Source: Neelides folsomi (lineage: Eukaryota; Arthropoda; Collembola; Neelipleona; Neelidae). Taken from it: DNA of 64,000 bases. Every line of letters starts with the position of its first letter. The first letter of the stretch is position 1. The DNA lies in the NCBI GenBank assembly GCA_034687125.1, contig JAQGBZ010000008.1, forward strand, positions 62,001 through 126,000, read 5' to 3'. The position numbers were made by a program, and so were the translations under genes. This document shows positions 1 to 64,000 of this stretch, piece by piece. The notes beneath the pieces were generated by a model. The model was given only the letters and a program-made list of their open reading frames with translations, made no database searches and was not told the DNA's origin.

Positions 1-3000
1 TGGAATTCTCAAATCTTGAAGAGTGAAAAAGCTGATTTGAAAGGGCGGGTCTCCTTTTTACATAATAAGAGACGGGCGGTCGAGTCAAATGTGAATTGAG
101 CTCTTCCCTCTGGTCCTCACGAGAGATTCACAACAAATAGTTCAACTGCAATTCAATGCTTTCCTATCTACTTTTATGCTCAAAAGAACATTTTCAATAT
201 TTGCCCAACATTCCTTCCTCTATCACATGTTGCGACTTGCTGCCGCGGATTGAAAAAGGAGTAATCGCATCATTCCTATCTCATTGTATTTAAGAATTAT
301 GTTGGTCTAATGTAGGAACCTTTTCTCTGAACAGAGAAGTAAAAGAGATGAAAGGGAGCTGAGGAAGAACAAAAAGAAGCTCATTTTCAAGATTCAAAGA
401 AAACTGGGTTCCTCAGCTTTATTTCTCATTACTTTCTTACAAGGCATAAGCCGCCTTTCCTCACTCCCTCATTCTTTGAATGGAGAAATTGAGTGATTCC
501 TCCGTGAGATCTTCGTGAAGAGCCTAATGAACATAAAAGGATTAAGCGAGGAAGCACACAAAGCCTTTTAACAATGGAATTATTTAAAGCTAAACTCTTC
601 TCCTTTGAAGGCATCTCCTCCTCCTTCGACTCAATCCAAATTGATACTTGATTCTTCTATTGAGAGGAAATTCTTAATTCCATTACATCCTCATTCCTTC
701 CCTAACATTACATTCTTCAATCCGCTCCCAATTCCCAATCACATTATCACCAGAGAGGAAAAGAATGTTCAGAGAATAGGGGAAAAGCTATTGCACAACA
801 TTTCAAAGATTATTATTATTATTCGACAAAAGCCCTCAATTCTTCCCTTCTTTATCCCAATCCAAATTTTTCTTCGTGTCTTCAGGCTATGGAAGAAAAA
901 CTTTTAATGTGAACTTTTGACATTTACAATTTTATTGGATAGGATTTTAGGAACAATAAGCATTATACTTGCTCAGAATTTGATAAAATTCTAATAAGAT
1001 CAAGCCCATACGGCTTCTTTATTCCCGATTTAAACAATGACTCGCGGAATATCTAATATAATAAGATATATCGGGACAAATACATGGACTACTCTGCATT
1101 TTAAAAAGAATAATAGCGGAAAGGAAAATTGAGCTTCATAAAAAGGATTTTCAATCTAACTCTGATTTTCCCCTCACTGATTTTGAAAGGAACAGACGGA
1201 TATGAGTTAATCAAATATGAAAGAGCATCAGAGAAAAAAGGATGAAGGAGTAATAGCAATTATAGAGTAAAATGCATGTACTCTCGTGTAGTATGTAGTC
1301 TGGGAAGCCTGCTCGGACTCGTTCGACTGAAAGTGGAGAGAAGTTTAATGAAAATGTCAAGTCACACGTCAGAAAGTGGAGATCGATTCGAATGAGAGGT
1401 CTCTTCATCTCTTTCAACCTTACCGGCCAACGTGAACCTTTTCATCATTATATTAGGCCGAAAGAATGCAAAGAATTAAATGGACCAAAGTTTTTCGGAA
1501 TTGCCTACATTTGTCTTTCTGATCTTTATTTATTTTAAAAATTAAAATAAATATTTTAAGTATAAGCTATTATAGAGAAGGTTTGAAACTAATGTTCTTT
1601 AAAAACCTAAATTGCAATAATTATTGTACTTATTTTCAAAAAAAACTTGTGTAAAGGATCTCGAAATGAACATGTTGTTCATTTCCCATGAATAAAATTT
1701 TGTATTTATATTTATGCACGCCTCTTGAGCAGAACGAGAATCATTTATTACCATATGTAGAGTTGAATATAAATTTCTCATCAATTCCTCATTTCGAATA
1801 TTTCATTATTCAAGAGCCAGGAGTGGAAGACAATTTGAATATAGGAAATATAGTTTGATGCATTCGAACATACAAATGGTATTATGGCACAGTATGTATC
1901 AGCTTTTATAGCGTCGAAAATATTGAACAAGTGAACAAATGTTCTCTCATTCTGTTGTAAATTAAGTAAAAGTCACAATTGAGTTGATAACAATATTTCA
2001 TTCGGTTCAAAAAGGATAAAATTATTCGATAATACATTCATTCCTAACAAGTCACATTTCCTTTTCTTTTTTATTTTCTTCGTTTCTATTTATTACTTTC
2101 TCACTCAGACATCCAAAATATTAGCAGAGGGTAGTGCAAAATTATTACTACTAAAATTCCTGTATAATTCTCCAATCGTCTGGAGAAGTATTGGAAAACG
2201 ATTAAGATATGCAATTTAAAAATAAGTAAAAAAATCTGCACGGGATAATCGGAATCCGAAAATTGGGTAATATATGAGTCCTGTTTAGATTATCCATATA
2301 AAGGTATTTTCCAGATTAGACTCGTAAACACAATACAATTTTCTGGTCCTTATACTTTTTAAAAGTCTCTAAAAATCCTATTACCGATTGTTCGACAATC
2401 TCCAGAGCCTTATTTAAAAAACACGACCAAGGGCCCATAAGTTATAGAGAAAAGAGCAAGAATAAAAAAGCGTATTTCTGCATGAAGAATATGAAGATTG
2501 ACAGGGGAGGAGTAATTTACGACTCTTTCGATTTCCACATAAATTTGTTGTTGAAACAAATTTGGGCTCCGAGTTCCATTTCCTCAACGGGAAGATAAGA
2601 GACAGAGGCGTAAAAAAGGAGGAATGGAAAGTTGTGAAGGAGGAGATTGAGGGAGAGTTTGAAGTGAGCATTGGGTGAGAGTGTCGCTCCCAATTTGATT
2701 TCTCTTATTATGGATCTCCTCTCTCGCCCCTCTTTGTTTACATCTCTCCACAATATTCGAGTCACATACGGAGGAGGACGGGTATTACATTACACTCCCA
2801 CCGTCTCCAACCTCGACACAATTCTTAAGATGTGGGAGATGATGTGAGTAATAAACTGGAACTCCTCCTTCAATCGAACCTTTGCTTATATATGTCATAT
2901 ACTTATTCCTTATTCAGCTCATATAACATTACCCGTCACATAACAGGCAGGAGATAGAAAGGGGAGAACCAAAATATAGTTTGGTTTATACAATATTATA

Positions 3001-4649
3001 TAAAATAAGGAGTCAGTATATTTCATAAAGATTCGAACCATCGAGTGTCCCACATCCTCAAGAGTCAACTTCCATTGCCATTCATCTCCTCCTCTCCGAG
3101 GAAATTGTACGAGCTGGGAGAAAACGCGTGGACCGAGAATGTAACTATTCTACTCAATCATACAATCTGACACTTACAATCATCCCTTGAGAAAGGATAC
3201 ACAAGGCGCTTCAATCCGCTTCATTCTCATTCATCCTCTTCAACCCAAACAGAAGAAATTGTGGAGTGTATATTTCCCCATATTCCTCACTTTTTTATAT
3301 AAAAGGAATCAAGTCGGCGGCTCTCAAATAACTCCCCTTAATAGAATACCGAAGAGATATCCCGAATTTCCTTTCAACGAACCTCTTCTTCTCAAGTGTA
3401 AATGAGACCCTGAAGACTCACCAACTCCCAAGAACAAAGTTATTCAATAAACGTTGAGAATCCCACACCACTCCCGTTCATTTATTCCTACGACTCCTTA
3501 ACATATTTCATTAAATTCTATCCAATTCACCGCACCTCTTTCAAACTCCCCCATTCAGTTCAGGCCCGGGCCCTCTTCGAATATTAATTCCCCCTCCACT
3601 ATAAATTATGTATATTCTTAATTCAGTTAACTCTCTTAATTCCCTCTTTCCAATCAACCTGGGCCGACAGCAACCAGAAAGCTCCAATTTCAAACCATAA
3701 TGGAGATTGACATTTTGATAATATTAATCAAGAAAGAAGTAAAATGAATCATACTTGGATTTTATTTATGATTTTGCAAAATTTATTTCAATGCGAAATT
3801 ATCAGCAAATAATACAAGTAAGAACCTTTGTAGTGCATTTTGTGAGAATGTGATGGAAAACCCTTTACATTTCACCCATTAATCAAGCAAGATAGTAAAT
3901 ATTAAAGTCAAGTTTAAATAATGAAAACCTCATTTGAATTAAATTAATAGCAGCTTTAAAAGGATGAATGGAATAATCCCTTTGTCCGGAATTAGGAAGA
4001 AAGTTAAAAAAAATGTTAGTAGTGTATTACAATGCTTACCGAGCGAGAGAGGAAGCGGTGATGAGGTAAAGAGCGAGTTGGTAATAATAAGGATTAGTTC
4101 CAAGCAATTACTTCCTTAATTCAAGAAGGAAGTAAATAATATTACAATTCAAATCCCAAGCCCTCCTGTCACAACCAACAGTTTTGAGAAGTAGAAAATG
4201 TTTACTTTTCCCCACCGCCTTAACATTGAATTAATTCCCTCGCCAGGAAAATGAATAATTTAACTCTCCACGAGGAACTGCGGTGAGTTGAAGGAGAAAA
4301 TCCAAATCCACCAGAACAAAAGATTGAGAACATCCAACAAGTACGTTTGGTCGAATGTTTGATGTCTGTGGTTGTGGCCGAAATTCGGAGCTGTATTTAC
4401 GATTTACGATCAAATCTGTTTGCACTCCGAAAGGGGGAAAATCCAATGACTAAGTTCGATGAGTCACAGTTTTTAAGTCTACCAACGAGTCAGTGACAAC
4501 TTTGGAGAAAAGTCAGGCAGAATCAGGGTCTTTTGGAAACTTGAAAACTTTGGATTTTTAAAAACAGCTGATGGTAATGAAAGTTTCCTTTCACCTCTAT
4601 CGAGAGGAAGTTGGGAGTTTTGGGAGAGAAAGTGACTCCTCTGGCTATT

Positions 4650-4870
4650 TCTCCGAGTGAGGAGGTTTGGCCGGGTGGAATTTGGATATATATGGAGGGG
4701 ATAGCGGAGGGGAAAGCATAGGAACCAATGAGGACCACACAGGCAGTCGCAAAGAGACGTGAAGAGAAGTGGAGCAGGAGTGCCGGCCACACTATTCGCT
4801 CTCTCCGAAAAAGACCGAGCTCGGATCCGAGCCCAATGGTACGTAATCCCCTATACCTTCGGGCGGAGGA
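4650..4870. promoter_or_regulatory. GC-rich block, possible distal promoter or 5' exon
   Basis: This patch is clearly richer in G+C and CpG than its surroundings. A TATA-like ATATATAT run lies near 4686, and a donor-like GGTACGTA lies near 4838. It could be a distal promoter or a non-coding exon. No conserved protein is visible in any frame, and the assignment rests on base composition only. Confidence 0.2.
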
Positions 4871-6006
4871 AAGAATCAAATTCAAACAATGACGAGTCTC
4901 CCTCATTCCTCAAACCCAATGTCCAACTCCTGCCTATCACGACCAAACACATAGGAATACAAACGAACCCGAGTTCACAGCATGGTTGTGAACATACACT
5001 TGGAGTATGTACATACTCTCTTGTATTGCTCTCCCATTACTCTTACAAATGCCTTCAATGATCGATGATTTCTTTTCTCAACAGCGACTCAAAGACATCA
5101 ACTCAAATTCCTTGAAATGAGCCAAGGATATTAAAAAGAGGGAAAAGAGTGAAAAAAGTAATATTCCCAGCGTTGGTTCATTCCAACGCCCTTATAATCT
5201 CATTTTATACTGAGATTCTTAGGATATGAAAATGGAATAACAGGGATGAGCATCAAACAAGGAATTAAGAGTGTATAGAAAAGAGGAAAGAAATTAAGTT
5301 ATAGGGAAACATTTTCAGCCTCGCACCTGCCCATCGGCTAATGTGTTCCTCTGGGGATATGGAGGGATAGGACAAGAAAATGATATTGATAAGACCTTAC
5401 GCCAACCATGGATCGATTCTATTAATTTACTCTTACATCCTTCATCTCCTCATTTATGCAATTCCTCTCAGCCACACTCTCGCGTTTCGCCTACGCCTTC
5501 CATTAACCATGAAACGAACGATGAGACCATCGCTGAATTTTAATACCCTCAAAAGAAACACTTGACATTATAATATCTCATTTTCGAAGGGTTTGCCATC
5601 TTTAAGAACCATAATCCATTCGCTTTAAGCGGATATACTTTTATAATGTAAAATATGAACGCAGACTTAAATACCTACACTAATGTACTAAACCTCATGT
5701 AGATATAATGTATGATATTTAAACCTTTTTAATCCTCGCCAATAAAAAACATAATCACCTTTACATCCGTAGTTACGCAATTAACATACATACTTTAATC
5801 ACTGAACATATTTACTAAAAGTTTCTATTGCGAACGAGGTGAATTATAAACTCCACTTCTCCTTTGAATCCTAAAAGTTATTCTCAAATCTAATTACCTT
5901 GAGAAATATTAAAACATTGATTCATTTTTGATTTTTTTCTTCTTGAAATGAACATTGTGACTGTTGAAATAATTGATTCCCCAATGGTCAAGTCCATATC
6001 CAATAT

Positions 6007-6122
6007 ACTCGAGATAACTCGTGTTTAGGATGTAAAGGTGATTTTGTTTGACTCGAGAATACTCGTGTCCAGGATTTAAAGGTATTTATTTCCAACACAA
6101 CACATAATCGTGTCTAGGTTTA
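6007..6122 (+). repeat. Short tandem repeat, period about 44 bp, 2.5 copies
   Basis: Two units beginning ACTCGAG at 6007 and 6051 share the order ACTCGAGA..ACTCGTGT, AGGAT and TAAAGGT. A third partial copy near 6104 (ATAATCGTGTCTAGGTTTA) follows. The copies differ at several bases, so the array is not recent. It lies directly before a very AT-rich stretch. Confidence 0.6.
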
Positions 6123-7899
6123 GAAACTAAATAATAAGTACTTATTTATTATAATGATCGCAAGTATATTATATATTTAATAAATATTATTGTTATTGTC
6201 ATTTTTTAAGTTAAATTTTAATTATAAATATTTCAAGTGAATAAATATTGAAATTTTTTCTAAGGTTGTTAAACTTTCGTCTCTATCAAATTGAATCGAC
6301 CGTGATTTATCGATAATTTTATAACTACTTAAATTCTCTTTGTTTTCCATTTTCAACTCGTGTTTATATAAAATCAATAAAGAAATATTAGAATTTTTAT
6401 AAAATTAAATATTTAATAATATATGACATTGTATTTTATAATATTCACGAGAATTAAATAAAATAATAAAACAAATTGAAAATGAATTGGCTTTTTTTAC
6501 TGAAATGGTATTAGAATTTAAAAAGAAGTAAATTTCATACCGATAATTCGAAGACAGCTGACTAGATGAAAATTATTCATCCATCGAAGAATTGTTCAAA
6601 CATGTCATAAACGTCAACCGAAAATTGTCTCGATCACGCACTATAAACGGGAGAAGGAATTAAAAATCGAATTACAGTACAATAGTAAAACTGAACTTGC
6701 TCAATGGGAGATCACATAAAATTAATTAAATTTAATTCAGCACAATTATGTGTAATTAGAATTGACGTTAGGATAGGAGCCCAATTAAATTATACATCAA
6801 AATTGTCAATGTCACTTTGTGTTTGTCAATCAAATCGATTGTTGTAAAAAGGGTCGTTCGATTTTCTTTACAAACTTACCAAATTTTCAAAATTCTCTCA
6901 CGAATTTCGTCCCAGTCCCAACCAACTCACACTTTTGTTTTGGTTCCTGAGAGTATTTTTGAATGTGGTTAACTTAACTCGCAGTCAGCTCTGTGACGTC
7001 GACCAATTATAATTAAGAGTTAACCAATTGTCCGGTTGGAAATGATTTGGTTGGGGAGTTGTTGGAGTTGAGGAGGGACAGATGTTGGGATTGAAGAAAG
7101 GCGCGTAGGAAGGAAGGGGACGAACCCCTTCGTGAGGAAACGAAGACTTAACAGAGGAAAGTGGGAAGAAAGAAATGAACGAAGGTGAAGATGGCTCTCC
7201 AAACTTAGTTTCTCCTGACGTTTCTTTTTCCTCCGGGTTTCCCCCGATTCCCAAATTCGGTTGGACACAAAATCGAGAGCAAACAAGCACATTGATATTA
7301 CAAGACAAATCTGCAAATAGCGATATTATTAATTATGGTTAGGTTAAAGAATTACAGTAAGGAGATCAAAAATATAATGAATACACAATGGGAATATTTA
7401 GCGACTTTAAAAAAATTATTGTACGATGTACCAACACTGACATTGATATCGATTTGCCGACTTCATTATAAGAAATCATGTTAATTCTTTTAAAGTTTTT
7501 ATTAATTTATACCATTTATGTAAAACGATCACTCAAATCAAATTACTTGGATTTGACCCAATTATTATATGACTTGATGATAATTTTAATATTATTTAAA
7601 ATCGTATTAAATACATATTAAATGTATGGTTGATTCTCATGATGAATGAACCACTTAAAATTCCAATATTTGTTAAAACATATTAATTATTAAAAGAGCT
7701 GATGATTGTGCTATAATTCATTTTTGAAAAATTTATTTATTGATTTGTTGAAGCTTACCTAAATATTTTTATATCATTTCATAAAGCCTTGAGCTGCATG
7801 TGTTCGTCCATACCTAATAGGGTTTATGAGAGCGATGAATTTGGTCTAGATGAGATATGCGGTATGTGTGTGGTTATTTATTTTGATTTTCCTTCGAAT

Positions 7900-8420
7900 T
7901 TTAATTGTGAGAGTGAAAGAGTGGCGAGGGCAGAGGAACCTTCGCCTTGAACAGAATGTGGGTTCTCTGCCGCCGCTGGGAGTGCCGATGTGGCGATGGG
8001 TTCCGCAGTGCATCGTGGTGCATGGGGAAGCCTTGTATTGATCAATGAGGAAGCAGCAGCCGCTCGTAGCTCACACACTTCTCCCTACTTCCACGCCTGC
8101 CCGATCGATAAATGAGGGAAGTTGAGGGAGGTGGATTGGCGGGTACCCCATGGGGAAGCAGCGGTGTTCAAGAGTCCCGACGCTGGATTGTCTTTGAGGC
8201 GGACTGACGTGTCTTGGAGGATGACGTGGGTCGCACTGCAAGAGGGACGGGCTCGGAGGCGCAGGAGGGTTCGGGCGTGCGAGATGAGCCATTCACTCCG
8301 AACTCCACTCCGAGCCCCGATTGTTGGTGAGTTTTCCCCCGTAGCTCGCTCCGGGTGAATCGGCCCAACATCCGCGAACCACGAGTCAAACGAGTCTCGG
8401 CCTACATCGCTACAAATTAA
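7900..8420 (+). promoter_or_regulatory. GC/CpG-rich block, candidate promoter and 5'UTR exon of the long unc-13 isoform
   Basis: About 500 bases of markedly elevated G+C and CpG sit 0.4-0.9 kb upstream of the unc-13 start codon in otherwise AT-rich DNA. Two TGACGT half-CRE motifs lie 17 bases apart, at 8205-8210 and 8222-8227. A good donor (TTG|GTGAGT, GT at 8327-8328) could end a non-coding first exon, and an acceptor-like CCTAG at 8455-8459 could begin the exon that carries the ATG. Short frames on both strands here show no recognisable protein. The promoter role is inferred from composition and position. Confidence 0.4.
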
Positions 8421-8613
8421 TAAATAATAATGAAGCTGGTGGTCCCTACAAATTCCTAGCTCTTGGTCTCCCCTCCCCCCATTACAAAAAAAATATATTT
8501 GTAATTAAAAAGGGAAAGTGAGGTGTGGGAGTGTTGTGACAAAAGTGAATTATTCTCCGACTTCCTCGTGACTCCTTGCATCATTTTAACTCGCATTGGA
8601 TTTGTTTCGCTCC

Positions 8614-8640
8614 GATCCTGCCGTTTATGACGGCGGGATC
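8614..8640 (+). other. Strong hairpin upstream of the unc-13 start
   Basis: GATCCTGCCGT (8614-8624) and ACGGCGGGATC (8630-8640) pair over 11 bp with one G-T wobble around a 5-base loop TTATG. It lies about 160 bases before the ATG, so it would fall in the 5'UTR if transcription starts in the GC-rich block. A structured leader could affect translation; that role is inference. Confidence 0.5.
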
Positions 8641-8796
8641 GAATCCTCATCCTTGATTTTAAATAGGATTAAAGAAATGTAGTGAAGTGAAAGTACCTCG
8701 GCCTTGGAAATTCCACAAATCTTAAATAAATAGTTTGTAAGGAACTGTTAACATCGAGGGAAATTTTCTCCCGGAGAGCATCTGTGCCTCCAAAGA

Positions 8797-8818
8797 ATGT
8801 CTCTGCTTAATGTCACTG
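8797..8818 (+). CDS. unc-13: unc-13 exon 1 (start codon)
   Basis: Encodes MSLLNVT plus one base of the next codon. The donor is ACTG|GTAAAT. MSLL followed by exon 2's VKKARF reproduces the Munc13-1 N-terminus (MSLLCVGVKKAKF), which fixes both the start codon and the splice. Any 5'UTR portion extends upstream. Confidence 0.9.
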
Positions 8819-11800
8819 GTAAATAATTTATTTACCCATTATTTAAACTCAAATCAAAATATTAAATATTTGAGAGTTGTAGAGATTAAACATGCACAGG
8901 AATTTAAATTAAACCGACAAAGTCTTTACCTTTTATTTATTCATAATATTTCTTACCTTTGGTTTTATTTGAATGAAACTTTCTTCCTATTGATTTTTAA
9001 ATTCCTTTTCTCCTCGCCAATTTAGAGTTGATTAATTCCTAGCAATGTTACTTAAGAGTTACTTAATATATCTAAATATTTAAATTCTCCTACAGAGTTG
9101 ATGAAAAGTTAATGTAAGTCATAAAGATTTGAAAATATAATTGAACCAATGAATTCACAGAAATGGATCTGACTTAACAAGAAAATTGGCAATTAGGAGA
9201 AAAATTGGATTATCTTTCCTTTTATCCAATAACATAAATTCTTTTAAAATAAGTAAGGAAGGAAAACCAAAACAGTCGGCGTGCATAAAGAGATTAATGA
9301 CAAAACAGTTTTAGCTATTAACAAAAACGAAAATCTGAACAAATCTCTGCAAACTTTAATAGGATAAAAATATTTTATCGTGAACTCATTTTACCTGGTA
9401 AGTACCCCATTTTAATCCCAGACGATTTATAATTCGATCCTTAACCACCGTTATGTGATCCAGCAATATTGATAATCCTTATAAGAATAATAAAATAAAA
9501 AGTCAAAATCTATAACGACATAGCTTCAGATTTAAGAAATGAACAAAATAAATATTTTACTTCAAGTCACGCCACATTCGTTCAATGAAATTCGATTACG
9601 TTTCATTTTATGCCATGTTTGTATTTTTTGTATTAATTTATAAGACGTTGATTTTAATGAAAATATATTCATAAATTTTTATTATATAATTTATATTGGA
9701 AAATTATTGTTAGAAATATATACTTAATAATAGTAATAATGTTTAATTACACAGTACCCAGTTATAATTGATGGTTTATGAAGAATAGATTTATTAAATT
9801 CAAATGTGTTTACGATGAGAGCAATTAAAAGGTAAAAGCACAAAAACGAATAGGTATTCAATAATTTGAATTAATATATTGTATCATTTTCAGTTGTAAA
9901 AGCTTTTGGTGAAAGTAGGGGAAGATTATCCCGCTCTTTTGTCTTTGTCCTTCTTCACTTCCTTTGTTCCTTTCTTCTTCATTTCAGCCCCACGGCACTT
10001 TCACTCCACACGTCCTCTTTTCATTTTCACTTTTTTAAATTAATTTTTCGAACTTAATTATAAAACAGTTAAATGACTTGTCCTTTCCTTTGCAGTTAAG
10101 AAAGCGCGTTTTGTCGGAGCTCAAGGTAAGAGTTTAATCAACTTTTCCATTATTTCTTTTACTCCAATTAATTACACAGTCAATTTTCCCATTTGTTTGT
10201 TTTTAAAAAAAATGGCTAAATAAGGATCTACTAAATATTAAAGCAACATGCGATTAATCAATCAGTTTCATTTTCATTATAAAATGTATTTTCAATTTAA
10301 TATTTTTATAAAATTTTTATAAAATCTAACTTCATTTAATATTATTAATGGAGATTTAGGAATCAATAGTTTGCAAAACATTTGAAATAATGATATTTGT
10401 ATTTGTAATTCATGAATTATTATTTTTTTTTAAAGCAGCCGTTCAATGGAATTCTTACGTAACTCTCAAAGTTCAACATGTCAAATCAACAACGGTCACA
10501 GTTAAAGGTGCCACTCCGAGTTGGGAACAAGACTTTCTATTGTAAGTTTACCAGACCCGGGCGTTTTGGTTCCGATCAAGACCGGAATGTGCAAACGGAA
10601 CGGAACGGAACCGGAATTCCGATTCCGTTCCGATGGCCTTGACTTTTCCTAATTCCGTTCCGTTCCGATTCCGGTGGCCTCCACTTTTTCAAATTCCGTT
10701 CCGTTCCGATTCCGGTAGCCTTCACTTTTCGGAATTCCGTTCCGATTCCGGTGGCCTTTACTTTTACAAATTCCGTTCCGTTTCGATTCCGGTGGCCCTT
10801 CACTTTTCCAAATTCCGTTCCGGAAGTTCCGATTCCGTTCCGGCGCCCAGGTCTGAAGTTTACCATTTATTGCAATCATCAATCAAACAATATTTTGTGA
10901 AATCCCCATTTATTTATCGTCACATTATTAACAACTAGCGGAGATATGGCGTCAATTGATAAAGTAGAATTAAATTGATTATTAGGCAGAAATTTTTCGA
11001 TAGTTCCTGTTTTGCAAACTCAATCCATAAATTCTTATATTAAATGGAATGTGAGGGCTTTATTAATTGATCGGTTAGCGATTAGGTCGGGGAGCCTTAT
11101 TTACATTATACCATCATTTCTAATAATTGGATCCATGTCGAAATTTGAACACCTGTTACTGCATCTGTTTCTTACCTTTTTATTCACTCGAGATTCGTTT
11201 TTACCAGCTAATGACCCAGAAATCCTCCCTTCAAACAATAATAAATCCTCGTAAAAATTGACTCACTCTACAAACAAACCTTTGCAATTAACACTTTCTT
11301 GTTCCCACCTAAACATTTAAGCTGAAAAAATTATTTGAAAAGTGCCTTTATATTTGATATGCTGTTATTTATACATATTTATGTAATACGCAATTTTATT
11401 TCTCGCAATTCGATCCTTACCGTACAAATACTCTGAATTTGAAAAAAATATGCTGATCTTGAACTTCATCGCTATTTATCGATTTTAATGGTTTTATCTA
11501 ATTTTCTTCTTACATAATTCCTACCAAACATAACTGTCTATATATTATCACATACTTATTACCAGTTAATGGTCTTCAAACATTTTCTAGTCATCTCACC
11601 TCTCAAATACCAAATAGAAATGAGGAATCGGAGTAGGACGTGTGAGTGGAATAAAAAATCTTTCGAATCAGGTCATGCACATTTATCTAGAAGAGCATTT
11701 ATCCCATAAAAGATAGGAAAACTGAATTTATACCTAATGACCTTCCAAATAGTACTCTCTATAACATCCCAATTTCACCGAACTACTCTCATCAAAAGGA

Positions 11801-14800
11801 TGGACTTTCCCATAAATTCACCATTTTTCATTATTTCACACTTTTATTCTCTTTCCGGAACGTTGGATATGAATTGAAGTATGATCAAAACTTCTCATTT
11901 CCCTTTCTTATATCCAGGATAAGTTATGGAACATCCGTCGGACGGCTCGATAACCTCATTGTCAGCTATTTCCAACTCGAGTTTCGCCCTTCGAAATCCA
12001 AATATTCTTATTTAGTGAATAAGGAGGGAGCTTGTGAGTGAGAAATTTGGACGAAGTTCTTCAAATGCTATACATTCTCATTCTTTCAATTTTCACATTT
12101 GCCCTTTCTTAATTATTTAGTCAAAAAGATTTTTAATAATGTTTAGCAAAATGGAAATATCAAACTTGATTGGTATTTTACGAAATTTATTTAAAAAACT
12201 TTTCAACCTTTAACATTTTCTAATATCATTTTCAGAATTTTATATGGGCTTTATGTATTTATTGATTATTTTTTGGATATTTATTTATTTATTAGAAAAA
12301 TTGTTTTTGAGAGATTGCGGAGATTATATTTTGACGTTTAAGCTCATTTTAGTTAAGCTGTTCCCGCCTCGGTTTGGATCCTTTAGAGTAATCAATTCTT
12401 GTGGGATTTTAAGCCTTCTTTGAAAGATAATTTCGCGTTTAAGGGAGCTGATGTTGACCATTGAGTAAGAGGATGAGGAGGAGAATGGGGATTTGCGGGT
12501 GGGTTGTGAAGATAACCGAGTTTTTGAAATAATACAAATCAGCAGTAGCGGAGGAGCCTCATAGAGTATTCATGAGTTGAGGAAGGGAATATGAGCTCGT
12601 TGAGCCCCAACAATTCAGAACCTCCGTTCGAAATCGTGGGAAGTCTTTCAACGACTATCAGTACTATATATCGTACATATCTTGTCATTCCAAACGGATA
12701 AAAAGTTTGGGAATTATATAAACTAATGTTGGAACCTCACCCTTGAATTCAAATCTTAAAAAACAGATAATGTTACGAAACTTATTCCTCCATGCGATCG
12801 AGTAAAGTAAAAATATCATGGAAGTTATAATATAAGTACTACAATATTCATTTTATTCAAGGGCAGATCGCTCTTAAAACTATCACTTTTGTCCCTAAAA
12901 TATTTTTATTTTAAAGAATATCAGTTCAATATCTTATTATTTTAAAATCGTATTATTTTCAGAGTAGCACACATACTTATAGATACTATACATATGTAGA
13001 AGTGGGATATTTAATAATGATTAATTTGAAGAATTTGATATAATGAAAAGCGAAGAATAGCTTTTTTATAAGTGCCTATCCAAATACCAAATATTAGTAA
13101 ATTGAATTTAAGTATTTTTGAATAGTCTTTTTATTAAAAAGAAAAGATTTATTGTTGAACTCTATTGATTTAATTAATTGTATCGCTCTTATTCCTCTGA
13201 AAGAACAAAAGTTTTAGTTAAATTAAAATTGTACATTTTCGTATATTAAGTATAAGCAAAATTTCATTAACTTTTCTCAGATAATTTCCAATTGCATCAT
13301 ATGCTTCTGTGTTTTAGTTAATTCACTTAATTCCCAGTCTTTTTCAAACTTAACTACTGTTCCTAATCCTTTTGGATCAATATTCCAAAGAAATTCCTCT
13401 CTCGATTAGTTGAAAATGATTAAAATAGTTAATCTTTCAAAGTGCCTTACTTATCACTCTTTTCATATTTAATGCATTTAATTACTTTAGCCTAGCCTAA
13501 CAAAAAAAACAAATTAATTAAAAAGTAAAAATGACGCTTATTCACATTCTCATGTGCATACATTGTTTTTTACGAACAGCATGCAAAGATAAATAATATG
13601 TTATTATAAAGATAAGTAGGTATAATATTTTTATATGTACAATGTACATTTTATATGTATTTTTGTAGTACTGTCTCTAGTAAATTGCTCCAGAACTTGT
13701 TAAAATATTAGAACAGATAACACTTGTAAGAGTAATTTTGTCACGTTTTACTTTTTTTCTGTGCTGCATGTTGTTGGAGATATAATACATTTTGGGGTCA
13801 TAATAAGTGTAGAACATATTATCGTTATATATTTGATATCAGTACGAAGAAAAGTTTAGAAAAGGAAGACAAATCGAATGTCAGAATGTAAGGGAATTCT
13901 TTTTAACCCTCTTTCCCCTGAAGAGATTCAAAGGTCATGGGCAAATGAAAGAGGTTTGGCGAAGACCTCTCAACATTTTTCTCACCGGAACTCGCACACT
14001 CGAAACCACTTTCATACTTGAGCACATATCTCCTCTCTTTCTCCGTGCAATCTCGATTGTGATCAATAAAATTGTCATTTCTCTTTCAAATCCTTGTCCG
14101 CAATTTTTAACCTTAACCTTTTGAAACAAGATGACAAATTTTGACACTTTGATTCCACTATTACATAAATGTAATTTGTTAATGACATTTTCCTCGAGCT
14201 CTTTTAGATCAAATTTAATTACAAATCTGGAGATGAAGTTTTTATTACGTAATATCCTATTATTAACATTTCGAAATCACCTCGAAGGAATCTCAAGTCT
14301 CCAATCTAATTACTTTTTTATCTTCATTTTGCACTTTCTTTGGGAATTATGAAAGTGATTTTCAAGGGCGTTTTTGAATCGCAAAATGGCAAAAATAGAT
14401 TAAATAGTTCATATATTGCCAAAAACTTTTAAAAACTACATTACATGCTCCTCTATATGACGTTAAACATTACGTGTATAAATAAATACATTGTAAATAT
14501 TCTAAACAGAGGCTTAACGTAAAACCCCTTTGTACTAAAAGTAAGAACTTACGTACAAGTAATTTTAAATGGCTGAATGGTCATAGCCAGATTAAGTAAA
14601 TACTTAAGCTGCTATGAGTTTGGTATATTTGGTAAATACAAAGTTATTTCACTAAATTAAAATAGGCCTATTAAGCGAGAGAGATGCTGGGAGAGATGTA
14701 GATCCAAATATGAAAAATATGCAAAAGTAGTATTGAATTGGGTATACGGAAAGTTGTGGAATGAGATAATAAAATCAAGATAGTTGGGTCTTATGACCTG

Positions 14801-17800
14801 CCTATAAAACCCCATAGATTTTGGATCTACAGAAGAGGTTCCTAATAAGGGCAAAGTGCCATAACCTTCCAGCTATTAATATTGAGGTTCCCATAATTCC
14901 GTCAGTCAATAGAAGGAGAAAGGTTGAGTAAATAAATACCATTACTTCTCTTTCAGTGAATTGAATAACTTGGACACGGGCTTACTCATTGAAGTATGGA
15001 ACAAGGGATTAATCTGGGACAAAGCTGTGGGCTACCATTGGCTTCAACTCCGCGACATCCATCACTCAAACGCCGTAAGTTGAGCGGACAACACTTTCTC
15101 CTTTAAATGCACTTTCAAACAATAATTTATTATCCTTGAAATGTGAGCTTAAAGTTTCATATAATAATATTTAATACAATTTAAATGCAATATAAAGTTC
15201 AATGATAATTTATTAATTCCAAATATTATTAAATCTGTATATGTTACTATCTCTATATGTAAATATAAATATATTTGCCAATTTTTATTCATACGACATG
15301 CGTATAATGTACTTGATTCAACACTAATTATATTTTTATTTCTTCCACCTTAACTCCTTAAACGCTTGGACAGTGCGGTGTGTGTAAATAATAAAGTGAT
15401 CCAAGGGCGTGGTCACACATGTAAATTCCATGAGGCTTGTGATAATAATGTATGATTGAAGGATGTATTGGAGCAGGAAGGAGCCGGACAATGGCTGTCT
15501 CTGGAGGGCGAACTGGTTATGCAAGATGGAGAAGTGATTGGTACGAAGACTCCTACAGGACATGTGGTTCTCATCGATGCGAGATTCGAGGTTCCTTTTG
15601 GTAAGAAATCCCTTTACATGAAAATGACTATGAATTTATTCCGAGTTTAATCCCTTATTCATCCTTGAGTCATTCGGAATCTTCTGCTCATTCGGCATGT
15701 TCAGTACAAGAGATTTTATTCTCTTTTTTACGTCGTGACTCCATTACTCCTCCTTTTGACTCTCACTCATATACTTCTCTCTCAATTCAGTTCTACCCTC
15801 CTCCAGCTTAACTTCTCCCTTAAAAAGCTTTTGTTTTTCCCTTAGTCTCCCATCAACATCACCCTTCTAATAGTCGTCGAACTTTCCTCGAACAAGTCTT
15901 TTCAACCTTAGGAAGGAAGCAGAGGATTAGTTGTGAGGAGATATAAACTCCCATCACGAAGAGAGTTTAAGTGAATTCTAGTCTTTTGAATTTCTCCCAT
16001 CATTCTTTCCTAACTTTTCAAATTCCGCATCTCCGGATCTCACCACATTCTCCTCAATGTTTCACTCAGCTTCCAAACTCTTCACAATCCTAATATTCTG
16101 CAAAACTCCCAACCATTGTGAAATTGAGAAACAATTTAATAACTTCACTTCATTAATTTTTTATATTTATAAAATTGTTAATTGTATTGTATAGTGCTAC
16201 ATATATTTCTTAACAAATTTTTAGGAGTTAACAATAATTATTAGTCCCACTATAGTAGGTTGAAATTATAAAAGTATGTATTATTGGAATACAAATCAAT
16301 AACAATTATACTAGATAATGTGGTTAATTGAAGTATTGAAGCTTATAAATGGTTAAAGTTTTACTTATTTCGAGTGTAATATAAGGTTATCAAAAATAAT
16401 ATTTTAGGCGAATATAGGGAGTTTTAAGTATATGAATAAGGTAATACTGATAATATTCAAAGAACGCGTCATCGTGCCCCTTTTTGCAAAAATACCGCAA
16501 AGTGCTGCGGTACGTTGACTGTTTTACGTATTTCCTCCCAACTTTGCGAACCTATTGTTGAACATCATCGTGATCGCGTGTATTGAATGAAAGAGTATTA
16601 ATCGCATTTGGATTGGACGGTCAAATGCATGTTTGCCAATAATTACTTAATATTAAACTCAAATCCACTTTTGAATTCTCTTTCAAGTTCTATCAAATAA
16701 TATAAGTTAGGATTAGATTATGAAAAAAATTCACAATGATCTCATACATAAATACTTACTTACACCCGTGGTAGTCTCTGTATTAAATCTATCTTCATAA
16801 ATCACGAATATTCAAAAAGGAAAAGGGTCCATTGCAGACAGAACCTTTCAAAACTTTCTCTCATTTTTATCTCGTAAAGCTTCCAACACTTACATATGAA
16901 TGCCGTTAAGTTTCTCAATTCAAGTCGAATCTATGATACTTATACCATATAATGCTTTTTTCACTTCTTCCAACTTTCTATTATCCACAGAGGGCTTTCT
17001 CCATAAGTTATAAAATTTTCAACTCAATTTCACTGTCGAGATCATTTACCCATTTGCATCAAGAATCTATACACTGTATAAATTTTTAATAATATATATT
17101 ATTATTTCAACATGTTATAACTTTAAATAATTTTTTTTTCTTAGTGTATTCCATGAACTAATTTAAAAGAAAGCGACTTTCCTCCATGGTTTATGACCTT
17201 TAAGTAACGTTCGGAGATTAGAAAAGAGATTTAAACAGAGATGCCCTTATGCATTAAACTCGTAATTTATTTCTCAAGCGTGAAGTGTTTATATAAATAT
17301 TTGCGTGAAGAGGATTTATAAATCTCAAGGAGGAATGCCCAGACCCTATGTACCAACAGAGTCCGGTAGAGTGGGAAATGAAAGTCTGAGAAGTAATAGG
17401 TCCCTTGAAGTCAATTGAAACGCTTCATTCTCTTTTCCTTGTTAATTGTCATCCGCCTCGTGAAGTTGAGTTCGAAGGAAAGGAGTAGAAAATGATTTTT
17501 TTTCTTTATTTTTTTCTAGCCGAGCAGGAGGGAGACGAAGGAGTAGAACTGCAGCGGAAGTTGGAAATGCTCAATTCCATGCTGGACCAAGAGGCGAGGG
17601 TCGAACAGGGCCGACGCCAGCACCAATACTACATACAATGTAAGAACTTTTTCTGATCTAAATCAAATTTCTTTCCCTTTTATTTATTACATATGGTTTG
17701 CATATGGAACCTCCATGCACGGTCGATTCCGTCGCAAATGACGACTTGGGCGAGCGAATAAAAGAAATATATTGGCCCTTATTAGAGGGATTATCGAAAA

Positions 17801-20800
17801 AATATTATGCAGTTATTATAAGTAACTTCCTTAGAAGTTAAGTATATACCTGTAACTTATATACATACATTATTACATATTTAGCTAACTAATAAGTATT
17901 AGATATAGATTTTGAACGTTATGCTTACTACATTTAGATCTTCCGTTCTATTCAAACAATCACACTTTTGTGAAAACCATTGAGATAAAAGAAAATGTTA
18001 AAAGGGAAATATTGAGAGCAGGGAGGAAGATGTAGAAAAACATTTACTTTAGGCTGACGAGTCTTTTATTGTCCCCATCCTTTGTAGTTCAATTTGCGAA
18101 GCTCAGTCAGCAACAGATTGCATGATTGCTTTTATCAAATAATACCTCCGAGAGGAGAGAAATCGTTCAAAAATTCACTGAGCTTGCATCCAGACGTCTG
18201 ATACTTTCTCCTTTAAAATCCCTTTTATTTTCGCCAGGGTCGAGTGAGATTATAGATCATGAGAGAGAGAGGAAGAGAAGTGCAGATATGGGCGAACCTT
18301 GCCAACATCCTCCCTTCCCATTCTTGGCAACCCTTGCCTTTTGAGCCGAAAATTGAGAATTGATGATTCTTTTCCTTCCCAACCATTTTTTCTATAATTG
18401 AAGATACGCCAAATTCACATTGACATATTATTATCCCCACATAACCGTATTACCCAATTCCTCTTCTTCACCTCAAGAACCTTACCTAATAACCTTACTT
18501 TTTCAAAGAGCCTCTCAATCCACTAATTGATTTCCATTTTTTATTCCATGAAATGGAGAAAATGTCGAGTTGAGATTTATACCCTCGACTTCAATTTTTT
18601 GTTTTTATTCAATTTATTTGAATACATGGTTGTTGGCTGTAATAAGTTCTTAAATTTACAATTTTGCATTATTCGTTGCTTAAAATTGCATTTTTCCAAT
18701 TTTATGGTATTAGAATAGGAAGGATTTAAGTTCTCGATAAATTGCGTCATTGCTAGACTAGAAGCATGAATAAATACATTGAAAGTAGGTAGTTACGTAC
18801 ATGATAAGTTTGAGAGTGAAATTACATGGTTGATCGCATGGCTGCTCACACAACACCTTCCTTTCTCATCAATTTATTTTCCCAATCTTTCCATGCAAAA
18901 TATCATCATGTAAAAGATTTTTATCGTGAAAAATAATTATGAATTTTCTCTCGATGCTCAAAAGCTCATTCTTGGAAGCCTTTCATCCATCATTCGATAA
19001 AAATCTCATCAGAGAGTTCATAATTTCTCACAAGATGAAAGATGAATTCACAAGACTCTTTCAATTACTTTTCATCATAACTTTCAACGCTTTTATGTTC
19101 AGAATTCAAAATGATTTTACCTTATATAGTTCAAGCACGTGGTTTTATTTACAGTTATAGTATATATATTACATATCTATTTATATTATGCACACCTCTA
19201 GTTATTATAATGGCAGAGTTGAATGAATTACTCAGTTCATAATATTTGTACTTATCCTAATTTATTCTGTAATTATCTAACAACAGATATTTGCTTTTTA
19301 ATTCTTTTACATTATATGAATGAAATTGGAATTGTCGAATAAACTTTTTAAAAAAGATTGTGCATTGCAATATTGAAGTATTTGTATTGTATTGTACAGA
19401 GTGGGCCATAAGTATCTTTCTTTTTTAAATATACAATCGTATAAAAAAGAAAGATACTTATGGCCCACCCTGTATTACTTACTATTAGTACTTAAAGCTT
19501 CGTTTATTTTTCTTTGAAAGATTTTAAAATTAATATTGTTAGAATTTTACGCCATCGGCATCATTAATTCGGCATTAGTGATTTTCCCCTGCTTTGAATT
19601 TATTCATGTTTATTATATAGCAAAATAGCAATATTGTATTTATTATGAATGAAATCTCATTTGAAGGAATGGATGAAAGGGTAAGTAAATAACTCGAGTA
19701 ATCAATACATTTCCAGTAAATTGCAAAATGGATAAACGAGGTTTCCATTTGATATTCATTTCATTTTCCTTCGAATCATTATCATTACTTCCTTTCATCC
19801 TTTCCTGAACATACTTTATAAGCCTTGCTATACACAAATCTTTGCAAGTAAAGTGAGCCAATAAACTTGAGTGAAAGTTGTGAAAGCTTTCAAATAAAAC
19901 AAATGTAAAATTTGAATTTCTTGAAATTGAACATTTGTTTTATTAACTTATTATGATTTTTGTCGGTCCTCTGTCACTCTTCATGATTTCCTAATCCAAT
20001 TTGGATTTCTCGTACATCATGTCGAAAATATGGTACATATCTGTATGCAGTATATTTACCATACATAAACTATCATTCCTGTTTTTTAAATACTATTATG
20101 GTAGTTTACGAAGGGATGTGTTACGAAGAGATGGACCCAAGGAAGAATAGGAAGGAAATTGTAAATATTACTTGTATTATTCATAAAATTGGAAGAGTCA
20201 AAACCTTGTAAAATATTTTTATGTGAGTGATACGTAAAGTAATCAATTTGACGGGAAACCCAGTTTTAGATAGATATTTGCATGTTTGGTAATTGAGCGT
20301 ATGAAGGATTAACTTGTTTGATGAAATGCAAGCAAATATTGAATTTGTGAGGCGAAAAGGGAAATGGAAGGTTGCGGGCTCGAAAAAGAAAATTGATAAA
20401 TGAGCTTTTTCAACACTACTGTGAAGCAAGGTTATATTTACTTTCGGTAAGCGAAATAGGAACGGAGATACGATAGAGAATTCTGTACAAGATTAATAGA
20501 CTCCATTCCTCTCTTTATAACTCACAATTATCGATTTCTCGCCTCCGTTTCAACCTCCAATCAATGTCAATATCAAAAATTCAAAAACATTCTTTATTTA
20601 CTTTCTCTCCAACAATACTATTATAACAAATATAATGGCTAGTCTGCCTTCGTAGACGACCTTTAACAATAGCAATTTACTCCATTTACGATTACGATTA
20701 GGATTAAATGCATAAACAAAGAGTTTCTCGCATTAATTACCAATTAGGTGTTTTTTCAAATAAGGTTATGCGCAGATTGTTATACCTTTCTCTGTAATTT

Positions 20801-23800
20801 ATTGTAATCGGAATGTCAATAGTAAAAGTTTCCCAGACTGTTATTGAACAAAACAGGAATCAATAATTCATTGATTCTTGTGTAAATTCATGTGGTTACG
20901 TGTTCTCATTCATAATTAATGATCTTATTGGAAAGGTGGATTTAAAAATAAGGGGATGGGATGGTTAGGGTGGAGGACGTTAAATATTTTGCAAGTGATA
21001 AGCGCAAGGGGTGGAGAAGCAATTGATGACTTTGGGCAAATGTAGAGCGGAATTGGGGAAATGTAGGGCAGATGAGACGAAAATAGCTTAAGGAGTAAAT
21101 CTAGAATGAAGGAAAGCATGGATGTCCATTCACTCCCATGGTATTCAACTCATCCTCATCACTTCCTCTGGGTTGTTTTGGTTAGTATTCTCGGCGGTCC
21201 GGTGGATTCCCTTTTTATTGTCTCTCTTGGAAAGGGAAGTGGTGAGAGTGAGGGAAAGGGACCGTGAGAAAAGAATCCTTGAAAGAAGGAAAGTCATTTG
21301 CGATCCAACTCGCGTCACCGCCCTCCTTACCTTCCTTCATCTGCAGTCGGGGAGATAGTTATATCTAACCATGTATTACCACCAAATCCAATCAATACCT
21401 CCAATACCCTCGACCTTCTACATATTTGATACACGGACTCCCACGCATTGACTGCTTAATTATATATCAAGATTAATTACGTCCCTTTGTAGTTTTAAAA
21501 TGACTATAGTTTAAACCCTTTTTCAAATTCTGCTAAAGAAAGGGACGTTGTTTGAATTTCCATCCTTTGTGGCAAAATAATTTATAAAGTCATTAATAAT
21601 ATATAACTGGCTAATTTATAGTGGAGATTTTTGGGTGGAAAATAATTATATCAGAAATATACATAGCACATTCTTTATAACAAATCTCTGATTACACAAA
21701 ACTCTGACTAACCTAATTTGGTTTTGGGCTATTAAAAATACCGAGAATTTCAAGTGGATTGTTTTTTCTGTTCAAACTATTTAATCTAGTAAAATATTTG
21801 ATAAATAAAGAAACTTTGCTCTTAATCTGTCGGCATCTAATAAATAATAATACTTTGCGTACCGGGCATTTTCAGGGTTTTCCATTTCCCCCCTTATCAA
21901 AATTTGTTGAGCCTTGGGCTATTAAATCCTAAGTTTAATTTTCCAATTCCCATTCCCTCATTTGATCATCATTGTATTGTGCCGCAGGTCGAATGTCTAA
22001 AAGCTCGACTTTGCTCTATTGCAAACGTTTAAAATAGTGATTCACTTTTCCCGTTTTATCCTACGATGTATTACTTTGAATTAATTTTATCATTGATCAG
22101 TTCCTTCAATAATGGGCTTTCTTTTTTGCAGCGGGTGTTTCGGAAGACAGCGACTACACGTCAGATGTGAATTATCCCGTGGGTCAGCACCCGAACTCTT
22201 CAGCGTCCCAATTCCGCTCGACTGCCAATCAGCTCTCAACTCCTCAAAGGTCCCTCGACTCAAGCAGAGAGAATTCTTATGAGAAAGACGACGACTATAG
22301 GAACAACAGTGGGTACAACAATCCTGGCTACCAGCAATACCTCCAGCCTTATCCCGCCCATGGACATCATGGACATCAGAATCGGACACTGCCGAGGACG
22401 AGCCAGCAGCAAGGTTACTGGAACGACCCGAGAGAAACCGAGACTGATCCCCTCTACTACAATTCCCGCCCACAGCCATACAAGCCATCTAAGTAAGAAA
22501 ATATTGTCTTTATGTCTTCATTATAGGATGTACCATACTATACTAGAGGTTTTATATATTTTATATACCTAATGATGTTGTATTATGAACATGAAAAAAT
22601 ACTTTATTGTATTTTTCTACATTTTTAATCATAAATGATGACAATTACTTTCTGCATAATATTTATTAATGTTGCTATAAATTACAGCTCTTACCGGAAC
22701 CGAGGAGACTCATGGAATGAGCAAAGCCAAGAAGGGTAAAAGCCTATTCATTAAATTCGTTTGTAATTCTCATTTTATGAAACATCTTGAACAATGTGCA
22801 AGGAAGTCCTAATGGATTCTTTAGTATGTACTATCGCCCATATCTCTGATTTCTCTATTGAGGAAGGGTAGGAATCAAATATGCATTATAAATTTCAATG
22901 ATAGCATCATAGAAATATCGTATATCGGATCTTTTTGGCGAAACTTGAGTACAATACCAGGTTCATAATACATTGAAATAAAGTAATAATTAATGCTATC
23001 TCTAGAATGACACATTTGTGCTCACTTGTCAAGTGAGCAATAGACAATTCTTATCTGACCTCATTATGTCTGAGAGCTTCTCCTAATTCACTCTTATATC
23101 AAATTAAAACAAAGCCTTGGAGTTGTTAATTAGGAAATTGACATTTTCCTTTTCATCCCTCCTCTAGTATATTAAACTCATCAAGTCGGTTTAATTGGTA
23201 AGTCTTAGTTTCTCTTGGTTTCTTTCCCTCTTCTCCTCGGGACTTGTCCTTGGGATAGTTTAAGTGGTAGGAATGATTTCGCAACATAAAGGCCATTTCT
23301 ACTGCATCACTTCCCGTCCCCATGATGGCACCGAAGATCTTCTGATATCTCGCCAACCCCAACTGGGAAAAGAGAAAGGAAATTTCATTAAGAGCGGAGC
23401 ATGCAAGTAGGGGACATTGAGACGAAAGACGCTTTTATTTTAATGACTTTGGTTCCCTTCATTGCCTTTTCCCAGTTTATTCTCCATTTGAAATCCAAGG
23501 GACGTATTTTAATTTAATCCGGCTAATTGAATCACCTTATTCCAACAACGAATGTGGCTAAAACCTCATTTCATAAATAGCATTTCTCGTTATTTCCACA
23601 ACACACTCGTGATTCTCCCTTAAACAGCACATTCGGATGAGTAGACCCAATGCTTCTAAATGAGTTGTAATCCTCGATCCTCTTGTAAGATTAGACTTAA
23701 GACAAAGATTAGTGAATGAATAGGAAATTGGGAAGTAATCCTTAGTATGTAAATTCATACCTCCAATATAAATATTTAATTATATAATTATTATACTTTG

Positions 23801-26800
23801 TATTTAAGCATCTTATGGTTAGTTGTGTTATTATTTTGACCTTATTCGATAATTTCATGCAAATTGAAGGCAAATTTCCAACAAATTATGAATCGATTTT
23901 GTCTAATAAACAGAATGATTCCTTTGATGCTCAATTGTCCTTTGATGATGTTCTTAATAGAATTGCCGATGGTTGGTGGTCCAATAAGAAAGTAATTAAG
24001 ATTCCTCTGTGAGCCGCATTGGGAATTGAAATTGAAATGTGAGGTTTAATTCTCTTGGTTGAGTGGAGCAAGGTTGAAGAAATCAGATACCCGAGGAAGA
24101 AACTTACTTTTTAAATGCCTCAAATTCCAAGATCCTATCTCGCTAAGGATGTTAAGAAAGTTTTCCCAAGGAAGGAATATCTTCTTTAATGCTTATGTTC
24201 AACTTCCTAAAAGGATTCCCGACTCTCTTTTTCAAATCCTCTTATTCTCTTTTTATTTCCAGGTATGGTTACAAGGATCCGACCGGATCCTCCGCAGCTC
24301 CTTATTACGATTATGATGAAGCTCAAAACTACACGACCCACCCGGGCGACACTTATGGGCGTCGTCTAAGTAAGAGACGGTTAAACTTAACGCGATGAGA
24401 AAATTGGTGACTCTGGACCTTATCCTTTTTTTCAATCTATTTCTTATTTAATTGCCTTTATTATTCTGCTCATGAATCTAATATTGCTGATTACAGCTAA
24501 ATTCTAATTAATATAATAAACAATGAGATCTGCCACCAATTTTCAGATACAGAACGGCAGAAAGCGCCGAGCCTAGAACGTCAGGACACATTGTATGACG
24601 ATGGTTCTGGAGATTATCCACAGACAACAAGGGAAGAGAGTAATACTCGAACACAGTATGCCAATGATCGATACTCATACGGGGACACTACAGCTTTCAA
24701 TCAAAAGGACTCGGCCTACAATCAATATCCTCAAAATTCCTATGGGTAATCTAATTTATCACCATCCCCAATATATCACTCCGAATTTTGAGCCCAAACA
24801 AACAATATATTCGTCACTGTCTTTGGGGAAAAAACAATACGTAGGATTTAGCATGTCCAAAATCTTTTATGTAATTTAATATTATTCCAAGAACGATGTG
24901 CTTTGTGATATTAACTATGAAAAGTTGTTTGTGAGGAAAATGTTTACGTATGGAAAGATAGGAGTAGAACACATGCATAATATGTTAAGTAATTTTGGTG
25001 TAATAAATGTATTTCGGGTATAAATAAGAAGTTCGGGACTTGGGGGATAAAGAGGGATTTCGTTTTTATTTTAATGTATTGGATACGAGTGAAAGTTCTT
25101 ATTATGTAAATATGCACGCTATTTTTCTCCATAAACAAAAGTGTGTGGTTTAGATGAGCAATGCATGTATGTATTTATAAATAATCATGTGGTGGAATAT
25201 GTACGGGGTTTATTTTCTATTAAGTATAGATGAACATGCAAATGAAATTCTTCCCACTTTTCTTTATTCTTCTGATACTCCTGTGGGCGTTGGGAGAACG
25301 GAGAGGTTTTTCCTCGAACCAGACATGAGATTCGCCTTCATTTCCCATTTCCCACTTTCTAACATTGAGGCACATTCGCTCAACGACCTCAAAATAATTT
25401 GAGGAAAGAACAATCTTCTTTAGAGCTCCAAGGCCATGTTCCAAACGTTGTAAGATAAACATGCATTACGGCCATGAAAGGGTCTTTTTAGTTTATAGAC
25501 CCCAACAAATGAAGTTTCAACTTCGCAGATGAAGACGAGTGAATAATTTTAACATTCACAGTTACTTTTCCAAACTTTCTCCTTTCATCTCCTTTGAGCT
25601 GGGATCATTAAAGAGATTTCCCAGACTTTATCTTAAACTTTTTCCTACTTGGATTTATAATTGTATGAATGATTTTTGAATCTTGTTTACTCAAAATATT
25701 TATAAATGGTTTATTGAGATGAAATGAAAAAAAAAATTATTTTTCTTGGATTTAAATCGAAAAATATTTCGCCATTTCCGGAAACTTAAAAGTTTTCCAC
25801 TTTGACGCAAACTCAAGTTACTGAACAAAGGATGTAAATGGAGAGAAACGGATGATGGTGAAATTAAAATATTTTTGAGATTAATCATAAGCTAGAGTTT
25901 AACTTGACGATTACTCTCTTGTATATAAGTATATAAAGTAGTAAATAATGGGGAAAGTATAGTGAATTTTAAGTTAAGATGAAATGCGTGAGTTGTATCC
26001 ATTATAATGACTCTCAACTTTATGATTCACTTTTTTATTTAATCTTTACCATAAATAACTGACGCAGTACATGTAAATTGGAAAGTAATCCTTCGAGTCA
26101 CAATTTCGTTTAAAACTTGTTTCAGAGTTTCATTTTTTGTTCTTGGATACTTATTGATTTTTATTTGTGTGTGAGTGTGCTGTAAAATCGGTAAATGTAT
26201 TAAAATATTAATTGGGTATAATGTAAGTTACCCAATAATTAACCTTCATTATTCATTAATTTTACATGATAATGGATATTACATATTACACTTGAACAAG
26301 AAAATTAAGATAATTTGACTGCTTTATGTTAATAATTCTGATAAACACAGCAAGGGTCCGAAATCTTTAATGTACCTGTTTTAATATTTAATGGTTAATT
26401 TAATATTAAAACAAAGTATAATTTATAAATGATCAATGGCAAAGTATTAAATCAAGAAACGAAGGGTGTTAAAATATCAATAAGAATGCAAAAAGTGTAA
26501 TATTGATTGAAAAGCTTATTAACTTGGAATTACATTTTAATCACATAGTGTCATGTTAGAATGAATAATGGGAACGGGGAATAATCATTGTATTTTATTA
26601 TTGCAGTTACGGGGAAAAAGGAGCCTATTACTCGGAAGAATACACTGCAACGGATCAAACTGCTTCCAACACAAAATACAATACTGAGTGAGTGCCTGTG
26701 ATTGTCATAAATCTTCATTATTATGTTAAATGGATTTATACACGTAAGTATAATATACATACAATGTTATTTACCATATTGGATTTTAAACATAATAAAT

Positions 26801-29800
26801 TACAGATACACATACGATGACTACAATTACGATGACGGGACGTGGGACCAGACCAATACAACTACCACATTAACTAATAAACGCACCAATGAGCTCCCTC
26901 AGCCTAAAACGGTTCCGACGACGTCTTCTCTCAAAAGCACGCCAGCTGTCATCCCTTCGAAAGCTCCAACTTCCACCGCCACGACCTCCGCGGCGGCTCC
27001 GACATATCCTAATATCCTCGTTACGAAACACGACGAGAAGTCGAAGTACGAAGCGAATTACTATGGTCAACCTACGTCAAAAGGGAATCAAGTCGTTCCT
27101 ACAAGTTCCTCAATTCAGCCCAAGACATCCTCCGCGGCTGTTGTTTCAAGTTCAACTAGTGGATATTCAGACCCGGCGTATCAAGATCCATCCACGTCCT
27201 ACGAAAATCAAACGGGGTATGAAGATTGGAGTTATCAAGGATATTACGACGAGAGCGGGAATTGGATTCAATACGAACAAACTGGCTACTATGACGAGGC
27301 CGGAAACTGGATTGACACAACTGGTCAATATTATGATTACGAGACGGGGATGTATTACTCGGCCGAGGACTACTATGGCGAATACTCATATGATGAAAAG
27401 GGAAATGTCGTCTATGCTAATTATTCAACAGCGGCAACGACTACAACAACAATCACGTCAACAACAACGGCTGCCTCTACCGTCCCAGCTGTCTCAACAA
27501 CTCACACGCCTAAAACTCTCCCACCAATTCCGACAAGTGCGACAAAGACGTCGCCGTCAAAGACAGCAAATGGCAAACCGCTCACGTCCCAATCTAGTGT
27601 CGAATACAATTATGCATATCAAAGTTCCGAAAATCTTCATACTGCCCCTGGAGAGAAAGGAACAGCTAATGGGGCAAATTCATTGAGCAGAAGAGCCAGT
27701 TTCCGTCGTCAGGCTTCCACAAGAGACTATGGAATCGAAGGGCCTCCGGTCACATTCCCTTCTAGCAAATCATCCGTTGTCACTTCGACGCCCGCAACTT
27801 CCATTTCCAAAGGGATCGAACCGCTTCCTTCCATTAGCAATAAGACTCAAGAGTACCCCGTAGACGAGACCGGATATTCTTATGATGAACAAATGGCTTG
27901 GGATGGACAATACGGCGACAGCCAATACTATGAGCAATATGATGAACATGGAAATCTTATTGAAGATATGTCCGCTGGTCCCGTCCATATGGATTCTATT
28001 GAGTCGAACACATCTGATACCATTAGGTAATTTCAAAAAATAATACAATAAATGATATTTAACCATATACATACGGAGTGGCCCAGGGATCGATAGGTTT
28101 AAACATATGCAATTGTTATATAAATATATATGTTTAAACCTATCGATCACTGGGCCACCCTGTACATACATATTATACTAACAATATTATGGTATATTAT
28201 TGTAAATTACTTAATATCTACTTTTATAAAATATTAAGCTTTGAATTTGTTCGGGCTTTTCTCTCTTACTACAACAGGGTGGTCTGAATAAAAATACCAT
28301 CCTGACCGGAATCTTTCCGAGGTCAAAATGACGGGCGAATTTTTTTAATTAACCCAATCGTCCTCGAGAAATCTGCGACAATGTGGGTTTTGGCAAGGAG
28401 GAGTTTCACAAACTTTTGAAATATTTTGTAAAAGTTGGCGAGTTTGAGTTTGAGACAAACGTTTCAATAGGAACGAATTTAGAATATTTTCGACTTTTCG
28501 AACTAAGAGTCCATTTTAATTGATCACTAAATAGATTCATTTCTTTTCATGTTGTATTAGAGAAATCGGAGTCCGTTTCGCCGTTCCGGCTCAGGTAATG
28601 CCAGATTCGTGTAGCAAATTCCCAACTCTGGGTCATAGTCATGATTTTGAAAGGTGTCGATGGGTTAATTAAAAAATTCTCCCATCATTTAAATAATGGA
28701 AGGATTCCGTATTGTTGTAATAAAAGCTAAAAGTCGACGGATTACGAAACTGATACTTTATAAAGATAGACCAGCAATGGGCCCGTTTCCCTACGAGTTC
28801 GTAACAATCCGTTGACCCGAAATGTGTCTGAGGGTCATAGTATGATTTTAAAATGTGTCCGGGGGCCAGATATCGAACCCACGGTTTGTACTATTTTGTA
28901 CCCTTAAATAGTTTTTAATGGATAGAAGTTACAAACCAGTCGGGAGACTGGCCGATTGCTGGTAGATAATATAAGATTATTATTAGATAAATCTGTTCAA
29001 TTAAATTTTATGTAATTGCTATAATAGAATATAAACAATATTTTTAAAACCCAAACAGTGGAATAAGTTATTTGGGTAATAAAATGTTTAAATGTAAATG
29101 AAATACAAGGTGGAAATATGTTGAACTTATTTCATGGTTTGGGTTTTGAAAATGGGGAAGTCAAAGTGAGAATGTTGCCAATAAATTTTCCTCATGAATT
29201 ATTCCTGATTGAACAGAGATCCTGAAGCCCAAGACAAATTCGAGGCTCAATATTGGCAGAAACAGCGAGAGCGAATCGCGAAACAGTCCTCCATCACTGT
29301 CCAAGATACCTACAGCTACGATCCCTACTCTGGAGGCAACATTTTGGAACCAATGGACAAACCTCCGACAGTAGTAATAACCAACGGGACCAAGAAGGAA
29401 ATTTCAATTGAGCCGAGGAAGGGAAGCGTTGATGACTGGGCGTCAAGTTCCCGGAACGTCTCGCTCGATCAAGACGGCTACTACGATGACCGCGACCGCC
29501 TAGGCATTAAAAAAGACATGTTGAGCTTCAGAGAGGAGAGCATGGAACGCACAATAGGGGATGATGAATATCTGGAAGATGAAGACGAAATTCCTCAACG
29601 GGGCCGGACTGATTCTGTTGACTCCGCTAACCTCGAACCAACTTCCCCGCCACGATCGCCTAAAAATCTCATATCGGAAATTAAAGATGACAAAGTAATG
29701 AATGATTGAATTGATATTGCTTCTAAAATATTACCAATATGAAATTATAAACAAAATTTTAAACTCCTTTGTTGATAATCCATTTATTACACTGTTCAAT

Positions 29801-30106
29801 TCTTTTAAATCCATTTGTATGTAACTCTATACTTAAATACTATAAAAATTATTTAAAATTTTACTTATAACTTAGCTTTGAAAACTCTATTTAATTCTAT
29901 TAAAATGTTATATAATCGCTTTTTAGATGATTGATGGATTAGAAGAACGTAAATCGTCACTTGAAGTGCCTGTAAAGGAAGGAAAGAAAACGGTGTCATT
30001 TGACGAAGAGCCTCCGAAAGTGAAGATCATTGAGCGAGTGACGAAAGGGATGACGCCGAGGGAGAAATGGCTCTGGTCCATGAACAGGATCTGCGCTCAA
30101 CTCGCG
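8797..30106 (+). CDS. unc-13: unc-13 / Munc13 synaptic priming protein, long C2A-containing isoform, N-terminal 1064 residues
   Basis: UNC-13 proteins prime synaptic vesicles at the active zone by opening syntaxin and templating SNARE assembly. Fourteen exons join with matching phases: 8797-8818, 10096-10125, 10439-10541, 14957-15074, 15477-15600, 17520-17639, 22132-22492, 22688-22735, 24263-24369, 24547-24745, 26607-26687, 26806-28026, 29217-29694, 29927-30106. Residues 1-133 match the Munc13 C2A domain almost motif for motif ([44 protein letters not shown]). Residues 173-1004 are a low-complexity Tyr/Ser/Thr/Gln-rich linker with a YYDE-GNW repeat. Residues 1047-1064 match the calmodulin-binding helix. 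The start is MSLL, as in vertebrate Munc13-1. C1, C2B, MUN and C2C lie downstream of the window. Family assignment is very secure; exact use of small or symmetric exons is not. Confidence 0.93.
8819..10095 (+). other. Intron 1
   Basis: 1277 bases of AT-rich intron (GTAAAT...TTTGCAG). I see no gene, repeat family or strong secondary structure in it. Confidence 0.85.
10096..10125 (+). CDS. unc-13: unc-13 exon 2, 30-nt exon of C2A
   Basis: Encodes [10 protein letters not shown], the first beta strand of C2A. The acceptor is CCTTTGCAG and the donor CAAG|GTAAGA. It is symmetric (phase 1 to phase 1), so skipping would keep frame but remove a core strand. It is too short to be found by open-frame length alone. 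Confidence 0.92.
10126..10438 (+). other. Intron 2 with tandem NAGNAG acceptor
   Basis: 313 AT-rich bases ending in a T-run followed by AAGCAG, two overlapping acceptors three bases apart (10433-10438). Use of the first would add one alanine to C2A. Nothing else is visible. Confidence 0.8.
10439..10541 (+). CDS. unc-13: unc-13 exon 3 (C2A core)
   Basis: Residues 18-52 include [13 protein letters not shown] and PSWEQDF, the most diagnostic Munc13 C2A strands. Lys33 aligns with Munc13-1 Lys32, a residue known to matter for C2A homodimerisation. The donor TT|GTAAGT overlaps the target duplication of a transposon that begins 10 bases into the intron. Confidence 0.95.
10552..10855. mobile_element. 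hAT-like MITE with internal minisatellite, inserted at the exon 3 splice donor
   Basis: The termini CAGACCCGGGCG and (reverse complement) CAGACCTGGGCG form an 11/12 inverted repeat. An 8-bp duplication AAGTTTAC flanks it exactly (10544-10551 and 10856-10863). Both features are typical of hAT transposons. The 304-bp body has no transposase. It holds a short CGGAAC/GTTCCG palindrome and five tandem units of about 41 bp. The left duplication supplies intron positions +3 to +10, so the 5' splice site GTAAGT survived the insertion. Confidence 0.85.
10621..10830 (+). repeat. Minisatellite inside the hAT-like MITE, five units of about 41 bp
   Basis: Each unit pairs a GTTCCGATTCCGG block with a GGCCTTCACTTTT block. 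The second block recurs at about 10635, 10677, 10718, 10753 and 10794, giving spacings of 42, 41, 35 and 41. The open frames across the array on both strands are translations of this repeat, not genes. Confidence 0.85.
14957..15074 (+). CDS. unc-13: unc-13 exon 4 (C2A)
   Basis: Residues 52-91, including [16 protein letters not shown], which matches Munc13-1 [15 protein letters not shown] nearly residue for residue. The acceptor is TTCTCTTTCAG and the donor GCC|GTAAGT. It ends in phase 0. Confidence 0.96.
15075..15476 (+). other. Intron 4, weak acceptor region
   Basis: 402 bases. The pyrimidine tract before exon 5 is poor, and three in-frame AGs crowd the junction (ending at 15461, 15473 and 15476). 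No other feature is seen. Confidence 0.75.
15477..15600 (+). CDS. unc-13: unc-13 exon 5 (end of C2A)
   Basis: Residues 92-133: [14 protein letters not shown], then GTKTPTGH and [10 protein letters not shown], matching Munc13-1 EGPGEWLTLDSQVI and LLDAHFELPF. The donor is TTTTG|GTAAGA. The start at GAA 15477 is chosen by alignment; AGs at 15461 or 15473 would add DVLEQ or one Q in frame. Stops upstream prevent a longer exon. Confidence 0.92.
15601..17519 (+). other. Intron 5
   Basis: 1.9 kb of AT-rich intron. A minor GC-richer stretch near 16460-16580 contains a small TACCGC/GCGGTA inverted repeat. No gene is visible. Confidence 0.85.
17520..17639 (+). CDS. unc-13: unc-13 exon 6 (helical tail of C2A)
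   Basis: Residues 133-172, a charged helix with [19 protein letters not shown]. It corresponds to the AKKLEQLNAMRDQDEY segment that follows C2A in Munc13-1. The acceptor has a long T-rich tract ending CTAG; the donor is AT|GTAAGA. It is symmetric, phase 1 to phase 1. Confidence 0.93.
17640..22131 (+). other. Intron 6
   Basis: 4.5 kb of AT-rich intron. It contains an 80-bp hairpin MITE at 19395-19474 and a purine-rich GA tract near 18258-18280. Nothing coding is supported. Confidence 0.85.
19395..19474. mobile_element. 80-bp hairpin MITE, mariner-like ends
   Basis: TACAGAGTGGGCCATAAGTA on the left is the inverted complement of the right end, with one mismatch. The arms run about 30 bp with a loop of about 16 bases, and TA lies at each edge. 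The GTGGGCCATAAGTA end is of the mariner type. It has no coding capacity. Confidence 0.75.
22132..22492 (+). CDS. unc-13: unc-13 exon 7 (linker)
   Basis: Residues 173-293. It opens [19 protein letters not shown], the acidic Ser/Tyr patch that follows the C2A tail in Munc13 proteins (Munc13-1 has DRDSDYRSE at this place). It then becomes Gln/Tyr/Asn-rich and disordered, with a HGHHGH cluster. The acceptor is TTTTTTGCAG and the donor AA|GTAAGA. Confidence 0.93.
22688..22735 (+). CDS. unc-13: unc-13 exon 8, 48-nt exon, possible cassette
   Basis: Encodes 16 residues ([15 protein letters not shown] and a shared Gly). The acceptor ATTACAG and donor GG|GTAAAA are both valid. It enters and leaves in phase 2, so inclusion or skipping both keep frame. 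It was identified by splice-phase continuity with exons 7 and 9, not by homology. Confidence 0.78.
23153..23362 (-). other. Exon-like antisense segment in intron 8
   Basis: On the minus strand a strong acceptor (TTTCTCTTTTCCCAG) is followed at once by 69 open codons and a TGA. The frame begins [20 protein letters not shown] and ends FNILEEG. The composition looks coding, but I recognise no family, see no upstream donor exon and find no clear polyadenylation signal. It could be the last exon of a nested gene, a gene fragment, or chance. Confidence 0.25.
23823..24008 (+). other. Candidate in-frame cassette exon in intron 8
   Basis: A 186-nt segment bounded by AG (23821-23822) and GTGAGC (24009-24014) is open for 62 codons. 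It enters and leaves in phase 2, matching exons 8 and 9. It includes [15 protein letters not shown]. The pyrimidine tract is weak and the residues do not resemble the surrounding linker, so it may be a pseudo-exon. Confidence 0.25.
24263..24369 (+). CDS. unc-13: unc-13 exon 9 (linker)
   Basis: Residues 309-344, [20 protein letters not shown] and onward, Tyr/Asp-rich. The acceptor is TTTTTATTTCCAG and the donor CTAA|GTAAGA. The exon itself begins GTATGG, so the acceptor is immediately followed by a donor-like sequence. Confidence 0.9.
24547..24745 (+). CDS. unc-13: unc-13 exon 10 (linker)
   Basis: Residues 345-411, hydrophilic, with [13 protein letters not shown] and many Tyr, Asn and Gln residues. 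The acceptor is CCAATTTTCAG and the donor GG|GTAATC. It was identified by frame and phase continuity. Confidence 0.9.
24746..26606 (+). other. Intron 10
   Basis: 1.9 kb of AT-rich intron, nothing recognisable. Confidence 0.85.
26607..26687 (+). CDS. unc-13: unc-13 exon 11, 81-nt symmetric exon
   Basis: Encodes 27 residues ([17 protein letters not shown] and onward), in the same Tyr/Glu/Thr style as its neighbours. The acceptor is TATTATTGCAG and the donor GA|GTGAGT. Phase 2 to phase 2, so it can be skipped without a frame change. Confidence 0.88.
   Translation, partial: LRGKRSLLLGRIHCNGSNCFQHKIQY
26806..28026 (+). CDS. unc-13: unc-13 exon 12, large linker exon with YYDE-GNW repeats
   Basis: Residues 438-845, intrinsically disordered. 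A Thr/Ser/Pro/Ala-rich block is followed by a Tyr/Asp-rich repeat. [10 protein letters not shown] (583-592) and [10 protein letters not shown] (598-607) are 15 residues apart. Looser copies start near 611 and 629, and a distant one ([10 protein letters not shown]) near 816. A basic Ser/Arg patch ([13 protein letters not shown]) could be a kinase target. The exon begins inside a longer open frame; the true 5' edge is the TTACAG acceptor at 26801-26805 and the donor is AG|GTAATT. A long frame in another register is a shadow. Confidence 0.95.
27239..27420 (+). repeat. unc-13: Coding repeat, YYDE-GNW units in unc-13
   Basis: Four adjacent, increasingly diverged units start at 27239, 27284, 27323 and 27377, encoding [30 protein letters not shown] and [10 protein letters not shown]. 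The unit is tyrosine-rich with an aromatic W in the best copies, an architecture common in condensate-forming linkers. Confidence 0.8.
28072..28164. mobile_element. 93-bp hairpin MITE, mariner-like ends
   Basis: The left arm from TACGGAGTGGCCCAG through GTTTAAACATAT pairs with the right arm ATATGTTTAAAC through CTGGGCCACCCTGTA. Arms are about 36 bp with TA at each edge, starting 45 bases after the exon 12 donor. The outer bases resemble those of the hairpin at 19395, but the inner arms differ, so they are separate families or subfamilies. Confidence 0.75.
28270..28719. mobile_element. Degenerate inverted-repeat DNA element, about 450 bp
   Basis: TACAACA at 28270 matches TGTTGTA ending at 28719. 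Inside, long diverged arms share CGGAATC.TTCC and AATTTTTTTAATTAACCCA (about 28317-28366 against 28655-28708). A unique CAGGGTGGTCTGAATAAAAA stretch interrupts the left arm only. There is no transposase. Confidence 0.45.
28770..28963. mobile_element. Short hAT-like MITE
   Basis: ACCAGCAATGGGCCCGTTTC on the left matches the reverse complement of the right end (ACCAGCAATCGGCCAGTCTC) at most positions. The body is about 190 bp without coding. CAGCAAT ends are hAT-like. I could not find a clean 8-bp duplication, so the family call is tentative. Confidence 0.5.
29217..29694 (+). CDS. unc-13: unc-13 exon 13 (linker, acidic)
   Basis: Residues 845-1004. It opens with a charged segment ([15 protein letters not shown]) and continues with an acidic stretch ([10 protein letters not shown]) and a proline motif EPTSPPRSP. 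The acceptor is TGAACAG at 29210-29216; the donor AAA|GTAATG ends in phase 0. It is disordered, with no globular domain. Confidence 0.93.
29927..30106 (+). CDS. unc-13: unc-13 exon 14 (calmodulin-binding helix)
   Basis: Residues 1005-1064, phase 0 at both ends. The end reads [18 protein letters not shown] and aligns with the Munc13-1 calmodulin site (NWLRAFNKVRMQLQ). Trp1052, Met1056 and Ile1059 occupy the 1-5-8 anchor positions. In Munc13 this segment couples residual Ca2+ to priming. The donor is GCG|GTAAGT; the next exon should begin the region before C1 and lies outside the window. Confidence 0.93.
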
Positions 30107-33100
30107 GTAAGTTTCTCTTTCCTATTTCTCTCATTAGGGGTAAATCAATCGAATTACCCGAGACATAACTTCATTTTTCTTCTTACATTCACTCGACGGT
30201 CTCAATATTCTTTTTTTCCTCACAACTTTTCATTTTATTGAGACGTCTGGCAAACTCATGGGAAGCGTCTTTTCACTTTTATCATGGCAAATCTACTTTC
30301 TTGAACTTTTTCTAGCGCTCTGGTGAGATTCCAGAACTTGAACTTTCACATCTTATGAGCAAAGTATTTGGAAAATATAATATTTCAAGTATACGGAGTA
30401 TAAAAAATTCTGTTAACTTCTGATATATATTAAATTAATATGGCAATTAATTCAATGTCTATATTATTAAAAGAGTATAAAATGGGATAACATCGGGATA
30501 TGTTATTAATTAGTCAAAGAATATGCTATATAGGATATTAATTTAGAATAGCATTACAAATTGAGTTAGCAAACTGAGCTCCATTTTCAAAAGGAGTTTT
30601 TGGGTCGTTGGGAGGATTAAGGGTTTGAGTGGTTGGATGAGGCGTATGAAGATCCCATTTTGTCTTCCATGCCTCCGCCCTTGTAACCGGTAATGAGTGG
30701 AGACAAAAAGGAGAAACGGATGGGAAATCCTGTCAAGTGAAACGGAAAAGAGGGAAAGTTAAAGTACTTCACTTGGGAAAGACGCGGATGTCGAGGGAAT
30801 AGTGATAATGTCATGTTGAGTCGGGAGCCGAACTCTCCCATTAAATTACACCTCCTTTATCATCTTCATTTCCTCCCCCGCCCATCGAATCTCTACGAAT
30901 ATCAATAAATCTCGCTGCATTCACACGTTATATGACTAGACCGCCGTATCTAAATGATAAAAATATCGATTTTCATTAATTTTTTATTCACTTTTTATTA
31001 TGTAACTATCCAAGTAATTTTTAATTTTTCTTTTTTTCTGTATAATTTCCTTCTAACTCTTACGTCGATGAATATTACGAATAGTCTTTTAAAAATTCCA
31101 ATATGATTTTGTTATTAGAATAGTTGTACACTCGTGAGTATTTATACTATTCTGTAAGGTTTATCCATACATCACTTAAAATGCCAACTTCTAATTAATG
31201 AGTCGATTCATCTTCAAATCTTTTTCCCTTTCTTCACTTTACATCCTCTTTTACAATGGATTTCCATCAAGGACTAATCCCCGATCGTTCATTGACCCCT
31301 TACATAATTTTTTATAAAGTATTTCAAAATGAGAGTCTCATATATCTCAGTATGGTACATTGAACGCTAAGTTTTATGTCAAAATATTGTAAAGAGTGGA
31401 ATGAAGAGGAAATTCTAATTCCTCCGTTTTTATTCTCTCCATCTCTCCATCAATCAAATGAATATAAGGAAATTCATCCAAGCTTCTGCTCCATCCGGGA
31501 AGCAGCATGGTTGAAAATTGAGTTTGAATCAATCCTGCGGGTATTATTCTCCATGTATTAAGAGAATTGCTGGATCAAAGTTTCCGAATCTGGATCTGAC
31601 TATTCTATCCACTTTTGGATATAGTAAAAGTAGCCGCCCCAGTCTTTCATTTATTAACAATTTCCATTGAGTTTCGAATCCGAATGTTGGATAATACTTT
31701 CAATAGGAATGGCAATATTTTCAGACATGTGCTTATCAAAGTAACTTTCAATATGGAATTGTAGCCTACCACTGCTCGTATTTCTATACACGCACATACC
31801 TAGTGTATCTTATACACAATACCTACATCGTATATTTCAACCATGGTTGAATGTGTTTAGGTACTATACGTACATTTTCCTACAAAGGGGCAGAAAGAAC
31901 GCTGTTAGAAATTTTGTTTGTTATCCTGCCTCCAAAGCGAATTTCACTCGTCTGGAAATAAGGGTACCCCTATTGACTACTAAACCATCATTCCTCTTCC
32001 CCGCAGTTGTTCTCAGTTCCCAATTTATTGTATTAAATTATTCCGCTTATATTCCGCCAACTTAAATATGTACATTTTTCCTCACCCTCCACCGAACAAA
32101 TGTTTTTGCAACACGTGAAACTGAAAGTGCCCATACATCCCGTCTCACTCTTTCAAACTACTGAGGGGACGCACATAGATATTTTTTCATACAATCCTTT
32201 CTTAAAATTTTGAAGGTCTGGAAGTTATGTTGATCTCATTGCATCGCAAAATGGCTTCCTTTTTTATCAACCCTCCTTCACTTGAGTTTGTATTGGGGGA
32301 CTCTCGAGGGAGGGAATTCCCATTTTCTTAATGGGCATAAGATGTTTTGGACGGGAAATTGAGGTGGAATTGAGAATGATGAGATCTATTGCTGTAAAGG
32401 GATTTACTAGGAAGAGTTGAAGAGAGTCTGGCTACTTAATCTGCTGGCTGAGTGAAATGTGTAGTTTTGGCTCAGCTTCCCTTGAAGATGACCTCGATGG
32501 CCTCGGCGGGACGACTGTGGTAATAATGGGAAATGAGGATATAAGTAGAATGGGATATATCATCATCATGAGAGACGGTCAGAGGGATTTGATTCGACTA
32601 GAATGTAACTTCTGAACGTGTGTTAGTTAGAAACTCCCATTTACCCACTTTCCCCTATGGGGGAGAAATAAAACCCATTCCCTGTCACGACTGTCTCAAC
32701 ACTCCCACAATGACCTCAACAATATCTCCGCACTTTCATTCCTTCATCGCACTTTCACTGACCTAACTTATTCGACAACATCTCTTAAACTTTTTAAGTT
32801 GGATTTCCACATTTTCCACCAAAAAACTATTAAAATTAAATCCAGTTTTTAATTACATGTAATATATAATTATTGTAATTGTCAAATCATAATTTTTTAT
32901 AAATATTAGAATATATTTATTTATTTATTATTAAATATTAAAAATATAGGAAGGTAATAAATAAAGACAAATAAGGAAAAAAGTTAATTGCAAGTGGGTT
33001 TAGCTTGTCAATATTTACACAGCAGTTGAACGGAATGATTATCAAGGTTAAACTAAGGTTTTTAAAAGAAACAACCTCGAGAAGCCACATTAATTTATAT

Positions 33101-34293
33101 TATTGTTAATTAATACGTAAATGAGGAATTATTTCCAAACAAACTTTATTAATGCATTTCATTCACTCGATTAATTTGATAAACGTATAGTAGTTTTATT
33201 TAAAATTCCTAATATAGTGATTAAAAACGCTAAATTAAATTAAAAAATATAACTGTCTGTTCAAAAATATAATAGTTTTTAAAGTGGCAATTTAAGTGAC
33301 TAATTACACGAGGTATCAAAATAATTGGTTTATTTAAAAAGTTTAGCTATATATTCCCCATATACTATTCCTCCATTTCCAGTTTCATTCAAAGAACGAC
33401 TAAAAAACGTTAAATTTGGGAAAGTTTGACGATTCGTCTGATAAAAAGGTTAATTAGATTTGCAGAGACGTTATACCAACGTTATAGTCGTATTAAGCAA
33501 AGGATTGATCCTAATAGATTTTTGGAAATAAATCCGTTATTCCAAACATTGAACAGCGTTGGAAATTGTGTAAGACGAGGGAGAAAGGTCAAATTATCAG
33601 CCGATGTTTGTGCTCGAACAGTGAAGGATGTAAAGTGGGGGAAAAGGTTCACCTCGAGATCAATTTAGTTTGGCCAAGCCAACCCAATTTCGCAATTTAG
33701 AATTGTGGGTGGAAGTGATAAGGACAATCAAGAAGGCGTATCCGTAGTTGATAAATCTAATTAGGAAAGGAACCAAACTGAATCTCAGGTTCATGTGGTG
33801 AGAGGGAGGAAGTATTCCAGTAATTGTTCGCTTCCATCCCGGATTTTACATATTGGACTTTCAATCTGCATTTTAACTATTTCTAACTTCAGTTCCTCTT
33901 TGACTTTTCCACTGGTAAGGTTATTTTTATGAATTTGTTGCGAATTCCTTAATATAATTTGTGATTTCTTAGAACCAGAAGTTTGAATTTAAATAATATT
34001 TAATTATAGTATTTCTATCTAGTGTAATTATAAAATTAATTACAAAGTGATTAAAACCACTGTAGAGTTTATAAGTTTGTCAAAAGATCATACACGTCGT
34101 TTTCAATATCATTATAAAAACCCAAAGGGGAATTTAAAAGGGCTTTCTAGCTGCGAATAAGTTATTGATGGTGATAGTTTCCAATTTCCTCAGTTAAATC
34201 CTTGTAAGCGTTGCGGTTCGTCGGGACGAAGTTGTTGAGTAACCCAATTACGGTTCCTTTTGATCTCCTTCCTCTTTCCCATTTCCCAATCAG
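30107..34293 (+). other. Intronic region between the long-isoform exons and the internal alternative exon
   Basis: 4.2 kb without a supportable gene. A good donor (CACTG|GTAAGG, GT at 33914-33915) could end a non-coding first exon that splices to 34294. TATAAAA at 34113-34119 is a second promoter clue. The rest is ordinary AT-rich sequence. Confidence 0.6.
33880..34200 (+). promoter_or_regulatory. Candidate internal promoter region of the short isoform
   Basis: Immediately upstream of the alternative exon lie an arthropod-type initiator TCAGTT (33889-33894), a strong donor at 33914 and a TATAAAA box at 34113-34119. Either a short spliced leader exon or a TATA-driven start could supply the 5' end. 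The elements are short and common, so this is suggestive only. Confidence 0.3.
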
Positions 34294-36010
34294 TTGGTTA
34301 AGGGAGAAAATGGGAGAGACACCCACAGATTGGGTCGAAGGAGAAGAATTTGAGATCGACGGGGAAGGGTTTGAAGAAAATTACCGACTCGACTACGCCC
34401 TACTTTTCCCTCTTAAACTCGTCCTTTTCCCTGGAAGGACTTTTTCTCCATCTTCCATCTTATTCGACCCGACCATCTCCAATTCCTCATCTACGAATAT
34501 CAATCCTCGTCTTGGCGGTCGCACATCGTCAAGACTAATTCTCTCAAAAGTTCTTGAACTCGACGAATCGACCTCACCCAATCCATCCTTATTAAGATCG
34601 ACCGAGTTGAGAAAAATGGAGGAAAATGCTTTAGCTTTGAAGAGGCGGAATTTGCTCCGACGACGTAGATCAAGCTCTTTGCCTGACATTGATCGGCTGG
34701 GACTTTCAATGCCTTCGGGGCCGTCGGGAGAAATGAATATTATCGGGGAAAGCGGAGAAAACGATGGTAGCTTTTACAAAACAATGGAGGATCGCGGAAG
34801 TTCCTATTCTATGAAGAGCGATGGAGGGCTTCATTCCAAGATAGTGCCAAAAATCAACAGGGCTTCTTCAGAGGTCTTGAGATGTAAAAGAGGGACAGCT
34901 GTTGAGTTGATTCAAACTCCAGGATCTGCTGGGAGCATCGGTGACCTCATGCGAATCATGCGGTTTGGTTCAAATGCGAATTCTCCAACGACATCGGAAC
35001 TTCTGGCTGCCGCCGTGCCACTGGAAACTGTCACAACCCGACCAGTTCGCCCTTTCTCTTCCGCCTCTGACTCGGAGACGTATCAATTAGGAATTGTGCA
35101 GCCAACTGATTACAACTCCGACTACTCTTATGACCACACTCGGAGTCAAAAAGAGAAATTGTCTCTCCATCCACTTCTTTCAATTCCAAGACTCAATGTG
35201 TCCTCAGCAGATGAGTTGGAATTTGCTAAAATCCAAGTCGAGGAAAAGGAAGGGAGAAACACCAGAGTTGAGCAACGATCATCTGCGGCTCTTTTTGCAA
35301 TGGGGGACTCAATTGATTTATCCGATGGTTGTCCTTCTCCCGAGTTGAATAACAGATTGTGGGTTGTGAGTGGGAATGAAATTAAAAAGAGGGATGATTC
35401 ATTCCATTACCCATCTTCACCCATTTTAACCAGCCCCTGTCAACCGCCGAGGGTTTCCCTCACCTCCGTTCGCGGCCCATTAACTCACCAAGTGGCTTCA
35501 ATTGATGAATGTTTTACATCAGACAATTACTCAATGACAACCACACATTCGTTGTCCTCATCGGAAACTTCGCTCAGCACGGCATCCTTCCAAACCCCAA
35601 GTAGTCGGATGCCATCAAGGGAATCCTCACTACTCAGCTTTGTCTCTCCAGCGTCGAGTTGTTGCGGAGTGCCGGTGTCAAAGAAAGGCTTCCAAACACC
35701 CACAAGCCCACCATATATTGGGATAGGGAAGGAAGTGAAGGTCGCGATGGAAGTGAAGAAGAAGGCGGGATGGCGAGGTGCACAGAGCTTCGATGAGAGC
35801 GTGAGGCGGGAGCGGATAAGGAAGAACGGCATTATAGCTGAGAATATGAGTGAGATTAAAGGGAGGTGGAGTAGCAGCATTGTGGAGCATGAGAGCCAGA
35901 TGGTTCCAAATCCCCATCGCCGCCTTGTCCCCACGGTCGAACGGGCCAAGAGGCTCTCGAGATTAATTCAGCAGAGACAGCACAAACAGCTTCAATTCTC
36001 CCTAAATTTG
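34294..36010 (+). CDS. unc-13: Alternative N-terminal exon, probably of a shorter unc-13 isoform (ATG 34310, 567 codons)
   Basis: A long pyrimidine tract ending CAATCAG (AG 34292-34293) gives the exon start. The first in-frame ATG is 34310, after an in-frame TAA at 34205. The donor TTTG|GTGAGT at 36010/36011 ends in phase 0, like exon 14, so both could feed the same downstream C1 exons. The product is Ser/Thr/Pro-rich and disordered, acidic at 10-24, strongly basic at 111-120 (KRRNLLRRRR), and ends in a basic amphipathic helix (VERAKRLSRLIQQRQHKQLQ, from about 543). Fly, worm and mammalian unc-13 genes use alternative N-termini. I recognise no close homologue of this sequence, so the isoform assignment rests on position, phase and strand; a separate gene is the alternative. 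Confidence 0.7.
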
Positions 36011-39000
36011 GTGAGTTTGGGGAAAAGGAGTTTCTCAATGCTTTGCCACTCCTACCTTTTTAAACCCTTAATTTATTGCCTCAATTCATTTCCTTCCTCT
36101 TGAAACATCCTCGGAGCTTTTGGCTCAACTTTGTCCTGATGGTTATGTTTAATGTGCATTCTAATTTAACCTTTAATTTAAATAAAATTAATTTCTGGAT
36201 TTGGATATAAAATAAATTCTTATCTATCTTATAAATTACATGCAGTTAATTTTCAACATTTAAATAAGATAAAACAATTTAATGAAAACTTTGAATGCAC
36301 GCACTATAAAGAGATTTTGAAAATAAAATTATACATAATTGAGAGGATTAAATTCGTGGGGAGGTGGGTAGGTAAGTATTTATTGTAAGTTGGAAGAGTT
36401 AATTCTTCAGGCGTTCTTTAGTGGCTTTCTCCCCCTTTCATCTTCAACTGCTCGTTAAGGGAAGGTGCATTTGTCATGCAGGGAAATATTGTAAATATTT
36501 AATGTGATCAAACTTTCAAGGGAAAATGTTCAGGCTTGGGGGTTGAGGTAATCGAAATTTGTGAGAGTAATCCGCTTATAAATTCAAGAGGAGCTGAAAG
36601 TTAAAACTGTGAGAGTATTTCAATTACATCTGCTCCGTGGACTTTTAAATTTAGTTCCGCTCCTTTTAAAACCTTTTAAGGTTAAACTGGGAATGAAGGG
36701 TTTAAAAGATTATGAATATTCATGGCGGAACTCTTATAAATTTTAATGGACATCACATTTTACCTTTAAAGCACATTAGTGATATGACTAACGAGCATAC
36801 TTCAAGCTTTAGGAACTCTTACCTAACTCCACAATATTATAATATCCATAACCTACACTTATTAAAAATATTTATATTTACAAAGGACCATGTTCAAACC
36901 AATTATAATTAGACCAAATGTAGCATTTTCCCAACAGTATTTGTCAATTAACCCATACAATTCATTAAAGATTTTAAGTTGTGGAATTGAAACTTAACTA
37001 CAATTTCTTTTTAAAGGTCCATTACGAATTTTATCAGGGTGCGAAAGAATGAAGGGGAGGAAAACAGCCTTTTATAGCTCTTGTAATTCAGTTTAATAGA
37101 CACATTTTTCCTCCTCGATTACCCAAACCTTACAGTCGAGCCCTTCGAATTCAAGCGACTTCATTGTCACTTTAAACCTTAACCTCGTAGTATTTATACG
37201 CAAATTGCCATTTAAGATCAAAAGGTTGAGTCTCTCCTTCTATGACTAGCTCGTGTAAGTACGAGTAGTATCAGTATTAAAGCTTGCCTTTATAACCCCA
37301 TCATTCCTTTCTGCCTCACGTCTCTCCACTTTTGGGTTACTAGAGGTGATCTAACTAATTTGCGTAGAAATGGCGATTCTATGTGTAAGTTGATCAAGAT
37401 CTCGAAAGAGATAGTGACATCTCAAACTCAAAATACGAATAAAATTTTGCGATAGCACAATGAATAATTGGCTGATTCTCTTTTGTAGCTTTTGGTTCTT
37501 TTACGGCACATGACTTAACTTTTGTACATACAAATATTTTTGTTGAACTTATTTGGGACAAGAAATGGATTTCCCTTTGGAATTAATTAATTCCAGAAAA
37601 TAGAATTCTTACCGGTTTTTAAAGAGTGTAGGCATTAAAAGGTCTAAAGTAAATAATAATATACCCTAGTGTATAAATTCCGTTACGATCTTTTTATCTT
37701 GTAACGGGATAGGAAAAGACGTGAAGAACTTTTTAATAATTTCAAAGTTTTGTAGGAGGGATAAAAGTTTTTTTAGATCCTATTGTAAAAGTTTTTAAGA
37801 ATTAATGAGAAGCTGCTTTTACAATTTAAAAGCCTCAGGAATATTTAATCCTCGCTTAAAACATGAAACTTTTATAAATAAGGATTATATCGAGGTTGAG
37901 CAAAGTTGAAACTTCCCATATTTCTCTTTTTATTTTACAATCCAAATTATCTTTATTACTTAATCTAGATTTATATTTATAATATTTAAATCATCACATG
38001 AGATGAGAGAAGTTGACATAACCAATATGAATTATTTTAAATAGTATGAAATTAAGTGATGAAAAATTTTATGTATGTATTTTTTATTATTTTTATTTAA
38101 ATTGTATTTAAACGTTTAAATTCGCTGCTGTATTGTTCATCAAAATATTTTAGAACACTATGTTTTATAAATTTAGGGTTGGGCGTGTGGTATGAATGAG
38201 AATTTGTGAGAGGGTTGATGGGAAATGGTGAACTTGGGGCTTTATTGAGAGATTTACTTCTTTAACGCTCATGGCCATGGGACATCTTATGAAATGGGAA
38301 AGAGCAATGAAAAGTGGGAAAATGGTCATAAACTATTCCATTTATTTCTCCATTTGAAATTCAATGGTAAATTCGTGGTTTGCAGACTTTCATTTTTATA
38401 TCACGTATTTTCTTCCACCGTCTTGCGTCCAATACTAAAAAAGAGCATAAATTGAGCAGTTTCAAAATATATGATTATCTCTTTATTTATTGTCTCGTTT
38501 TACTTCCAAAGGCAAATACTTGTAATAAATGTCTTTAACAGAATTATCGCTAATTTACATGCAGTTTTACTTATTCGTATTATTAACTACATACAAATTA
38601 GAATGTAATTCGGAAATTGGAATGAATATTTTATGTGCATGTTAATTACTTACATTTAGTATTTATATTAAAACACAGAGAAGATAAAATATGTTCCATA
38701 TGATAAGAAAATTCCAATTTATTGTGTTGTTAGATTTAATTCTAAAATTTGCACCATTCGTTAATTACTTCTAACATGAACATTTGGCTCTCAATGTTTT
38801 GTTATTTTATTATCATACATAAGTATGATGTATATTGTAGTTTGTACATAAGATATCCCAAAGAAAGAGCATAATAGTACATTGAAGAATGAATAAATTG
38901 TAAAAATGAAGGAGTAGATAAGGTTAACTTATACCTTACGGTGCAAATGAATCTCTTCATAATTGTAAGCCCCTAAATTGCTACTTTAACAATTTCCTAC

Positions 39001-41993
39001 TTAAATACATTAGTTTGACGAGCCCTTTCTCATAATTCATTTCTAAGGATAAAGGAGAGGAAATGAAAGGGAAGTTGAAAGCAGTGGTTATTATTTCCTC
39101 TCCATCTCATTTACCTCGAAGGCAAAGACGACGTCTCAAGTTCTCCACTTTCATCTTCCTCAACAATTCTGGGGGAAAGGAACCCACTCAACTCTTTCCA
39201 AATAATGGGAACTGAAGTGGGAAGCTCAGTTAACAGCAAAGCTGCTACATTTCTTAATTTCCAACCCTATTCGTCCTTCGATTGCTCTTTGATATTGCAA
39301 AAACTCGGTTTTCTCTTGCTCTTGTATTGCATGGCTTTGGGTTCCTGGGGAAGTCCCAAAGCATTATTAGAGACACGGCTGGACATTGTTTCACCCGAGA
39401 GTGAAAGGTTGCTCGAGGCATATCGTCTCTTTTCAACCTAATTATTTCTTCCTTCACCACTTGGCTTATTTTTTCTTTCTCGTCCATGGGAGGATTGGAG
39501 AGCGGAGTGAGGGTAATGGGAAATAAAGCTGGTCGTTGAAGGAAAAGTCGGCCGACCGAGATCGATACGAATGGGAATAAAATGTGAAAGTTCAAGTTCC
39601 GTTCCAAATAACTCTTCACGTTCCTCATTCATCTTATGATGAGGTTAATAAGACTTCCAAGAATAAATTTCAGGAAGGAATTCATATTCAATTTTCCATC
39701 AGAAATGATTTTACCTTTTATGCATTAACGAGCGCATAACTTCATTAAAATCATATTGTCGTCTTTTGAAATTAAGTAAATGGAAAAATATTTCTTAATA
39801 AAATCATATTGGTTTGGGGTCAATAAAATACTGCTACTTTTAGAATCTCGACTAAATAAAAGTATGTATTACATTCAAACTTTCCATATAAAAAGTTTTT
39901 AATTGATATATTTTCTTTTGCAGGTAAGTACAATTTTCATAATTGGGCGATCGGTTGTCTCATTAACTACTTGGATCTTCTTGCCTCAATACTTCACAAG
40001 TAAGCAAATTGCATCTGCACGGACATTTTCATGAAGGTGCATAAAATAAAATTACAATTCTCATCAATCTAAATCATTTTCACCAAAGGCTCACAATGAT
40101 GTCACAAGGAAAATCTAAATACACTTTCCTAATTTTGAATTGTAATAATATTCTTATACGAGTATTTTAATTTTTCGTTCGTCAAAATATATAATTATAG
40201 TTATAAATACATGGGGAATATTATGCGTAGAAAATTATGTACATAATCTGTAATACATACATACTACTGGTTTAATAATACTTTGTTTTCCTTTCGCTCA
40301 ATTCGCATAAACTCCTTAATCTCTCTTTTACTGGCTTGGATTGGATTATATTGGAACTAATAGGCTTATTCGGTATTAAGTCAGTTAAGTATAACGGTAA
40401 ACAAAAGTCAGTGACAATGAGCATATAGTGTTTTAACGGAATCGGTCGAGATTACCTCATAATCATAATGCAGCAATAAAATTTTTACTTAAAATCCCCT
40501 TATGACATGACCTATGTAACTGTATGCATGAGTTGTGCAAATAATTATTTTTAATCCTATTTTCTTATTTGGTAAAGTTTGGAAAATAAATAGTATACCA
40601 ACGTTAGTATACCCATTGTTCTCATATTACATCGTAAAGAAAGCTTTAAAGTTTTAGGATTTTCGGAAATATTAAAATACGCGATGCATAGCTCAGAACT
40701 CTTTTAAGTGACTAAAAAGAGTTAATATTTTTATTGGTTCTTATTTTCAAAATGCCTTTAAATTTGGCGAATTTTTATCACTTAAGTTTCAGAATTTAAT
40801 GGTTATTCAATAATACATTATAATGTAACGTGTTGTCAAATCATTGAAAATTTTCGTATAAAAAGCATTACCTATATTTGGGTACATTTTTAAATACAGA
40901 ATAAAAATATGTATATAGTAACGAGCTAGCCTTCATTATGTATACGAGTATTTATATTATAACATTATATTATAAGCATAGGAAATGTTGATGATGACAC
41001 GTTTCAACTATTGTGGTATTGCAGATTAGATACGTTGGGTGGAGATGAGTTTTCCTAACAAGGACTCCCAAATTGCGGTCCCACGTGCTAGATCCTCTCC
41101 GTAGGGAAATATGGATTTTCATCTACTATACATCTATCTTTATCTTCCTCTCTTCATTTTCTACTTTTGTGGAGAGAAAGGAAATATTTCTTTATTCCGA
41201 ACATCACTTTTCATCCTTCACTCACCTCCTTTTTACCATGTGTGGAAGATTCTGGGTTCTTTTTCATAAACTCTTAACAAACGAGCGTCTCGGTTAAAGT
41301 TCGTGATAATCCACACTTTTACAAAAAAGAATCCTAATCATTTTTTAAACGATCCTCCTGGGAGTTTAAACCTCTATTAATGAAATTTTACAAATCCTTA
41401 ACCCTAAAGCCACTTTAATTACAAATCAAATTAATTTAATTTCAAAATAAATAAGTTGTAAATGGAAGTTAAGTAAATCAATGTTTTCTTTACATAACTC
41501 TTATTCTAACCTTTGCAAACAATGAAGTTGACAAACATCAAAGTCGAGTTTTTATTATTTTTATTATCCATAATACTATCCCAAGTTTTCATTTTCTATA
41601 AATAAAAACTTGACAATTTAATATCATGGTGGCAAATCTGTTGCTTTCGGTCTCTTCTTCTCTACTCTTTCTCCGACAACCATCTTGAGAAAATATCAAA
41701 TGAGGGGCATGGTGTTCATTTGACTTGTGATGGTTGATAGCATGAAAGGAGGAATAAATTTAATATGAGAAACTTGACTTTGATAAATCGAAAATTCTCT
41801 TTCTTTCCTCCTCCGCATCTTTCAAAAGCTGGACCCAATTGATTTCTAAAGTCTCTTCCTTTTGACCTCATACAAACTTCCAAGCGTGTGATAAACTATG
41901 TGCTTTCTTCAAACGATCTTCCATTTTCTTCTGGTGATATTTTAAGGCTATCTGAAGTGCAATGTAATCTTCACTGCATCTCGACCCCGAAAG
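36011..41993 (+). other. Long intron, first part
   Basis: 6 kb downstream of the alternative exon. The only strong feature is a recursive splice site at 39923/39924. Open frames are short and on both strands, with no domain recognised. Confidence 0.7.
39905..39931 (+). other. Recursive splice site (zero-length exon)
   Basis: A pyrimidine-rich run TTTTCTTTTG leads to CAG at 39921-39923, which directly abuts GTAAGTA at 39924-39930. This is the acceptor-donor fusion that defines ratchet points in long fly introns. It lies 3.9 kb into an intron of at least 28 kb. After use as an acceptor it would regenerate a perfect 5' splice site. Function is inferred from sequence. Confidence 0.7.
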
Positions 41994-42321
41994 TACAGTG
42001 AGCGTCAGAAGTAACGGACACCTTGAACCTATTTTTATCTCCGAAACTATTAAACTTAGGATATTCTAACTAAATGGATCTTAAAGACAAATGTCTAGAA
42101 TAGATTTAGCCAAATTATGAAAAAGATCTGATAAATATTAAGGTTAGTTTATTTCCATTCCGCGCGAAAATCCAGATACATGGAAAAAGATAGGGATAAG
42201 CTTCATATTGAAAAATTGTTTGCTAGAATGCGCGAAACTTTCACCATAACCTTTCTCTTATCCTTTCTATCATTTCACTTTTCTTTATCCTTAAAATGAT
42301 TTTCTTTTGAGTTTATTAAAT

Positions 42322-42693
42322 ATGAGATATAATATTAAAGAAATAATTTTCATGTGTGAGCAATACTCTAAAAAACCCAACGTGTGTGAAGTAATAAGAA
42401 ATTGGCCGTTTACAACAGAAGCTCCGTCAAGATCAACGATTGCAAGAATTTGGAGAAAATAGAAAGACACCGGAAGTGTGGAAAACCGAAATTTTCCCGG
42501 TCGTCCCGTTTCTGCTACTTCATTTTCTAACATCCTTCGTGTAAAAAGAGAAACCAATAATTCTGCTGGATACTTCAGTAATTCCAGCAAAGATATCTCA
42601 AGGAAATTAAACATTAGTAAATCTTCAGTGTTGCGAATTTTTAAAAAAATGGATTTTAAGCCATTTAAACCAACTTTTACCAGAAGATTATAA
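42322..42693 (+). pseudogene. Transposase N-terminal remnant (helix-turn-helix)
   Basis: From ATG 42322 the frame gives MRYNIKEIIFMCEQYSKKPN, then GSVENRNFPGRPVSAT and ISRKLNISKSSVLRIFKKM. This is the paired helix-turn-helix DNA-binding region with the GRPR-like linker of Tc1/mariner transposases. One TAG interrupts it at about 42460, and it ends at a TAA before the catalytic domain. Confidence 0.8.
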
Positions 42694-43499
42694 AAAGGTT
42701 TATATTTTTTTATAATTTACCATTTGGGTCTACCTATCTGTATATGGGTTATCTTTGTGAAATGGGACATTGGGATTGGTCATTGGGACATACGTGGTAC
42801 TCGTCTAAAATGCATAGGATTTTCTTATAACACAAAAACGGCAGCCCGTAAGGTCCAAATGTGAATGTGATATGAAAGATATCCAAAAAACGATATATTT
42901 TGGATCCTACCTAGTGCCGTTTTTTAACTACCTAATTGTTTTTAAATTAAAGAATAGGGATGCGCAATATATTTTTTCAGCTGTTTAATATATAAATTTA
43001 CATTTTAGTAAATCTGTAATAAATAATAATATAAAACGAGACTTAATTAATAAAATATAAATTGTTGATTAAAAATATTAATTCCGCGAAATGGTTGAAA
43101 AAACCGCCAAACCGCAGCATTCCCGCCATTCTTAAAATTATTGAATTTTGACTGGTTTTGATCTTCCTAATCTCATCAGTAAGGGGACACCCTTAGACCC
43201 GCATATAAAAAAGAAAAAAAAATAATTTAGCATATTTGTAATAAATGATATTTATTAAGAAATATAGTATGTATAATTACATTGATAGTTGGCCAATTTT
43301 CCCCTACCTATACTAATTAAAGCTTAACAATACTAGAATAATGACTAGAATGAATTATATTAAGATGTTTCTTATTGCTAGCGGGATTTCATCACTGAGT
43401 AATTTGAACAGTTGTAGTTCCTTCTATAATTATCTTGTGTGCTTCACGAGTCCTTGGGATTGTTAAATTAGAACTAAACCTATTTTCGAGATCAAATTC

Positions 43500-43730
43500 A
43501 CTAAAAATTCTAAAGAAATTGACAAAATCCTGGCTAAATGAAAATTTCGGTCCAAACTGGATGGGTTGTGAGGGTCCCATTTTGTGGCCTACTCGTTCCC
43601 CCGACCTCACCCCTTTGGATTTTTTTTCTGGGGATACATTAAAAATAAAGATTATGCCAAATCTCTGTCAACAATACCCGAGTTGAAAAAGGAAATTGTA
43701 GAGACTTCAGAGGATTGTTGAAATCAATGG
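43500..43730 (+). pseudogene. Transposase C-terminal remnant
   Basis: LTKSWLNENFGPNWMG and PTRSPDLTPLDFF correspond to the last catalytic Asp region (RSPDLTPLDFFLWG) of Tc1/mariner enzymes. A one-base change in the T-run after LDFF shifts the frame: the expected FWGYIKNKDYA continues in the next register. The preceding catalytic Asp segments are absent. Confidence 0.8.
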
Positions 43731-44061
43731 AGCTCAAATAACATCAATTCAATTACACCTTTTTATAAATATTTACATTTTTAATTATTAATTTGTTTAC
43801 ATTAAATGTGCAGATATTTATTATAGATGATAAAAGTACCAATAGGAGAAATGCCAAATCCCTATCTTTTCACATGTATTTGGATTTTCGCGCGGAATGG
43901 AAATAAACTAACCTTAATATTTATCCGATCTTTTTTATAATTTGGCTAAATCTATTCTAGACATTTGTCTTTAAGATCCATTTAGTTAGAATATCCTAAG
44001 TTTAATAGTTTCGGAGATAAAAATAGGTTCAAGGTGTCCGTTACTTCTGACGCTCACTGTA

Positions 44062-47000
44062 TTAATCATTTGAACATATCACTTCCCAGTTCTCACAATT
44101 TAACTCCATTATATTTATTAAGTTATAATTCAATATTTTTTTTTAATTCAATATAGGCAATAATTCGATTTGAATAATTAAAATACCTTTTTATCGAAAA
44201 TGTATTTAAAAGAGTTTATCTTATATAATAGGTTTATTAGCTCTCGTTGGTGGATAAAAGAAAATATGCAGGGGTAGAATCTTATTGAACAGAAGACCAC
44301 AATGATCAACTTGTCCCGTATTCTCTCCTACGCTCATCGTAAAGTTCAACAAAGGGGCGGGAATAAAGCTCCATATATGCTTCGTTTATTCTGGGGCGGA
44401 TAAAAGGATCAGTATTTTCATATACCTACAATTTACTCACAATCTCTTTAAGTCGATAAATAGGAGAAGGACCCCGTATGTCTATTAGGGAAACTTGGTC
44501 GTCGTTCCGATTCCGGATTTACGAAATTTCCTCTTTACTTATTTTTACTGGAGGGAAAGTCTATTTTTCTCTGTGATTGGGGAATGTGTAGGAGTTGGAG
44601 AGAGAGTTTAGGGACTCTTTCCCTTTTATCCTCCAGACTTCCACTTCGGGTCGTGAATCTGAAGAAGAGACATCAATGGGATTTTCGCTCCCAAAGTGGA
44701 GCAGGAGAGACTTAGAGGATGTGAAAGGGAAATGTTCCTCACAATTCTCCTTAAGAAGCTCCGAACGTTCCTCTTTTAAGGATACCCCCTTTGTGTTGAG
44801 ATACGGCTTTGATAATCTGTCTTCTTATATCATTACGGAATAGGGTCCTAACATATCTGCCCAGCTGTTTAGGGTCCTATTAGAAGAATATTTGAAAATG
44901 TCCCTCGGGCTCTTTTCTTCAAGGAGGAATTTCTGGAATTTGAGTTATCTGAAGGAGATGAAAGACGGAAGTTGAATGTTAAATCTGAGAGATTATAGTA
45001 TTCCTTTCAATCCACTCGTATTATCGCACCACTATAATTAAAATAATCAAAAGCATTCATTATGATATTATGAATTATAAAGAGATGTTATTATTTTCTC
45101 TTTACGAATGTAAGCCCAGCAATTTTTGAATTTCTCTGTCATCTCTCTAACGATCCTATTAATTTTTCAGGAAGGAGAAATGGCAATGTTAGGAGCTTAA
45201 ACGTGTCTCGTAGGATCCGCTATTATCTGACATAAAAAGAACACTTGTCCAAATAATAATTTTTCCTTGTCACTTGAATAAAGGGAGATATAAAAGGGTT
45301 AGATTGAGCAAAAAATGGATCTGGAGAAAGGATCTTGAAGTGTATTTCTTACCATGACCATCCTCGTTAGCCGTGGGAAAATATGGGGAAAGAAGGGAAA
45401 GTTCTCATCTTTAAACGATCCTCCTTGGTTTTGATGGGAAATAAGACTTGTGTACGGAAATGAATTTGGGTGATGAAGGGGCCTCGATGGTGGCCATCCT
45501 TTTGACCCTGTGTAAACTTATCTGCTTGAGTCATTTGGCTCGAGTTCAACCCGAGAGAAATTTTTTCTTCACAATTCCTGAGGTCGAGGGTTTAGCAGAG
45601 TGGAAAGAAGAAATCCATTCTTCTTCCCTCTACTTACAGCTCAATTCTTCCTGCGTCACTTGTTGAACTAAACTAACTATGAAACCAAATTTTTGTCATT
45701 TATCCTTCCCATTAATAATAAGAAGTTTTCTTTTAAAAATCAACTTTGTCAAACTTTCAAGAATGTAATTTTCAAGATAAGTTTTAGACAACATGGATTT
45801 TAAATAAATACAGATAGAAATGAATGGATCCCGTGTAATGTTGTAAACATAAATACAATTTACCTTTAAATGGGAATACAGACAGTAGTTCTATAAATTA
45901 AATATTTATTATAAGTGAATTGCTAAAATGTACTTTATCAAAGGATTGTATAGATTTTCTTTGTTGTACTATTCATAATTTAAATAGAATTTACGATGGG
46001 AATTCATTCCGCCTCACTGAACCTTCAGTAAACAGAAAGGAAATAATTGTTATATAACTTTGACCATTAAGCTTGATTTTCTGCTAGTGCTATCCAAACT
46101 TCTCTATTGACTTTTGGAGTATCATATCTAAAGAAGGAAAATTACATTTTATCTTTCTAAGAAATGTCAACAAATGTTCAATTATTTACAACAATAGACA
46201 TAAATTGCTTTTAATATTTATTACTATTATTTCAGTCCTCCCTTTCTTGATTGTACAGAGTTTTGAAATTAAAATGTACCATTAATTTAATGTTTAATTT
46301 AACGGCAATTTTTAGTATTAAATTTATAGTCCACAAATGTCTATGAAATTACTGCGTTTGAAAAATGAGCTAATTGAGCAAGAGAAGATAAAGGAAATAT
46401 TAGGGGTTTATAAGGGGAAGTTTCTTGAGTTATTGAGAGACCCATGAGCTGTCTCTTTTAATCTATATAACACCTTTCATTTTTATTATAGAGGCGTATA
46501 GAAGTTTCCTTTATTACATTTCTTATGTAACAATTCAACTTCTTTCGCCGTCGACAATATCTCCTAGAACTCAATACCCTCTATAGAGTTAAACTCCATT
46601 ATTAATCCTTCCACAACTCGAATTCATTTTTCTTATTTATCCAAAAAATTGAAATGCCGCTGATATCTTTTTCTTTTATTACACCAAAATACAATAATAA
46701 CTATCATCTTTGTAGAACCAAAAAATCGAAATACTTCTGATGCCTTCCAAATAACAATGGGCTTCTTTTCTTCTCAAGTGAGAATTTCTTCTGCATGAAA
46801 TGGCTCAATTCGAAGGTGAAATTTAGGTCGGGGCTTTCTTTTATTTCCTTTCTGTAGAAACAAATCCCTTTGAGAATCCGACTCACTGTGTGGACAGTGG
46901 AGAGAGAAATCTCATATAGAGAAAGATGTCGTTGAAACCTCTGAAGGTATTTACTCGAGATAATGAAGATTCCTCAATTCCTTCCAATTTCACAACTCAT

Positions 47001-50000
47001 AGCTCGGTCAGGAGAAATTAAGCTTTTATAGTAAAGAGAGGAGTTATATAGAATGCTTTCGATTTCCCCGTTTCAATTTCACGAGGATTAATACTTATTA
47101 GGAGAATGCTTTTATTGAGCTTCATTTCTCATATATATCCCATCAAGTTTATGCTAATGAATGAGATTTGATATTAAGAATGGGTTAAATTACGAGTCTT
47201 TGGTTATTGCAAAATAAAAAAATTGTTAAAATCCAATACTATTATAAAATTCTATTTTAAATACAAGACAATTTTGTATCAATTCCAAAGTTGATGGATA
47301 CTTATCGTGGACAGTTGTATTTTATAAATAGTAATGTACTCGTATGTATCTACCTACATATATTTATGATTTGGAATGTAAAGGGATGTCTAATCTCTCT
47401 TGTTTTCTTCTTTCCTTCTCTCAATGGAACATATTCCCTTGTTCCCCATTACCTTCCTTACATTCCCTAAATTGCCTTATTATTATCCTCCGACCATTTA
47501 TGAAATCTGAGCTCTTTTACATCCCCTAATCTCTCCTTATTGTACATATACGTACGCACATGGATTCTCGCAATGTATTTGGTATGAAATTAAGTTTCCA
47601 ACTATTATTTATTGCTCCTTTTAATACTATACGACCTCTAAATAAATCCTTCTATTGTGCCATTGTCATCTCCTTTATAATTTTTGACCGTTAGTTGTGC
47701 TTATTGCAGGCAAACTTACTGTTAAAGGTTATGTTTAGCTTAGTTACGACACGAATCAAGTATTTAAATTCATAATAGCGAGAATTACTATATGTAAGGT
47801 ACCATTACGTTATTATCATAAGAATAAGAAATTAGCATTTGTCAACTACACACGTGCGTTTGAGCGATGGATTTAAGATCCCTCGATAAAACTTTCTTCC
47901 CTTCTTCCCACCATTCCTCTCACGGAGGAGAAAAGGAGTTCGTGAGGGAAAGGAACCTCTCAGGTGTTGTGGAATAAAAAGAAGGAGTTAAAGGATAAGA
48001 ATCTAAATGACCGACACATAAAGAAAAGACCCCCTTAGCTCGAAACCTCCAATTAACCACGAGGGGATTTCTTAAGAGAGGAAATGATACTTCATTCATT
48101 CAACAACCAATTTGTACATTAGAATCCGCTATTGTCAATTCATAATCGAGTTTTTTCCATTCTCCATCATCTCGCGGTTTGCAATGTGTATAAATCTCCC
48201 TTTTGCGGTTCACTATTGGCTCTTCACAGTGGGGATGGCGAGCACCCTGCTGTGACATAAGAGAAATTTTGACAATTTCCCACATTCCGACTCCCACTTT
48301 CTTCCTGATGAATGCGATTCACGGGGAGACGAAAGGGAATTTTGCTTCTTGTTTTCTATGCTGCCCGTGGGTCTTGGAGTGCAATGGGGTATTTTTAAAA
48401 TTCGCAACTTTTTTCATTAAAATACTTTTACTTTTTTCCCTAATGTGTCTAGTATCTATTGAATTTCACCTACATTGCCTACATATAAGTAAGTTCAAGT
48501 AGGGTGAATACAAAGGTGGTAATAGGAGAATCAATGAAAGGTAAGGATGAGGACGAGTCATGTTGGAGCTGGGAAATGCATTTGACTGTCCTTGTTGTTG
48601 GGAAGAGGTGGTATGTAGGTGAGGAGGTGACGTCAAAGGCGTGCCTCACTTTCCCACACTTGGGGATGAGTTTGGGCTATATTCGTATTAGTAGTATTTG
48701 TAAAGTGTGGAGGGGGATGCAGCCACGGAGGATTTTGAGAGAGTAAAATTTGTATGAGGAGAGACGGAGGGGGAGTCTCCCTCTACTTTCACCGCAGTTT
48801 CCCCTCCAACGTGCGAGAGTATAGGGAAAGCAGCGGAACTCGGGAAGTCTACCGGACTTTCACAGGGTGGAGAAACTCCCTGGCCTGAATCAATAGTGTG
48901 GTACACGTTGCGCCGTCTAGCACAGCGCAGACCCAGGGAATTTCGTTCGCCGACTACGCCGACCTCGGCAGTTGAAAGTGAGACGAGCGGGTCGGCAGGA
49001 GATTTCCTGATCTCCGAGAGAAAGGCAGAGAAAGGACTTTACCAGTTTCCCCAACTAACCCCACATCCAAGCGCGTATCATCATCTGGTCGTTTAATGAA
49101 CTCCCGGTCCATCCCTCGCCAGCCTGCCCCTCAAAACTCACAACTTTGACTCCTTCAGCCCCCAAGTTGAAGTGAAATTATCCCGAACTTACCCAAACAT
49201 TTCCTCTTCTGCAACCCCACTGAGTTGAAGGGGAATATGCAAATTCACACTAATTGAATCTGAGAATCATTGCCATTTCACTTGAATTTCTAATGAAGCT
49301 TGATCGAATCTTCGCTATAGGTTTTTCCAACTAATCCGTTCCTTCGACCCCAAACCACATCATTTTCTCTCGCCCAAATTGAGTTTGTTTTCTTTTTGGC
49401 ACCAATCGCGTGCTCCAATGTGTGCAACGAAATGATTTGAATCTTGGAAGTGGAGCAATAAGCACCCAGAACTCCCACAATACCTTTTACAATCATAATG
49501 AAGTTATGTAATTAGTAATAAAAAAATCTCACTTCACAAGATGAATATTAAGTGACAGTCGTGGAAATTGGCTCACGAGCCATCCCACTTAATAAAGTGA
49601 ATTATGTAATAGGGGAAGATGAAAGGGAGGAGAGATTCCTTGATATACACATCTAAATGTTTAATATGAATGAGAAGAGCCTTTGATATCTTTGTACCTA
49701 AAAATTACATACGCCGTGTATACCAGAATAAGCCTTACCGTACACATGAAAGCATTGAATGTAGCAAATCAATAGAGGAACGAAAATCGAGTGGTTACAA
49801 CCTTATTATGTATTCTCTTGAATAAAAGGGGGGAAGTCGAGGTTAAAAAACCTTCGTCTACTTATACACGCAAGTACTATGTTATGTTTCTCCTCCTTTT
49901 GATACACTGTGGGAAGTAGTGCAGTCCCCTGTCAAATAAGTGAAGTGTTTGATATACGTAATATATCTCCTCGTTGGCCCCTTTTGACGTCTCTCCTTTT

Positions 50001-53000
50001 TCTGCCAGTTTGAGCAATGAGGAGAAAACAATGTGAAAGTAGTTAGTTATCATTCTTAACCTAATCAGTAATTGTTCCGCGAAGTCAACCAGTGTATTTT
50101 ATCGCGTACGTATCTGAAACGTAAGTTCAATCCCTACACATTTTCTTTTTCTTATAAAATTGAATTATTGAGCTTAAGCGAAATTAAAAAAGGAAATACA
50201 TTAACTGTCTATTTTTTCCATTTGGAGAATTTCTGGTTTTGATGTAATATTTGACAACTTGTCTTTCTTTGTTCAAATGTCGTATAAAGCAAAAGCGAGT
50301 ATAAATCATTTCTTGAGAGGGGGTCAATTGGCTTTTCGTATCCTCTGTAAAAAGGTTGACGTCTGAGCTTTTTCATTGTTCTCTCTCTTGTAGAACTGCG
50401 AGAATAGCGCGTAAAACGGAAATGGTCGAGTTTAATACAACGAATCCAAAAAAATGTTTAAATACACAATACCTATTATTAATTATAACGCCCCTTATAG
50501 GATGAAGCACAAAGGAGATTGAAGCACTTGAGCCAAAATAATTTGGCAACTTTGAAGTGCGGGTACTTATTTTCATCGAATTTCGCTCTTGGGGAAAGAT
50601 AACAGCCGTCGTAGGAAAAAAAATCAAATTTGAGGGAAATTGGCATTAAAAGGAGGATTTAAGGGAAAGTCCCCAGCTTCCCAATATTCCCTTTCGAGTA
50701 TAAGAATGGTATATGATCTCTTCAGCTCGCCCGTTTTACCTTCGTATTTGTCGAGCATTTTGGCCCTGAACTCCACTTTCCTTGAGTGTTTGTCTTCCTA
50801 TCGTTAGCTCAAGTTTTCACCGACTCACTCTTGTCCACGTAGTATATTATCTAGAGACAATACACCAAAGTCCATCATTGCCCATTTTAAAAGTCAGCCG
50901 TTAAATGCTAAGTGAGTCTCAAATTGTCGAAGAAGTAAAAGGGAGTTATAAACAGAAACGAGATTGAATTGCAGTTCTGTAGAAATATGTGCCATTAGAG
51001 AACTCCTCCTTCATTCAATCAGAAAGAAGAAGCTTTCAAAAAAACTCATCCCCATCTCACATTTAATAGCATTAAAAGGAAGAAATGTGACACTCAAATG
51101 ACACAAGAGGAGTTCTTTTCTTCAAAAATTCCCTCACTTCCGAATCGAATCCTTCTTACATCTAATTCCCCTATTTTGTACGCTTCTTTTCATCGACAGT
51201 CTCACTCAAAGAGTCACTTGAGCCAGTGAGTGTATGAAAAGATCAAGGGGATTTCATATCCCTTGAAACTCACACGTACCCCTCCCTGAACAAACTATTT
51301 CTTATGAACAAGAATGTGGAAATTGGAAAGAATGTTCTTTCGCATTGATTTTTAATACACTTTAACCTACCTTGAAGTTTCCTACACATAAAGTTATAAT
51401 GTATTGTCAGTATACCAAGGAGCATCATGACTGTATTTGGGGTTTGTGAAATATTTTTAGCTTTCCTCGCTCCGCCCCAATTCCCTTCTCTTTTTTGAAA
51501 GGTCAAGGGAGGAGCAAGATGGAGTTTTGTGTATATTGTTTAATTAGGAAGAATCAACGAGTTGAGGGAGGAAGCCGAAATGATTAATTTGACCAAGTTA
51601 AAAGATAAGAGGAGCGAATGAGTCAAAGGAGTCAATGAAGCGCGTAATGAGGAAGCTCCGCTCCTCCTACGAACAATTATAGTTCATTGAAGAGAAATGC
51701 CTCCGTTGTGGCTTTTTCCTTCATGCAACTTTTATCTTTTCCTCCTCTCGACTGTTAAACTTCCTTCATTTAGTTCCTCAGATGCAAGCTAAATATTTAG
51801 ACAAATAATTGCATTGGAAGGAAAGTCTGGGTATTTTCTTTTAAAATCCACCTTCATTTATAATACACAGAACTCTCTAAATATGTAATGCATAAAGGTA
51901 TCTAATAAATAATGGTTTGATAAAAGCACTAATATCAAAAGCGTGAGATAGACTCGAGCATTAAGCATACCCAAAGGGAAAGGTCTGACGAGGTAAATGT
52001 AGTTTTTACTTTATATGCTCCCTTTTTGAAATTGTAAAATATTTAGGCAGAACTGCATTAGTTATATGTAGTAATTTATTTTTCCTTTCACCTCAAATCA
52101 ATGTTTGAGAAGGCCGCCGTGGTGCGTCTGGTAAAAGGAGAGTGTTGTAGTGCGTGAGGTAGTCGGGACTTGTTCAGAATGGAGGTTTGGGCGGGCGGGA
52201 TGGAAGCAAGAACTTGGTATTGATTTGCCTTCCCAGTTTCGGCAACAACCCCAATTCGTAGGCGAAGGAGTTCGAAGAAAAATATGATATAAAATACATG
52301 AACGGGAGTTGTGGGAGAAAAGGGAGCCCCTCATCACGCAATGAATTTACCTCTCCTGTCAATCTCCATTTCTCTCCACAATTCCTCCACCTTTGATCCA
52401 CACAACAATGAGTCAATACCTCGCGACCCCGATTCTTCTATCTTTCTCACCATGCTTCTTTCGATTCTTTAAACCAATATGATTGTGATTACAATACCCT
52501 TTCATCCTTCGCCTCCTATCTTTGAAATAGTAGTAAGTTTAAGTACGGAAATAATTTTCATTAATATTACTTTCTTATGACTATCTTTACAATTTCACGA
52601 ATTTCATAAAATCGCTCCTCGATATGCTATATGAACATTATAAATAAATAGATACTCAACTTGGAACCTTATAGTAGCTTTCTGTAGCTCGAGTTCTCTA
52701 TGTAATGATGAGAGTTAGGTTTGGGTATGTGTTAGGTGTAACAAAATGTAATTCCATAAAAGGTGTGAAGATTAATTTATTAAGTTAAGTTATAAAAGGG
52801 AAAATTTACTTTTCCGCTTCTTGAGCTTCATCTTATTTAAATAATGAAGAGCTCACCCTCAAACCCTCCTTAATTGTCCCTTCCCCCTCAACCTGTAAAC
52901 TTTGACTCTTTTAATAATGGTTTGAATAGAAGTTGGGTCTCTCCTTAACGGTCGGCTCCCTTCCATTGCTCCTGCCTAACGAGTAGCAATAGGATCAACT

Positions 53001-54390
53001 CGCCCTCAATGAGAATCTCTAGAAGTTGAGGAAGGAGATTAAATTCCCTGAATAAACCTTCCGGTTCGTCGTTTACTATAAGAATCCATAGGAAATCAAA
53101 AGGGTTCAATTCAAACCTTTCACATAATTATTTTCATTTCTCTACCGGGAATCACGCTTAGTTTTTATTGGCTTCCTGTAACCTACTCTGTCACTTTTAT
53201 TCCATTCCAATTCTGATGCGCGATGGTTTTCCCAAGTTAGTAAGATAATGGTGGTAATTAGAAAGTTTAATTAAACGCACTTCCTTTATTTGTCCCTTCG
53301 TCGTAAAATGATCATAAGAATTATTTATTAGATAGGTTTATAAATTTTAGATCAATCATTAATTGCAATCACTCCTTCCATGGGAGTCAATAAAGGAGTG
53401 TAGATATAGGGAGACAATATATGCCCATAATTGTATTTGTACACGTGGTTAAAAGCTTTAAATGAATAATAAATACAATGAAAGATGGATATTTTGTTTA
53501 TGAAATGACGAGGTTAACGGGGGAAAATCAAATGAATTTCATTGAACCTTCTGCCTACCGTAATCAAGTTTAATGGACCTTTCCTAATGATCAAGAGACG
53601 GAAAGGGGAGTGGAGGGAAAATTGGACTCTGAGTCTTTCGCCTCAACCACACCCAGCAGTCTTCTCAGATTTATGACAAAGGAGTTTGAAATGTTTGTAG
53701 GGCCTAATACACTTTTTGTCTTTATATTCGGGCATCTTCCCCACGTCCGCATGGTTCTGCATAAATTTGAGCTCAGTCTGAGGAAGATGAACGATCATAT
53801 GAATAAAATTCCCTTCCGCGGAATTCTTTTAATAATGTTTTTCCTTCATGGCCTCATAGAGAAATAATTTGTGTGTGGTTTGGAGGAATTTAAAATTCAG
53901 GGCTCCATAATTGCCATATTGCGAAATGTAGTTTGGACTTCGAATGGGGCTCGGGGTATTCAAATGCGAGGGTCTATGATATTACATTCCCGGACATAAT
54001 GCCTCTTCGAGGAGTTGGATGGGAAAATTGCATTTGAATCATTGATAAACTCCTCCACCTTCCTATACCTCCACCTTGCAGTGAAATACAGAGAAAGATT
54101 TTCAATTAAAATTTAACTAACTTCCTCATATTCATTTCATGAGATCTCGACTACAGATTTCCTGCACTTATACAATACATGTATGTATGGCCAATGTCTC
54201 GGTTTTTAAATCGGAAGCCCTTTCCTAATTTCATGTTAAATGTAAGGTATTAATTCATTGCAACCTATGTTTTTGGTCATTTTCACAATCAGTTTGTTCT
54301 CATCCAAATGAGCTAATAAATACTGAGCTAATACTGAGATAGTAATTTGACATAACATATAATTATTATAAATTACTTAAATTCTTAACA
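44062..54390 (+). other. Long intron, middle part
   Basis: 10 kb with no gene I can support. A GC-richer open frame at 48758-49096 is listed separately. A second, weaker GC-richer patch lies near 52100-52430 and holds only overlapping shadow frames. Confidence 0.65.
48758..49096 (+). other. GC-rich open frame without ATG, unidentified exon candidate
   Basis: 113 codons including the TAA, preceded by an in-frame TGA and lacking any ATG. Acceptor-like sequences TTTCACCGCAG (48786-48796) and GGACTTTCACAG (ends about 48866) lie inside. Residues such as RRLAQRRPREFRSPTTPTSA and GSAGDFLISERKAEKG look coding, in an island clearly richer in G+C than its surroundings. No good donor follows, so it would have to be a terminal exon, or else a promoter island with a chance frame. 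I recognise no family. Confidence 0.22.
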
Positions 54391-54632
54391 TACTCTGTTC
54401 CAAATAGCTATGCCGATTCGTTGAGTCATCACTCCTTCTATGTCGGTCTTATAACAAATGCATTATACTTTTAATAATTTGAATATTTTAAGTTCCACTA
54501 TATTGTCATATTTATTTTAAATAGTATCAATAAGCCCCACACAATATTACTACAGTGCATTGATTAATAGACATGCCAAGATGAAGTGTGATGGCTCATA
54601 AAAATCGGCATAGCTATTTGGAACAGAGAGTA
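54391..54632. mobile_element. 242-bp TA-flanked MITE
   Basis: TACTCTGTTCCAAATAGCTA with TGCCGA on the left is mirrored by TCGGCATAGCTATTTGGAAC then AGAGAGTA on the right. The arms diverge further in (GAGTCATCAC against GTGATGGCTC). A two-base insertion separates the ends. TA duplication and no coding suggest a Tc1/mariner-type MITE. Confidence 0.8.
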
Positions 54633-57600
54633 GGGTAAATATTTATTTCTTATTTTCTAAGAGTCGTGCGTCGATCTGAATATTTCAATATTTCAAGCCA
54701 AAGTTTAAACTTCATTTACATTTTAATTCACTATTATCTATTTAGATTGTTATTCTTAATTTATTGTTTATGTATAACTTTCTTTTCACTTCAGTTTATA
54801 ATACTTATACCTAGCAATACTGCCTAGGTATGTTATATAAATTTTATTGATCTCGCCATAAAAAATTTACAGCATTTTTGTTGAATTTTTTTATGGTAAG
54901 TTACGGTCCCCGTTTGGAAATTTTGATAAAATATGAGAATAAAAATTTTCTTTATTTGTATCCAAATGTGAAACCGGACAGAAAAAATATTTGACTTTTC
55001 CTGTCAATTGCTCCTGAAAGCTTTCCTTTTCTCCTTCTTCTTTTCCAATACTTTCACCCCTCTGCTCCGAAGAAAAGAAACATGGTGAAATACACTTTCG
55101 GGCGTGATATTCAAATATTCAGAACATTTTTCTCAAAACTCATATTCCTTTGGAAGTTTAAAATTTGCAGAAGTCGACAATGGTGAGTCCTTCGTGTAAC
55201 ACACATCTTTCCATTGAATGATTCGAAAGAGGAAAAATGCTCCACGCACTCTCATTTTATTTCTTCGCAAACTATTGAATCATTCATCCAGATCAAGAAT
55301 TTCCTACAATAGAAATACATGCGTATGAGTGGAAGGAAGCAAATTTACATTTGAGAGGCTTCCTCATAAATTGTAAAGTTTACAAGATTTCGATGACAAT
55401 GTCATTTGAAATGAAAGTTAGTGCGAGTAATTGAGACGTGGCGTGAATGCTCTCAACTTTGAAAATGAAAATAAGTTTTATACAAGACTCCATAAATACA
55501 TGTCTCCTATATCGGATGATGAACTATTTGGACATACAGTATTTACTTATATGTATACGAGGAGTCGTATTAGTAAATTCAAGATGGTCGATTTGTTCAC
55601 TCTGCGGCTTTCGCCGGTTTTCCTTCTGCTGACTTCATCAAATGTTAAAGAGGAAAAGTCGATTAACATTTCATGCACGTAAAGAAAAACATTTCTATCT
55701 TTAGGCCACATTAACTACTTTTCTCTATACAACCAGACGAAACCAATTTGTTCATAATGTAAAATCTAATGGAATTGACTTCACGACCAGGCCAAGGAGG
55801 TTAGGGAAATAAATGGATCTCTTCTCCCCTTTTTTCATCACCTCTCAATTTTTCATGTCAGGAATGTCCATATTTATTCTCGATCAAGTAAATAGTGTTA
55901 TTTTCATCTTCACAGTTGATTCACCATTGTGTAATTCATTGGATAAGTGAGATGTATCTGTACAGCGGTTCTCTTTGTTTTTCCTCCAAACTTCAGTTCT
56001 TTGGAGAGATAAAAAGTTTGAGACGGATCCACAATGGAGACCTATCAAAGGGAAAGTTATTTTGGAATTATATGACTCCTTTCTTCCCGCCTTATCCCTA
56101 TCCCCCTTTTCATCAAACTTTCCAAGTTACACATGGAAGATGTACACATGTTCTTCCGTACGTCGTTTGGTTCTATTGAGGAAGTTGAGTTGAGTCTTTT
56201 TGTCATCAGCCTCATAATCGCTCTTCTTTAAACCCTTTCTCCTTTCCACAAACTTCTCTCACGCGGTGGGTATTGAAAGAACTTTTCAACTTTTAACTAT
56301 AAGTCTCTCTCGTGACTTCATTACACATGACACATAAAAATGAGGGAAAGGAAATTAAAATGAGATGGTAATGAGATAACTTATCAAATATTATGAGGGG
56401 AAAATTAAATGATATTTTATATGGCACTTTAAACACCCCCTTTTATTCACATCGCTCAATGTTGGAAAATTATTTCATTTTACTGAAATGAAAAAAATCT
56501 ATTAAAAGGACCAAAACACATGTAAAGTCATGCCCTGAATTATCAGGTGGCATAGTTGGTCTACTTTTACCTTTTTAGTCAATGTCCAGTCCTAAAATGA
56601 AGAATAAATTAAATGCAGTTTTTGTTAGCGTGTGATAAAGGGAATGAGATCGCACATGAGCAAGCAAGGTATAAAATATGATGAAAAATTGAAAGTGGAA
56701 TGAATGCGACGAGAAGGAAAGGTTACTTGGAAGGAAAGTTCAAATAAAAGTCATAAAAGTGAAGGGAGAGATTTCTTCCTGAATAAATGTAATAGACTCC
56801 ATTTCCTCTCTTATAACTCTATAGGTTTCCTTCTTTTTAAATTTATTTTATAGGATTCACAGGCACTAATGCATGAAAGTTCCCTTCTTTTTCACTACTT
56901 ATTACAATTCCTTTCCAATTATTCTCCTTCACATGTTTCATTTCCATTTTTTCATTTCAAGCCTCATCACTCCAACATGGCCATATTGTAAATGCTGCTG
57001 ATTAAGAGGAATTGAAAGTTCATATCATTGAGAATTGCGAGGATAAGTGGGTGAATATGATCCGATGGCATCACTCAATTTCACTAGGCCTCTCTCACTT
57101 CTCCCTCATCTATTACTCTCAAACATGAAATTCTTACATTTTAATTGCTAGGGCATTATAATCGGTATTGCAAATGTTGTGAAGGAATTATACAATGCTT
57201 AATGTTCAGTCCTTCAGGGCTTTTATAAAGTAGCTTTAGGTTTGGTATTTCTGTATACTAGTAATATTCTGATATTCCTTATGCAGTGCGTTTGACATGA
57301 GTGATTAGTCAGTCTACTTTGATATCGAGAAACAATGACATTACGACATTAAGTGCACTATTAGGAGAAAAGTAACGAAAGGGAAACGGATTGTTCACGG
57401 TAAATCGATTCCTATTCTCACAACGCTACTACTAGGCAGAGGCATGTACATATTTGAAAGTGTAACATGTCCATTAAATCCTCTATTACGCTCATGAAAT
57501 TAATGATATGCTTTAACTCTGAGCCCCGGTCTGGGCTGTGGAAATCAATTAATAAATATGTATAATTCTCCATAGTGTATTCAATAAGTAGGTCGGGGAA

Positions 57601-60600
57601 TGTGGAAATTGTGAAATGGGGGATTCCATTAATCATAAATATACTCTTTTTTCTTGGAATCATTAATTGAATTGAATTACATTCCAAAACAAGCTCATCT
57701 TCGTATGGGCTCATTGGCCAATTTCCTAACTTTCCTCTCGGACTCCGGTTGAAATTGTTTAGGAGCCGTGGGAGGTAATCGATTCCAAATTTGAAGAAGG
57801 ATGAATTGAGGAGTGCCATGTGTTTCTCTCTCTATTACACGTTTCCTGATTTCCCAGAAGAGCCTCCGCCCCTCTTTTTTATTTCTCATCATTGGAATGT
57901 CATCATCATATTCATATATCAGTTCCCTTCCATTTCTCCTTCATTTTTCCACTAATACAAAGAAGAGATTGACATGGGAGGAAAATTTCATTTTCTTTTA
58001 TCATTATTTATATTCTTTCTTTTTCCAACTCGCATCATCTCGACAGATTTACTTCAAATCAAATTGGAATTTATAACGACCCATATATCGATATATTTGT
58101 ATGTATGTATTCGATATATTTCTCTCTTGAAAATATCTGTAGATATCTCATATTTCCTCTTGAAACAAAAGGTACTACACACATACTATTTAATAGCAAT
58201 GCGTAATTGTATTGTTCAATAATTGGTTATACTTATGTATTCATCAGAAATAAGTCTAATTGTACATATATTATTTGCACTTTAATTATTTGTTTAATTG
58301 TCATTGTGTATCATTATCTAGAATAACCTGCGTGAAATTCCGTTTGACAGTTTGACATTATAATATTGACAAACTTCAAAACTCTTTATTTATCGAAAAT
58401 GGAAAGAAAACACTATGAATTATTAGACAAATATCAACATTGGAATTGTATAAAAGAACTTGAAAAATTGTCAAATTAAGAATGAACAAATGGCTCGTTA
58501 GTGTCAATTACGGTTCAATGTTTAACCAACATATTACTTTCTCTCTCAATTGAGGTAAAGTAGATGAAGAGTGAGGTATCCTTAAAGTGAATTAGATTTT
58601 CCAGTGATAAGACGGAGAGTGACAGGAAGTGAAGTTAGAATCACTTGTTAAAGAAATTCCTCTCCCAATCCACTCCGCCCACCAACCCCTTTAAACCCTT
58701 TCTCTTCAAAAGATTAGACGGGAAGTAAAAAACCAATGCTCTTTTTCCTCCTCTTTTTTACTTTTAAGCTCTGGGGGCTCATCAATAACAAAAGTAGAAG
58801 ATTTAGGGAATGAGAGTTTGTGAAAGGGAATTTGGTCAGTCTGCCATTGTTTGACATTTGCCTCGATGAATGGCGGAAGGCGGACTCGGCAGCGGGGAGG
58901 GAAATAAAAAACTTTCACTTGATTTACACACGAAGGAACAAACGACGCCTTTTTCCTCTCTAACTGACTTTTCCTCTTTTTCTTTATAACTTACTTTGAC
59001 TTTTCAACCCAGGGTTTTTCCTACGTCTATACTACCCCTTTTTAGCTTTCCTTGATAAAATATTTATTGTTTCATTTTAAGACAAACGCTCGATTTGTAA
59101 TTTATTTTTTTTAAAATAATGCATTTTAATTTTTTTGACCTTTTTGACAATTTTTAGGGGAAAATCATTTCCTTGTCTTTTTTTCCAATTGCAGACATTA
59201 TTTTCATTCGAGCCATCTTTTGCTTTTATTCAATTTATTGAATATTTCATTGAGTAGACGGAAGAGGAGAATGAAGCCGTAAAATCACTTGTTATTGGAT
59301 AAAATGCCTTGGTATGGAGAAAAGAGGGGGGGAATGAGCAGACGGTGGTTCTTCCCATTCAAGGGAGATAAGTTGATCATGGTCCTCACTTTATTGATTT
59401 TGGCACCATGCCGTTCTCAATTCACTTTCACCGAATACCTTTTGTCCCCTTCCACCTCCTTTGGCTTTTATGTCTCTTTCCCAATTTTCAAATTTGGCCA
59501 TCCCAAAGAGTCTTGGGAATATTTAGGAGCTGACTAAATATTTAGAGTATCATTTTCACGGTCCATGAGGAGATTTGGTTCAGTTTAATTTCCTCCATGA
59601 AAAGAGTGGGTTTTGAGAGGAACCTCGGGGATTAGCATAATCTTTAATTAAGAGAGTTATTTGAAGGGTATGCGTATACAAATACATACTTATTGTCAGT
59701 TAGTTTGTTGATTGAATGTCCATTTCTCAGAAGCTAAATGAGGATGAAGTTGAAAAGATCTGAGGGCTTAATAATTATCATCATTATCGGATTTATCTTC
59801 CATTCCGTTCATTGATGGGTAAACCGCTAATTTGTCGTTTCAAATTCCACTTCAACAACCAGCAGTTGAGGGAGAGTTCAGCATAAATCAATTTGAACAT
59901 GAATTTTAATAATTTATAAGGTTAAGAAGGAGGAATCGATGGGAATTTCCATTGTGGTTCCTTCTCGACTCGTTAGTGAAAGTGAAGAACGTTGTGGTTG
60001 GCATGTTATCACTTCCCTTCCTTCCCCACGACTTTTCCTTCTTTCAATATCTCCCTTCGAGATTTATTAGTAGAATAAATCATCTTTTAATTCTTTTCCC
60101 TTGGTTCTCCAATTTGAGAACCATAGATGTAAAATGCCCTATATTCTAAATACTTCCCCTTGAATATACAGAGGTTCCTGAAACATTTTGAATTACAAGT
60201 TGATAAATATAGTCTTTTGGAAATATACGATGTTCATTTTCTTGTTCGTCCAACTAGGTATTCTCATTTTAAAATTTATATCAAAAACAAGTTATTGGAA
60301 AGAATTACAATGCAATGAAGGATTGATTCATACTTTTCAAATATAATAAATTTAGAAAATTATAATAATTTAATAATAAAGTCAACAGGTTATTTATAAT
60401 ACAAACTCTTGCATTGCATTTTAAATTAGTTTTGCTCCTTTATTCAATTGATTTTTTTACAAAAAATGAGGTGAATTTGGTGAACTTGCGCGTGATATCA
60501 AACTACATGTATTATAAAAGTGCTTGGTATACATTACATATCCTATACCATCAAAGTACACATATGGGCTATATAAGGTTTTGAGTGCAAGCTGAAAGTT

Positions 60601-63600
60601 TTCTTATAAGCGCATTTCTTTAAGACTTCTGGTTCGAGGGGCTTAAAGGCGAATCTTCTTGATTCTCCTTTGAGGAATAACTTTGGAGTGTGACTTCCTC
60701 GTGAGGGGATGAATCGGATTGAGAAATTTAAATATTTCAGGAAAATGGAAAGGTCGAAGATCCCCCAATTCCCTCCACCTATAATTCACAAAGTTTTCCC
60801 CTTGATCTTCTCAAAATCTAATTTAATTCCGCCCTTTTCTGTCTTTCATGAATTTACAAACTTTCTCATTTTCATCAACAAATGGATGTGAGCTAATTAT
60901 GAACTCCCGCTTCAATAATTTAAAGAGCTTGAATAGAGAATGGAGTCTGAACTTTCCTTCTTAGTTTTTGTACCCATCTGACAATCAAAGAGAAAAATAA
61001 TTATAAGGCCATATAATTTATATATCTCATTCTGTTGCACGTTATTTCTTATCGTTATCATTTTTTAATAAATTGTTTATTATCATTCAATATATTGATT
61101 TTGAATTTTGTGTGCTAAATGCGGCAAATCCTTCGATCTGGGAGTTATAAAGAGATAATCCTTTGTCATTATTTATCTTTAAGATAGAAAAACTTGTTCG
61201 ACTTATTCATCTGACCCATTTAACAAGAAAAGTTTAAGAAAGTTGGTTAAAATAAACAGTGATTCAATTGAGACGAAGATTAAAACGTCTATCACACACG
61301 TCTTAGAAAAACTTTCTTTTCAATTCAAATTAAACCTAAAAGTTGAAGGAATGCCCAAAAGTGTTGGAGAAAAAGTTTTCAATAAGGCAGCTAGGAGTTA
61401 GTCGAAGAAAGTAAATTAAAGGGAATTGGTGTTCATTCCCCTTAAAAAGAAACTTTTCTTTTCTCTAACAATGTTGAACGTGAAAACCCCCATGTTCCAT
61501 CATCATATCATGCTAAATTATCTTCTTTAATTTAACGCTAATAAAAGCTTGTTGTTGAACTTACAACCGCCATTTTAAAATAAATATTTGTTTAATATAT
61601 ATTAAATTAGCTACCTCCTCTCCCTTTCATAATTCTGAGAGCTTGCCATCAGTTTATTATTTTCCTTTGATCTATTTAAGAGAATATTTTGTTTATCAAA
61701 GAGTCCTTCAAAACAACCGTCATTTCACATTTTGATTTAAGCACTGCGGGGAAATTCAATTAAAATTCAATTTCCAACTCTGTACTTTATTATACAGCTT
61801 GTTGGGCCGTGATTGATGGGAAAGGAAAAGTTCAAAGAAAGTTTAAAATTGATAAATTATGATTTGCTAAAGATGAATATTAAGAATAAAAAGCTATTTC
61901 CGCACTGCATTGCAGAGAAGAAATCAAAAAATCAGAAATTTTTTCCCAATCTTCATACACAACTTTTTCTCTCCTACGGTGAGAGAGAATAATAATATTT
62001 TTTGTCACGCAGCGGAAATTCCCTTTCCTTCCATTTCTCACATCTCAACAATCATCTTATTTATTATGTATTAACTCTCCACCTTTCTGGGCTAAATGGG
62101 GTGAAATTGGAGGATTTAGTTCGAACCTGCGTTTTTACTATTTATTCCCCAATTTGGATAAAAAATATTGCCGATTCACACGGTTTGAAAGTAAATTATG
62201 ATTGTTAGTTCATGAATTCAATTGCGTAAATATGCAATTGTTTCCAAATTTGATTTATAGAAGATTTTTATCCTACAAGATTTCTGATCAAAATCATATT
62301 TGATAAAAATGTGCATTTGCCTTTTGCCACCTACTCTAAACAAATGTTTTCCATTTAAACATTTCCCATTTTTATTCCCATTGGTATTTTTTTCATTTTA
62401 TTTTCCATTGTTCGATTTATAAATTTGGGTCAAGTCACTCGAAGTTTCGTTGAGGAAGGATCGGAAAATTGGGAAAGTTTCAATAGTCGTAAATTGTAAA
62501 TTACTTACGACTTGTCAACCGGAATGATCTTTTCAGTTTTATCCACCAATTTAACAAAGGGCATATGAAAAATTTCTTTTTACGTTTTTATTCTCCTTCA
62601 GAAAGTGAGAGGAAATGAAATTATTTGAGATTTTTTTGTCCTCGTTGAGACCTTTCCCCACTCAATGGTCCAATGGCAAAATTGAGTAAGACCAAGTTGG
62701 TCAAATAAAAGTTTATCAAGGGATGGGAATCTCCCATCACTCCGAACCTCCGTTTATTTCCCAGCTGCTTCTCTTCAACACATTTGAAGCCGCAAGTTGT
62801 GGGAAGTTCTTGGGTAATTCCCTTTCCAGAAAAAGTGCGACAGTTCCATTCCACTCATTTCAACTTTTTTTCAACTCTTTAGTTCATTTGAATATAGAAG
62901 AAGTGGGAGAGAAATACGGCCCTATTGAGCTCCAGCTCATCAACTTCATTGCACAACCACAATGCAGTGGTATACATATTATTCTATATGGATTATTGTG
63001 CAGATTCAACGGAATGATCTTCCCGTATACAAACACTATAATTTTGCAAGGTGAAGATATCTCTTTGAATATCTTCTCCAACTCTCCTGAGTACTTTCGA
63101 CTTTCATAAAAGAAAATAGATAGACTTTCATGAGTATTTTTACAAGGATTTCTATTGTTCTTTCGTTCCATTGAGCTTCCACTCTCTAAACATGAAAGGA
63201 GCATTCAACATAACATTTCCATACATTTCTTTATTCTTTCACATCAATGGATTCTCTCTAAATAATAGTTATGAAACTGTGTAAAACTTTTTACTTTGCG
63301 AGATTTGAAAAATCTTTTGGTCCTATTTTGCAAATATACATTCTCTAAAAGCATGGAGGGTTTTTTAAAGCTAAAAAATCCACATTAATCACCTTATTAA
63401 TGTGCTGGATGTGATAAGACGGAACCTTTGTTGCGTGAGTGTAAGTAAAATACTAAAATGAGGAGAGAAGCACCCTGCATTATTTATCTCTTTTATCCGA
63501 ATGGAATCGAAATGGGCCAATTACAAAGTCGAGGAAGGCTCAAAGTAAATTCTCCTTAAGATGCGAATATATGGAAGGGGTGCTATAAGCTCTTCCTTTG

Positions 63601-64000
63601 CCCAACACCCATTCTTCATTTCTGGGGAAACGAAAAGCCAATCCGCCTCTTCAATTCGCTCCACTCCCGAGTCAAAGGATAAATTTATTGGAGATTTATT
63701 TCCTTTTTTATGTTTCGCTAAAGCTGTTTCGCTGATAAATTGAATCCTCTTATTAAAAAATGTTCGATAGCAATAAACATGAGTGGGTTCACATAAATAA
63801 TTATAATGACTCTCCAAATGAATCCAGGAAGCAAGGGGGGAACTCTGGGGAAAGGCCAACAACGACCAACTTATCAATTTAATATCAAAACCTGAAAATT
63901 ACAACGACTTTGAAAGTAATCACACGAGATTGTGGGGTGGTTGAATAGAAAACAGAAGGCCAATTGGACGAGTCAAGGAATGGATGGTGAAGAAATTTAC
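54633..64000 (+). other. Long intron or downstream region, last part
   Basis: 9.4 kb of AT-rich sequence with no C1, C2B or MUN coding exon visible. One microexon-like signal at 55171-55182 is listed separately. Confidence 0.65.
55171..55182 (+). other. 12-nt microexon candidate
   Basis: AAATTTGCAG precedes AAGTCGACAATG, which is followed at once by GTGAGT. Being 12 nt, it would insert four residues (KSTM in phase 0, the phase of both upstream donors). The pyrimidine tract is only moderate, so a chance pairing of sites is possible. Confidence 0.25.

Follow-up and report, generated by a model that had tools for sequence, protein, structure and literature searches.

Does a very long intron in a compact arthropod genome come out in one piece, or stepwise, through a site at which a splice acceptor and a splice donor meet with no exon between them? 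In flies, passages of one report put the share of introns over 40 kb that have a high-confidence recursive site at 63% (PMC6110457). The locus that raises the question here lies in unc-13, in a window of 64,000 nucleotides (C8:62001-126000, plus strand) whose numbering is used below unless a contig is named. We think it probable, judging from its sequence, that the junction at 39924 is a real Drosophila-type intronic ratchet point that is used in splicing, and we favour this reading because of how the site is built, how it ranks in its own intron and what is usual in long insect introns. The likelihoods that we attach to this and to competing readings are judgements and were not computed.

Between 39911 and 39930 on the plus strand, a pyrimidine tract and CAG run directly into GTAAGTA without an exon base between them; both this fusion and its position, noted in the preliminary description, were borne out. 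The sequence reads AG/GTAAGTA with the junction at 39923/39924 (a slash marks splice junctions throughout), 39924 being the first base after the AG. The junction sequence is ttgatatattttcttttgcag/GTAAGTAC, with 39924 to the right of the slash, and the wider stretch read around it is tttttaattgatatattttcttttgcag/GTAAGTACAATTTTC. Scored with general acceptor and donor matrices, the site has the following parts:

39899-39903, plus strand: branch-point-like TTAAT, starting 25 nt before the AG/GT junction (motif match only)
39907-39923, plus strand: pyrimidine tract and acceptor tatattttcttttgcag, 11.1 bits
39924-39930, plus strand: candidate ratchet-point donor GTAAGTA, fused to the acceptor, 8.7 bits

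A second branch-point-like motif, TTGAT, again a motif match only, lies at −21 from the junction. When the 501 bp around the site were searched against the animal's own genome, no other match was found, and the site consequently gives no sign of belonging to a repeat.

The host gene had been taken for unc-13, an identity confirmed by plus-strand MUN-domain exons at C8:144780-153562 (C644 has additional MUN matches) and by the protein joined across the modelled exons, which matches Munc13-1 (7t7c, E 5e-49, residues 111-200) as well as the Pfam C1 domain. The matched residues 111-200 fall within exons after the long intron, and the C1 exon lies at window coordinate 75450. Exon borders were read from the DNA, so that the modelled exons and their phases, given here, are predictions:

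29927-30106, plus strand: unc-13 exon upstream of the 43-kb intron, ending in phase 0, donor GCG/GTAAGT at 30107
30107-64000, plus strand: window portion of the long intron, which ends at the common acceptor 73271 (C8:135271)
34310-36010, plus strand: probable alternative first coding exon of unc-13, ending in phase 0, donor TTG/GTGAGT at 36011
64167-70091, plus strand: alternative first exon of 5.9 kb, beyond the window
73271-73311, 73413-73503, 74134-74208 and 75387-75606, plus strand: common unc-13 exons, read from the DNA

The in-frame ATG at 34310 was picked by eye, and a Pfam search of the 5.9-kb exon returned no match. Each of the three upstream exons (ends 30106, 36010 and 70091) can be joined to 73271 in phase 0, with a frame that remains open across all four common exons. 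On the basis of its phase, its strand and an apparent likeness to the region preceding the Munc13 C1 domain, the exon 29927-30106 is probably part of the same protein. From this exon the modelled intron measures 43,164 nt (30107-73270), and from the exon ending at 36010 it measures 37,260 nt; the earlier figure of at least 28 kb was true but small, the next common acceptor of the model, 73271, being outside the window. On the predicted exon model, the site sits in sense orientation in a long intron flanked by exons of a single gene, 9,817 nt past the exon ending at 30106 and 3,913 nt past that ending at 36010, the latter distance agreeing with the 3.9 kb given before.

Several further features were seen along this gene and its surroundings. 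Past the window, a pair of exons directly ahead of the C2B region (L014:3017-3121 and L014:3913-4000, within C8:139017-140000) resemble each other at their ends, LDGTSKWSAKIAIT and LEGTSNWSCKIAIT; they are perhaps mutually exclusive, or serve as an alternative start for a short unc-13 form. Also past the window, a probable GC donor, TTATAAG/GCAAGT, was read by eye at an unc-13 exon end (L014:1859, window coordinate about 75859). Within the window, an unc-13 intron holds an inverted repeat at 28065-28171 (arms of 44 nt, 86% complementary, 19 nt spacing) that resembles a small hairpin element, and a TTCCG-rich tandem array with a 41-nt unit in 5.1 copies occupies 10617-10822.

Does the intron hold other exons that the acceptor might serve? 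A crude codon score over 36011-64000, which sees coding exons only, gave no convincing exon, next to 39924 or elsewhere; the best open stretch (48758-49075) is without clear splice borders. A GC-rich block spans 48700-49230 (GC of 0.43 in 48001-50000, compared with 0.31-0.37 in the other 2-kb steps of 36001-64000) and is perhaps a promoter or an untranslated exon. The acceptor at 39924 could in principle belong to a different transcript, whether a nested RNA, a non-coding RNA or the 64167-70091 isoform (through a 5′ exon), and the presence of more promoter- or exon-like stretches in the intron, namely this block at 48.7-49.2 kb and the alternative first exon from 64167, speaks for such a use; given the outcome of the codon scan, we nonetheless hold it to be very improbable.

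The site stands out within its locus. With 19.9 bits, it ranks first among the 1,221 AGGT occurrences in C8:1-256000 (591 sense and 630 antisense), followed by runners-up at 17.1 bits on the sense and 14.6 bits on the antisense strand. Its acceptor scores above all ten scored unc-13 acceptors (−0.6 to 7.3 bits), and its donor is level with the good ones among ten unc-13 donors (1.7 to 9.1 bits). The loosest local pattern, YYYYNYAGGTRAGT, matches once on the sense and zero times on the antisense strand of C8:1-256000 (512 kb of strands), the sole match being the 39924 site; by pattern and by matrix rank alike, the earlier judgement that this is the only site with both a good tract and a perfect donor holds. 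Since the scored unc-13 acceptors have weak pyrimidine tracts, a strong tract is not a habit of unc-13, and we counted this against the ratchet reading.

Equally high scores arose in 1 of 400 simulated introns under an order-3 Markov model and in 5 of 1500, 5 of 1500 and 3 of 1000 under orders 1, 2 and 4 (14 of 4,400 when pooled over orders 1-4). The fused AG/GTAAGT thereby exceeds chance as well as the complementary strand of the same intron, where the top site reaches 9.6 bits, at a post hoc p of about 0.003—a value valid for one intron chosen beforehand, and this site was noticed afterwards. These figures bear on the possibility that an acceptor-like tract precedes GTAAGTA by accident and that 39924 goes unused. 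The scarcity of equally good simulated introns, and the fact that the single match to the loosest pattern fell within a very long intron and on its sense strand, make such an accident unlikely in our view; in its favour are the after-the-fact choice of the site and the genome-wide counts.

For these counts, the whole 75.1-Mb genome was searched on both strands, long introns being pooled with the rest, and expectations were taken from Markov models trained on C8:1-256000, with 40 kb of C15/C17 added for part of them. The strictest pattern, YYYYYYYYYNCAGGTAAGTA, was found once, with 0.35-0.6 matches expected, and YYYYYYNCAGGTAAGTA likewise once (1.5-2.6 expected); YYYYYYYYNYAGGTRAGT was found 17 times (12-20 expected), TTTNCAGGTAAGT 17 times (7-15 expected) and TTNCAGGTAAGTAT six times (1.5-3 expected). 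RP-like motifs show no clear or fly-like genome-wide excess, and at most a small one. Counts so near the Markov expectation, including that of the strict form, are what an accidental origin would lead one to find, and the missing excess was also counted against a large recursive-splicing programme in this genome. Extrapolating from the simulation rate, roughly ten equally good sites would occur by chance across the genome.

Reversed patterns were run as a control, and they exceeded the real ones for four of five patterns (0 versus 1 for YYYYYYYYYNCAGGTAAGTA, 8 versus 1 for YYYYYYNCAGGTAAGTA, 28 versus 17 for YYYYYYYYNYAGGTRAGT, 75 versus 17 for TTTNCAGGTAAGT and 12 versus 6 for TTNCAGGTAAGTAT), which at face value would be a depletion of the real motif. 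We dropped this yardstick because the reversed words of the YYYYYYYYYNCAGGTAAGTA, YYYYYYNCAGGTAAGTA and YYYYYYYYNYAGGTRAGT patterns have a higher Markov expectation (1.4-3.2, 7-13 and 34-66, versus 0, 8 and 28 found). As these expectations lie mostly above the findings, the Markov estimates are rough and could be too high for genome-wide counts. Of the 17 YYYYYYYYNYAGGTRAGT matches, the 16 others were each read at 2 kb: in six (L027, L032, L033, L034, L036 and L040), the crude codon score either extends across the junction or begins at it, so that they are likely ordinary exon ends or starts and were rejected, and ten are neither clearly exon-end nor intronic. Ordinary exon ends with pyrimidine-rich codons thus supply part of the genome-wide matches.

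Two observations concern the genome at large. Profile matches to Chitin_bind_4, an arthropod-type cuticle family, numbered 39 and favour an arthropod. Inspection by eye of the mitochondrial contig showed, between putative cox1 and cox2, a stretch resembling tRNA-Leu(UUR), at which neither Rfam nor ARAGORN (bacterial code) made a call; this gene order is typical of insects and crustaceans.

Three sites on other contigs look like ratchet points by sequence. Two of them lie 17.8 kb apart on the plus strand of C15: L047 (C15:205400-207400, near position 980) reads ctaatcaatgtttttattattttttcag/GTAAGTATATTC, with its junction at C15:206378/206379, and L029 (C15:223180-225180, near position 1005) reads tttttttctttttag/GTAAGTACC, with its junction at C15:224183/224184; the 20 kb around L029 hold no clear exons. 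The third, L048 (C2:420790-421390), reads gttgttttgttttcag/GTAAGTATGCAG and also gttttgttttcag/GTAAGTATGCAG, and GC jumps there from 0.12 to 0.41 (100 nt on each side). A Homeodomain profile search (93 matches, all 128 candidates scored) placed none at C15:206-224 kb or C2:421 kb, and none was listed there among the 150 Ig_3 matches from the best 150 of 390 candidates. A further site, L030 on C17, was dropped as a long-intron case, having coding-like segments on both sides, one of which we take to be cullin-like.

What lies immediately downstream of 39924 is, after the motif itself, the strongest point in favour of a ratchet point, namely a match to the anatomy of fly ratchet points, with their cryptic exon and its losing donor. 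Passages of one study describe the latter as having short cryptic RS-exons that are in most cases out of frame and whose donor is outcompeted by that of the ratchet point (PMC8605326). At the unc-13 site, we find:

39924-39999, plus strand: candidate cryptic RS-exon of 76 nt, whose inclusion shifts the frame and brings an early stop
40000-40006, plus strand: GTAAGCA, the candidate cryptic exon's own donor, in competition with the one at 39924, 8.0 bits

The donor at +76 is weaker than the putative ratchet donor (8.0 versus 8.7 bits), a margin that is small and comes from a general matrix. Joined between 30106 and 73271, the 76-nt exon shifts the frame and leads to a stop after 62 residues of the joined translation, 20 of them upstream of the cryptic exon. 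GC rises from 0.22 in the 100 nt before the junction to 0.39 in the 100 nt after it.

An acceptor, a 76-nt body with this rise in GC and a GTAAGC donor could also be the marks of an ordinary or alternative cassette exon at 39924-39999 that is sometimes kept, either as an expressed RS-exon or as a poison exon lowering unc-13 output, and the phase-0 frame of the exon itself is open throughout. Yet 76 nt is not a multiple of three, so that inclusion does not keep the frame and a stop soon follows, and the donor at the first base scores above the terminal one; we judge such an exon improbable.

The ratchet reading can be confronted with similar sites through the same downstream donor. Searches with TTTNCAGGTAAGT and TTNCAGGTAAGTAT gave 20 distinct sites, 14 of them with sequence (the 39924 site included; those left out are on C4, at C22:321701 and on C243, C262, C316 and C352). 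A donor at +50 to +100 is present in four of the 14—the 39924 site (+76), L047 (+87), L048 (GTGAGT at +83) and L052 (+98)—and absent from ten, among them L058, scored as a miss with only GTGAGA at +80. L029 is outside the 14, having TAG and not CAG; with only GCGAGG at +41, it would be a miss. Setting the unc-13 site aside, three of 13 similar sites have a donor 83-98 nt downstream. Only 3-5% of background CAG sites have such a donor (173/4287, 22/434 and 25/853), a frequency that speaks against mere accident at 39924, and the excess has a P of 0.0006-0.004, with donor class and range set only once the first cases were known. The same downstream-donor pattern would be expected of ordinary exons beginning with GTAAGT.

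How might the site work? As soon as polymerase is beyond 39924, splicing would join the acceptor at 39923/39924 to the donor at 30107 in the long isoform, or to that at 36011 when the alternative first exon is used; this acceptor would be recognised across the 76-nt cryptic exon at 39924-39999. This first splice would remove 9.8 or 3.9 kb and regenerate GCG/GTAAGTA or TTG/GTAAGTA, a donor expected to beat the slightly weaker one at 40000. After the acceptor at 73271 has been made, the remaining 33.3 kb would be removed, and the mRNA would keep nothing of the site. We infer this use by the spliceosome from what was observed: the motif and where it ranks, the phased gene model, the anatomy of the cryptic exon and what its inclusion does. 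Counted against the ratchet reading is the position of 39924 at 23% (or 10%) of the intron, which leaves 33 kb unbroken without a second site; passages on flies have lone ratchet points nearer the intron midpoint (PMC6110457).

If the site is used, a compact arthropod genome with few strong candidates would still ratchet a long neuronal intron, and it would offer a precise single-copy site for testing recursive splicing outside flies. Since the cryptic exon shifts the frame, a weakened ratchet donor would bring a stop into unc-13 mRNA, as for kuz and Ubx in flies, where passages of PMC8605326 describe frame-changing cryptic exons being kept when the ratchet donors are disrupted.

A broader proposal, which we consider doubtful, is that this compact 75-Mb genome holds a very small set of ratchet points, that the unc-13 site is an isoform commitment point and that the C15 pair marks a second ratcheted intron. 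The 39924 site sits behind two alternative upstream exons and ahead of a third (64167-70091). Transcripts from either upstream promoter may splice to 39924 and ratchet forward long before the acceptor at 73271 is made, and such early splicing would fix the choice of the unc-13 N-terminus co-transcriptionally; the junctions at C15:206378/206379 and C15:224183/224184 would then represent the second ratcheted intron.

With respect to known systems, the preliminary description had suggested that the site would extend stepwise intron removal to another arthropod lineage. The motif is outstanding and the anatomy fits, but the newness was overstated, for enrichment outside flies had already been reported: passages of PMC2773006 show computationally that the long introns of mosquito, bee, beetle and sea urchin are enriched for ratchet motifs, with a density in those of bee, beetle and mosquito four-fold or more over the complementary strand. 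As the phenomenon outside flies is already predicted, the find is not conceptually new; its gene and animal are without an earlier report that we found, a search of one literature collection (by title, start of abstract or passage) having returned none of recursive splicing in unc-13, in arthropods generally or in crustaceans. The predicted RP-sites of mosquito, honey bee, beetle and sea urchin resemble ours in being sequence-based fused sites on the sense strand of long invertebrate introns; according to the passages on them, those counts cover introns over 50 kb, genome-wide and against the complementary strand, whereas here one site in one 43-kb intron is concerned (PMC2773006).

Expressed RS-exons, such as the Ubx microexons m1/m2 and vertebrate RS-exons, share with the unc-13 candidate an exon that opens with a donor and has a second donor downstream; the Ubx microexons, as given in a passage of PMC8605326, differ in being 51 nt long and keeping the frame, whereas the 76-nt unc-13 exon brings a frame shift and a stop. 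Compared with the ratchet points of Drosophila, the present candidate lacks a clear genome-wide enrichment, would have a second segment of 33 kb and has a putative cryptic exon of 76 nt, against about 50 nt in a figure quoted for flies. What it shares with them (for example with those of kuz, Bx and Ten-m, as described in passages of PMC8605326 and PMC6110457) is a very long intron whose sense strand carries an acceptor joined directly to GTAAGT and, as further passages of PMC8605326 have it, a short, out-of-frame cryptic RS-exon with a weaker downstream donor; the predicted first segment of 9,817 nt is likewise near the average of 9.1 kb that passages of PMC6110457 give for fly recursive segments.
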